A DNA stretch of 44,668 nucleotides from the NCBI GenBank assembly GCA_027488855.1, contig JAIYAV010000418.1:1-44668 (forward strand), read 5' to 3'. Below are positions 1 through 44,668 of this stretch, one piece after another (position 1 is the stretch's first letter; each line of letters starts with the position of its first letter). The notes below the pieces were generated by a model that saw only the letters and a program-made list of their open reading frames with translations, was not told the origin of the DNA and made no database searches. The position numbers and the translations under genes were made by a program. The stretch comes from Saprospiraceae bacterium. GTDB taxonomy: Bacteria; Bacteroidota; Bacteroidia; Chitinophagales; Saprospiraceae.

Positions 1-1226
1 AAATCTGTTTCAAAATTGGAAATCAGGGTGGTGGGGTCTGGATCACATCCCCCTGAAAAGCCCAATACTGCAACCTCGTCGGTGGTCCCAGAGTTATTAC
101 TTTTAAGTGCTTTTAGGGTTTGTTTTGATGCACTTTTAGCTTGTTGTAACTTAGAAATGGTAGCATTTGCTCCGTTTTCATTCATGCTGCCGGAGAGGTC
201 GAAGAGGAAGAGGGTGGAATTTCCCACCCCGCACTCTCTGTTTTTTTTCTTTTCATCTAACTGTTTGCTTACTTCTTCTTTTAACTTCTTGTTTACCCCT
301 CCCCATATTAAATTTACATTTAAACTATTTTTATTTAACCAAGCCAAAAATGAGCTCTTATTGTTCCCAATACCAACAGTATAAACATACACTTTAGTGC
401 CCACAGTTACAACATACCTAACAACTTTTCCTGCATGTAGTAGATGGGAGCTTTTTGTGAAATTAGTAATTGATAAAGGGTTTTTTCCTAATTTTGTTAC
501 TATCGATCCAAGAATCGGAAGACTTACGTCAGCACAATCATCGACTGGAGTACTTCCACCATATGGTGCTGTAAATTCAATTTTACTTTTCATTATATTG
601 AAAACGAACTCTTCATTACAACAAGAATTGTTTTTAGAATCGCATATTTCTTCGTTGTAGGTATAAAAATGATAATTTGGCCCACTCTTGTCGTATTCTG
701 CAATAATATCACGATGATTGGGACATATTTCATTTGAATTATTCAGTAATTTAAGTTCTTCAATGTAGTCATGTGGAAAATCAAAAGTATTGCGTTGAGG
801 AAGTGTTATTTTATTTCCTAAGCTGCGGGCAATTTCCATAGCAAAAGACACACAGTCTTTCACAGTCAATTCATATTTTGCCGAAGCCCATTTACTCTTT
901 ATTTTTAAAGCATTTTCATACTCAATAGGAGTAACTTCTATAGTGTGCCCCATGTCTCTGTGAGTGCGATAATCATCTCTAATTTGGCCTTCCACTTCTC
1001 CAATAACAAAACTTGCTCCTCCTGGTATTCTATTTTTAGGATAAAAGCCCCAACATCCATCCAGTACAGTCATTTTTTTAGTTGGATCTTCTCTTACAAA
1101 AGAGACAAATGCATGCCCTACAGCACCTTCTCTTGTTGCATAAAAAGTGAGAAATCGCTTATTCTGGCAATACAGCCAAGAAAAAGGAATAGATGTAATC
1201 ATCATTATAAGCAATAGATTTTTCAT
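1..1226 (-). CDS. Secreted vWA-domain protein with N-terminal His/Cys domain (partial, runs off the window)
   Basis: Reading the reverse strand from ATG at 1226 gives 408 open codons with no stop, so the C-terminus lies beyond base 1. Residues 1-20 form a signal peptide. Residues about 25-150 contain a GHAFVSF motif and, later, a KDCVSFA motif; His before Cys is the order of circularly permuted papain-like (LRAT/NlpC-P60-like) hydrolases, but this assignment is inference. After a middle region, residues about 350-408 begin a von Willebrand A domain with the MIDAS motif FDLSGSMN. The start is supported by the signal peptide directly after the Met. A 10-bp inverted repeat (GAGCTGGCC type, 1271-1330) separates it from the M48 gene upstream on the same strand. 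Likely exported and protein-binding; substrate unknown. Confidence 0.8.
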   Translation of the reverse strand, partial: MKNLLLIMMITSIPFSWLYCQNKRFLTFYATREGAVGHAFVSFVREDPTKKMTVLDGCWGFYPKNRIPGGASFVIGEVEGQIRDDYRTHRDMGHTIEVTPIEYENALKIKSKWASAKYELTVKDCVSFAMEIARSLGNKITLPQRNTFDFPHDYIEELKLLNNSNEICPNHRDIIAEYDKSGPNYHFYTYNEEICDSKNNSCCNEEFVFNIMKSKIEFTAPYGGSTPVDDCADVSLPILGSIVTKLGKNPLSITNFTKSSHLLHAGKVVRYVVTVGTKVYVYTVGIGNNKSSFLAWLNKNSLNVNLIWGGVNKKLKEEVSKQLDEKKKNRECGVGNSTLFLFDLSGSMNENGANATISKLQQAKSASKQTLKALKSNNSGTTDEVAVLGFSGGCDPDPTTLISNFETD

Positions 1227-1348
1227 AAATTTTTTCTTTGGCTTTTGAAATCAATTTCTCGTGACTGCCAATTTGAGCTGGCCCGTGGCTCAAACCACAT
1301 GACAATGATTTCCTCAGGCCAGCTCATTTCTCGAATTCCAATTTGCCT

Positions 1349-2905
1349 TTATTTACCTCTCAAATACTTCTGAAACATTTTTTCCCCTTTGTCCAGCGTA
1401 TTCAAATCCTCACCCTTATACCCACTCAAAATCAGCTGATTCAAGGCTTGGGCCCGAGCTTTGGATTTAGGGTGTGACGTGTAAGCCGTTTCCAGGAGCA
1501 TTTTAGCCAGTACCCCGAATCCGGCATCCCCCAAAGTGGTGAGCGGGTTGCCGTAGCTGAAATTGGAGGAAGCCAACATACTTTTGAAGTTGTCGTTTAG
1601 CTTGGACTTGAAGTTTCCGTCATTGGTGAGGCGCTTCATTTTGTTCCAAAAATTGACGGATTCCCGGATGTCGTAACCAGCGAGGTAGGCGTATTGAAGC
1701 CCGACGCGATCGGCCTGGCTCTCACGCGCAGGTTGAGGGTTGATCACATTGGCCAAACCTTCGGGCCGGATGGCAGAATAAACCTGGGTAACACTACTGG
1801 CAATGCCTGAGGCGAGGCCAGTATTACGGGTAAATCGGCCCAATAGTTGTGTGCCAATACCACCAACAACACTGACTATTGAGGTAGATTCATAATTTTC
1901 CCGGCCATGCTCATGGGTAACATGAGCAATTTCATGACCAAGCACCACGGCCAGTTCAGCTTCATTTTCCATGATGTCTAATATTCCAGTATGCACGAAA
2001 ATCATCCCATTGGGAAAAGCAAAAGCATTGGGAATGGGATTGTCAATAACATAAAAGCGGAAGTTGATTTTATTGCCATCTCCCGATAACAGGTTTTTCT
2101 GGTGTTCAGGAATGAGGCGCTCGCCAATACTGTTGACATAACCCTGAATACGAATGTCGTCCAGGAGTTTGTAGGCGTACTGGCCGATTTTAATATTGCC
2201 GTTGTGTAAGGGGAGACCCACTTGAAAAGGAAGGTCTTTAGGTGTATTGACCATACTGAGGCCACTTGAATTGTAGCTATTTTCAACCGCTTCTCTTAAT
2301 TTGGCATCGGCAGGGAGGACTGTATTTTTACAAGCTTCAATCTCTTCAGCAACAATTACTCCCTGGTCATTCCATTTTCCTTTCAGTTCAAAGAAGAACT
2401 GTCCAGGCTTGATAAATTGATCAGAGAAAGAAGGAGCTACCAAGCCTTTACATTCACACTTAGCTTCTTTTTTGCCGACTATGGCCACCCCGCCGCTGAG
2501 TTTTACCTTATGCCCATCGATAAAGGCGACGTCTTTCTCTATTCTTTCAAACAACCCCTCCAGCTTTACAGTCCCATCTTCATCAATGTCGTATTTTAAT
2601 TCAGTAACTACTCGTTGGGCACCAACCAATTCATAATCGATATCGATGATGGCACTAGGCACTACCAATTCTGGCTTCAGCGTTTTGTTCTTTTTGTTCA
2701 CAATTTTACTGTCATCATTAATCGGTAAGGTTACCTCCTCTGACTCTACATCAATAGTGATCTGTTTAAATGGTGGCACAAACTCTACTACCATTGCGTC
2801 TTTGAAAGTCCCTTTATATGTTTTTTGGGCATGCGTCACAGAGACGATAAGGCTTGCGCAAAGAAAAATCAACAAAGATTTGATAAGACAAGGGCGGTGA
2901 ATCAT
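1349..2905 (-). CDS. Secreted M48-family zinc metalloprotease
   Basis: A 518-residue protein if started at the Met at 2905, which places a clean signal peptide (ending THA-Q) at the N-terminus; the longer frame to 2953 adds 16 residues without signal character. Residues about 70-190 resemble an OB-like DUF5666 module. The catalytic domain contains HEIAH at about residues 324-328 followed by HEHG, and the third zinc ligand lies in ESQADRVG, the M48 arrangement. Such proteins act in envelope protein quality control (BepA/LoiP-like role). It stands alone on the minus strand between the vWA gene and a small ORF. No missing catalytic residue is seen. Confidence 0.9.
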   Translation of the reverse strand: MIHRPCLIKSLLIFLCASLIVSVTHAQKTYKGTFKDAMVVEFVPPFKQITIDVESEEVTLPINDDSKIVNKKNKTLKPELVVPSAIIDIDYELVGAQRVVTELKYDIDEDGTVKLEGLFERIEKDVAFIDGHKVKLSGGVAIVGKKEAKCECKGLVAPSFSDQFIKPGQFFFELKGKWNDQGVIVAEEIEACKNTVLPADAKLREAVENSYNSSGLSMVNTPKDLPFQVGLPLHNGNIKIGQYAYKLLDDIRIQGYVNSIGERLIPEHQKNLLSGDGNKINFRFYVIDNPIPNAFAFPNGMIFVHTGILDIMENEAELAVVLGHEIAHVTHEHGRENYESTSIVSVVGGIGTQLLGRFTRNTGLASGIASSVTQVYSAIRPEGLANVINPQPARESQADRVGLQYAYLAGYDIRESVNFWNKMKRLTNDGNFKSKLNDNFKSMLASSNFSYGNPLTTLGDAGFGVLAKMLLETAYTSHPKSKARAQALNQLILSGYKGEDLNTLDKGEKMFQKYLRGK

Positions 2906-3057
2906 AGGAATAAGGTTTTTGAAGATGAGGAATGAATGATAAAAGTTGACCATTTTGATCTAATTCAGGTTTGATTTGTCATCCTGAATATTATCTTTAA
3001 TAAAAAAATGGAAACTCCGGGAATCACAAGGACTCCCAGGTTTCCGAATACCAAAGT

Positions 3058-3177
3058 TTAATTTCTGACCATCAGAGGAATCTGTTCATAAAAGAATGAG
3101 GAGATGTCCTCTAACATTCGGCTGAAGCCATTAAGGACATGCGACTGCTCTTCGGTGAGTCTAAACTTTGGTTTCAT
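3058..3177 (-). CDS. Small 39-residue protein
   Basis: A short ORF starts MKPKFRLTEEQ and ends MVRN before TAA at 3058-3060. The peptide is amphipathic and predicted helical, with basic N-terminal and acidic middle residues and no signal peptide. It sits in the 395-bp gap between the M48 gene (same strand) and the 519-residue gene on the other strand. I do not recognise a family. Coding status is uncertain: protein-like composition and otherwise empty space favour it, but length alone gives little support. Confidence 0.4.
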   Translation of the reverse strand: MKPKFRLTEEQSHVLNGFSRMLEDISSFFYEQIPLMVRN

Positions 3178-3300
3178 GACGTTTGATTTACTTCAAATGT
3201 CGAAATTTTCATCACCTAAGTTATTGACACCAACATCTTGTTAAAACAAAAAACACTTAGTTATCGGCGCAGTTATCAATTCGTAAATAAATCATAATCA

Positions 3301-4860
3301 ATGAATAAAAAGAAAATACTGCTAATTTCAAGAAACTTGGATGCCCCACAGGACGGGCTCGAATTGGCTGATGCACAAAATCTGATCGACTCGTTTGTAA
3401 ATTATTGGTACACAATCCATTTTAAAGAATGGAGCCACTACATTGACTTCATCTCTGCGTCAATTCATAAAAAAAACAAGCACACGTCCAATTTGGCGGG
3501 TCGTATAAAAGAGGTAATGAAAGAGAAGAATCCAATATTATTCATCGAAGATTTGTTTTTAAAGTTTACGTCTGCAAGAGCAAACTATTCAATCAAGTCC
3601 AAACAGAAAGCCTTAATCGATGAATTAAAAAACTTGATTGACCTTACTAAGAAATACCTAGTGTACAAGCAAGCAATAGATTCTCCTATTGACTTCCAAC
3701 GTCTACTCACCAAAAGGCTCAAACGACGCAATGACAACGGGCTATTTCAGCAAACAGTTAACGATTTTGAACTTATCCTCAATGCAGACGAAATAAGATC
3801 GACAATTATGATCTCGTTGGAGCGATGGTGGTTAGCACACCAAACCTATTACCATCAATACACTGAGCAGATAAGTGATAGTGCAGTTTTCCAGCGCAAT
3901 CTGGAGGCTTATGAAGCATTTCATCAACTGGTAATATTACGCAACTATTTAGAACACCTCAATCGGAACCAGCGAACTATAGAAGTAGACTATTACAAAT
4001 TGCAGGAAAAAGCCAATTATATTTTAGCTGAAATACATGATAATGCTAACCCTATTCTCAAACTTTACAGCCAATTGATTAAAACGCTTAGAGAGTATCA
4101 AGATCATCTGCACGACAACTACTATTTATTCAAGACCCTATATACCCAATTTGGTGCCCAACTTGCACCTGTTGACCAGCTCGTATTGGCCAAAACAGCT
4201 ATCAACTATCTGCAACGTCCCCACTATAAACATGGAGGTAAGACCTGGTTGAAAGAAATATTTAAATGGATGCAATATTTGAACAGCGAAAATCTTTATG
4301 AGTTTGAAGGAACTATTTCCGACGATGAGTATCTCAATTTTTCATTAGTTGCCATTGCCCTAGATGATTTCAAGGCGCTTGAGCAGTTTGAGGCGAAATA
4401 TGCACCAATACTTGATTCTGATTACAAAGATCACGTACTGGGTCTGAGCAAGGTTTATTATCTTCAAAAAAAACAAAACAACAGAGAGGCCCGTGAGATT
4501 TTGGATAAATGGTTTCCTTTAAACTCCAGTGAAGAGCTAAAATATAATTTACGGGCAAAAGTACTACGGGTGATGCTAAGCTTGGAAAATGGAGAAACAG
4601 AACTCAGCGATGTTTTGTACAATTTATTTAAATTTTGCAAGAGGCTAATTGAAAAACAAATAATGACTGAAAATGCCGTTCAACCCTATTTCCAATTTCA
4701 CGAGGTGGTTAAACAACTCAACAAGTACTACCATCCAAATCCCAATAAAAAAGAGGCCAACAAAAAACAAGCTCTTGAAAAGCTAAATATTTTGATGGCT
4801 TCAAATGACGAGGTTGCTCATCGACTATGGTTAGAGCAAAAGATAGCTGGCCTAGAATAG
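3301..4860 (+). CDS. Uncharacterised 519-residue helical protein
   Basis: Starts MNKKKILLISRN with no signal peptide or membrane segment, so it is probably cytoplasmic. The sequence is almost entirely predicted alpha-helix, rich in Leu, Lys, Glu, Tyr and Asn, with TPR-like helical spacing in the C-terminal half (around ALEQFEAKYAPIL and AREILDKWFPL). I do not recognise a catalytic motif or a named family. It precedes and converges with the 88-residue gene, and a hairpin at 4859-4893 separates them. It could be a helical-repeat scaffold related to the CHAT/TPR neighbour; that is inference from position only. Confidence 0.75.
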   Translation: MNKKKILLISRNLDAPQDGLELADAQNLIDSFVNYWYTIHFKEWSHYIDFISASIHKKNKHTSNLAGRIKEVMKEKNPILFIEDLFLKFTSARANYSIKSKQKALIDELKNLIDLTKKYLVYKQAIDSPIDFQRLLTKRLKRRNDNGLFQQTVNDFELILNADEIRSTIMISLERWWLAHQTYYHQYTEQISDSAVFQRNLEAYEAFHQLVILRNYLEHLNRNQRTIEVDYYKLQEKANYILAEIHDNANPILKLYSQLIKTLREYQDHLHDNYYLFKTLYTQFGAQLAPVDQLVLAKTAINYLQRPHYKHGGKTWLKEIFKWMQYLNSENLYEFEGTISDDEYLNFSLVAIALDDFKALEQFEAKYAPILDSDYKDHVLGLSKVYYLQKKQNNREAREILDKWFPLNSSEELKYNLRAKVLRVMLSLENGETELSDVLYNLFKFCKRLIEKQIMTENAVQPYFQFHEVVKQLNKYYHPNPNKKEANKKQALEKLNILMASNDEVAHRLWLEQKIAGLE

Positions 4861-4893
4861 GCTGGCCAATACCTAGTATGCATTGACCAGCCT
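4859..4893. terminator. Hairpin at convergent junction
   Basis: AGGCTGGCCAAT pairs with ATTGACCAGCCT (one mismatch) across an 11-nt loop. It lies exactly between the stop codon of the 519-residue gene and the 3' end of the oppositely oriented 88-residue gene. Probably a shared bidirectional terminator, although no strong T-run follows on either side. Confidence 0.55.
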
Positions 4894-4905
4894 GATTTGG
4901 TTACA

Positions 4906-5172
4906 CTAACCAATCAATGTAGTATCGGTGGTGTTTGTGCAAGGGCAGATAATGGCATCTTGAATGATTTTGCATTTACCCGTACCCGTGCCATCCGCAT
5001 CGGACTTGTCGTAGTAGCCTTCTTCTAGCCCGCAGCTATTCAGAGTGAGCGCCAGCAGGGCAGCCAAGCCAATAAAAGAAAAAGTGCTACGTGATACTTT
5101 GGTTGGGCGTACAGCAACCCCAGGCTCCATCGTAACCATATCGGCTACGAGAGCATTTTTTACATGCTTCAT
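4906..5172 (-). CDS. Small secreted/membrane peptide, 88 residues
   Basis: Starts MKHVKNALVADMV. A polar N-terminal stretch of about 30 residues precedes a hydrophobic segment (FIGLAALLALTL) that ends NSCG, a possible lipobox with Cys near residue 47. The mature part would be a roughly 40-residue Asp/Gly/Thr-rich tail with KCKIIQ and CPC cysteines. Its 5' leader carries a strong hairpin (5196-5233). It is divergent from the CHAT gene. I do not recognise a family. The long N-terminal extension before the hydrophobic segment is unusual for a lipoprotein signal; a membrane-anchored or processed peptide is an alternative. Confidence 0.6.
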   Translation of the reverse strand: MKHVKNALVADMVTMEPGVAVRPTKVSRSTFSFIGLAALLALTLNSCGLEEGYYDKSDADGTGTGKCKIIQDAIICPCTNTTDTTLIG

Positions 5173-5195
5173 TTTTAATTGTTTAAAAGTTAAAT

Positions 5196-5233
5196 GAAAT
5201 TCTCCCTGCTGGGCGCCCTAAGCAGGAGAATTC
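5196..5233 (-). promoter_or_regulatory. Leader hairpin upstream of the 88-residue gene
   Basis: AATTCTCCCTGCT and AGCAGGAGAATT form a near-perfect stem (one bulge) about 24 nt upstream of the start codon at 5172, so it would be in that gene's 5' untranslated leader. No T-run follows, so a terminator is less likely than an RNA-stability or translation-control element. Function is inference. Confidence 0.4.
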
Positions 5234-5349
5234 AAACAGGCTCGAAGAAAAAACCAAGGTGTAGTGCTTCTTGCCTGTATTTGCCCCTCCTGGACGGAGG
5301 ATTGGTGAGACTGTGACAAAAGTTTTTATTTTTTTTTAAAAAAAACTCA

Positions 5350-8061
5350 ATGAAACATCTAAAAAACTCATTATCAATTACGTGTATCTTCATTTTGCTT
5401 GCCTTTCTTTTGCTCAGTTGCAAAAAAAAAGAGGGTGAAGTTTATCCAAGATTTGCAAATGAACAACTAGAGCAGATCAACGAGAAACTGATTACCTTTG
5501 ACTCGATGATCATGTTAGAGCAAGTAGATACTTTTTTAGCAGTTGCCTGCCCTCAAGTAGATGAGATTATTCATTTATTGAAGCAAAGACCGGATACTAG
5601 CCAATATTACTTTTTGTTAGCGAAAGCACACCGCATTAAAGGTGCGTGTTTTGAATGGAGTCAGTCGTTCGATAACGCGATAAGTGAATATTTTACCGCT
5701 TCAAAAATATTTGACAAATTTCGTCAAGACAACCAATATGACGCTCGGGAAGAAGCTGATCTGCTCAACTATATTGGTGTGTTTTATCAAAATGTAGAAT
5801 TTGACCCTGGCCTGTCGAATAGCTATTTGCTGCGTAGCAATAGCCTGAATGAGAAAATAAACCGGCCAATAGAAATTATGAGAAATTGGATAAACATGGC
5901 CAATAGTTCACTCACCTCAAAAAAGCTGCACTTAGCTAAGCAATATCTTGAATCCGCAAAACAAGTGTATAAAAAACTCAATCGAGAAGAAAAGGATTTA
6001 TTTAAGATTGATTATTATGGCTTAATGAATTACGAAGGCATCTACTATAAAAATCTTGCAGACAGCCTTCAACAAATTGGCCAATCTGGTTCAGCTAATT
6101 TTCTCGCTAATAAAGCTTTGTTTACTTATAAAAAAGTACAAAAGGATATTGAGCAATTACAAAACCCGAACTACCTGAATAAGCAATTGGCAATGTATTT
6201 AAACATTATGAATTTGCTAATTAGGTATAATAAAAATTACCCTCACGTTGAAGATAGCATTAATTATTACATCCGCAAATCTATTGGCGTAGTACCTGAG
6301 GGTTACAAATCATTATTCATGGAAAAATTTGTCAGCACACGAGCGTTTTCCCTAAGCCTAATGGGAAATCCACAAGCTGCGATTGATACGATTGAAAAAA
6401 CACATCAGGTTTACCTAAAACGGGGGATTTACAATAAAGCTTTCATCGACCCTGCGTCTCTTAATAATGCGTTTAATGTAATAGTTACGCGTGATCTCTT
6501 ATATAGTGAATTAGCAAAGTATACTAATTCCGAAGAAAATTGGTTAAAGGCCATCAAAGCGTACGAAGACAATTTAAAGCTTGTTATCAATGTCAGGACA
6601 CAATTGGCCGCAGATGCTTATCAGGAGCAGCTTTCTTTAGAAGCATTAGCCAGGCTCGAACATGGTTTAAGTTATGTTTATGAATATTGGAAGTTAAACA
6701 AGCAAGAATCAAGTCTTAACTATGCCCTGGGTATTTTATCAAACACTAAAGGGCTATTGCTAGGACAACAATTACAACGCTCTAGGGTAATGAACTACTA
6801 TCGTAATGCTACGCCTGGGCATCCTTCCTATAAGGATTTTTTGTTTCAAAAAACAATGCGGAAGGAGAGCTTAAAAGAAGATCAAACTCAATATGAAAAA
6901 ACCAAAGAACAATATAAGCTTTTCCTAGACACTCTTTCGAGCAGCAAAAATCCAATCTCCAGGAGATATCACCTTGAACGCTTTGCCAATGTTAAGCCTA
7001 CTATCGAAAAAGTAAGAGCCTTACTTCCGGATGAACAAACTGCAATTGTAGACTATCAAATCATTTATAAACATAGCTTTGCACTCGTCATCACTAAACG
7101 ATCTTCCAAACTAATCCCTCTGCCAATCGACGCTCAGTTTTTTAATTTGGTGGACACTTACAATAAACAGTTGGAAGGAAACAGTTCAGATATATATACA
7201 AGTGCAAAAAAATTGTATCGTTATTTGATTAGCCCTCTGAAGCAGATGCTTGAACTGGAGAAAATCAAACATTTGGTCGTTTTACCTGATAAACATATTG
7301 CCAACTTACCCTTTGAACCTTTAATTTCTGAGGAGGCAACAACCCATAAAACATTCCTGTTAGATCATTTTCAAATTAGTTATCATTATTCTTTATCATC
7401 TTGGTTGTTACAAAAAGAAATTTTAGCAAAGGGCGTTAAATCCAATAAAAAATTAGGCTGTTTTATTGCTGCCCCTCGCAAAGATGGTGAATACCCGGAG
7501 CTTTGCGCGGCATTAGCCCTACCTCGACTTGCGAAAATGAGTCAAAAAATTGCAACAAAATTGGGAGCAGAACATCCTCAGAGTACTCGTAAAACATTTA
7601 TTAACAACCATTTCAAATACGAAATCATTCAACTGACCCTACATGGTTGTGTTGATCAAGAAAAAGACCAGCAACCTTACCTTGTATTTGCACCTGGAGA
7701 AACTGAAAAAGACCGGTTGAGCATGCAGGATATTTACAGCCTTTCTTTTAATGCACGTATAGCGATATTGGCTAGTTGTCTAACTGCGAAAGGAAAAGTA
7801 GGAAGCGGAGAAGGTGCACAAAGCATCGCCAGGGCCTTTTTGTACGGAGGTTGTCCGAGGGTAATTGCTGGGATCAACAGCATTCCGGATCAGGCTGGCG
7901 CAAGTATATTGGGATATTTTTATGACCAATTGGGCAAAGGAATAACCCCGGTGGAGGCATTGGCAGTAGCCAAGCGTCAATTCATCCAAAAGTCAAAAGA
8001 TAAACACCCTAGTCAGTGGGCTGGATTGGTTTATTTTGGCGATCCTAATTGGGAGGAATAG
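5350..8061 (+). CDS. TPR-CHAT caspase-like lipoprotein
   Basis: A 903-residue protein with a lipoprotein signal (ILLAFLLLSC, Cys about residue 24, followed by KKKEG). Residues about 60-500 are TPR-like helical repeats. The C-terminal third is a CHAT (caspase HetF-associated with TPRs) domain. His765 lies in the LTLHG motif and Cys810 in LASCLTAKGKVGSGEG, followed by IARAFLYGGCPRVIAG and a terminal QWAGLVYFGDP, so the His/Cys dyad is intact. CHAT domains are cysteine proteases found in bacterial immunity and signalling; here the lipid anchor would place it in the envelope. Its 3' end lies 4 bp from the converging gene for the putative anti-sigma protein. The substrate is unknown. Confidence 0.9.
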   Translation: MKHLKNSLSITCIFILLAFLLLSCKKKEGEVYPRFANEQLEQINEKLITFDSMIMLEQVDTFLAVACPQVDEIIHLLKQRPDTSQYYFLLAKAHRIKGACFEWSQSFDNAISEYFTASKIFDKFRQDNQYDAREEADLLNYIGVFYQNVEFDPGLSNSYLLRSNSLNEKINRPIEIMRNWINMANSSLTSKKLHLAKQYLESAKQVYKKLNREEKDLFKIDYYGLMNYEGIYYKNLADSLQQIGQSGSANFLANKALFTYKKVQKDIEQLQNPNYLNKQLAMYLNIMNLLIRYNKNYPHVEDSINYYIRKSIGVVPEGYKSLFMEKFVSTRAFSLSLMGNPQAAIDTIEKTHQVYLKRGIYNKAFIDPASLNNAFNVIVTRDLLYSELAKYTNSEENWLKAIKAYEDNLKLVINVRTQLAADAYQEQLSLEALARLEHGLSYVYEYWKLNKQESSLNYALGILSNTKGLLLGQQLQRSRVMNYYRNATPGHPSYKDFLFQKTMRKESLKEDQTQYEKTKEQYKLFLDTLSSSKNPISRRYHLERFANVKPTIEKVRALLPDEQTAIVDYQIIYKHSFALVITKRSSKLIPLPIDAQFFNLVDTYNKQLEGNSSDIYTSAKKLYRYLISPLKQMLELEKIKHLVVLPDKHIANLPFEPLISEEATTHKTFLLDHFQISYHYSLSSWLLQKEILAKGVKSNKKLGCFIAAPRKDGEYPELCAALALPRLAKMSQKIATKLGAEHPQSTRKTFINNHFKYEIIQLTLHGCVDQEKDQQPYLVFAPGETEKDRLSMQDIYSLSFNARIAILASCLTAKGKVGSGEGAQSIARAFLYGGCPRVIAGINSIPDQAGASILGYFYDQLGKGITPVEALAVAKRQFIQKSKDKHPSQWAGLVYFGDPNWEE

Positions 8062-8065
8062 ATGT

Positions 8066-8782
8066 TTACTCTAGCCGTTTTCGAGCCTCCTTTGAGAGTT
8101 TTAAAGCAATTTCTGGAAAACGTTGAGCTAAGTCTTTTGCAGTTTTAGTTTGACCGTTTTCCAGGAATGCAATGATTAGAAAGTGTACACTTGATTCTTT
8201 TTGGTAACCTTTTTGCAAGGCACATTGAAATGGGGGGATTGCCTTGGCCGCATCATCTTTAACACAAAGCAATAATAATCCTTTCCAGTACTGTAAATCC
8301 TCCGCGGGGCAATCTTCGTTTGGAAAGTTGTTCAATTCTGCATCAATTTTTTTGAGCGCGTTAAAATATTGCTGCTGTAACAAGTCTTGTTTCCAGGTGC
8401 TTCCTCCGGCTGTCCTTAAATTTGATTCATTGGCTTTAATCGTCATTACTAGTTCATTGCTACGTTCCTGGCTGCTCAAAACATAATTACGGTTAAATAA
8501 CAACCATAAGCCCAAGAACAACACCGCTACAGCAGCAGTAGACCAAACTGCATACCTTGTTAGCTTTTGCCGCCATAGCTCCCTTGCCGATGCTTCAAAG
8601 TCCTCCATATCCTGATCCGAGTACTGAAGCAGGACTTGATTAGAGGCCAATACAAAAGCAAAATCCTTGGCGAGTTCTTGATCGTTTTTAAGTGCATGAT
8701 CAAATGCCTTTATTTCATCATCAACCATATTTCCATCCAGGAAATCATTTATTCTTTGCAGGTTGTTCAATTTTTTTTCCAT
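8066..8782 (-). CDS. Putative anti-sigma factor, single-pass membrane protein
   Basis: A 238-residue protein when started at the Met at 8782 (MEKKLNNLQRINDFLDG), 7 bp after the stop of the sigma-factor gene; the longer frame would overlap the sigma gene and reads as an unlikely extension. The N-terminal about 85 residues are acidic and helical, as in anti-sigma domains. One transmembrane helix follows (AAVAVLFLGLWLLF), then a C-terminal domain with TPR-like helices (YWKGLLLLCVKDDAAKAI). No zinc-binding HxxxCxxC motif is seen, so it is not a typical ZAS protein. The tight coupling with the sigma gene is the main functional evidence. Confidence 0.7.
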   Translation of the reverse strand: MEKKLNNLQRINDFLDGNMVDDEIKAFDHALKNDQELAKDFAFVLASNQVLLQYSDQDMEDFEASARELWRQKLTRYAVWSTAAVAVLFLGLWLLFNRNYVLSSQERSNELVMTIKANESNLRTAGGSTWKQDLLQQQYFNALKKIDAELNNFPNEDCPAEDLQYWKGLLLLCVKDDAAKAIPPFQCALQKGYQKESSVHFLIIAFLENGQTKTAKDLAQRFPEIALKLSKEARKRLE

Positions 8783-8789
8783 AACAGTT

Positions 8790-9599
8790 TCAGGAATTGA
8801 AGGAATTATAGAACTCTTTGAGGTCTCTTTTACAACGAACAAGCTGTTGTCGAATCGCTTCAGCAGTTTTACCCAATTGAACTGCAATTTCATGACTCCT
8901 GAAGCCTTTTGCAGCCAATTGCAGCACTTTAATGCACTTTGCATTGGTTTTTCCAAAGGCGTCCAAGATAAGTCTAAGTGAAGGCTTTTCTATTTCTTCC
9001 ATTGCTGAATCGATCATTAGCCGAGATTCTGGGGATAACGCGTCCAAGGGAACATAATGAATTTTAGCAGAGGCAGCTCTGGCGATGTCGGAACACGCAT
9101 GGATGAGCGCTTTTTTGAAATAAGCAACCAAACCTAATTCAAGAGAGAATTGTGGTTCTAACCATTTTTGTATACATTTGGCGTATGCTAAATTGAATGC
9201 GTCGTTGAACTCTTCCTCAGTTCTAATTAAGCCCTGTATTTCTAGATCAGATCCAAATACCTGGAATCTTTTCCTTAGGTAGTTAAGTGTTTCATTTTTT
9301 AGCGTAGCCCGGTCAGATTTTAAAAATTCAAGTAAGTATTTATCCCAGAAAATTGCAAAAGAATCAATTGCAGAAGTCGGAAAAACTGGTGCTGTTTTTT
9401 GATTTACCAAACTAGATTTCCATTCTGCAAATGCGATATCGAAGGTTGTCCACCCTTTCGGAGCATTAGCATGGTAGCCAAAGTTTAATTTTAATAATTC
9501 TTGTGAAGATAAATTTAAGATAGATAGTAAATCTTCACGGATTTCTTCCTCAAGTTTAAAAGTATTCCAAGCTTGCTCTAGAGAGTGTTTAATTGCCAT
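8790..9599 (-). CDS. ECF-like RNA polymerase sigma factor
   Basis: A 269-residue cytoplasmic protein. The C-terminal about 60 residues are a sigma region-4-like helix-turn-helix (VLQLAAKGFRSHEIAVQLG, then AEAIRQQLVRCKRDL). The centre (FNLAYAKCIQKWL, YFKKALIHACSDIARA) fits region 2. The N-terminal about 90 residues are longer than in a typical ECF factor (about 180 residues in total) and unrecognised. It is the first gene of a two-gene operon with the membrane protein downstream and is divergent from the T9SS-exported gene at 9696, a plausible regulon member. A LuxR-type regulator is a less likely alternative. Confidence 0.75.
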   Translation of the reverse strand: MAIKHSLEQAWNTFKLEEEIREDLLSILNLSSQELLKLNFGYHANAPKGWTTFDIAFAEWKSSLVNQKTAPVFPTSAIDSFAIFWDKYLLEFLKSDRATLKNETLNYLRKRFQVFGSDLEIQGLIRTEEEFNDAFNLAYAKCIQKWLEPQFSLELGLVAYFKKALIHACSDIARAASAKIHYVPLDALSPESRLMIDSAMEEIEKPSLRLILDAFGKTNAKCIKVLQLAAKGFRSHEIAVQLGKTAEAIRQQLVRCKRDLKEFYNSFNS

Positions 9600-9695
9600 A
9601 GATCATTTTGGTGTTAAACATACATGCAATGTAATGAAAGGGAGCATGACCTCAATATTTTTACATTTATTTTTTAACTATTAAATATAAATTTT

Positions 9696-11555
9696 ATGTC
9701 GAAGCTGATTTTTAGTACCCTTCTTTGGGGTGTAATATCGCTGAGCTTGCCTTTTTATGGAAAGGCTCAAAGCGTTAAATTTGACAAAAGAACCGTTTAT
9801 CAGATTGCTTTAGACGATATTTCTAAACATGAGCGTCTAATAAAAGGGGTGCAACAAAGAGATAAAGATGATGAGAACATTCCTACACTGCGCAACGCAA
9901 GTGAGCTGAATTTATCTAACTCCAAAGAAGCAGAGTCCGAAATACATGCGGCCATCAACCCTCGGGATTCGAATAATATCGTCGTTGCTTCGATGCAATA
10001 CTCTGAAGATCAGGTGATCCCTTTTCTGGGAAATTCTAACCTAAAGATCGTTATTTACTACACCAAAGATGGAGGAAAATCCTGGAAAAAAAGCAACTAC
10101 AATCCCCTACAACTACCCCTTCTAACCCTTCCAGCAGGAGGAGGCGACCCCGTGCTTGCATTTGACCATGAGGGTCGAGTCTATTTGTCCACATTGGTGA
10201 TATACGCCCAAATCATTGGCCTATCAACCAACGCAGAATTAAACTATGCTGTTTCATCCGACGGAGGAGCAAACTGGGTTTCAAAAGGAAACATAGAAGC
10301 ATTGAAGGTTTCCCTTACAGATTTTAAGATTGTAGACAAAGAGTGGATAGCCTCTGATCAATTTTCGACCAATCATCGTGGCAATTTATACTGTGCGTTC
10401 ACCGAGGTCAATGCTACGGACACTACTTACGATGTTTTCGTTCGGAGAAAACTCGCAACCATCGACACCTTTGAAAGAGTCCGCATTCCCATTACCAAAA
10501 GTGAATTTGCATTTGCTCAGTTTGTAACCATTGATGTGGGGAGAAACGGAACCGTTCATCTATTGTTTGCTGGAGCCAAACCTGAAGATGAAGTATTGTC
10601 TTTATTTTACTGCAACTCAACTGATGGTGGCAAAACATTTTCCAAACCTCAAAAAACAGTTGAGGTTGTAGTCCCCTGTTTTCCAAAAATAGAAGGTGTT
10701 GAATGCAGTGTGCCAGGTTTTTTGACTGAACGCCTCTACCCCTGTCCCAGCATTACTGTGGACAAATCAACCAGCCCTAGCGGGGGGAGTTTGTACATAA
10801 CCTGGAATGGCTTGGACATTTATCAACAAAAAAGCCAAACAGGCATGGATGTATTCATAATTAGGTCAGGCGATGGAGGTAAAACCTGGACTGCTCCTAA
10901 AAAATTGAATAGTGACAAACTCAACGGAATAGAACAGTTTCAGCCAAGCTGCTACGTCAACGATAAAGGCAGGTGTATCGTATCTTGGTATGACCGTAGA
11001 GAAAGTTCCAAAAATGAAGAAGGCAGGTATTACTTCACTCATTCCTGTGACGGAGGCAACAGTTTTATACCAGAGATAGCTGTCAGTTCTCAAAGTATGA
11101 ACTTTGTTCAAGCCGGAAAAACAAACAGTGGTTTTGGCGTAGGTGAATACACTCAAGTTGTTGCCACGGGTAGTAGTGCTTTTCCCTTTTGGGCCGATGG
11201 CCGGAGCAATAATGGAAATTTAGAAATCATGTCTGGTCGGATTGCTCTGGCATGTAATCAAACAGTAAGCATAGATGAAATTCAGAATCTCCATAACGAT
11301 CTAAGTGTCCGCAGTTTATTTCCTAACCCCGTCAAAGAAAGTGTTCAAATTGATCTAGATGCTATTGGAGATGGTTCTTTAACTGTGAGATGTATCAGTA
11401 TTGATGGGCGATTATTATTCGAACAGCAGCATTTTCTTCGCAATGGAAATCAAGAAATCAAAGTAGACGTATCTAGCCTCTCATCCGGAAGCTATTGGTT
11501 AAACTTATATTTTAAAAATTCTAGGCTAGCAAGGTTAATCGTTAAGGGAGAGTAA
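9696..11555 (+). CDS. Secreted Asp-box (BNR/sialidase-fold) protein with T9SS sorting domain
   Basis: 619 residues with an N-terminal signal peptide (ending KAQ). At least five Asp-box motifs of the S-x-D-G-G-x-T/S-W/F type are visible (TKDGGKSW, SSDGGANW, STDGGKTF, SGDGGKTW, SCDGGNSF), indicating a six-bladed beta-propeller as in sialidases. The C-terminal about 85 residues are a type A T9SS sorting domain (RSLFPNPVKESVQIDL, then SLSSGSYWLNL), so it is exported across the outer membrane and anchored or released. Sialidase catalytic Arg residues cannot be assigned, so enzyme activity is unproven. Divergent from the sigma-factor operon. Confidence 0.88.
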   Translation: MSKLIFSTLLWGVISLSLPFYGKAQSVKFDKRTVYQIALDDISKHERLIKGVQQRDKDDENIPTLRNASELNLSNSKEAESEIHAAINPRDSNNIVVASMQYSEDQVIPFLGNSNLKIVIYYTKDGGKSWKKSNYNPLQLPLLTLPAGGGDPVLAFDHEGRVYLSTLVIYAQIIGLSTNAELNYAVSSDGGANWVSKGNIEALKVSLTDFKIVDKEWIASDQFSTNHRGNLYCAFTEVNATDTTYDVFVRRKLATIDTFERVRIPITKSEFAFAQFVTIDVGRNGTVHLLFAGAKPEDEVLSLFYCNSTDGGKTFSKPQKTVEVVVPCFPKIEGVECSVPGFLTERLYPCPSITVDKSTSPSGGSLYITWNGLDIYQQKSQTGMDVFIIRSGDGGKTWTAPKKLNSDKLNGIEQFQPSCYVNDKGRCIVSWYDRRESSKNEEGRYYFTHSCDGGNSFIPEIAVSSQSMNFVQAGKTNSGFGVGEYTQVVATGSSAFPFWADGRSNNGNLEIMSGRIALACNQTVSIDEIQNLHNDLSVRSLFPNPVKESVQIDLDAIGDGSLTVRCISIDGRLLFEQQHFLRNGNQEIKVDVSSLSSGSYWLNLYFKNSRLARLIVKGE

Positions 11556-11710
11556 GAAACGGAAATGAAATAAAGTAAATAAGTTGATTCAGCTATTTTT
11601 TGATTTAGCTAGGCACTACGAAGGCGCATAGCAAGCCTACGCAACTGACGAGTAACGCAGCAAAATCAAAAAAGAGTCAGTCAGGAGTTTACTTTATTTC
11701 ATTTCCGTTC
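11556..11710. repeat. 155-bp palindromic element at convergent junction
   Basis: The outer arms (11556-11579 and 11688-11710) are near-perfect complements built on GAAATGAAATAAAGTAAA. Inner arms ATTTTTTGATTT and AAATCAAAAAAG continue the stem around a structured loop of about 55 nt. It begins right after the stop of the T9SS gene and ends at the 3' end of the converging SET gene, so it probably terminates both transcripts. Confidence 0.75.
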
Positions 11711-11711
11711 C

Positions 11712-12107
11712 TCAGGGTTTCCCCCCCTCCTCAAACCACACCGGATCCTGAACCTCCGGATCCCCATTGTAGTTCACCGTAATCTCCTCCCCTACTTCAA
11801 TGTCCCGAATGCTCCAAATTTCAATAATGGCATTGTCGGGGTCGCACCAATAGCGGGCGTTGGACTCGCGGGAATGGTTGTACAATGAGCCGAAACCCAG
11901 CGCGATCGCACATTCATCGTCGTTTTCACCCCACAAAAAATAATAATCGTGCAGGAAAGTTTTGTGGATGACCGGCAGGTCTTCCTTTGGACAGGCAATG
12001 ACCGGACAAATTTCAATCAAAGAATCAGCCGAGATTGGTTCAGTGGAAAAAACTCCACGCCCACCCAATTCACTGGGCCCAAAATAGATAGAAGGAATAC
12101 GTTGCAT
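11712..12107 (-). CDS. SET-domain protein
   Basis: 131 residues from the ATG at 12107 (MQRIPSIYFGPSELGGRGVF). The longer upstream frame runs into a simple-repeat palindrome and is rejected. SET motifs are present: GGRGVFSTEPI at the start, GFGSLYNHSRESNARY (the NHS motif of the AdoMet pocket) and EEITVNYNGDP with the catalytic-type Tyr. Single-domain bacterial SET proteins of this size are protein-lysine methyltransferase-like; the substrate is unknown. The post-SET cysteines are absent. Confidence 0.88.
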   Translation of the reverse strand: MQRIPSIYFGPSELGGRGVFSTEPISADSLIEICPVIACPKEDLPVIHKTFLHDYYFLWGENDDECAIALGFGSLYNHSRESNARYWCDPDNAIIEIWSIRDIEVGEEITVNYNGDPEVQDPVWFEEGGKP

Positions 12108-12117
12108 AAGTACAAAG

Positions 12118-12260
12118 ATAGAGATGAAAGATGAGATATGAAAGATGAAAGATGACAACAAAGCCGGAAACCATAGGCTTACCCGCTTTCCTCTTTCATC
12201 TTTCATCTTTCCTCTTTCATCTTTCCTCTTTCATCTCTCCTCTCTCATCTTTCATCTCTA
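12118..12260. repeat. Palindrome with tandem GATGAAA-type arms
   Basis: The left arm (12118-12155) consists of repeated GATGAAA/AGATGAAAG units; the right arm (12190-12260) holds the complementary CTTTCATC units in more copies. The loop is about 34 nt. It lies between two genes in tandem on the minus strand, immediately after the stop of the lipoprotein gene and before the SET start. The unequal number of units suggests slippage. Confidence 0.7.
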
Positions 12261-12629
12261 TTACAGTTTTTCTATACTCGCAATCTCAATCTCCTCCATC
12301 TTCGTCTTTTTATTCCAGCCACATTGCACCTCGCGCTGATTTCCGGTGAGGCGATAGCGGATTTTGACTTTGACCTGGGAAATACCAAACACGGGTTCTG
12401 CTTGCAGAATGAGGGCATCCACTTTGGGCTGACTAGCTTTGTCGGCTACAAATTGGCCCCATTCGTCGTCCAGGTCTACCCCAAAATGCCAATCACAACC
12501 GTCAACGGGCAGTTGATTCTGGAGGATGGCCTCATTTTCGGTATAAGCTTCCAGTTTGGCCGTGGCATCATCGGTGGTACAATGTTGCAATCCAATCGTT
12601 ACGAGTATAAAAAATAGGAGCTTGCGCAT
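12261..12629 (-). CDS. Small lipoprotein, unknown function
   Basis: 122 residues with a lipoprotein signal (LFFILVTIGLQHC, Cys17). The mature part is about 105 residues and ends in a beta-rich segment (VKVKIRYRLTGNQREVQCGW). I do not recognise a family. It is followed on the same strand by the SET gene, separated by the palindrome at 12118-12260. Confidence 0.75.
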   Translation of the reverse strand: MRKLLFFILVTIGLQHCTTDDATAKLEAYTENEAILQNQLPVDGCDWHFGVDLDDEWGQFVADKASQPKVDALILQAEPVFGISQVKVKIRYRLTGNQREVQCGWNKKTKMEEIEIASIEKL

Positions 12630-12694
12630 GATTTTTGTTTTTCAGTTAGACGTGTTTCCAACTTATTCCGTTGGCTGCATTTTTGTTTTGCAGT

Positions 12695-12847
12695 TTGTAT
12701 GGAAAAATCATCCAAAGCAGCTCGGAAACGGTTTTGCCACAGCAAATCCTGAAAATGACAGTGCAGGCTGCCGCACCAGGCACCTACCTCGTGCAGGTGT
12801 TGCGCACCGATGGAAAGCTGGCGGTCAAAAAATGGGTGAAAAATTAA
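12695..12847 (+). pseudogene. Remnant of a T9SS C-terminal sorting domain
   Basis: A 50-codon open stretch reads LYGKIIQSSSETVLPQQ, then APGTYLVQVLRTDGKLAVKK, and ends with TAA. This is the last half of a type A T9SS sorting domain (the G-K-I and PGTYLVQV hallmarks). No start codon or passenger domain precedes it; the upstream frame soon loses sorting-domain character. It looks like the surviving 3' end of a deleted exported-protein gene. Confidence 0.65.
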
Positions 12848-12857
12848 AACAAATGGA

Positions 12858-12900
12858 TGTGAAGTGCGGGGCTGTCGCTGCGGTAGCCCCACACTTCACA
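12858..12900. terminator. Hairpin between T9SS remnant and symporter gene
   Basis: TGTGAAGTGCGGGGCT (12858-12873) pairs with AGCCCCACACTTCACA (12885-12900), one mismatch. It sits at a convergent junction and is followed by CACTCA repeats. Its loop and right arm contain GTCGCTGCGGTAGCCC, which recurs as the reverse complement in the hairpin at 25056-25137. Confidence 0.6.
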
Positions 12901-12925
12901 CTCACACTCACACACAAACCCATTC

Positions 12926-14851
12926 TTACCAATCGGTTAGCCTGTTCCACCAGGTGCGTTTCATCACCACAAACACCACCACCAATAGCGCCAGCACGAT
13001 CCCCAGCCCCGTCCACTTGTTCAGGATCAGGTACATCGGCAGCAGCATGAGCAGCAATTGCCCGGTGATGCCCAGGAACAAATTGAGCATGTTCACCCCA
13101 AAGTTTTTATTCCCCTCAAAAGTGGGATCTTCCGCCACCGCCAGCGCATGGATCGGTTTCCAAAAACCCCAGGGCCGCACCGTTTTGTAAAAACTCAACA
13201 GCGTATCCTGATTGGTCGCCGGCGCCGCATAAGTCCCCAGGATGCAGGCGATGAACTGGATGACGATAAACACCGGGAAAAAGTACAACATCCTCGTCCC
13301 ATCAAAATAGTTGGTAATCCCACTCACCGACAAGGCTGGCGGAATGGCGCTGGCCACAATCCCTGCCAACATCCCATAAAAATACCCCGTCGCATTGAAG
13401 CGCCACCAGTACCATTTCAACACGTTCGCACACACAAACCCACCGTAAAGCCCGGCGGTGATGATGTTGAAAATCATGTTCACATCCTTGATGAACAAAC
13501 CCAGGCCAATCCCAAAAATCACCATCACCACCCCACTCAGGTAACTCATGGTGATGATCTGCTTGCGCTCAGCTTGGGGATTGACAAATTTGAGGTAAAT
13601 ATCATTCACCAAATAAGCCTGACCCGCGTTCAGAGTGCCACTGAAATTGCTCATAAACGCGCCAAGAAAACCCGCTAAGACCAAACCAATCAAACCCACT
13701 GGTAGGTATTTGCTGATCACCGCAGGCATGATGCTTTCAAAATTGATGATGCCCTCGCCCAGGCGGGTGAGGTTCAATTGTTCAAAGTACAAGATGCCCA
13801 GCACACAAAAACCCATGGTCATAAAATACCGAATGGGCATCAGGATCACCGAAATGAAGCCACTCATCTTGGCTGCTTCCTCAGGGCTGCGCGTACTCAG
13901 GATTTTTTGGCAATCGTAATTGGGCGCAGGGCCTGCCAAACTTTTCATGATCCCGCTGATCAACATCATGCTAACTACAGCCGAAAAGAGTTGATAGCCG
14001 TCCTTTTCCATTTTGATCCGCGCATCGTTGAGCATATTGGACCAATCCAGGCCCAAATGGGTGCCGAAAAACGGAGAATCCCAGCCCCCGGGCACTTTGC
14101 TCAGAATGTCCACATCCGATTGCGCCAAATGGGTCATCGCAATTACCCCCACAAACAGGGAGCAAACGATCATCACCATGTACTTGATTACGTCAGCCAG
14201 TACAATCCCGTGCATGCCCCCCACAATGCTGTAAAACATGGCGACCAGCGAAATGACCACCCCGTAAAACTGCGCAGTATAGTGCTTCGAAGCTTGTAAG
14301 GCGTTCACATACTCGGGGGTACCCAGGCCATAGGCCCCTTCACCTGCGCTCAGGAAAGGCAGCACATCGCGCACCCGCTCGTAGGGCAGGAAGATTTGTA
14401 AAAACTCGCCTACCCCCACAAAGGCGTAGGCCATGTACCCGATGCACAAAATGAGGGCAAAAAAGACCACCACCAGATGGCTTTGGCGCACGCCCTTATC
14501 GTTGAGGCCAAAGCGGGTACCCAGCCATTCGGCCCCGGTGGTCGCATTGCTGCGCCTCAACCAGCGACTCAGGAATACCATCAAAAAGATTTGGTTGAAT
14601 ACCGGCCACATCCAGGGGATGAACACACTTTTGAAGCCGTACAAAAAGGCCATACTCACCAGCAGCATGGTGCCGCTGATGTCGAACATATCGCTGGCGT
14701 CACTCAAACCCAGCATGTACCAAGGCAGGGTTTTGCCACCCATCAGGTAGGCGTCCTTGCTTTTTTTGGCCTGGTTGCGCATGTACAAACCCAGCGCGAT
14801 CATTAACGCGAAATAGGCGGCAATGATCAGGAGATCAAGCGTAGAGAGCAT
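12926..14851 (-). CDS. Sodium:solute symporter (SSS family)
   Basis: 641 residues with about 14 hydrophobic segments. The N-terminus (LDLLIIAAYFALMIALGLYM, then GGKTLPWYMLGLSDASDMFD) is the signature of SSS transporters, as is TGAEWLGTRFG. It imports a small solute with Na+. It is divergent from a GH1 beta-glucosidase gene with 120 bp between the starts, which suggests a sugar or glycoside substrate (inference). It is somewhat longer than typical SglT proteins because of C-terminal extra helices. Confidence 0.9.
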   Translation of the reverse strand: MLSTLDLLIIAAYFALMIALGLYMRNQAKKSKDAYLMGGKTLPWYMLGLSDASDMFDISGTMLLVSMAFLYGFKSVFIPWMWPVFNQIFLMVFLSRWLRRSNATTGAEWLGTRFGLNDKGVRQSHLVVVFFALILCIGYMAYAFVGVGEFLQIFLPYERVRDVLPFLSAGEGAYGLGTPEYVNALQASKHYTAQFYGVVISLVAMFYSIVGGMHGIVLADVIKYMVMIVCSLFVGVIAMTHLAQSDVDILSKVPGGWDSPFFGTHLGLDWSNMLNDARIKMEKDGYQLFSAVVSMMLISGIMKSLAGPAPNYDCQKILSTRSPEEAAKMSGFISVILMPIRYFMTMGFCVLGILYFEQLNLTRLGEGIINFESIMPAVISKYLPVGLIGLVLAGFLGAFMSNFSGTLNAGQAYLVNDIYLKFVNPQAERKQIITMSYLSGVVMVIFGIGLGLFIKDVNMIFNIITAGLYGGFVCANVLKWYWWRFNATGYFYGMLAGIVASAIPPALSVSGITNYFDGTRMLYFFPVFIVIQFIACILGTYAAPATNQDTLLSFYKTVRPWGFWKPIHALAVAEDPTFEGNKNFGVNMLNLFLGITGQLLLMLLPMYLILNKWTGLGIVLALLVVVFVVMKRTWWNRLTDW

Positions 14852-14971
14852 GAAAAAGATGTTTTTTTTGTTGTGATCGAAAAAACTTTTACAAAAAACT
14901 TAAGCTTAAAGTACATGAAATATGGGACTAAGGAACGAAAAAAAAATAACTTGACCCAAATTTTTAAGATC

Positions 14972-16360
14972 ATGACAAAAAACAAAAGCTTCCCCGAAAA
15001 TTTCCTGTGGGGCAGCGCTACCTCGGCCTACCAGATTGAAGGGGGCCATTTGAGCGATGGAAAAGGCCCCTCCATTTGGGACGTCTTTTGTATGATACCG
15101 GGCAAAGTCCACCAGGGCGACACCGGCAATACCGCCTGCGACCACTACCACCGTTTCCGCGAAGATGTGGCCCTGATGAAACAACTTGGCATCAAAGCCT
15201 ACCGATTCTCCATCTCCTGGCCCCGGGTGCTACCTGCTGGGCGCGGTGCCGCCAATCAAGCCGGGATCGATTTTTACAATGCCCTCATCGACGAGCTATT
15301 GCAAGCGGGCATCGAACCCTGGATCACCCTCTACCATTGGGATTTACCCGCCGCTCTGGAATTTGAATTGCACGGTTGGCTAGGTGAAGGCATTGCTGAT
15401 GCTTTTGCGGAATACGCCGACTTGTGCTTCAAAAACTTCGGCGACCGGGTCAAAAACTGGATCACCATCAACGAAGCCTGGGTGGTAGCCATTCTGGGGT
15501 ACGGCCACGGCGTTTTTGCACCCGGCATTCAATCGCCCGACCTACCCTATCTGGCTGGCCACAACTTGCTCAAGGCCCACGCCAAAGCAGTGCAGGTTTA
15601 CCGCCAAAACTACCAGCCCCAACAAGGTGGCAAAATTGGCATCACCAACAATTGTGATTGGCGCGAACCACTCAGCGACAGCCCAGCGGATCGGGCCGCT
15701 GCTGAACGAGCCCTCGAGTTTTTCCTGGCCTGGTTTGCCGATCCGATTTACAAAGGGGATTACCCGGCAGTGATGCGGGAGCGCTTGGGAGATCGTTTGC
15801 CTAGTTTTACACCCGCAGAAAAGGAACTGATCCAGGGCTCCTCCGATTTTTTTGGCCTCAATCACTACACCACCATGTATGCGTCAGATGCGAGTGAAAC
15901 CACCGAAGCAGGTAGTGTATACGGCAACGGCGGCCTCAGCGCCGATCAGGATGTGAACCTCAGCGTATCCCCCGATTGGGCGCTGACCGACATGCAATGG
16001 GCGATCGTGCCCTGGGGTTGCAGCAAACTCCTGCAATGGATCGCGGCGCGTTACGACAATCCGCCGATTTACATCACCGAAAATGGTTGTGCTTTTGATG
16101 ATCAATTGCGGGATGGGAAAGTGGCAGACGTGGAGCGGATCGCCTTTTTTGAGGGCTACCTGGGCGCGATCCAAGAGGCGATTGCCAGTGGAGTAAAGGT
16201 AGAAGGCTACTTCATCTGGTCGCTGCTGGACAATTTTGAATGGGCTTCGGGGTATTCTAAAAAATTCGGGATTACGTACGTGGAGGAGGAGACTTTGCGG
16301 CGGGTGTCGAAGGCTTCGGCGGAGTGGTACGCGGGGGTAATCGCGGGGAATGGTTGGTGA
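14972..16360 (+). CDS. Beta-glucosidase, glycoside hydrolase family 1
   Basis: 462 residues from the ATG at 14972 (MTKNKSFPENFLWG), where the family's N-terminal FLWGSATSAYQIEG motif begins; the longer frame adds a basic, non-homologous stretch. The acid/base Glu168 is in TINEAW and the nucleophile Glu370 in YITENG. The retaining GH1 fold is complete (family about 450 residues). No signal peptide, so the enzyme is cytoplasmic and would act on imported disaccharides or aryl-glycosides. It is divergently paired with the SSS transporter. Confidence 0.95.
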   Translation: MTKNKSFPENFLWGSATSAYQIEGGHLSDGKGPSIWDVFCMIPGKVHQGDTGNTACDHYHRFREDVALMKQLGIKAYRFSISWPRVLPAGRGAANQAGIDFYNALIDELLQAGIEPWITLYHWDLPAALEFELHGWLGEGIADAFAEYADLCFKNFGDRVKNWITINEAWVVAILGYGHGVFAPGIQSPDLPYLAGHNLLKAHAKAVQVYRQNYQPQQGGKIGITNNCDWREPLSDSPADRAAAERALEFFLAWFADPIYKGDYPAVMRERLGDRLPSFTPAEKELIQGSSDFFGLNHYTTMYASDASETTEAGSVYGNGGLSADQDVNLSVSPDWALTDMQWAIVPWGCSKLLQWIAARYDNPPIYITENGCAFDDQLRDGKVADVERIAFFEGYLGAIQEAIASGVKVEGYFIWSLLDNFEWASGYSKKFGITYVEEETLRRVSKASAEWYAGVIAGNGW

Positions 16361-16375
16361 TACCTCCCTAAGGGG

Positions 16376-16468
16376 TACTAAGGTGCCTTAGGTGGTTCAA
16401 TTAAAATGGCCCTGCGGGCCGTACTTTTTGTTTTTGAACCACCTTAGACACCTTAGGGCACCTTAGTA
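16376..16468. repeat. CTAAGGTG-type palindrome with GGCCC loop hairpin (copy 1)
   Basis: The arms are made of 9-10-nt CTAAGGTG units ending in GGTGGTTCAA, with one unit more in the right arm. The loop contains the inner hairpin GGCCC-TGC-GGGCC. It lies between the converging GH1 and EVE genes. See copies at 18929, 20546 and 35552. Confidence 0.8.
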
Positions 16469-16578
16469 TTTTGCGCCTTCGGCGCTTAGGCCAAAGCGAC
16501 AACAATAGGAGAACGGATGACACGGATTTGGGCGGATTAAAACGGATTTTCTTTCGCCTACGGCAAAAGTCTTATTCA

Positions 16579-16986
16579 CTACTCCTCACTCATTGCCAGG
16601 ATTTTTTCGAACTCTGCTTCCGCCACTGGCATCACCGACAAACGGCTCAGTTTAATCAAACCAATATTCGCCAACTCCGGCGTAGCCTTGATTTCTTTCA
16701 AAGTCACTCCCCGCTTCAAACGCCGCACCGGGATCACCTCCACCACCGACCAATCACCCGATTCCGCCGTAGGATCGGGGTAATGTTCCTTCGCCACCTG
16801 GCAAATACCTACTACTTCCAGACCAATGTTGCTGTGGTAAAACAAAACCTGATCACCTTCCTGCATGGCCCGTAGGTTGTTGCGGGCAGCGTAATTGCGC
16901 ACACCATCCCACATGCCGCGGCCGGTGCGTTCTAGTTCATCGTAGCTGTAAGCGTCGGGTTCGGATTTGACGAGCCAGTAGTTCAT
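16579..16986 (-). CDS. EVE-domain protein
   Basis: 135 residues from the ATG at 16986, giving the family N-terminus MNYWLVKSEPDAYSYDEL. The rest of the EVE fold is evident: WDGVRNYAARNNLRAMQEGD, VLFYHSN, and the C-terminal LIKLSRLSVMPV. EVE domains (THYN1-like, PUA-like fold) bind modified bases such as 5-methylcytosine derivatives. The upstream 19 residues in frame lack homology and are rejected. A repeat-rich spacer (16469-16578) lies downstream. Confidence 0.93.
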   Translation of the reverse strand: MNYWLVKSEPDAYSYDELERTGRGMWDGVRNYAARNNLRAMQEGDQVLFYHSNIGLEVVGICQVAKEHYPDPTAESGDWSVVEVIPVRRLKRGVTLKEIKATPELANIGLIKLSRLSVMPVAEAEFEKILAMSEE

Positions 16987-17119
16987 ACTGATATTTTTGC
17001 CGCAAGTTAGGAAAGAATTTGGCAAGAAAACCTGTAAATTCATTTGATCCTAATTGCTGTGATACTTGTTGATGTGTTTAAATTCTACCTACCTTTACCC
17101 CGCACTCATACACCCTACA

Positions 17120-17974
17120 ATGAACGAATTCTTCCGCACTCACTTCGGCCTGGTTATCACCTTTCTCGGCATTTTGTTGGCCACTTCCATCGTGGCCTAC
17201 ATCATGGATCGCATCTCCAAACGGTTCATCGAAAAAGCCATCAAACTCATCAAAGGTGACCCGATCAATTACCATTTTTTGCGGCATTTTTTGTCGGGAG
17301 TGATTTATGTGATCGGCATTAGTTGGGCCATTTCTTCGGTGCCTAGCTTAAAAGCGATCGCCACTTCATTGTTAGGAGCGGCGGGGATTTTGGCGGTCGC
17401 GATTGGTTTGGCGTCGCAAAACGCTTTGTCGAATATCATAAGTGGCATTTTTATTGTTATTTTCAAACCATTCAGCATCAATGACCGACTGCGTTTGCGC
17501 GACAACAAGCTCAGTGGTTTTGTGGAAGACATCACGCTGCGGCACACCATCATCCGGGATTTTGAAAACCGCCGCATCATCATTCCCAACTCGGTGATCA
17601 ATCAGGAAATCATCATCAATGCCGATTTTGCGGACGATAAAATCTGTACCTTTTTTGAAATTACAGTGGATGTCAAATCGGACATCGATTTGGTCAAAAG
17701 TATCCTATTTGATGAAGCGATAAAGCATCCGCTACGCTGTGACAATCGCACTCCCGAAGACATTGAAAAAGGCAAACCAGAAATACTGGTTCGGGTGATT
17801 CGGATCGATGAATATGGCATTCGGTTGCGTACCTGGGTTTGGGCCAAAAACTCTGGCGATTCATTCATCATCTCCTGTGACCTGTTTGAATCCGTAAAAA
17901 AACGTTTTGATCAAGCCGAGATCCGTATGCCTCAAGTACCACAAATCAAGGCTTCAAATGCCGAAGAGGTGTAA
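17120..17974 (+). CDS. MscS-family mechanosensitive ion channel
   Basis: 284 residues from the ATG at 17120 (MNEFFRTHFGLVITFLG). Three N-terminal membrane helices are followed by the pore-lining segment LLGAAGILAVAIGLASQNALSN, then the beta domain (VIFKPFSINDRLRL, RIIIPNSVI) and a C-terminal alpha-beta domain. It releases solutes during hypo-osmotic shock at the inner membrane. Divergent from the EVE gene by 133 bp. Confidence 0.93.
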   Translation: MNEFFRTHFGLVITFLGILLATSIVAYIMDRISKRFIEKAIKLIKGDPINYHFLRHFLSGVIYVIGISWAISSVPSLKAIATSLLGAAGILAVAIGLASQNALSNIISGIFIVIFKPFSINDRLRLRDNKLSGFVEDITLRHTIIRDFENRRIIIPNSVINQEIIINADFADDKICTFFEITVDVKSDIDLVKSILFDEAIKHPLRCDNRTPEDIEKGKPEILVRVIRIDEYGIRLRTWVWAKNSGDSFIISCDLFESVKKRFDQAEIRMPQVPQIKASNAEEV

Positions 17975-18060
17975 TACAATTCAACAAAACGCTTATTTTT
18001 ATTGTTTTAAAATCGTAAAATCCTTCGATTGTAGCTCAAAAAAGTAGCGCCTGAATCTTT

Positions 18061-18088
18061 ATTTAGACTAATCTAAATTATATTTTTG
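18061..18088 (+). promoter_or_regulatory. Promoter -10 and DtxR/MntR-like operator of the ZIP gene
   Basis: ATTTAGA-CTAA-TCTAAAT (18061-18078) is a perfect 7-4-7 palindrome. It directly abuts TATTTTTG (18081-18088), a Bacteroidota TAnnTTTG -10 element 23 bp upstream of the ZIP start. The half-site resembles DtxR/MntR-type boxes. Position predicts metal-dependent repression of the transporter; the regulator is not in this window. Confidence 0.6.
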
Positions 18089-18111
18089 ATCAATCAAATA
18101 AAGATCAACCT

Positions 18112-18930
18112 ATGTTCCATACCATTACCGAAAGTTTCATCGGCTTGCATCCCATTCTGCAAGCCTTGTTGGCTACCTGTTTCACCTGGGGGGTGACAGC
18201 ATTGGGCGCTTCACTGGTTTTTTTCTTCAAAACGATCAACCAAAAGGTGCTCGACGCGATGTTGGGCCTGGCAGCTGGAGTGATGATTGCGGCTAGTTTT
18301 TGGTCGCTGCTGGCGCCAGCCATTGAGATGAGCGAGGGCAAAAGTTTACCAGCCTGGCTGCCAGCCTTGATTGGCTTTATGGGCGGCGGTTTGTTCCTAC
18401 ATTTTATCGATCAGTTTTTGCCGCACATGCACCTGGGTTTCGACAAAGCCGAGGGGGTACCCACCAGTTGGCGGAGGAGTGTTTTGTTGGTTTTGGCCAT
18501 CACACTGCACAACATCCCCGAAGGTTTGGCAGTGGGCGTGGCATTTGGAGCAGTTGCACAAGGGATTCCCAGTGCTAGTTTGGGTGCAGCTGTAGCCTTG
18601 GCCATTGGGATTGGCATCCAAAACTTCCCCGAAGGCACTGCGGTATCTGTGCCCTTGCGCCGGGAAGGCATGTCGCGTCGCAAGGCCTTCTGGTATGGGC
18701 AGTTGTCGGGAATAGTGGAGCCCATCGCTGGGGTGATTGGTGCTGCTGCGGTGCTGGTGATGCAACCCATTTTGCCTTATGCACTGGCCTTTGCAGCGGG
18801 TGCGATGATTTATGTGGTGGTGGAAGAGTTGATCCCCGAGGCACAGCATGCGGGCAATACGGATCTGGCCACCATGGCGACTTTGACAGGATTCAGCATC
18901 ATGATGGTGTTGGATGTGGCTTTAGGCTAA
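18112..18930 (+). CDS. ZIP-family divalent metal transporter
   Basis: 272 residues with eight predicted membrane helices. The metal-site motifs in helices 4 and 5 are clear: [14 protein letters not shown] and [17 protein letters not shown]. This is the ZupT/GufA-type subgroup, importing Zn, Fe or Mn. The His-rich loop is short (FLPHMHLG). A palindromic operator lies on its promoter. The stop codon falls in the left arm of the following palindrome. Confidence 0.93.
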
Positions 18931-19040
18931 CCGACCTGAGGTGTCTCTTAGATGTCTTAGATGGTTCAACAACAAAAGAGGCCCGAAGGGCCATTCAATT
19001 TGAACCATCTAAGACATCTAAGAGACACCTCAGGTCGGTT
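18929..19040. repeat. Perfect 41-bp-arm palindrome with GGCCC loop hairpin (copy 2)
   Basis: The arms 18929-18969 and 19000-19040 are exact complements, built from TCTTAGATG units and ending in GGTTCAA. The 30-nt loop carries GGCCC-GAA-GGGCC. The first bases are part of the ZIP stop codon. It lies between the ZIP gene and an oppositely oriented ORF fragment. Confidence 0.9.
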
Positions 19041-19061
19041 GGTATTGATTTTTTCTATTTT

Positions 19062-19250
19062 TTAGTCGTTAAGACCTTCCTTTTTCAATCGATCATTCCC
19101 CCATTTCACCCGACCATTCGGCTTTTTTACCCGATACTTCCCGATTCGTTGAGTGGCCGAAGTAATCCATTTGTCGACATTCAACCTCAAAGCGCTGTCA
19201 TTGATCGCCATTCCCAACGGGAGATCAAAAAATGGATTAATTTCGTCCAA
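19062..19250 (-). pseudogene. Probable 3' gene remnant, 62 codons
   Basis: An open frame reads from a non-ATG codon (INPFFDLPLGMAIND, then VDKWITSATQRIGKYRVKK) to a stop at 19062. It has protein-like composition but no proper start, and a 116-bp palindromic element lies 28 bp upstream. I do not recognise the parent. Interpreted as the tail of a gene cut by rearrangement; a genuine small gene with a TTG start is the alternative. Confidence 0.35.
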
Positions 19251-19278
19251 AATCTATGTTCCTCAATCGCCAAGCAGT

Positions 19279-19394
19279 GGGGCAAAAATAAGTGTTCATT
19301 TTTTCTGAGCCATAGGATTAAATAAGACACTTAAATTGAACCGTTTACTTATCTAATCCTATGGCAAAATGAACACTTATTTTTTTACCGCCCC
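19279..19394. mobile_element. 116-bp MITE-like palindromic element, copy A
   Basis: Ends GGGG/CCCC. The arms are GCAAAAATAAGTGTTCAT... and its complement, with an inner stem GCCATAGGATTA/TAATCCTATGGC. The same 116-bp element occurs in reverse orientation at 28365-28480. No ORF is present. It lies immediately upstream of the histidine-kinase gene and could carry part of its promoter region. Confidence 0.8.
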
Positions 19395-19411
19395 TAAAAA
19401 GAGGGAATCCT

Positions 19412-20533
19412 ATGACAGTGATCCAAAAATTTCTCTCCCCTCGTTACCGCATTTTGTCACATGGTTTGTTTTGGACCATCTACATGTTGTACGCCACGCT
19501 GCTATATGGGTCGACACGCGATGACTATTGGCGGGGCTTTATGGAAGTGATTGAAACCCTGCCCGTCAAAATGCTGGCGGTGTATTTCACCTTGTATTAC
19601 CTGATTCCCCGTTTTTTGGATGCCCGCAAATATCCCAGCCTGATCCTGATGTTTTTGGTTTCAGCGATCCTGTTTGGATACGCAGATCGTTCGTTGATGC
19701 ACACCTTTTACGTTCCCATTTACATCCCGGATTACGATTACGAAAAATATCCGCTGACCAGTTTGGCCAAGGCCATCCAACGGTCAAGTATTGTATACCT
19801 GGTCGTATTTGCTGCATCCGCCATCAAGTTGATCAAAAGAAACTACCAAACCGAACGGTTTAGCCAGGAACTGGGCAAAGAAAAGCTGGATGCCGAGTTG
19901 AAGTTTTTAAAAGGGCAAATCCATCCTCATTTTTTGTTCAATACCTTGAATACACTTTACGCGCTGACCCTGCAAAATTCACCCAAGTCTTCCGAAGTAG
20001 TGCTCAAATTGTCGCATCTCCTGGACTATATGCTGTACGATTGCAACGTGGAATTGATTCCCTTGCGCAAGGAAATCCAGCAAATGCAAAACCTCATTGA
20101 ACTGGAACAATATCGATACGGCAATCGCCTGGACGTGAGTTTTTCGGTTAAAGGGGATGTAAGCACCCAGCAAATTCCACCACTCCTGATGCTGCCTTTC
20201 GTAGAAAATGCTTTCAAACACGGGGTGAGCAAAGAGGTGGAAGAAGCTTTCATCAGTATTGACCTTACCTTGAAAGAAGAACAACTCAGCCTGCGGGTGG
20301 AAAACAGCAAAGCGGAGGATGACAACAAACCCGAAGCGGAGTATACGAAGGGGATTGGCTTAAAAAACGTTTCGCGGCGCTTGGATTTGTTGTATGGAGA
20401 CCAGTACGAGTTGCAGGTTTTTGATGAGGAAGAGACTTTTATGATTGTGCTGAAAATTCCGCTGCGCAACTTTGAACAGTCTGGTGACTCCAAGGCCATC
20501 TCTAAAAACGCCTTGGCAAAATCTTTGAACTAA
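19412..20533 (+). CDS. LytS/YpdA-type sensor histidine kinase
   Basis: 373 residues with four N-terminal membrane helices (to about residue 140) and then a His_kinase domain with the phospho-acceptor motif GQIHPHFLFNTLNTLYALT. An HATPase domain follows (PPLLMLPFVENAFKHGV as the N box, KGIGLKNVSRRLDLLYG as the G box). Such kinases phosphorylate a LytTR response regulator that is normally encoded next door; none is adjacent here, so it is an orphan in this window. Downstream is a palindrome and the converging rmuC. Confidence 0.92.
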   Translation: MTVIQKFLSPRYRILSHGLFWTIYMLYATLLYGSTRDDYWRGFMEVIETLPVKMLAVYFTLYYLIPRFLDARKYPSLILMFLVSAILFGYADRSLMHTFYVPIYIPDYDYEKYPLTSLAKAIQRSSIVYLVVFAASAIKLIKRNYQTERFSQELGKEKLDAELKFLKGQIHPHFLFNTLNTLYALTLQNSPKSSEVVLKLSHLLDYMLYDCNVELIPLRKEIQQMQNLIELEQYRYGNRLDVSFSVKGDVSTQQIPPLLMLPFVENAFKHGVSKEVEEAFISIDLTLKEEQLSLRVENSKAEDDNKPEAEYTKGIGLKNVSRRLDLLYGDQYELQVFDEEETFMIVLKIPLRNFEQSGDSKAISKNALAKSLN

Positions 20534-20545
20534 TGAGTTATCTCT

Positions 20546-20640
20546 CTAAGGTGATCTAAGGTGCCTAAGGTGGTTCGAAAACAAAAAGGCCCGTAGGGCC
20601 AAATAACTTGAACCACCGTAGGCACCTTAGATCACCTTAG
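20546..20640. repeat. CTAAGGTG-type palindrome with GGCCC loop hairpin (copy 3)
   Basis: The arms 20546-20576 and 20610-20640 pair over 31 bp with one mismatch and comprise three CTAAGGTG units. The loop contains GGCCC-GTA-GGGCC. The right arm supplies the stop codon of the converging rmuC gene (20632-20634), so the element doubles as coding end and probable bidirectional terminator. Confidence 0.88.
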
Positions 20641-22005
20641 GTCGTCATCTATAAAATTTTCCTGCCCATCATCCAAGGGCAGCGCTTCCACCTGATCCAA
20701 TAAATCCTTGGGCAATTGCTTCGAAGTTTTGGCCCCCAATTCCTTGATGCGTTCGGCGCGGCCGATCAAGGTATCCCCAAATTTGGAAGATTCCAGCAAT
20801 TTGTTCATGGCATCCCGGTAAGCCAATTGAGTTTGATCCAAACGGGTGCCGATGGTCTTGAGGTCGTCTACAAACGCGCAAAACTTATCGTACAACAAAC
20901 CACTTTGGCGGGCAATTTCCAGCACGTTGTTTTTTTGGCGCTCTTGCTTCCAGATGAAGGACACGGTGCGCATGGTAGCCAGAAGCGTTGAGGTGGTGAC
21001 CAACACGATGTTGCGCTCCAGAGCATCGGTAAACAACTTTTGATCCTGTTGCAAGGCCAAGGCAAAGGCTGGTTCAATCGGTACAAACAACATCAAATAA
21101 TCTGGCGTATTGATCTGGTACAATTGCTGGTAGTTCTTCTCGCTCAAATCGCGAATGTGGCGGCGCAGGCTGTCGGTGTGCTCCTTGGCAGCGACTTGGC
21201 GCCCGAGGTCGTCGTTGGCCTGGAAGTAGCGCGCATAGGCTGTAAGTGACACTTTCGAGTCAATGATGAGGTGTTTGTTTTCGGGCAAAATGATGATGAA
21301 ATCGGGGCGTTTGGCCCGGCCATTCTCGTCCACAAAACTGGCCTGGGTACGGTAATGCACATCGCGGATCAAGCCAGCCTTTTGCAGCAATACTTCCAAT
21401 TGTAATTCCCCCCAATCGCCCTGGGTTTTGTTGTCACCTTTGAGCGCGGTGGCCAGGTTGTTGGCGTCGGCACTGAGTTGGGAGTTGAGTTCGCGGAGTT
21501 GTTCAATTTCTTTTTTGAGGGAAATGCGGTCGCGGGTTTCTTCGATGAACCGTTTTTCGGCTACGTCTTCAAAATCGCGGATGTGCTCGCGCAGCGGGTT
21601 CAGGAGGGCAGCGATTTGCTCCTGGTTTTGTGCGGTGAATTTTTGGCTTTTTTCCTCCAATAAACGATTGGCCACGTTTTCAAACTCGGTGCGGAAGCGC
21701 GTTTGGAGTTGTTCCAGTTCCTGCTTTTGGTGGTGCAGTTTGTCGTCGAGGTTGATGATCATTTGGTCGCGGGAAGCCAGGTGGCCGGAGAGCTGGCGGA
21801 GTTCCTCCATGCGTTGGCGAAGCTCTTGTTGCAGTGCCAAGAGTTGCCGCTCATTGGCTTCGTGCAGTTCTCGCCGCACGAATTGTTTGTCCAAATCTGC
21901 CTTGAGTACCGCATGGGTTTGCAAACGCAAACGCGCCCAAATCCAGGCGAGTAGAGCCCCGACGAAGAGGCCAATCAATAAAAAACCAAGCGCATCATTC
22001 ACCAT
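20632..22005 (-). CDS. rmuC: DNA recombination protein RmuC
   Basis: 457 residues from the ATG at 22005 (MVNDALGFLLIGLFVGALLAWIW). This start gives the single N-terminal membrane helix typical of the family; the 45 upstream residues are non-homologous. A long coiled coil (about residues 40-200) is followed by the RmuC nuclease-like domain: TQGDWGELQLEVLLQKAGL, RPDFIIILPENKHLIIDSKVSL, and FVPIEPAFALAL. RmuC limits inversions and acts on DNA ends. The last two residues and stop are contributed by the palindrome. Confidence 0.95.
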   Translation of the reverse strand: MVNDALGFLLIGLFVGALLAWIWARLRLQTHAVLKADLDKQFVRRELHEANERQLLALQQELRQRMEELRQLSGHLASRDQMIINLDDKLHHQKQELEQLQTRFRTEFENVANRLLEEKSQKFTAQNQEQIAALLNPLREHIRDFEDVAEKRFIEETRDRISLKKEIEQLRELNSQLSADANNLATALKGDNKTQGDWGELQLEVLLQKAGLIRDVHYRTQASFVDENGRAKRPDFIIILPENKHLIIDSKVSLTAYARYFQANDDLGRQVAAKEHTDSLRRHIRDLSEKNYQQLYQINTPDYLMLFVPIEPAFALALQQDQKLFTDALERNIVLVTTSTLLATMRTVSFIWKQERQKNNVLEIARQSGLLYDKFCAFVDDLKTIGTRLDQTQLAYRDAMNKLLESSKFGDTLIGRAERIKELGAKTSKQLPKDLLDQVEALPLDDGQENFIDDDLR

Positions 22006-22099
22006 ACAGGATGTTTTGATTTTGTAAAGATAAAAAAAATCCTTACATAAAATCAAAGATCTGCTTGTGATTTCTAAAACCTGCCTGCCAATAACTTTG

Positions 22100-22107
22100 T
22101 ATCTTTG
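22100..22107 (+). promoter_or_regulatory. Putative -10 element for the 214-residue gene
   Basis: TATCTTTG matches the Bacteroidota TAnnTTTG consensus and lies 23 bp upstream of the ATG at 22131. No good -33 TTTG at 19-20 nt spacing is visible, so support is partial. Confidence 0.4.
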
Positions 22108-22130
22108 TGGAAAGTTAATGATCATTTGCC

Positions 22131-22775
22131 ATGGCAACACGTACTTATTATCAATCTTTAGATGAGCTATTCGGGTACTTTGGAATAAAAAAAGACCATG
22201 AGTGTGCGCATTTGAATCATTGGTTGAGTGCAGATGTTAACTTCAGCCTCACTGAAGTTCAGCGCCAACACCTAGCAGACAAAGCCGCATTGGCTAGTTA
22301 TGAAGGAAGCCAATGGAATGAAGAAGAGTTGAAGATCAAACTCATCGCTATTTTGTTTGATATTGCCCAGGTAGAAGAGGCGTATCGTTTGAAGGTTTTT
22401 TTTGAACGCCCCCTAAAAGCTGTTTTCGACAATAAACTTACCTTATCCGTCATTGCCGATTGTTTGATGGCGACTCCGCTTGGGTTAAATACCCCTCAAA
22501 AGCCTTACTTTTTCCTCCAGGAATATAAAAGGGCGAAAGGAGACAAATATGACCCCGAAGCGCAAATGCTCGCCGCCATGCTAATTGCTCAAAAACAAAA
22601 TCAGGATGAAAGACCCATCTACGGCGGTTTTGTAATTGGGCTTGATTTTTATTTTACGACCCTTGTTGAAAAAAAATATTGTGTCAGTAGGTTATATCAT
22701 GCTGCGCAGGTTGATGACCTGATCGCGATTGTCTTTTTGTTGAGGAACCTCAAGGAAATTATTGTGGAGCAATAG
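22131..22775 (+). CDS. Uncharacterised 214-residue protein, possible PD-(D/E)XK-like fold
   Basis: Starts MATRTYYQSLDELFG; no signal peptide or membrane helix. The C-terminal half contains a K-x-D-x-Y-D-P-E-A-Q pattern, then MLIAQKQN, YGGFVIGLDFYFTTL and KKYCVSRLY. This layout recalls restriction-endonuclease-like proteins common in Bacteroidota genomes, but the catalytic residues cannot be assigned with confidence. Divergent from rmuC; converges on proC across a very long hairpin. Confidence 0.75.
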   Translation: MATRTYYQSLDELFGYFGIKKDHECAHLNHWLSADVNFSLTEVQRQHLADKAALASYEGSQWNEEELKIKLIAILFDIAQVEEAYRLKVFFERPLKAVFDNKLTLSVIADCLMATPLGLNTPQKPYFFLQEYKRAKGDKYDPEAQMLAAMLIAQKQNQDERPIYGGFVIGLDFYFTTLVEKKYCVSRLYHAAQVDDLIAIVFLLRNLKEIIVEQ

Positions 22776-22797
22776 TCATTCACAATTTCCAAATAAT

Positions 22798-22964
22798 CCC
22801 AAAGCAACATTTTATTATCACAGAGGAAAAACAAAAAGGACACGGAGGACACAAAGCTAGACGTTGACAGAGCTTTCTTATAAAGTTCACTCATTGTCAA
22901 CGTCTAGCTTTGTGTCCTCTGTGTCTCTTTGTGCTTTCTCTGTGAAAAAAAATGTCGCTTTGGG
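22798..22964. repeat. 167-bp palindrome with arms of about 70 nt
   Basis: The left arm (22798-22868) runs CCCAAAGC...TCACAGAGG...GGACACAAAGC and ends in GCTAGACGTTGACA; the right arm (22895-22964) is its complement with a few mismatches. The innermost 14 bp and the ends (CCCAAAGC/GCTTTGGG) pair well. It fills the convergent gap between the 214-residue gene and proC almost to the proC stop. Confidence 0.85.
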
Positions 22965-22965
22965 G

Positions 22966-23769
22966 TTAGTTTTTCCCCAACTCTTCCGCCCGATGCAAAG
23001 CCGCAAATGCCCCACTAACGATGTCTGCTTTCAACGCATTTTCGCCAAAAGACTTCAAGGCAGCCTCGGTTGTTCCCCCACGGGAAGCTACCCGTTGGAT
23101 CCATTCTTCACAAGATAAATTGGTGGCCAGGTACAATTCTACTGCGCCTAAAAAGGTTTGACTCACCAGCAATTCCGCTTCGGAGGGGGAAAAACCCATC
23201 TGTTTGGCCCCATCCATCATGGCGTCCATAAAGTACCAGACGTAGGCAGGCCCACTGCCCGAAATGGCGGTGGTGGCATCAATGAAGGATTCATCTTCGA
23301 CGTAAACCGTTTTACCAGTGGTGTTGAGCAGGTTTTGCACCATCACCAATTCGATACGGGTCACTGCATCGGAAGAGGTGAAGGCCGTCATTCCCCGGCC
23401 AATCTGTGCAGGCAGGTTGGGCATGGCCCGGATCACCTTACTCACTTGCAGGGATTCCGCAATCGTGGCAATTTTTACCCCCGCCATAATCGACAAAAAC
23501 ACCTGCTGGGCGTGTACGTGGGGGCGCAAACTATCAAAAAGGATGTTGGTATCTTGTGGCTTGACGGCCAGGATGATCAAATCTGCCCGCTGAAGACAGT
23601 CTTCCGCTGTGCCATACACCGTGCCGATGTCTTTTTGAGCCAGAATCGCCGCCCGTTCGGGTGACTTTTCCAGAATCATCATGTCTTCTTTAGTAGCAAT
23701 GTGCGAACGCAGGAAACTTTGGGCGTAGGTAAGCCCCATATTGCCGCCCCCAATGATTAAAATTTTCAT
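22966..23769 (-). CDS. proC: Pyrroline-5-carboxylate reductase
   Basis: 267 residues, the normal family length. The N-terminal Rossmann motif is GGGNMGLTYAQSFL. The dimerisation/substrate domain shows the ProC signature ATTAISGSGPAYVWYFMDAM, and the C-terminus contains ASRGGTTEAALKSF. It reduces 1-pyrroline-5-carboxylate to L-proline with NAD(P)H in the cytoplasm. It stands alone, divergent from the MarR gene. Confidence 0.97.
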   Translation of the reverse strand: MKILIIGGGNMGLTYAQSFLRSHIATKEDMMILEKSPERAAILAQKDIGTVYGTAEDCLQRADLIILAVKPQDTNILFDSLRPHVHAQQVFLSIMAGVKIATIAESLQVSKVIRAMPNLPAQIGRGMTAFTSSDAVTRIELVMVQNLLNTTGKTVYVEDESFIDATTAISGSGPAYVWYFMDAMMDGAKQMGFSPSEAELLVSQTFLGAVELYLATNLSCEEWIQRVASRGGTTEAALKSFGENALKADIVSGAFAALHRAEELGKN

Positions 23770-23908
23770 TTCTTGTTCAGGTTCAAATGATTAACAAAAA
23801 TGGTCATTGGTTTGGCAAGGGCACATTGAAAAAATTGATTGAGCCCGTAAAGGTACAAATCCTTGTGGTGTGGACAAATTTTCAAAAAAAATTACTTTTC
23901 CATCGAAC

Positions 23909-23943
23909 AATGTTGCAACATTCAATGTATAGACATATATTTG
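23909..23943 (+). promoter_or_regulatory. Promoter and palindromic operator of the marR-yceI pair
   Basis: AATGTTGCAACATT (23909-23922) is a perfect 14-bp palindrome. Its internal TTG (about 23913-23915) is 20 nt from TATATTTG (23936-23943), a consensus Bacteroidota -10. The operator therefore covers the -33 element, as expected for an autoregulated MarR gene. The ATG at 23951 is only 8 nt after the -10, so the mRNA may be nearly leaderless. Confidence 0.65.
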
Positions 23944-23950
23944 CAGCGTT

Positions 23951-24406
23951 ATGAGAATTGAAGAAGCAATCAAACAGAACAAACCATTTAGCTCGGAGTT
24001 CCAGAAAGCCATTGTGAATCTGGTCTATACGGCTTCATGGTGGAATCAGGTGGCTACCCGTTTGTTGCGCCCCTTCGGCATTTCGCAGGAGCAATACAAC
24101 ATCCTGCGCATTTTGCGGGGGATGGGAGATCAACCAGCGACGATCAAGACGCTGACGGAACGCATGCTGGATAATAACTCCAATGCCTCCCGTTTGGTTG
24201 AAAAGCTCAAGAAAAAAGCTTTGGTGGAACGTTTGGAATGCCCGATGGATCGCCGCCGGGTAGACATCACCATCACGGCAAAAGGTTTGCAATTGCTGGA
24301 TGAAACGGCCTCTATCATGGATGGAAATATTCACAGCAATTTTGCGCACCTGACCGAGGAAGAATCACTTCAACTCAATGAATTGTTGGATAAAATGCGG
24401 GGCTAA
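23951..24406 (+). CDS. MarR-family transcriptional regulator
   Basis: 151 residues with the MarR winged helix: ISQEQYNILRILRGMGDQP, then TIKTLTERMLDNNSNASRLVEKLKKKALVER, and the wing CPMDRRRVDITITAKG. MarR-type proteins repress small operons and respond to ligands or oxidants. It lies 50 bp upstream of the yceI-like gene on the same strand, a common Bacteroidota pairing, and a perfect palindrome overlaps its own promoter. Confidence 0.93.
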   Translation: MRIEEAIKQNKPFSSEFQKAIVNLVYTASWWNQVATRLLRPFGISQEQYNILRILRGMGDQPATIKTLTERMLDNNSNASRLVEKLKKKALVERLECPMDRRRVDITITAKGLQLLDETASIMDGNIHSNFAHLTEEESLQLNELLDKMRG

Positions 24407-24456
24407 ATGCCCTGTGCTTTATAATTTCTTGTACAAATCACCATTAAATCAGAAAA

Positions 24457-25053
24457 ATGAAACATCTGACTTTTGTTCTGGCCTTCGCAGCAGTGATGAG
24501 CCTGGCGTTCACCAATCCAGTTGAAAAAGCAGCTGCTTACAAAGTAGACGTAAAGGGTAGTACCGTAAAATGGACGGCCTATAAAGTTACGGGCAAACAC
24601 TTTGGTAAAATCAGCTTAAAAACTGGCTCAATTGAAATGAGCAAAACCAAATTGACCAAAGCCAGCTTCGAAGTAGACATGACTACCTTGACTGTTGAAG
24701 ACATCACTGGCGAATATGCTGACAAACTGAAAGGCCACTTGATTAGCGACGACTTTTTCAGCGTAGAGAAGCACAAGTCTGCGACTTTTGTTTCTACCAA
24801 AATTGCTCCTAACGGCAAACCTGGTGGCTTCAGCGTTACTGGCAATTTGACCATCAAAGGCATCACCAAGCCAATCACTTTTGACGCTGTAGTGAAAAAC
24901 GAAGGTGGTAAAATCACTGGTACTTCTGCCATCAAAGTTGACCGCACCAACTACGACATCAAGTACGGTTCCGGCAAATTCTTTCAAGGCCTAGGCGACA
25001 AGGCGATTTATGATGAGTTTGAGCTGGAAGTGAGCTTGGTAGCGAGCAAGTAA
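24457..25053 (+). CDS. YceI-family periplasmic lipocalin-like protein
   Basis: 198 residues with a signal peptide (MKHLTFVLAFAAVMSLAF). The mature YceI domain starts YKVDVKGSTVKWTAYKVTG and contains SDDFFSVEKHKSATFVSTKI, VTGNLTIKGITKPITF and the terminal RTNYDIKYGSGKFF. Family members form a beta-barrel that binds isoprenoid-type lipids. Probably co-transcribed with and regulated by the upstream MarR protein. A palindrome follows directly. Confidence 0.95.
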   Translation: MKHLTFVLAFAAVMSLAFTNPVEKAAAYKVDVKGSTVKWTAYKVTGKHFGKISLKTGSIEMSKTKLTKASFEVDMTTLTVEDITGEYADKLKGHLISDDFFSVEKHKSATFVSTKIAPNGKPGGFSVTGNLTIKGITKPITFDAVVKNEGGKITGTSAIKVDRTNYDIKYGSGKFFQGLGDKAIYDEFELEVSLVASK

Positions 25054-25055
25054 GT

Positions 25056-25137
25056 GAAAAATGAAAAATGGGCTACCGCAGCGACTTGTACACCAAAACG
25101 TGTCAAAGTCGCTGCGGCAGCCCATTTTTCATTTTTC
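25056..25137. repeat. Palindrome with GAAAAAT arms and GTCGCTGCGG core
   Basis: The arms 25056-25087 and 25106-25137 pair over 32 bp with one mismatch: GAAAAATGAAAAATGGGCT followed by a CGCAGCGACTT core. It starts 2 bp after the yceI stop and ends inside the stop codon of the converging NDH-2 gene, so it encodes that protein's last residue. The core matches the hairpin at 12858-12900. Confidence 0.85.
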
Positions 25138-26434
25138 ATTTTTCATTTTTCATTTCCTTCGGTACAAAAGGCCGTATCATCAACCGCAAAGACTGATCGT
25201 AAGTCACGTAGTTCCAAACCCAGTTGATAAAAACCATTACTTTGTTGCGTACGCCGAGTAGTTGAAAGAGGTGTACAAAAAGCCAAACCAACCAGGCAAA
25301 AAAGCCCTGGAATTTGAAGCCAGGCAAATCCACCACCGCCTTGTTGCGCCCGACCGTGGCCATTGACCCCAAATCGCGGTATTTGAACGCGATTGCAACT
25401 TTTCCTTTTTGTTTTCTTGAAAACGCATCGGCCAAATAGGCCCCCATTTGCATGGCTACCTGAGCCACTTGTGGATGCCCTTCCGGGAATTTTTCATCTC
25501 CACTCATCAAGGCCACATCACCCAGTGCGTAGACGTTTTCCATCCCGATCACCTGGCAATGCTTGTCCACTTTGAGGCGATTGCCTGGGCCAATGGCTTC
25601 GGCAGGGAAACCTTCAAATAGGGCGCCTATAATCCCAGCAGCCCAAATCACCTTGCGGGAGCGAATCTGGGTGCCATCTTTCATGGTTACAATTTCACCG
25701 TCGTAGGCAGTTACCCGATTGTTGAGGATGACTTTGACATCCATTTTTTGCAAAAACGTTAAGGCCTTTTTAGCGGCCTCATCGGACATGCCCTTCAGCA
25801 ACTGGTCTCCACTTTGAATGAGGAATATTTCTATTTCAGAGCAATCCATTTCCGGATAATCCTTGGGCAGAATGTATTTGCGCATTTCGGCCAGAGAGCC
25901 GGCCACTTCGACCCCGGTTGGTCCCCCCCCTACAATTACGATATCGATGTAACCTTGCCGTTCTTCGGCATCGGTGATCGACAAGGTTTTTTCGTAATCG
26001 TCCAAAATGCGGTTGCGCAGGTACAGGGCCTCGGAGACCGATTTCATCGGCAGGGCTTTGGCGGCGAGGGAAGCATTGCCAAAAAAGTTGGTGTCAGCCC
26101 CAGTAGCAATCACTAAGTGATCGTAATTGACGATACCTAGAGGGGTTTGCAGGCGTTTTTTATCGTATTCAATGGCCGTTACTTCGGTCACCCGGATGAA
26201 GACATTGGTACTGCCCTGAAAAAACTTGCGCAGTGGGAATGCAATTGAGCTGGGTTCCAGACCCGCCATCGCCACTTGATAAAACAGGGGTTGAAACTGA
26301 TGATAGTTGTTCTTGTCGATCAAAACCACTTGGTAATTGGCTTTGAGTAGTTTTTTGGCCAGCAGCAGGCCCGCAAAACCACCACCGACGATGACGATGC
26401 GTTCAAGGGTGCTTTCAGGGATATTGATTTTCAT
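25136..26434 (-). CDS. Type II NADH dehydrogenase (NDH-2-like)
   Basis: 432 residues. The FAD-binding motif is IVIVGGGFAGLLLAKKL near the N-terminus, followed by DKNNYHQFQPLFYQVAMAGLEPSSI, typical of NDH-2. The NADH-binding motif is IVIVGGGPTGVEVAGSLAEM, and YALGDVALM is the second FAD contact. A C-terminal hydrophobic amphipathic stretch (FFAWLVWLFVHLFQL) anchors it to the inner membrane. It transfers electrons from NADH to quinone without proton pumping. It follows the ABC exporter gene by 11 bp, so probably one operon. Confidence 0.93.
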   Translation of the reverse strand: MKINIPESTLERIVIVGGGFAGLLLAKKLLKANYQVVLIDKNNYHQFQPLFYQVAMAGLEPSSIAFPLRKFFQGSTNVFIRVTEVTAIEYDKKRLQTPLGIVNYDHLVIATGADTNFFGNASLAAKALPMKSVSEALYLRNRILDDYEKTLSITDAEERQGYIDIVIVGGGPTGVEVAGSLAEMRKYILPKDYPEMDCSEIEIFLIQSGDQLLKGMSDEAAKKALTFLQKMDVKVILNNRVTAYDGEIVTMKDGTQIRSRKVIWAAGIIGALFEGFPAEAIGPGNRLKVDKHCQVIGMENVYALGDVALMSGDEKFPEGHPQVAQVAMQMGAYLADAFSRKQKGKVAIAFKYRDLGSMATVGRNKAVVDLPGFKFQGFFAWLVWLFVHLFQLLGVRNKVMVFINWVWNYVTYDQSLRLMIRPFVPKEMKNEK

Positions 26435-26445
26435 ATAAATCCAAT

Positions 26446-28254
26446 TTACGCCAGTTCAAACTGCAATTTTGCCAAAGCATTGTATGCCCCATCCGGGATG
26501 GCCGATAGTTCATCGTGGGTACCTTTTTCAATGATGGTTCCGCCGTCCAATACGTAAATGCAATCAACATCCCGCACTGTTGCCAGACGGTGAGCGATGA
26601 TGACGGAAGTACGCCCAACCATCAGTTTGTTCAGAGCTTCCTGCACCACTTTTTCGGATTCGGCATCCAGAGAGGAAGTCGCTTCATCCAGCAGCAAAAT
26701 GGCCGGATCTTTCAGGATGGCGCGGGCAATGGCGACCCGTTGGCGTTGGCCACCGGAGAGTTTTACCCCTCTTTCCCCCACCAGGGTATCCAGCCCTTCT
26801 GGAAAAGAGCTGATAAAATCCCAGGCATTGGCCTGGCGTGCCGCTTCGACGATCTCCTCGTCGCTAGAGCCTGGACGGCCATAAGCGATATTTTCACGGA
26901 TAGATCCACCAAAAAGCAGTACTTCTTGGGGCACAATGCCAATATTTTGCCGGTACAAGCTCAATTCATAATCATAAATAGACTGGCCATCTACCAGAAT
27001 TTCCCCAGTCCCCAGTCCATAAAACTGCAAAAGCAATTGCATGATCGTAGACTTACCACCACCGCTGGCGCCCACTAGTGCAATTTTGCTACCTGCCGCA
27101 ATATCAAAGCTCACCCCTTTGAGCACCGGCATATCCGGACGGCTCGGGTAGGAAAAATGCACGTCGCGGTAGCTGATTTCGCCGCTGAAACGTTGTTTTC
27201 CTTTGGGAGCAGTGAGGGTTTGAACCGTCACTTCGGAAGGCTGATCCATGATGTCGAGGATACGTTCGGTAGCCCCGATGGCAGAAACGATTTCGGTGTA
27301 AAAATTGCCCAAACTGGCAATGGCCGTACCAATGATGCCCGTAAAGACCGCAAAGTCTAACAAGTCACCTTTGAGCATTTCTCCTTTTTCAACCATTATT
27401 GCCGCCTGCCAAATGATAAAAAACAAGGCACCAAACATCACAAAAATGATGAAGGCCGCAAAAAGTCCGCGCATCCGCGCTGCTTTGAGTGAAATGCTCA
27501 CCATTTCGGTAAGGCTGGAACTGTAACGTTTGACCTCAAAATCCTCGTTGGTATAGGCTTTGACGGTTTGAATGCTCTGCATGGTTTCTTCTACCACCAC
27601 GTTGGTTTCGGCCAGCTGATCCTGGCGCGCGCGCATGAGTTTGCGGATGTAGCGCCCAAAAAACATGGCCGAAATGACTACAATTGGCACTGTGGCCAAC
27701 ATGATCAAAGCCAGTTTTGGCATGGTAAAAACGATGATGAATACCCCACCCAAAAACACGATGATTTGGCGGATGAATTCGGCGATGGTCAGTGAAACAA
27801 CCCCTTGTACCTGAGTTACATCGCTGGTGATGCGGCTGGTCAACTCCCCTACCCTGCGCTCTTCCAAAAAAGGAATGCCCAGGGTGACGAGCTTTTGGTA
27901 CAAGTCCCTGCGCAAAGCGGCCATACTTTTTTCACTCACCACGGCAAACAATTGCACGCGCAAGTAGGAGAATACACTCTGAACCGCCAACAAGGCGATG
28001 ACCACAAAAAAAGCCATGTTGGTACTGAGGCCATATTTGGACTCTCCAGAGATGATGTTGAGGATTTCGCCGGGCAATTTCATGATCACCAGGAAGAGCC
28101 CACTACCAACAATCAAAAAAAACATCCCCCAGATAAATGGCCATTTGTAAGGCAGGATATATTGAAATACCTTTAAAGATCGGCGCAATCGTTCTCCACT
28201 CAATTTGCGTTGTTCTCCTTCGGCACGATCGGCGCGATTTCTAGCCATTGACAT
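26446..28254 (-). CDS. ABC transporter, fused permease and ATPase (MsbA/lipid-exporter type)
   Basis: 602 residues. Six membrane helices occupy about residues 35-320. The nucleotide-binding domain has Walker A GASGGGKST (about 395-403), the signature LSGGQRQRVAIARA and Walker B ILLLDEATSSLD. A homodimeric type IV exporter of lipids or drugs; substrate unknown. The start could be this Met or the Met two codons later (28248). It is the first gene of an operon with NDH-2. Confidence 0.93.
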   Translation of the reverse strand: MSMARNRADRAEGEQRKLSGERLRRSLKVFQYILPYKWPFIWGMFFLIVGSGLFLVIMKLPGEILNIISGESKYGLSTNMAFFVVIALLAVQSVFSYLRVQLFAVVSEKSMAALRRDLYQKLVTLGIPFLEERRVGELTSRITSDVTQVQGVVSLTIAEFIRQIIVFLGGVFIIVFTMPKLALIMLATVPIVVISAMFFGRYIRKLMRARQDQLAETNVVVEETMQSIQTVKAYTNEDFEVKRYSSSLTEMVSISLKAARMRGLFAAFIIFVMFGALFFIIWQAAIMVEKGEMLKGDLLDFAVFTGIIGTAIASLGNFYTEIVSAIGATERILDIMDQPSEVTVQTLTAPKGKQRFSGEISYRDVHFSYPSRPDMPVLKGVSFDIAAGSKIALVGASGGGKSTIMQLLLQFYGLGTGEILVDGQSIYDYELSLYRQNIGIVPQEVLLFGGSIRENIAYGRPGSSDEEIVEAARQANAWDFISSFPEGLDTLVGERGVKLSGGQRQRVAIARAILKDPAILLLDEATSSLDAESEKVVQEALNKLMVGRTSVIIAHRLATVRDVDCIYVLDGGTIIEKGTHDELSAIPDGAYNALAKLQFELA

Positions 28255-28364
28255 AGTTGTAGATTGGTTTTGAAGTGCAAAAGTAATCTATTTAAGGTCG
28301 GAAAGGGTATACTTTTGTTCCTTTGTTCGACGTTAGACTACCATTGCCTGGTAAAAACTACTTA

Positions 28365-28480
28365 GGGGCAATAAAAAAATAAGTGATCATTTTGCCAGGG
28401 GATTAGATAAGTAAACGTTTCATTTAAAGTGTCTTACCTAATCCTCTGGCTCAGGAAAAATGATCACTTATTTTTGCCCC
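28365..28480. mobile_element. 116-bp MITE-like palindromic element, copy B
   Basis: Same length and, as reverse complement, nearly the same sequence as 19279-19394, including GGGG/CCCC ends. It is flanked by ACTACTTA (left) and ACTACTAA (right), a possible imperfect 8-bp target duplication. It lies 28 bp upstream of the DUF6089 gene, in a divergent promoter region. Confidence 0.82.
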
Positions 28481-28508
28481 ACTACTAAGACACTCGTCCA
28501 ATAGAAAA

Positions 28509-29360
28509 ATGAGTCCAATGAAGAAATTGTTGCTGGCTATTGCCATGTTTTTACCTTTTTGCGCCATTAGCCAGGATTTAGACTTCGGCATCACGGGGGG
28601 CATTGGTTTGTACTCGGGTGATCTTTCTCCCAAGGAATTTGCCATTTATGCGAAAGATTACGGCGGAGCTGGCGGAGTGTTTTTGCGCCAGCGCTATTCG
28701 CGCTTTCTAGGCGTCCGTGCCGGGGTAACCCTTGCAAAAATCATGGGCAATGAGCGCAACAATGGGGTAAATGTAGAGCGTGGGCTCAATTTTCAAAGCA
28801 ACATTACCGAATTTTCCCTGATTGGCGAGATTCACCTGTTCCACATCGGTTATGCCCGCAACAAAACGGTGATTTCTCCTTATGTTGCTTTTGGATTGGG
28901 GCTTTTTGCCTTTAACCCTAAAATTAATTTCAATGGCGAAATCCTAGAATTACGCGCCCTTACCACCGAAGGACAGGGCTTGGCGGGATACCGAAATCGC
29001 TACAACCTTACCCAGTTCAATACTCCTTTTGGCGCCGGAGTGAATATTTTGATCAATGATCGTTTGACGATTGGGGCTGAAATGATTTTCCGTGCTACCC
29101 TGACCGATCATCTTGACGATGTCAGTGACGCAAGGGTCAAATATGGCGACGTATTAACCAACCGGGGGGAGGTTTCTGCACGCATCAGTAATCCACTGCT
29201 GGATCCGACCAATGGGGAGAATTTAGAAGTTACTTATGCGAGAGGCGGCAAACACAACGATTGGTACAGCATTCCAGCCATCACCCTTTCCTGGCGAATC
29301 AAAAACTCGGGCAGGTCGAAGAGTGTGTATTCGAAGTTTATGGAATGTCCGAGGTTTTAG
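28509..29360 (+). CDS. DUF6089-type outer-membrane beta-barrel protein
   Basis: 283 residues with a signal peptide (LLLAIAMFLPFCAISQ). The mature part begins LDFGITGGIGLYSGDLSP and alternates beta strands (YSRFLGVRAGVTLAKI, VISPYVAFGLGLFAFNP, FGAGVNILINDRLTIGAEM), the pattern of DUF6089/OmpW-like barrels of Bacteroidota. Function unknown. The start may be three codons later (MKKLL). It is 105 bp upstream of ppk1. Confidence 0.85.
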   Translation: MSPMKKLLLAIAMFLPFCAISQDLDFGITGGIGLYSGDLSPKEFAIYAKDYGGAGGVFLRQRYSRFLGVRAGVTLAKIMGNERNNGVNVERGLNFQSNITEFSLIGEIHLFHIGYARNKTVISPYVAFGLGLFAFNPKINFNGEILELRALTTEGQGLAGYRNRYNLTQFNTPFGAGVNILINDRLTIGAEMIFRATLTDHLDDVSDARVKYGDVLTNRGEVSARISNPLLDPTNGENLEVTYARGGKHNDWYSIPAITLSWRIKNSGRSKSVYSKFMECPRF

Positions 29361-29465
29361 GGCTTGTTTACATTAACTTAACCTGACATTTCCTGGCACT
29401 TTCCCTAAAGGTTTGTATGTTCGTCAATTGAACCTCCAACTGCCAACTTACGAACCTGCTCATTC

Positions 29466-31487
29466 ATGTACCACAAACGCGACATCTCTTGGTTGTCATT
29501 CAACCACCGAGTCCTTCAAGAAGCCAAGGATCCTGCGGTTCCATTGTACGAACGCATCAAGTTTTTGGCCATTTACAGTTCCAATCTGGATGAGTTTTTC
29601 CGGGTGCGGGTGTCGGCTTTGCGGCAGTTTCAAAAGATCGACAAAAAAGAGCGCAAGTCCATTCTGGAGGTGAAGCCCAAAAAGGAGCTCCGGGAAATCA
29701 AAAAAATCGTACACCAGCAACAAGTTGAATTTGGGATCATTTTTCGCAGCCAAATCATTCCGGCGCTGCGTGAAAAGGGCATACTTTTGCTCAATGATCA
29801 TCATCTTTTCAATAGCGAACAAAAACAATTCGCCCGGGAGTATTTCCAGGAAAAGGTACTTCCCCACTTGCAATACCAGCGCATTGAGGACACTTTTGAT
29901 GTGCCTTTTTTACAAAACCGCAATTTGTATTTTGTTGCGGTTTTGGCGCAATCGGATGAACTGGGTTTGGTCAATATCCCTTCCGATGTTTTGCCCCGAT
30001 TTGTAACCCTCCCCGGGGCTAATGGCCAATTTCAGGTTACCTTTTTGGATGAAATCATGCGGGCCAATCTGGAGCAATTGTTTCCCGAAGGCGTGCAAGC
30101 TGCTTATTCCATCAAAATTTCCCGCGATGCCGAACTGTACATCGACGACGAATACACCGGAGATTTGCGGGAAAAAATCAAGGCCAGTCTGGCAGAACGG
30201 TCCATTGGTGCGCCGACCCGCCTCTTGTACGATAGTTCCATGAGCATCGAACTGACCAAAAGACTAAAGGACATTTTTCAGCTGAAAAAAAATGACCTTT
30301 TCCCTGGTGCGCGGTACCACAACTTCAGCGATTTTTTCGCTTTTCCCGCACCTGCCGGATCGGAAAACTTGTTCGACGTTCCCATGCCGCCCCTACCCCA
30401 TCCAATTCTGGAACAAGCTCAATCCATTTTCCAGGTCATTGGCAATCAGGATGTTTTGTTGCATTTTCCTTATCAAAAATACGATTACATCCCTCGCTGG
30501 ATCGAAGAAGCAGCCGCAGATCCTGCCGTGGAGGAGATCAAAATCACCTTGTACCGGGTAGCCAAAAACTCCTCCATTGCCCAGGCTTTGGTGCTGGCTC
30601 AGGAAAATGGCAAAAAAGTAACTGCATTTGTAGAGGTCAAAGCGCGTTTTGATGAAGCTTCCAATCTGCACTGGGGCGAAACCTTACAAGCAGCCGGTGC
30701 GCAGGTCATTTATTCCCGTCCGGGCATCAAGGTGCATTCCAAAATTCTATTGATTACTCGGCGAGAAGCAGCTGGCCTTCGGCATTACACCTACCTCGGC
30801 ACCGGCAATTTCAACGAAAAAACGGCAACGCTATATACCGACCATGCCCTGCTCACTGCCGACGAGCGCCTGAGTTTGGAGGTAGCTGAAGTGTTTCATT
30901 TTTTAGAAGAAAAACCCTTGGAGCGCAGTTTCCAACACCTGATGGTTTCGCCCGTGAACAGTCGCCGCAAATTTGTAGCTTGTGTTGAGCGCGAAATCGC
31001 CAATGCCAAAGCGGGCCAGATGGCCTGGATGATGATCAAAATGAACAGTCTGGAGGATCAGGCCATGATTGACAAGTTGTACGAAGCCAGCCAGGCTGGG
31101 GTGCAGATCCAACTCATCATCCGGGGTATGTGTTGCTTGGTGCCTGGTGTGCCGGGGCTCAGCGACAACATTGAAGCCATCAGCATCATCGATCGGTTTT
31201 TGGAACACGCCAGAATTTATTATTTCGCCAATGGCGGTCAGGAGGAGTTGTACCTGGCTTCGGCGGATTGGATGACCCGCAATCTCGATCGCCGGGTGGA
31301 AGTTGTTTTTCCCATTTATGACCCCTTGCACAAACAAGAACTGGTCAAAATGCTGCACACCCAATGGGCAGATAACGTGAAGGCTCGGGTGCTCAATTCC
31401 AACCTGGACAACCTACGCAAGGTAGTTGCAGCAGGGGAAGCCACCCTGCAAGCGCAAAAAGAAATTTATTTAACCCTACATACTTAA
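29466..31487 (+). CDS. ppk1: Polyphosphate kinase 1
   Basis: 673 residues, close to the family length of about 690. The N-terminal motif is RDISWLSFNHRVLQEA, then SNLDEFFRVRVSALRQF. The autophosphorylated His is His424 in GIKVHSKILLI, and GTGNFNEKTATLYTD and the terminal SADWMTRNLDRRVEVVFP are conserved PPK1 blocks. It reversibly makes inorganic polyphosphate from ATP. It lies directly upstream of the betaine-lipid-type genes, suggesting a phosphate-related neighbourhood. Confidence 0.96.
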   Translation: MYHKRDISWLSFNHRVLQEAKDPAVPLYERIKFLAIYSSNLDEFFRVRVSALRQFQKIDKKERKSILEVKPKKELREIKKIVHQQQVEFGIIFRSQIIPALREKGILLLNDHHLFNSEQKQFAREYFQEKVLPHLQYQRIEDTFDVPFLQNRNLYFVAVLAQSDELGLVNIPSDVLPRFVTLPGANGQFQVTFLDEIMRANLEQLFPEGVQAAYSIKISRDAELYIDDEYTGDLREKIKASLAERSIGAPTRLLYDSSMSIELTKRLKDIFQLKKNDLFPGARYHNFSDFFAFPAPAGSENLFDVPMPPLPHPILEQAQSIFQVIGNQDVLLHFPYQKYDYIPRWIEEAAADPAVEEIKITLYRVAKNSSIAQALVLAQENGKKVTAFVEVKARFDEASNLHWGETLQAAGAQVIYSRPGIKVHSKILLITRREAAGLRHYTYLGTGNFNEKTATLYTDHALLTADERLSLEVAEVFHFLEEKPLERSFQHLMVSPVNSRRKFVACVEREIANAKAGQMAWMMIKMNSLEDQAMIDKLYEASQAGVQIQLIIRGMCCLVPGVPGLSDNIEAISIIDRFLEHARIYYFANGGQEELYLASADWMTRNLDRRVEVVFPIYDPLHKQELVKMLHTQWADNVKARVLNSNLDNLRKVVAAGEATLQAQKEIYLTLHT

Positions 31488-31629
31488 CTACAAGTCAATT
31501 CATTGTATTTTTTTATTCACACATTCCAATCCACTGCACTACAAATCTGTGATAATTTCAAGGATTATGTAATTTTGACAAATTTTTCCCAAGTCCTTTG
31601 GTAACATTAACTAACCAATCTTAGTAACA

Positions 31630-32787
31630 GTGAAAGGAATTAATGATTTGAGAGATTGGGTTTTCCGCCAGGTACACACTAAAAACCTGGTGTACAACAC
31701 CTGCTGGGAGGACCCTCGTTGCGACCGTCAGTTGCTTCAATTGAAACAAGACAGTGAGGTGGTCATGATCACCAGTGCTGGCTGCAATGCATTGGATTAT
31801 TTGTTGGACGATCCCAAAATAATCAATTGCATTGACATGAACCCCCGGCAAAACGCCTTGCTTGAACTCAAAAAATCAAGCTTCCAACATGCTAGCTATA
31901 CTGAGCATTGGGCCATGTTTGGCGACGGAGTGATGCCGGAATTTGACACTTTTTACCAGGAAAAACTGCGCAACGCCCTACCCGATTTTGCAAAAGAATA
32001 TTGGGACGACAATTGGAAATACTTTAATGGTAAAGGTATTCGGAAAAGTTTTTACCACTTCAGTACTTCGGGTACCCTGGCCTGGATTTTCAACAAATAC
32101 CTGAAAACCCGCAAGAAACTCTACCGCCAAATCAAACACATGTTTGAAGTAGGTAGCCTGGAAGAGCAGACCAAAATCTACAACCGGATTGAATCGAAGA
32201 TCGCCAATAAGCTGGTTGAGTTTGTGGTGAATCGCCACTTGACCATGTCGATGGTAGGTGTTCCGCGCAGCCAACAATTGTTGTTTGCCAAAAAATACGA
32301 ACGGGGTGCCATGGGTTTCATTCAGGAATGCCTGCGCAAGGTTTTCACCCAAATCCCTACTCACGACAACTATTTTTACCGCTTGTATCTGGATGGCAAA
32401 TACACCAAAACCTGCTGTCCTTCTTATGTGGAGGAACAAAATTTTGACGTACTGAAAGATCGGATTGATCAAATCCAAACCCACACCTGTACCATCAGCG
32501 CCTTTTTGAAAAACAATCCGGGTAAGTACTCGCACTATATTCTGCTCGATCACCAGGACTGGCTCGCGGCCAACAACATTCCCGTGTTGGAGGAAGAGTG
32601 GCAGTTGATTTTGGCCAATAGCCGCCCCGGCACTCGCATTTTGTTGCGGTCGGCGGCGCACCAGGTCGATTTCTTCCCGCAGTTTGTGCTGGATGCCGTT
32701 GATTTTGAGCAGGAACTGACCACCAAGACCCATGGCGAAGACCGCGTGGGAACGTATGCGAGTGTGTATTTGGCAATAGTGAAATAA
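31630..32787 (+). CDS. btaA: BtaA-like AdoMet:diacylglycerol 3-amino-3-carboxypropyl transferase (DUF3419)
   Basis: 385 residues with a GTG start at 31630. The AdoMet-binding block NTCWEDPRCDRQLLQL, then VVMITSAGCNALDYLLDDP and IDMNPRQNALLELKKS, is characteristic of DUF3419/BtaA proteins. BtaA moves the aminocarboxypropyl group of AdoMet to diacylglycerol, giving diacylglyceryl-homoserine. The next gene encodes a BtaB-like N-methyltransferase, the known partner. The sequence seems to belong to a subfamily distinct from the Rhodobacter type, so substrate is inferred. A TAATTTTG -10-like element lies at 31570-31577. Confidence 0.82.
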   Translation: MKGINDLRDWVFRQVHTKNLVYNTCWEDPRCDRQLLQLKQDSEVVMITSAGCNALDYLLDDPKIINCIDMNPRQNALLELKKSSFQHASYTEHWAMFGDGVMPEFDTFYQEKLRNALPDFAKEYWDDNWKYFNGKGIRKSFYHFSTSGTLAWIFNKYLKTRKKLYRQIKHMFEVGSLEEQTKIYNRIESKIANKLVEFVVNRHLTMSMVGVPRSQQLLFAKKYERGAMGFIQECLRKVFTQIPTHDNYFYRLYLDGKYTKTCCPSYVEEQNFDVLKDRIDQIQTHTCTISAFLKNNPGKYSHYILLDHQDWLAANNIPVLEEEWQLILANSRPGTRILLRSAAHQVDFFPQFVLDAVDFEQELTTKTHGEDRVGTYASVYLAIVK

Positions 32788-32796
32788 GTTGAGGAG

Positions 32797-32906
32797 TGAA
32801 AAGTGAAAAGTGAAAAATGAAAAATGAAAAGCTACATCATTTGGGTTCCCCATTTGGTATGTGTTTTTTCACTTTTCATTTTTCATTTTTCACTTTTCAC
32901 TTTTCA
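32797..32906. repeat. Palindrome with tandem AGTGAAA/AATGAAA arms
   Basis: The arms 32797-32830 and 32873-32906 are exact 34-bp complements made of heptamers of the type TGAAAAG/TGAAAAA. The loop is about 42 nt. Unlike most palindromes here it lies between two genes in tandem (btaA and btaB), 17 bp before the btaB start, so it could affect their relative expression. Confidence 0.85.
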
Positions 32907-32923
32907 ACCCCTAATACCATAAA

Positions 32924-33574
32924 ATGGCTTTCGAAAAATTCGATTCGCTCTCCGAAGCAGAGCAGAACAGTACCATGCAGCGTTATTACAAGCTGCAATC
33001 CAAAATTTACGACGCAACCCGTTGGAGTTTCCTTTTTGGCCGCAACCAAATCATCCGGGAAATTCCCATGGACGACAATGGCCAATGGAACATTTTGGAA
33101 GTGGGTTGTGGAACCGGGTACAACCTGAACAACCTGGCCAAACGTTTTCCCAAAGCCAAATTGACTGGATTGGATGTTTCTACCGACATGGTAGACCTCT
33201 CGATCAAAAATACCCAGGCTTATGCTGATCGGGTTACGGTATTGGCCCAACCGTATATGCTAGGCGATACCGCCTGGAACGAAAAACTGGATTTGGTGCT
33301 TTTTTCCTACTCCTTGACCATGATCAATCCGCACTGGAAAGACCTGATCATGCAGGCAAAGGCAGACCTCAAACCTGGAGGTTTTATTGCGGTAACCGAT
33401 TTTCACGATTCCCGCAACCTGTGGTTCAAAAAACACATGGCCAACAACCACGTGCGCATGGACAGCCACCTCACTCCCCTACTCAGCCAGGAATTTACAC
33501 CTGTAGTCAATCAGGTGAAATCGGCGTACATGGGGGTTTGGCAGTATATGTTGTTTGTAGGTAAAAAAGCCTAA
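32924..33574 (+). CDS. btaB: BtaB-like class I AdoMet methyltransferase
   Basis: 216 residues. The N-terminus (QRYYKLQSKIYDATRWSFLF, then GRNQIIREI) matches BtaB-type enzymes. Motif I is ILEVGCGTGYNLNNLA, motif II LTGLDVSTDMVDLS. It would trimethylate diacylglyceryl-homoserine to diacylglyceryl-N,N,N-trimethylhomoserine (DGTS), a phosphorus-free betaine lipid. Located 136 bp after btaA and 3 bp before the TPR gene, so transcribed with the latter. A generic methyltransferase is the alternative, but pairing with btaA makes it less likely. Confidence 0.82.
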   Translation: MAFEKFDSLSEAEQNSTMQRYYKLQSKIYDATRWSFLFGRNQIIREIPMDDNGQWNILEVGCGTGYNLNNLAKRFPKAKLTGLDVSTDMVDLSIKNTQAYADRVTVLAQPYMLGDTAWNEKLDLVLFSYSLTMINPHWKDLIMQAKADLKPGGFIAVTDFHDSRNLWFKKHMANNHVRMDSHLTPLLSQEFTPVVNQVKSAYMGVWQYMLFVGKKA

Positions 33575-33577
33575 ATT

Positions 33578-34672
33578 ATGGCAGCAACAATCGAAGAACT
33601 AAACGAGGTCATTGAGCAGCGCCCGGATTATGCCGACGCGTATTTCAATCGGGCTATTATCCACACCTCGGAGCGCCGCTACGAAGAGGCGATGGCTGAC
33701 TATGCCAAGGTCATCGAGCTGAACCCTACCGACCTGGGTGCTTACAACAATCGGGGTAACCTCTATATCTTTTTCAACCAAGCCGAGGAAGCCATCCAGG
33801 ATTTTGATCAAGCGATTGCGCTCAATCCACACGATCCGGATGCCTACTACAATCGCGCCATCCTGTACACGGAGATGGGCCGTTTGGACGAGGCATTGGA
33901 GGATTACAATGCAGCGGTAGAAAAGAATTTTCAGGATCCCGCCATCTATTTCAATCGGGCGATGGTGCTCTTGCGACAAGGGGATTGGGAAAACGCCCTG
34001 GAAGACTTGGGGCATACCATTCAGTTGCGCCCGGATCATGCCGATTCGTACGTTGCGCGTGCCAATATCTACATGGATTTGCGGCGCTATCAGGAAGCGC
34101 TGGACGACTACAGCTTGGCCATTCGGATTCGGCCCCAATTTTTGATCGCCCACTTCAATCGCGCCAACCTGCTGAATGGGCTGGGTTATGCGGCAGAAGC
34201 TTTAAAAGATTACGATGAGGTGTTGGCTATCAATCCCAAAGAAGTCAACGCCTGGATCTCACGCGGCAACGTACTGGATGATCTGGAGCGTTATGAAGAA
34301 GCGCTAGCTGATTATAGTGAAGCCATCAGCCTGAAACCAGAAGGCAGCGATGCCCGTTTCAACCGCGCTATCGTATACAAGAAATTGGAGCAATACGAAG
34401 AAGCCCTGGCCGATTATTCCACCATTATTGAGTTGCATCCGCTAGATGCTGAAGCGTACAACAATCGGGGCAATTTGTTGAGTGATTTGGGCCGAGAAGA
34501 GGAAGCCCTGCATGATTACGGTATGGCCATCCAAAATCAACCTGATTATGCCGAAGGCTACATCAACCGGGCGATTGTATTAAAAGCAATGGGGCGGATT
34601 GGTGAAGCGCGCGAGGATTATGCCCAGGCGATTGCCCTCAATCCCGATCTACGCGGGGTAATGGACGTTTAA
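33578..34672 (+). CDS. TPR-repeat protein
   Basis: 364 residues made of about ten 34-residue TPR units with the W-L-G-Y-A-P pattern (AYNNRGNLYIFFNQAEEAI, ADYSEAISLKPE, AYNNRGNLLSDLGREEEAL). No signal peptide or membrane helix, so it is cytoplasmic. The start is 3 bp after the btaB stop, so the two are translationally close and probably in one operon. Its role there is unknown; a scaffold for the lipid enzymes is speculation. Confidence 0.9.
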   Translation: MAATIEELNEVIEQRPDYADAYFNRAIIHTSERRYEEAMADYAKVIELNPTDLGAYNNRGNLYIFFNQAEEAIQDFDQAIALNPHDPDAYYNRAILYTEMGRLDEALEDYNAAVEKNFQDPAIYFNRAMVLLRQGDWENALEDLGHTIQLRPDHADSYVARANIYMDLRRYQEALDDYSLAIRIRPQFLIAHFNRANLLNGLGYAAEALKDYDEVLAINPKEVNAWISRGNVLDDLERYEEALADYSEAISLKPEGSDARFNRAIVYKKLEQYEEALADYSTIIELHPLDAEAYNNRGNLLSDLGREEEALHDYGMAIQNQPDYAEGYINRAIVLKAMGRIGEAREDYAQAIALNPDLRGVMDV

Positions 34673-34706
34673 CATTGAACAATAGTCAAAAGACTTATTA
34701 TACATT

Positions 34707-34747
34707 AACTGCTTTGCCTTTGTAGTGGGGTGAAGCAGTTTTTTTTT
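34707..34747 (+). terminator. Rho-independent terminator of the btaB-TPR operon
   Basis: AACTGCTT (34707-34714) pairs with AAGCAGTT (34733-34740), followed by seven T. It lies 34 bp after the TPR stop codon. Confidence 0.85.
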
Positions 34748-34926
34748 ATCGCCCTTCAGTAAAAATTTCACTACATTTGAGCAGTTATCTGGTATTCACA
34801 TCCCATTTGGTAAACTCCCTTTTTACACTGTTGTACTTGTTCTGAAATTTCCACAACACTTTTCACTCATTTGGAGAGACAAAGGACTTGATTTCTATTG
34901 ACTTCTCTCTTCAGAAACGGAACCGT

Positions 34927-35541
34927 ATGAACCATTCAGTTATTGATCTGGATGATCAAAAACACACTTTGGAGGCCAAACTAACAACGGGTTTTGTGAA
35001 TATTGCAGTTGCACTACGGGCCATGTTATGGCAAGAATGTTTAGCAGCCAATATCAGTCCCATTCAGGGCCAGATTCTTATCTTTTGTCTGAATCACCCA
35101 CCACAACTTTGTCGCATTGGATCTTTAGCCAGAGAATTCTGCCTGACCAAACCAACCATCAGCGATGCAGTCAAAACATTGGAACGCAAAGGTTTATTGA
35201 CCAAACACAATGACCCGGAAGACCTGCGGAGTTTTGATTTGATCCTGACCAATGAGGGCGTAGAGATCGCCAATCAGATGGCTAGATTCCCCGATACACT
35301 GCAACAATTGTTGGAAGATGTTCCCGAAACCCGTAAGGCTCAGTTGGAACTGCTGTTGACCCAATTGACGGTTCAATTGAAGGAATTGGGCGTTTTGAGT
35401 GGACAAAGGTCTTGCGTGTCCTGCCAACACAGCATCAAGTCGCACAACAAAAAGCACTACTATTGTACCTTGTATCAAGCCAAGATGGGGCGGGCTGAAA
35501 TCAGGTTGAATTGTGCGGATTTCCAGGCGGTGACTTCGTAG
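34927..35541 (+). CDS. MarR-family regulator with C-terminal cysteine/histidine tail
   Basis: 204 residues from the ATG at 34927 (MNHSVIDLDDQ). The winged-helix core is IQGQILIFCLNHPPQLCRIGSL, then KPTISDAVKTLERKGLLTKHND with wing DPEDLRSFDLILTNEG. After a dimerisation helix comes a 45-residue tail with Cys163, Cys166, Cys180 and Cys196 plus His168, His173 and His177, absent from ordinary MarR proteins. The pattern fits a zinc or iron-sulfur site, or a thiol redox sensor. The target is unknown. Confidence 0.85.
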   Translation: MNHSVIDLDDQKHTLEAKLTTGFVNIAVALRAMLWQECLAANISPIQGQILIFCLNHPPQLCRIGSLAREFCLTKPTISDAVKTLERKGLLTKHNDPEDLRSFDLILTNEGVEIANQMARFPDTLQQLLEDVPETRKAQLELLLTQLTVQLKELGVLSGQRSCVSCQHSIKSHNKKHYYCTLYQAKMGRAEIRLNCADFQAVTS

Positions 35542-35551
35542 GCGACATAAT

Positions 35552-35668
35552 CTTAGGTGTTTCCTTAAGTGCCTTAAGTTTCTTAGGTGGTAAAAAAGAA
35601 GAAAACCTGCGGAGCAGGATAATTTTTAACCACCTAAGAAACCTAAGGCACTTAAGAAAACACCTAAG
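35552..35668. repeat. CTTAGGTG-type palindrome with loop hairpin (copy 4)
   Basis: The arms 35552-35591 and 35629-35668 pair over 40 bp with two mismatches, built from CTTAGGTG and CCTTAAGTG units and ending in TTAGGTGGT. The loop contains CCTG-CGGA-GCAGG, a variant of the GGCCC-type inner hairpin. Lies between the converging MarR and SPFH genes. Confidence 0.87.
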
Positions 35669-35691
35669 CAACTATTAGCCATAGACTTACC

Positions 35692-36594
35692 TCAATTCCC
35701 ACTCAAAATCATCGGCGAGCTTTTGCTATCCATGATGATGATCTTCGCATTGGGAGAGGCAGCCAATTCTCTTTGGGTTTTGATCTTTTCGTATTGCAAC
35801 AACTTGTCGCTCAAGGTGGAGGTCAAAATCCGCTGGTAATCGGAAATACCCTGGGCTTCTACCCGTTTGCGGTCGGCTTCCTGGCGTTCTTTGTCCAGCA
35901 CGAAGCGCATCTTTTGCGATTCTTGCTCAGCGTTGATCTTGGACTCGATGGCCGCTTTGACCGATTGTGGCAAATTGAGGTTGCGGATCAGCACTTGTTC
36001 CAGGGAAAATCCACGTTTGGTGAACTCCTTCTCTACGGCTGTAAACAAGCGTTGCTGAAACTCTTCTCTTTTGCTGGAATACAAGGATACGGCTTCATAA
36101 TTGGCAGCCAGGTCGCGAATTTTGGTGCGTACAATAGGTCTTACGACTACATTGGTGTAGTCTTCGCCGATGGTGCGCAAAATCGTAGGTGCTTTGTCTG
36201 AAGTAACCCGAAACAATACGGTAAGATCAATGACCACTTCCAAACCATCGGAAGAAAGCACCCGGATGGCATCATCGCCCTCCTGGTCGCCTTCGTCATG
36301 AATGGCCGACATGGTGTAGTTTTGGGTTTTGACGTCAAACTTGATGACCGTCAAAATGGGATTGACTACATTCAGGCCCTCGGTCAGTACCTTGCCCTGA
36401 ATTTTACCAAAGAGGCTTTGTACCCCCACCGTACCCGCAGTAATTTGTACAAAACAAGAGGAAATAAAACCCAATACAATCAACGCAAAACCAATCATGT
36501 AACCAATGCGGCCCAGTTTTTTGAAATTGGGGCTGGTGTTGGAAATGACGTTGAGTACGATGATGCTGATGATACCAAAAATAATAAGAGCCAT
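35692..36594 (-). CDS. SPFH/prohibitin-family membrane protein
   Basis: 300 residues. Two N-terminal hydrophobic segments (LIIFGIISIIVLNVI and IGYMIGFALIVLGFISSC) are followed by the band-7 domain (AGTVGVQSLFGKI, VIDLTVLFRVTSD, VVVRPIVRTKIRDLAANY) and a C-terminal coiled coil (NAEQESQKMRFVLDKERQEA). Members form large membrane scaffolds, often with FtsH-type proteases (HflK/HflC). It stands alone here. Confidence 0.92.
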   Translation of the reverse strand: MALIIFGIISIIVLNVISNTSPNFKKLGRIGYMIGFALIVLGFISSCFVQITAGTVGVQSLFGKIQGKVLTEGLNVVNPILTVIKFDVKTQNYTMSAIHDEGDQEGDDAIRVLSSDGLEVVIDLTVLFRVTSDKAPTILRTIGEDYTNVVVRPIVRTKIRDLAANYEAVSLYSSKREEFQQRLFTAVEKEFTKRGFSLEQVLIRNLNLPQSVKAAIESKINAEQESQKMRFVLDKERQEADRKRVEAQGISDYQRILTSTLSDKLLQYEKIKTQRELAASPNAKIIIMDSKSSPMILSGN

Positions 36595-36720
36595 AGGTTG
36601 CTATTTTTTGTGCGACGAAGTTAGGTGTACATTCTTGGCTTAGCAAGGATGTTAGAGAAAGATAGGCACAAATGCGATGAAATCCTAATAAAAATCGTTT
36701 GAATCATCAATTGTAAAATG

Positions 36721-36756
36721 AAAAACCGCCAACAAGTAAGGTATACTTATTGGCGG
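36721..36756 (-). terminator. Terminator of the HTH-membrane-protein operon
   Basis: On the minus strand CCGCCAATAAGTA pairs with TACTTGTTGGCGG and is followed by TTTTTC. It lies 33 bp after the stop of the gene at 36789. Confidence 0.75.
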
Positions 36757-36788
36757 TCGAAGGGATTATAGTTGGTCGATGTAATTAA

Positions 36789-37712
36789 CTAAGGGAAATA
36801 CTTGTGAAGAATGCTAATTATTTCATTAGAAGTTTCCTCCAGGGCCTGTTTCATGGCTAAAGAATAATCGTATACTGCTGGAGATTCATTTTCTAAAGCA
36901 GAATGGGTAGGCTCATAATGCGCCCATTTGTCTTGAGTTACTTCTTTTACAATGGTTTCTTCAAAAATCAACCGATTGGATTGGGGATCTACCCCCCGCA
37001 TGGTCAGTTTTATACGCGCCTTATTTTGAGGTACAAGGTTGTATAAGTCTTTCCCCGAAGATTCCATAAATTCTTGCAACTGTAAAGTGACCAAAGTAAG
37101 GGGACGATCTAGGCTTTTTTGTTTTATTTTTTCAATAAAATCCTGCTCATTTTTCCACTCTACATTTAATTTATTGACATCTAATATTTCAGTATTTACA
37201 GGCATTTCCCAATTGTGAATGACGCGTTCGAGCACTCCAGAAAGTGGGGATTTGGCATTGTTTAACGCCAAATTATTACTCAGAATAAAACCTCGTCGGA
37301 CGCTTGATTGATTGCCATTCGCGATGGGATAATTGGTTCGCCTTGTCCTGATCTGGTCTGTTCCTGGTTTGGGTTCAATGGCGTGTTGTGTGGAAGGTCG
37401 AGCTTTTTCAAGTGCTGGGAGGAACGAGCCCCCCAGTCCCTGATCCTGGTGCAGTGGTGGAGTATTGGCGGGATCGGCCTTGACGCCGACCACACCAATC
37501 ACTGGCATATCGTGATGGTACAAACCCGTGAGCAGCAAGAAGCCGATCAGCATAGCCGTACCTATTTTATTCAGTTTTTCGAAACGCTTTTTATCCGCTT
37601 CGCGAATTTTATCCGCTTTTTTTGGGTCATTAACGGGTACAGGGGTCGTTTTGATCCCCTTGTCTTTGTCCTTATCGGCGCTGTTGTTTGGATGAGTGTA
37701 AAATTTTTGCAT
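36789..37712 (-). CDS. Uncharacterised single-pass membrane protein
   Basis: 307 residues. A charged N-terminus (KDKDKGIKTTPVPVNDPKK) is followed by one membrane helix (IGTAMLIGFLLLTGL, about residues 51-65), and a mostly polar 240-residue C-terminal domain with LTLVTLQLQEFM and IKLTMRGVDP. N-in, C-out topology is likely by the positive-inside rule. I do not recognise a family. It follows the XRE regulator by 42 bp, so probably the second gene of an operon. Confidence 0.75.
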   Translation of the reverse strand: MQKFYTHPNNSADKDKDKGIKTTPVPVNDPKKADKIREADKKRFEKLNKIGTAMLIGFLLLTGLYHHDMPVIGVVGVKADPANTPPLHQDQGLGGSFLPALEKARPSTQHAIEPKPGTDQIRTRRTNYPIANGNQSSVRRGFILSNNLALNNAKSPLSGVLERVIHNWEMPVNTEILDVNKLNVEWKNEQDFIEKIKQKSLDRPLTLVTLQLQEFMESSGKDLYNLVPQNKARIKLTMRGVDPQSNRLIFEETIVKEVTQDKWAHYEPTHSALENESPAVYDYSLAMKQALEETSNEIISILHKYFP

Positions 37713-37754
37713 ATGGTTGTTGGCGTTTTTCGGCTGATGAACTTGATTGGGTTT

Positions 37755-38384
37755 TTAGTCCAAGAGCAAGTCAAAAACTTTGTCTTTGGCGCAAATAAAA
37801 ATTTCGGTAATGGCCTCCGGGCTGGTGTTGAGCTGTTCGGCCAATTCCTGAATGGACATTCCATTGTTGATCCCCTGAAAAACCAATACTTCGCGATTGT
37901 CCAGGTTTTCGGTAAACAAGTCCTTCAATTTGGGCATTTTGAGCTGCTCGTTGGCGTACACCCCGGTGATCATTTTCATCACTTCATCGTGTCGCTCAGG
38001 AGTTCCAAAAGTGCTCATCACCTTTTCGGCCAAGTTGAAATACATTCCTCGGTACATCTTAAAATAAAGCAGCACCTCTGAAAAGTCTTTCAACAATGCA
38101 TCTAGGTCAATACAGTTAACCACATTTTTGCCCAAAACATTCCCGAATTGCTCTTTTTCTTGCAAAAGATTTTCAATGTCCGTTTCAAAAAAGCGCGACA
38201 GGGTATACAGTACGTCTAGCTTTGGGAAAGAACGTTGATTTTCGTACGAGGCTAGGGCCGTACGGGAAATGTCAACATCCTCTTCTTTCAAAGCCATCAC
38301 CAGCTCCTCCTGCGTATACCCTTTGGCTACTCGCAAACGGATCAGGTTCTCCGCTAGATTCTTCTTTAGTTTCTCCTCCAACAT
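37755..38384 (-). CDS. XRE-family helix-turn-helix regulator
   Basis: 209 residues. The N-terminal about 65 residues are an HTH_3 domain: LIRLRVAKGYTQEELVMALKEEDVDISRTALASYENQRSFPKL shows both HTH helices. The C-terminal about 140 residues are helical and end with a second HTH-like segment (GMSIQELAEQLNTSPEAITEIF). First gene of a two-gene operon with the membrane protein. Its operator is not identified; the promoter would be in the AT-rich gap upstream of 38384. Confidence 0.85.
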   Translation of the reverse strand: MLEEKLKKNLAENLIRLRVAKGYTQEELVMALKEEDVDISRTALASYENQRSFPKLDVLYTLSRFFETDIENLLQEKEQFGNVLGKNVVNCIDLDALLKDFSEVLLYFKMYRGMYFNLAEKVMSTFGTPERHDEVMKMITGVYANEQLKMPKLKDLFTENLDNREVLVFQGINNGMSIQELAEQLNTSPEAITEIFICAKDKVFDLLLD

Positions 38385-38565
38385 TGGTCCAGTATTGACA
38401 GCTTGCCGGAATATTGCGTTTAAGCGATGTACAAGCGTTCAAAGAATTCAGGCAAGCCTTAGCCTTACAAAAGTATGAGTACTTGACATAAAAAGCAAGT
38501 CTCATGGATTAATTTGTCATTAAAAATAACATTTAATAAAAATTGTCATTTTAACTGTCAAATAA

Positions 38566-38596
38566 TTTGCGTACTTAAAATTGTGCATTATCTTTG
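38566..38596 (+). promoter_or_regulatory. Strong Bacteroidota promoter (small RNA)
   Basis: TTTG (38566-38569), a 19-nt spacer and TATCTTTG (38589-38596) fit the Bacteroidota sigma-ABfr consensus exactly. Transcription should begin near 38602. No convincing ORF follows before the terminator at 38706-38771. Confidence 0.7.
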
Positions 38597-38601
38597 CAGC
38601 G

Positions 38602-38771
38602 TCATTTAGCGCTTGTTTGTGTTTTTGCCTTCACAACAGGCGCTTGAAGACAACCCGTCCCTAAGTAAAGCAACTCTCATCCGGTTAACCGGTAGCATTT
38701 CAATAGGTCGGACACAAATGGAACCAAAACCGCTGGTTTTCAGTTCCATTCGTATCCGGCCTTATTTTTTT
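38602..38771 (+). ncRNA. Candidate small RNA, about 170 nt
   Basis: Bounded by the consensus promoter and a strong intrinsic terminator. A 5' hairpin forms from AGCGCTTGTTTGTG and CACAACAGGCGCT. A central palindrome CCGGTTAACCGG follows. The 3' hairpin (38706-38761) stacks GGTCGGACAC with GTATCCGGCC and then ATGGAAC-C-AAAACC with GGTTTT-CA-GTTCCAT, followed by TTATTTTTTT. I do not recognise it as 6S, SRP or tmRNA (no matching core motifs seen). It is not the tRNA leader, because a separate promoter lies at 38793-38824. Confidence 0.55.
38706..38771 (+). terminator. Intrinsic terminator of the small RNA
   Basis: A roughly 25-bp imperfect stem (GGTCGGACAC/GTATCCGGCC outer part, AAAACC-GCT-GGTTTT apex) ends in TTATTTTTTT. 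Confidence 0.75.
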
Positions 38772-38792
38772 AGAGAAAAAGCGGCCTGGTAC

Positions 38793-38824
38793 TTGGCTTT
38801 TTACACTACACTGTTGTATCTTTG
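38793..38824 (+). promoter_or_regulatory. Promoter of the tRNA-Val transcript
   Basis: TTG (38793-38795), a 21-nt spacer and TATCTTTG (38817-38824) precede the tRNA by 38 nt. Slightly long spacer but exact -10. Confidence 0.6.
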
Positions 38825-38862
38825 CGAGCGCTAAAAAAAGATGTAGCGTTTTTCATCAAATC

Positions 38863-38937
38863 GGGTAATTAGCTCAGTTGGTTTAGAGCGCTGCTTTGAC
38901 AGAGCAGAGGTCACAGGTTCGAGTCCTGTATTACCCA
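38863..38937 (+). tRNA. tRNA-Val (anticodon GAC)
   Basis: Acceptor GGGTAAT/ATTACCC with discriminator A, D arm AGCTCAGTTGGTTTAGAGC, anticodon stem CTGCT/AGCAG with loop TTGACAG (GAC), and T arm ACAGGTTCGAGTCCTGT. CCA is not encoded. 75 nt. Confidence 0.95.
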
Positions 38938-38942
38938 CGAGA

Positions 38943-39549
38943 ATGGGTGTGAGCTTCGTTGCCGGTGGCTCGAAGCGTGTGGTTCTCAAACTTCGTTTGA
39001 GAAGTGTGGGTGTGAGTGTGTTGGGGCACTGCGCCGGGGATTGGAAGGAAGCTCAGATTTGGGTTTTCAGGTTTAAAGAACTAAAAAGACTAGACGTGTT
39101 TGATTTTGAAAAATTGGAAGTGTATCAGGAAATGCGGGGGGTGAACTTGAAAGTTTTAAAACACCTGTTTACGCAGAAGTCGCTTGATCCATATATCCAG
39201 GACCAATTCAAACGCGCCAGCTTGAGTGCCCTGTTGAACCTGGCCGAAGGAACTGGCCGCATGACGAGCCCCGACAAAAAGAAATTTTACATCACGGCGC
39301 GTTCATCGGTTTTTGAATGTGTCGCGATCTTACAGATTATGCATGATACTGACCTCGTGGAAAAAAGCTTCTACGATGATTTATACGCTGGCTTTGAAAA
39401 GGTATCCAGAATGCTGCTGGGAATGATTCGTTCTCTGGAGTAAACTGGTGGTTTTCAAATTCAGAGAATGGGCAACCACCGAGGGTTGCCCCAACACACC
39501 CACACTCATCAAACGAAGTTTGATGATCACACTCACACTCACACACTAT
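38943..39549. mobile_element. IVS-like element: inverted repeats enclosing a four-helix-bundle gene
   Basis: The left arm (38987-39028) AAACTTCGTTTGA...GTGTGGGTGTG...TTGGGGCA is complementary to the right arm (39487-39522) with a single 6-nt length difference. Outer GTGTGAG/CTCACAC repeats continue the stem. The only gene inside is a four-helix-bundle (S23/IVP-type) ORF. In 23S rRNA intervening sequences such proteins are encoded in the loop of a similar stem; here the element fills the spacer between two tRNA genes. Mobility is inference. Confidence 0.6.
39096..39443 (+). CDS. Four-helix-bundle protein (23S rRNA IVS/S23 family, TIGR02436)
   Basis: 115 residues from a GTG start at 39096, which gives the family N-terminus (M)FDFEKLEVYQEMRGVN. 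The frame extends upstream to 38943, but that part crosses the inverted repeat and is not family-like. Family blocks: QFKRASLSALLNLAEGTGRM, DKKKFYITARSSVFECVAIL and FEKVSRMLLGMIRSLE. The fold is a small pentameric four-helix bundle; its biochemical role is unknown, though members are encoded in rRNA intervening sequences and a relative (Avd) serves diversity-generating retroelements. Confidence 0.85.
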   Translation: MFDFEKLEVYQEMRGVNLKVLKHLFTQKSLDPYIQDQFKRASLSALLNLAEGTGRMTSPDKKKFYITARSSVFECVAILQIMHDTDLVEKSFYDDLYAGFEKVSRMLLGMIRSLE

Positions 39550-39552
39550 TTT

Positions 39553-39626
39553 CGGGATGTGGCGCAGCCCGGTAGCGCACACGCCTGGGGGGCGTGGGGC
39601 CGCAGGTTCAAATCCTGTCATCCCGA
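39553..39626 (+). tRNA. tRNA-Pro (anticodon GGG)
   Basis: Acceptor CGGGATG/CATCCCG with discriminator A, D arm GGCGCAGCCCGGTAGCGC, anticodon stem CACGC/GCGTG with loop CTGGGGG (GGG), and T arm GCAGGTTCAAATCCTGT. CCA is not encoded. 74 nt. Confidence 0.95.
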
Positions 39627-39636
39627 CTTGATTTTC

Positions 39637-39674
39637 AAGGAGTTACGAATTTAGATTTCGTAACTCCTTTTTTT
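39637..39674 (+). terminator. Terminator after tRNA-Pro
   Basis: AAGGAGTTACGAA and TTCGTAACTCCTT form a perfect 13-bp stem with a 7-nt loop, followed by a T-run. It probably ends the tRNA-Val/tRNA-Pro transcript. Confidence 0.92.
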
Positions 39675-39930
39675 ATGCATGCAACGTGCATGCATTTTTA
39701 GTGTTGTTTTGGAGGCATTTGGTGCCATTTGTGGGCGGGATTTTTTTTCTGTCGTTCGTCGAAAAGTCCTCGTCAACTCTACTGCTTATCCTTTTCAGAC
39801 CTCAACAAATTCCTAGGGATTTACTCTTATCTCAGTTTTTTCAATGAACTGCTTTTCTATTTTATCTAAAAAAATGCAAATGTTTTATTAACTTGCTAAA
39901 GCATAGAAATAGACTTCAAAATCTAACTCC
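39675..39930. other. AT-rich gap, no gene seen
   Basis: The 256 bp between the tRNA terminator and the HEXXH-TPR gene contain no supported ORF. A GCATGCAACGTGCATGC palindrome lies at about 39676-39692. No consensus TAnnTTTG -10 is visible before the start at 39931. Confidence 0.5.
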
Positions 39931-41532
39931 ATGAAAACCCATCAATCCCTTTTTTCTTTTGTATTCTTGGTTTTGACTTTTCAATTAAATGCACAGGAAT
40001 TAATTCGCATCAACAAAGGGTGCCACTTCGACGGTGACGATGCAAACCTCAATGTGTATGTCTATCCTCCCTCGCAGGAAGCACAAATAATTGTACAACG
40101 CATCACCGCTACCATTGGCTTGGAGTCCAATTTTATCATCAAGTCTGCAAATGTAGCAAATGCCCTAGCCGCAAATGAGAATGGGAAGCGCTACATTTTG
40201 TACAACACTACTTTCCTCGAAAACTTCAAGCGCGACGCCCGCACCCGCTGGGCAGCCTATTGTGTTCTGGCACATGAAATAGGGCATCACCTGAACAACC
40301 ACAATTTCGGCGAAACCATTAATCAGCGTCGAAAAGAAATGGAACTCTCCGCTGACCTATTTGCAGGCCACATCCTACAAAAAATGGGCGCTACACTCGA
40401 CGAAGCCCAGGCAGGTATAAACTCTTTTTCCCTGCCCAATGAAACCATAACCCACCCTCCCAAAACTGCACGCTTGGAAGCCGTAGCCAATGGTTGGAAA
40501 CAAGCTAAAGAAGGAATGACTATTAAATTAGAAGAGGTTGATAAAGAAAAATTGGCGAAAGAGTGGTTTGATAAGGGATATAATATTTATTCTAGGGCTA
40601 CAGATAGTACTAAAATATTATATTTCACTAAGGCGATAGAATTTAAGCCGGATTATTTCGAAGCTTATTTTTGGAGAGGATCAATCCTATGGAGTAAAGG
40701 TGATTATAAAGCTGCGATATTTGATTTTGACCAAGTTATTCGTTTAGATCAAAACCCTAATAGTGGATTTAACTTTAAAGCACGTGCATATCTCCGTCGA
40801 GGAGATGCAAAAGTACAACTTCAAATGTGGAAAGAAGCTTTAGCTGATTTTGACCAAGCCTGTGAATTGGATCCAAAAAATGTAGAAACTTTTTTGGATA
40901 GAGGTCGTTTTAAAGTACGACAAAAGGATTTTACAGGTGCAATTATGGATTTTGATAAAGCCATTCAACTGAGACCAAATTGGTACCATTTATTTGATCA
41001 GAGGGGGGATGCAAAAACTGTATTGGGTAAATATGAAGAAGCATTCAAAGATTACGATATGGCTATTCTTTTGTGTTCCAAAGACACTTCTGAAACTTAT
41101 ACGCTCACTAATTTATTAACCAAGTATGGTGACTTAAAACTTCAATTAGGCAAACACGAAGAAGCAATCAATGGTTATGATAGAGCTATCCTTACATGTC
41201 CGAAAAAAACTCCTTATTTTCATAAGCTTCTTAGTTTACTATTAAAGTGCGGAGACCTAAAACTTCAATTAAGTAGATATAAAGAAGCTATTGCCAATTA
41301 TGACCAAGCAATTGAATTTCAGATAAATCCAGCTCCAGTTAGAGGTTCAGGTTTATTTGAATTAAAAGGGAAAGCCTATGCAAATAAAGGTCGTGCTGTA
41401 ATTAAAATGGGCGATCAAAGCCGTTTTGGAGAAGCACTTGACCTTATAAATAAAGCAGAACTTACATATTCGGAGTATTTATATGATGCAAAAGACCTCA
41501 AAAAAATAGCCCTTAAGGCGTTAAGCAAATAA
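39931..41532 (+). CDS. Secreted HEXXH metallopeptidase-TPR protein
   Basis: 533 residues with a signal peptide (FSFVFLVLTFQLNAQ). Residues about 20-190 form an M48-like zinc domain: His115-Glu116-x-x-His119 in LAHEIGHHLNNH, with the third ligand in MELSADLFAG. Residues about 205-500 are TPR repeats (YFEAYFWRGSILWSKGDYKA, KEALADFDQACELDPKNV). First gene of a three-gene operon: the next start is 15 bp after its stop and encodes a paralogous N-terminal domain. Location is periplasmic or extracellular; substrate unknown. Confidence 0.88.
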   Translation: MKTHQSLFSFVFLVLTFQLNAQELIRINKGCHFDGDDANLNVYVYPPSQEAQIIVQRITATIGLESNFIIKSANVANALAANENGKRYILYNTTFLENFKRDARTRWAAYCVLAHEIGHHLNNHNFGETINQRRKEMELSADLFAGHILQKMGATLDEAQAGINSFSLPNETITHPPKTARLEAVANGWKQAKEGMTIKLEEVDKEKLAKEWFDKGYNIYSRATDSTKILYFTKAIEFKPDYFEAYFWRGSILWSKGDYKAAIFDFDQVIRLDQNPNSGFNFKARAYLRRGDAKVQLQMWKEALADFDQACELDPKNVETFLDRGRFKVRQKDFTGAIMDFDKAIQLRPNWYHLFDQRGDAKTVLGKYEEAFKDYDMAILLCSKDTSETYTLTNLLTKYGDLKLQLGKHEEAINGYDRAILTCPKKTPYFHKLLSLLLKCGDLKLQLSRYKEAIANYDQAIEFQINPAPVRGSGLFELKGKAYANKGRAVIKMGDQSRFGEALDLINKAELTYSEYLYDAKDLKKIALKALSK

Positions 41533-41547
41533 ATTCATGAATTGAAG

Positions 41548-42765
41548 ATGAACGCTTGCTTTATAATTTTTTGTTCTTTAATGTTTTGCACATATCTCCT
41601 ACCTGCGCAGGAGTTGATCACTTTTTCTACGCAGGAGCATTGTAGTTTTTCAGGTACGGCTTGGGAGGAGGAACTGTATCGCTTTCCAGCCAATCCGAAA
41701 GTAGCCTCTTGGGTGCTTGAAATACTGGAGGCTGGGGGTGTTTCTCAAAATTTTGAATTGATACAAGCAAATGTTGAAAATATAGCTGCAGTTTATGATG
41801 TAAAAACAGGCAAAAGATACTTGCTTTTTAGTCAAAATCACCTTGAAAAGGCCGCAACGAAACTTGAAGTATATGCCGCGTTCGCACACGAGATCGGACA
41901 CCACGTTAATGAGCATACCATCTCCGAAGCGAGCCGCAAGGGCGAAGAATGGGAAGCTGATTACTTTATGGGTTATGTATTGGCTAAGATCAGTGGGATT
42001 TCGGCCTTGCAAGAAGCTGAGCGAGTGATTGAACTATTACCAACTTCTCATCCGCAGGCGGTCACCAATCAGGAGCGCCGACAAGCCATTGAAGAAGGCT
42101 GGAAAGCTGCTCAAGCTTCATTTGCGATCAAAAGCGCCACTTTTGATTATGATCCTAATCGGGAAGCTTTATTGCAAGCGCAGTTTCCTTTTCCACCGCC
42201 GCCCTGCTGCTCGCCAATTACATTACCTGATTATTTGTTCAGCTCCGCAACTCATCTAGGCGACCTGGACAAAAAATTAAGAGCAGCTCTGGGAAAAACG
42301 GGTTTTGTGTATTTTAAATACATGTCGGTACCCAATGGTTTCGCCTTAGTCACACAGATGGAGCAGTACAATGCCAATTACACCAGTCGGAATGATAATA
42401 AACGCTGGAATGCTACACCCGTTGGTGCTAACTTTGCGGGGTACCTCGATTACTTCCGACGTTTGCTCTTTCCAGAGAAAGCCTATTTCCGTACTTTTGT
42501 TTTTTTAGTCAGCACTCAGGATTTTAATACAAAAGGAAAACAGGTTACTAAAGCAGAAGTTGGTGCATGGTATGGTCAGGGAATCAACCGATTACCTAAG
42601 ACAACTGCTTCACAAATTTATAACGACGATGTTAAAGCGACTGTGTTGGTTTATGAGTTTGAAGTACCAGAGAGCAATCGCCGTCCTACTCAGAAGTGTC
42701 CAAGCATCAATACTTTGCAACATTTGAAGCAGTCTGGTCTGTGGCAGGCATTAGGGCTTCGTTAA
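41548..42765 (+). CDS. Secreted HEXXH metallopeptidase with unknown C-terminal domain
   Basis: 405 residues from the ATG at 41548; an in-frame TTG two codons earlier is less likely. After a signal peptide (FIIFCSLMFCTYLLPAQ) residues about 20-190 are paralogous to the preceding gene's N-terminal domain: His114-Glu-x-x-His in FAHEIGHHVNEH, third ligand in WEADYFMG. A PPPCC linker leads to a roughly 190-residue C-terminal domain with FVYFKYMSVPNGFALVTQ, YFRTFVFLVSTQDF and ATVLVYEFEVPE that I do not recognise. 9 bp separate it from the next gene. Confidence 0.85.
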   Translation: MNACFIIFCSLMFCTYLLPAQELITFSTQEHCSFSGTAWEEELYRFPANPKVASWVLEILEAGGVSQNFELIQANVENIAAVYDVKTGKRYLLFSQNHLEKAATKLEVYAAFAHEIGHHVNEHTISEASRKGEEWEADYFMGYVLAKISGISALQEAERVIELLPTSHPQAVTNQERRQAIEEGWKAAQASFAIKSATFDYDPNREALLQAQFPFPPPPCCSPITLPDYLFSSATHLGDLDKKLRAALGKTGFVYFKYMSVPNGFALVTQMEQYNANYTSRNDNKRWNATPVGANFAGYLDYFRRLLFPEKAYFRTFVFLVSTQDFNTKGKQVTKAEVGAWYGQGINRLPKTTASQIYNDDVKATVLVYEFEVPESNRRPTQKCPSINTLQHLKQSGLWQALGLR

Positions 42766-42774
42766 ATTTTTCAC

Positions 42775-43518
42775 ATGGGTTCAAATAACAATGTATCACT
42801 TCACCTTGCGGATCTTCGCAAAAAATTGCTTTGGCTGTGGATTACCATTGCGGGATTGATTATTGCCTTGTTTATATTCATGACTTTGGTAAATACTTTT
42901 GAAGGTGTTGAATTGGCTGCCTGGGTATGGGCTTTGGGCACACTTTTGCCTCCACTTACACTGCTCTTTCTGGACATTATACTTAATCCTTTTAAAGTAG
43001 TAAAAAAATCTACCTTTTGGCTTATTTATTATTGTGCATTGAGCTATCTCTTACTCGCACTGGCTACAATAGTGGGCATGCAGGCTTGGCTCGATACGCA
43101 TACAAGTCAAAATATAGCTGATTATTTTCAACAATCTTACCTTTGGATATTGCCTTTTCAAGGGCTGTTGCTAGTAGGGTTTGGAATTTTATTTTTTCAG
43201 CATAAAAAGACGATTCAAGCCAGTGAAAAAATGCCACCAAACTATATTCAACAAAAAGCAGAATACGCGCATCAATTTGGCAATGACAGGCAACAGAAAG
43301 CTTTTGATCTTTTGCTAAATAATGATTTTAATAATTTGTTCGAATTTTTAAAAATAGAATATAACGAAGGAACTGAACTATCCGGTATTTTACTTTTACA
43401 ATCTCAATATAATGCCATTCAGCAAAAACTGGACTTTAACACCGCCGACCCAACTGCGATGCAAATAGAGCATAACCGAATCTTTTTGGCGCTGACCAGT
43501 CTGATAGAAAAGCTTTAA
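42775..43518 (+). CDS. Four-helix membrane protein with possible effector-associated (EAD11-like) C-terminus
   Basis: 247 residues. Hydrophobic segments at about 18-40, 48-65, 80-102 and 122-140 (LWLWITIAGLIIALFIFMTL; LLALATIVGMQAWL) give four membrane helices with both ends probably cytoplasmic. The C-terminal about 80 residues (QKAFDLLLNNDFNNLFEFLK, then ILLLQSQYNAIQQK, IEHNRIFLALTSLIEKL) follow the LLLQ-x-x-Y-N and E-x-N-R-I pattern of effector-associated domain 11, an adaptor in Bacteroidota conflict systems. This match is from memory of the pattern. Third gene of the HEXXH operon. Confidence 0.65.
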   Translation: MGSNNNVSLHLADLRKKLLWLWITIAGLIIALFIFMTLVNTFEGVELAAWVWALGTLLPPLTLLFLDIILNPFKVVKKSTFWLIYYCALSYLLLALATIVGMQAWLDTHTSQNIADYFQQSYLWILPFQGLLLVGFGILFFQHKKTIQASEKMPPNYIQQKAEYAHQFGNDRQQKAFDLLLNNDFNNLFEFLKIEYNEGTELSGILLLQSQYNAIQQKLDFNTADPTAMQIEHNRIFLALTSLIEKL

Positions 43519-43673
43519 AATCCAATTATACTTTATAAAAAACCTTTAACTCATAATTCAAGGTTAGCACTGACCGTTTCTCATCTTCCTACTTTCACCA
43601 TTTAAATTTAAATATTCTTTTGTGATGCCTATCCATTTTTTCCCGATATTAGCCATCACTAAAACCTGTTCTC

Positions 43674-43934
43674 ATGGCTGAATTTGGTTCCCGCCTAGAA
43701 GTAATCTGTCTTGAGTCCGATGCATTCTATGCCCTGGTAGACGAGGTCGTAGCACGGCTCAAAGACAAACACAATGCTCCATTGGATAAATGGATTGATG
43801 ACGAAGAGGCCATGAGGCTCCTCCGGGTTAGCTCCAAAACCACCATGCAGAAATACCGAGATGACCTACTCCCGTCAAACCCAATCAAAACAGCCTTTTT
43901 GGCAAATCGCCAAAGGATGAAAAACCAGTTTTAG
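43674..43934 (+). pseudogene. Truncated helix-turn-helix (MerR/excisionase-like) gene
   Basis: 86 codons starting MAEFGSRLEVICLESDAFY. Through about codon 62 it matches a roughly 100-residue Bacteroidota family of DNA-binding proteins (KWIDDEEAMRLLRVSSKTTMQKYRD). After this point the expected EGKIRF-type continuation is missing and the frame reads unrelated residues (DLLPSNPIKTAFLAN) before stopping. The following DNA is read in another frame as part of a toprim gene, so this is a deletion junction. Confidence 0.6.
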
Positions 43935-44461
43935 AACTCAAAAACGTTTCTCCATTACAAAAATCATGGCCATATGTGCAGGGCAGGGGCATCAATGAAG
44001 CCGTTGCCAAAGCATACTTGAATGACATCGAATTTGTAAACCGCAATACAGGTAAAACCTATTTTGCGGCAGGTATCAAAAACCTTTCAGAAGGGTTTGA
44101 GATTCGGAATCCGTTTTTTAAATCGTCGATTGGGAAGAAGGATATGACACTTATCAGAGGGGAAGACGGGACACAGGTCATTTCGGTTTTTGAAGGGTTT
44201 ATGGATTTTTTGACTTATTTGACGGAGGGTGTTGTGAAGGCGAGGGAGGATATTTTGGTTTTGAATTCTCTTTCTTTTCAACAGCGGGCGGAGGTTTTTA
44301 TTGAAACCGGGCAGTATGAGGAAGTGCTAACTTTTTTTGATAATGACGAAACCGGGAATAAGGCTACGGAGAATTTCAAGAAGCAATTTGCCGAAAAGGT
44401 AAATCCCCAAAATTATCGGTATCAAAATTTCAGAGACTATAATGATAAAATTAAATCGTAA
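43865..44461 (+). pseudogene. 5'-truncated toprim-domain gene of a mobile element
   Basis: 198 open codons without a valid start at the left end: PVLELKNVSPLQKSWPYVQG, then KAYLNDIEFVNRNTGKTYFA, FEIRNPFFKSSIGKKDM, the toprim Glu motif VFEGFMDFLTYL and the metal motif FFDNDETGNKA. It ends at a proper TAA. In relatives an N-terminal CHC2-type zinc finger precedes this part; it is missing here. Such primase-like genes belong to Bacteroidota plasmids and conjugative transposons. Confidence 0.7.
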
Positions 44462-44668
44462 ATCTGTAGTAAAGTTAATCATGAAACCAGTAACACTTGT
44501 AAACATTAAATCAAGTAAGCAGTAAAGCCTGAAAGCCTCTTTTGCTGAAATATTCAAATCTTTTTACCCAAAAAGCCTGAAACTATACACCACGCGGTAA
44601 CGCGAGGTGAAAAACTCAAGAGGGCTTCAAAGTCTGAAATTTGAGATTCATGAGGGTATTGAGTTCGT
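44462..44668. other. Right-edge stretch, no gene seen
   Basis: About 200 bp after the toprim remnant with no supported ORF. A 14-codon ATG frame (44481-44525) is too short to call. It contains a CGCGGTAACGCG hairpin and repeated GCCTGAAA words. Confidence 0.4.

Follow-up and report, generated by a model that had tools for sequence, protein, structure and literature searches.

Why a gene of the S23/IVP family should stand alone between two tRNA genes is the question raised by the stretch of Saprospiraceae DNA analyzed here, 44,668 nucleotides (nt) long and hereafter called the window. S23/IVP proteins have been known from intervening sequences (IVSs) of 23S rRNA since the 1990s, and we know of no function for them to date. 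The earlier note on this DNA, made from the letters alone, placed an S23/IVP open reading frame (ORF) with a GTG start between tRNA-Val and tRNA-Pro, with no other gene beside it, and this setting is borne out by the tRNA search, by Rfam and by a match to PF05635 (Table 1). The protein belongs to this Pfam family (23S_rRNA_IVP; E 2.3e-20, 73.2 bits against a curated cut-off of 33.8) and also matches TIGR02436, the four helix bundle protein model. The tabulated GTG is the conserved start; the ATG at 38943 in the ORF list gives a longer frame that crosses the 5' arm. The element measures some 0.5-0.7 kb in the window and has this one gene, there being no other frame of at least 100 residues between the two tRNA genes. 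No enzyme gene for cutting or copying DNA was recognized within it, no copy of a tRNA 3' end was seen by eye ahead of tRNA-Pro, and Rfam returned no rRNA family match in the window.

Table 1. Features in and around the S23 element of the window (positions are those of the window).
Feature	Position	Strand	Basis
Promoter-like motif TTG-N-TAnnTTTG, TTG...TATCTTTG, 5' of tRNA-Val	38793..38824	+	motif scan
tRNA-Val (gac)	38863..38938	+	tRNA search; Rfam concurs
5' arm, GRGTKT-type repeats broken by two palindromes	38940..39014	+	repeat search, RNA folding
Palindrome CTTCG...CGAAG within 5' arm	38954..38975	+	by eye
Palindrome TTCTCAAACTTCGTTTGAGAA within 5' arm, inside repeat pair I1	38983..39003	+	by eye
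S23/IVP four-helix-bundle gene, 115 codons + stop, GTG start	39096..39443	+	profile matches; structure model
3' arm, complementary repeats up to tRNA-Pro	39495..39552	+	repeat search, RNA folding
Palindrome CATCAAACGAAGTTTGATG within 3' arm	39507..39525	+	by eye
tRNA-Pro (ggg)	39553..39627	+	tRNA search; Rfam concurs
Intrinsic-terminator-like hairpin + T tract, 3' of tRNA-Pro	39637..39669	+	terminator scan

The motif ahead of tRNA-Val is of a form that we take to be a Bacteroidota-type promoter and, together with the terminator-like hairpin behind tRNA-Pro, it suggests that the S23 gene is most likely carried on the tRNA transcript. Across 57 loci, TAnnTTTG occurs ahead of the first tRNA, no more than about 150 nt away, at 46 and between tRNA and ORF at five, both being raw counts over stretches of unequal length. 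The loose promoter motif is common in the window (18 occurrences on the forward strand and 14 on the reverse), and its fixed-spacing form is not above chance; terminator-like hairpins with a T tract number five in the stretch, against 1.3 expected.

The inverted arms of about 36-42 nt that had been described around the ORF were recovered as a pair of 38 nt, 87% complementary (38977-39014 with 39495-39532), which is overlapped by repeat pairs of 22 and 17 nt. RNA folding predicts 48 leader-trailer pairs, the outermost of which (38940-39552) adjoins both tRNAs, such that the ORF would lie in the loop of a stem made by the element's own ends. The predicted leader-trailer duplex reaches -107.2 kcal/mol, compared with -58.6 +/- 5.7 for shuffled sequences, none of 200 shuffles being as good, and the whole region folds with a z-score of -7.5 relative to 20 shuffles. 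The earlier proposal that folding of the precursor could bring the ends of the element together is therefore supported. Cutting would not amount to excision in the manner of an intron: neither tRNA is interrupted by the element, and the two would simply come apart from each other. The tandem GTGTGAG/CTCACAC units that had been reported form part of a degenerate 6-nt tandem repeat which reads GRGTKT in the left arm and its complement in the right, with small palindromes in between (by eye).

How far the arms characterize the element is a separate matter. A search of the window's own genome for further copies of the 5' arm, as the earlier note had advised, returned none except the 3' arm itself. 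Among 18 genomes of the family, the 24-nt arm repeat is present in ten and in nine of these lies away from the element, one of the nine being G004, a genome without the gene; one repeat site precedes an atpH-like gene (by eye). An arm pair without any gene stands between tRNA-Tyr and tRNA-Gly in G250. A reversed-sequence control for the repeat was uninformative, because the repeat read backwards is nearly itself. Since the repeat also occupies unrelated intergenic sites, the arms are not diagnostic of the element; they do pair here, but the notion that they are a feature of the element as such is weakened further by relatives that keep the gene without them. For example, the gene sits at Val-Pro without arms in G216, of another genus of the family, and at the ten Ser-ORF-Arg loci none of the five testable ones outperformed shuffled sequences, the other five having only 4-7 nt behind the gene. 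Among the 56 loci flanked by a tRNA on either side, arm pairing surpasses every one of 20 shuffles at 26 and fails to do so at 18, the flanks of the other 12 being too short for the comparison. When arms were swapped among 14 loci, the own trailer was best for seven of 14 leaders and the own leader for four of 14 trailers, a comparison confounded by arm length. Four-unit GRGTKT repeats were also observed between genes at G000 C136:11662, C270:22573 and C362:24323, and in L241, L242 and L260, and G032 contains 82 overlapping matches; these intergenic repeats often include small palindromes, and no S23 gene was seen alongside.

The protein itself is modeled with confidence (monomer, pLDDT 96), and the model superimposes closely on the S23 structures 2gsc (TM up to 0.93) and 2rld (TM 0.85). 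It shares the same four-helix fold with Avd of the diversity-generating retroelements (DGRs), alone (4dwl) or in the DGR complex (8ub7), at a TM of about 0.8 and Foldseek E-values of 0.06 and above; a sequence search against structures was significant for 2gsc and 2rld only, and Avd was absent from the matches. The protein is under purifying selection: dN/dS is 0.065 in the closest pair, two members of the genus, and 0.005-0.22 in the other computable pairs from five hand-picked sets, in which many pairs are saturated. Within the Ser-ORF-Arg clade (Chryseolinea and relatives), where arms were not found, computable pairs span 0.005-0.10. No relatives were found in a phage collection, and of 19 pattern matches among viral contigs none was confirmed. 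Plasmid relatives were likewise rejected, the only candidates being three cyanobacterial records of other S23 proteins, 31-33% identical.

S23 matches are present in 35 of 60 relatives, and the closest of them lie mostly beside tRNA genes. A profile built from 13 proteins and searched against 298 genomes of the order yielded 30 matches of at least 125 bits (in 26 of the 298 genomes), one truncated copy at 94 bits, and otherwise nothing above 84, which sets the window gene within a sharply separated subfamily of S23. At 29 of the first 34 subfamily loci, a tRNA gene on the same strand lies upstream within 466 nt; among the next 42 S23 loci, taken as a control, a single one has any tRNA within 1.5 kb, and Rfam, run on 20 of these controls, concurs with this scarcity. 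Loci were chosen by sequence similarity alone, regardless of context, and those from related species do not count as independent of one another. A broader profile was then run across one genome per species; the best 80 of 311 loci were kept and nine repeats dropped, which added 71 loci to give a pool of 105, or 103 after the removal of two duplicates; L171/G000 was rejected as a duplicate pair, the frame being too short for comparison. On rescoring by the first profile, scores of at least 125 bits are attained by 100 of the 105 pooled loci, against at most 84 for the 42 controls; the five at 95-107 bits have frames that are short, broken or truncated by fusion.

Within this pool, which includes those 71 from the best 80 of 311, a same-strand tRNA or tmRNA gene lies no more than 700 nt upstream or 500 nt downstream at 93 of 103 loci, compared with one of the 42 controls that has any such gene within 1.5 kb. 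ARAGORN placed tRNAs on both sides of 56, a tRNA or tmRNA only upstream of 27, a tRNA only downstream of seven, and neither at 13; Rfam added a tmRNA at three of the 13. At the remaining ten neither program found a tRNA or tmRNA, though one (L203) has a partial tRNA-Leu-like sequence at the contig edge (by eye), and at two (G184, L167) the contig extends less than 300 nt upstream. The subfamily as a whole is thereby tied to the ends of tRNA and tmRNA genes, beside which about nine in ten of its loci stand.

The sites themselves vary. Commonest are Ser(gct)-Pro(tgg), Val(gac)-Pro(ggg) and Ser(gct)-Arg(tct), with further examples at Ile-Ala (two loci), Pro-Pro, Leu, Glu, Arg, Lys, Trp, Tyr-Thr, Ala and tmRNA. 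A quick tree was built from 96 proteins, nine of the 105 having been left out for odd length; many of its forks are unresolved, and on it the upstream RNA changes at least 22 times. Within the window's genus the element is found at Val-Pro in G002 and G003, and tRNA-Val lies upstream of a fused frame in G001; as the element stays behind tRNA-Val throughout, the window copy looks resident and inherited in place. The fused frame (L036, around position 3515) runs from S23 into an unrelated long frame after some 72 residues, and may be a fusion or an assembly chimera. As to the mobility that the earlier note had allowed for, the family changes its tRNA site over evolution, but there is no sign that the copy at hand moves at present. 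It keeps to one site in its genus and is single in its own genome: no second subfamily gene was found there, and the other S23 match is only 28% identical.

Near-empty counterparts of the Val-Pro site, a check proposed in the same note, do exist. Of the top 30 tRNA-Val matches from 120 searched genomes of the family, four have the element, eight a near-empty spacer, two another small frame, and 16 no following tRNA-Pro. The eight near-empty spacers, all in relatives of other genera, measure 4, 5, 12, 15, 17, 46, 65 and 84 nt, and one of these genomes (G034) has the gene at Ser-Pro instead. No empty site was found within the genus; its sole gene-less genome, G004, was rejected as one, as the assembly lacks both tRNA-Val(gac) and tRNA-Pro(ggg). 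The different small frame in the Val-Pro spacers of L216 and L217 (G009, G745) looks by eye as if it encoded a membrane protein some 50 residues long.

Copies at several sites, with and without the gene, would be expected of a mobile element, and they are seen in Patescibacteria and in the Bacteroidota group that we call clade A, but not in the window's genome. Seven Patescibacteria proteins compared with one another are 70-85% identical and are encoded behind tRNA-Tyr, -Ser, -Arg, -Lys and -Trp, behind tmRNA, and behind an RNaseH_like gene, in front of tRNA-Val; a less similar copy (L170) likewise follows an RNaseH_like gene. At six of seven loci with an RNA gene upstream, the element starts at the annotated 3' end of that RNA, the exception being L180, where a part-tRNA-like stretch intervenes. 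With the element as query in seven of these genomes, hairpin copies of about 125 nt were found at the 3' ends of five tRNAs (Gly, Val, Met, Val and His), and S23 frames were absent from the 1.5 kb on either side. Gene-bearing and gene-less copies therefore both occupy the 3' ends of different tRNAs in Patescibacteria. Two more hairpins, at tRNA-Ile and tRNA-Lys, end at contig ends, and a gene may lie beyond; two others have no tRNA (L284, gene-less, and L281, at a contig start), and the remaining short matches look chance-like. A later survey found matches in nine of 379 genomes of the phylum, with three of four new loci of at least 125 bits beside tRNA-Pro and the other behind an RNaseH_like gene; four loci below 104 bits are without a tRNA. 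Three gene-bearing copies (L170, L186 and L341) thus have an RNaseH_like (PF04308) gene in the place of a tRNA before them, and the last bases of that gene resemble, by eye, the tRNA ends used at other sites. Identification of the gene upstream of three Patescibacteria copies as metK was rejected, the Pfam match being RNaseH_like PF04308.

In clade A, the leader begins at the 3' end of a tRNA or tmRNA in the 18 loci displayed. It consists of a hairpin, often with a GAGCGAGAGCGA core, usually followed by a T tract and then by repeats that offer the 5' strand a possible alternative partner. Sixteen leaders were aligned, 12 of them at an ARAGORN tRNA, and six of 12 pairs show changes in both strands with the pairing preserved; in a wider alignment of 20 rows three of six pairs show changes on both sides. 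A covariance model matched 16 of 16 clade A genomes, compared with none of eight others, the window's among them; as 15 of the 16 supplied rows of the model, the evidence lies in the extra copies only. These include two at the 3' end of tRNA-Pro, one gene-less (L316) and one with the gene (L325), four gene-less hairpins away from any tRNA gene in G239, and several others, with or without the gene, that lack an intact tRNA. Serial units occur in this clade, as do hairpins flanking the gene on both sides. Of 13 hairpins without an intact tRNA, five are preceded by a stretch that agrees with a tRNA 3' end in at least 15 of 20 positions, compared with four of 1500 random places, searched with the same sliding freedom and with tRNA genes excluded; nothing clear of this kind precedes the other eight. 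The five are L205, L313, L318, L164 and L320, matching at 15-19 of 20 positions.

Taken together, we favor the reading, with a probability of roughly 60%, that the S23 element of the window is a resident member of a family of small elements whose place is immediately behind tRNA and tmRNA genes. How its RNA would be cut by RNase III, how its protein would be expressed and how it would move we infer as follows. The gene would be transcribed from the promoter of the tRNA operon; the paired arms would form a double-stranded stem for RNase III, with RNase P and tRNA 3' processing to follow, and these cuts would free both tRNAs and the mRNA of the loop. The S23 protein, which probably forms a five-membered ring as do its solved relative and Avd, would bind the structured RNA of the element and help new copies to establish themselves at tRNA ends, possibly together with a reverse transcriptase or recombinase provided in trans. 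More tentatively, and at somewhat less than even odds, these may be a new class of mobile element, with S23 as its sole protein and the 3' ends of tRNAs and tmRNAs as its site. Its units would be a hairpin plus gene, gene-less hairpins moving with help in trans; the window's element would represent a Bacteroidota branch in which paired arms enclose the gene, 23S IVSs a side branch, and S23 the RNA-binding part of an Avd-related machine.

Other explanations fit some of the same observations. S23 might be a host gene, in no way selfish, that serves tRNA operons (for instance in maturation, storage or growth-rate control) and is made along with the tRNAs, in which case the arms would be spacer repeats. 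We think this unlikely: it accommodates the strong purifying selection in the arm-less Ser-ORF-Arg clade, the placement of the promoter motif before the first tRNA and rarely between tRNA and ORF, and the general intergenic occurrence of the arm repeat, but not the patchiness of the subfamily, which was found in a minority of the order's genomes and, at E 1e-26, in the window's own genome only among 395 of the phylum, nor relatives at different tRNAs, gene-less copies and near-empty sites. Chance, or an assembly artefact of draft genomes that happens to set a short ORF between two tRNAs, deserves next to no credence. Metagenome-assembled genomes do account for most of the 80 named records (the best 80 of 311), and the G001 copy joins an unrelated frame, but the same type of context recurs in the isolates Ohtaekwangia koreensis DSM 25262, at Ser-Arg and arm-less, Chryseolinea serpens DSM 24574, Dawidia soli and Agaribacillus aureus, at Ser-Pro and with arms, which refute an artefact for the family, and in G002, a genome of four contigs.

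A 23S rRNA IVS that escaped into tRNA operons, with RNase III cutting the stem, the spacer RNA decaying and the gene a passenger without any role in movement, is an account that we also hold to be unlikely, close as the resemblance is. In a Coxiella study, IVSs are described as elements of 16S and 23S rRNA genes that are cut by RNase III, and the Coxiella IVS as bearing a decaying S23 ORF with heptamer repeats ahead of it (PMC4990558). The 23S IVSs with an S23p/IVP ORF (Leptospira, Coxiella, Brucella, Xanthomonas) resemble the window element in having a sense ORF in a stable-RNA transcript, arms that form a stem, and short tandem repeats near, and in Coxiella before, the ORF (PMC4990558). The protein family is the same, the ORF lies in the loop of a long stem, and the stable-RNA operons concerned include the Ile-Ala spacer at two loci. 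The window element differs in its place between tRNA genes and outside the mature RNAs, and its ORF is under purifying selection and is not decaying, unlike that of Coxiella (PMC4990558). Moreover, the starting point of other subfamily members is the 3' end of a tRNA or tmRNA, gene-less copies of them exist, and in clade A and Patescibacteria a hairpin stands ahead of the ORF (in some of clade A also behind it) in place of arms around it. As the site that defines such sequences lies inside a 16S or 23S rRNA gene, and the window element was found elsewhere when this was tested, we do not class it as a 23S IVS, though it may work like one.

The reading of a small-element family behind tRNA and tmRNA genes also invites comparison with other systems. 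Tyrosine-integrase islands use the 3' ends of tRNA and tmRNA genes as their site, as the S23 elements do; the window element, unlike such tRNA-targeted integrative elements, spans about 0.6 kb, has S23 as its only frame of at least 100 residues, and shows, by eye, no duplicate of the tRNA 3' end before tRNA-Pro. Hairpins of the MITE and REP types are short, gene-less and non-autonomous copies, and the short gene-less copies described here similarly match the leading part of a gene-bearing copy; in contrast to MITE and REP hairpins, no transposase was recognized, S23 is the only gene, and the gene-less copies in Patescibacteria are mostly at tRNA 3' ends. In DGRs, Avd is part of an RNA-protein complex with the reverse transcriptase (8ub7); the window protein shares the fold of Avd, which was not among its sequence matches.

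We found no literature on S23 genes between tRNA genes, in a search outside which most subscription papers fell, and the findings point to a little-noticed element family at the ends of tRNA and tmRNA genes. The tRNA- and tmRNA-tied subfamily is a new setting for S23/IVP, and one that offers natural replicates, isolates, and gene-less copies as controls with which to ask whether an S23 protein binds hairpin RNA and aids its spread to new tRNA ends. If so, tRNA processing would have to cope with, or be used by, a small parasite of stable-RNA operons. Separately, Rfam matched a group II intron domain at L044:1433-1553 (G051), about 1.8 kb from two tandem S23 genes that lie behind a tmRNA.
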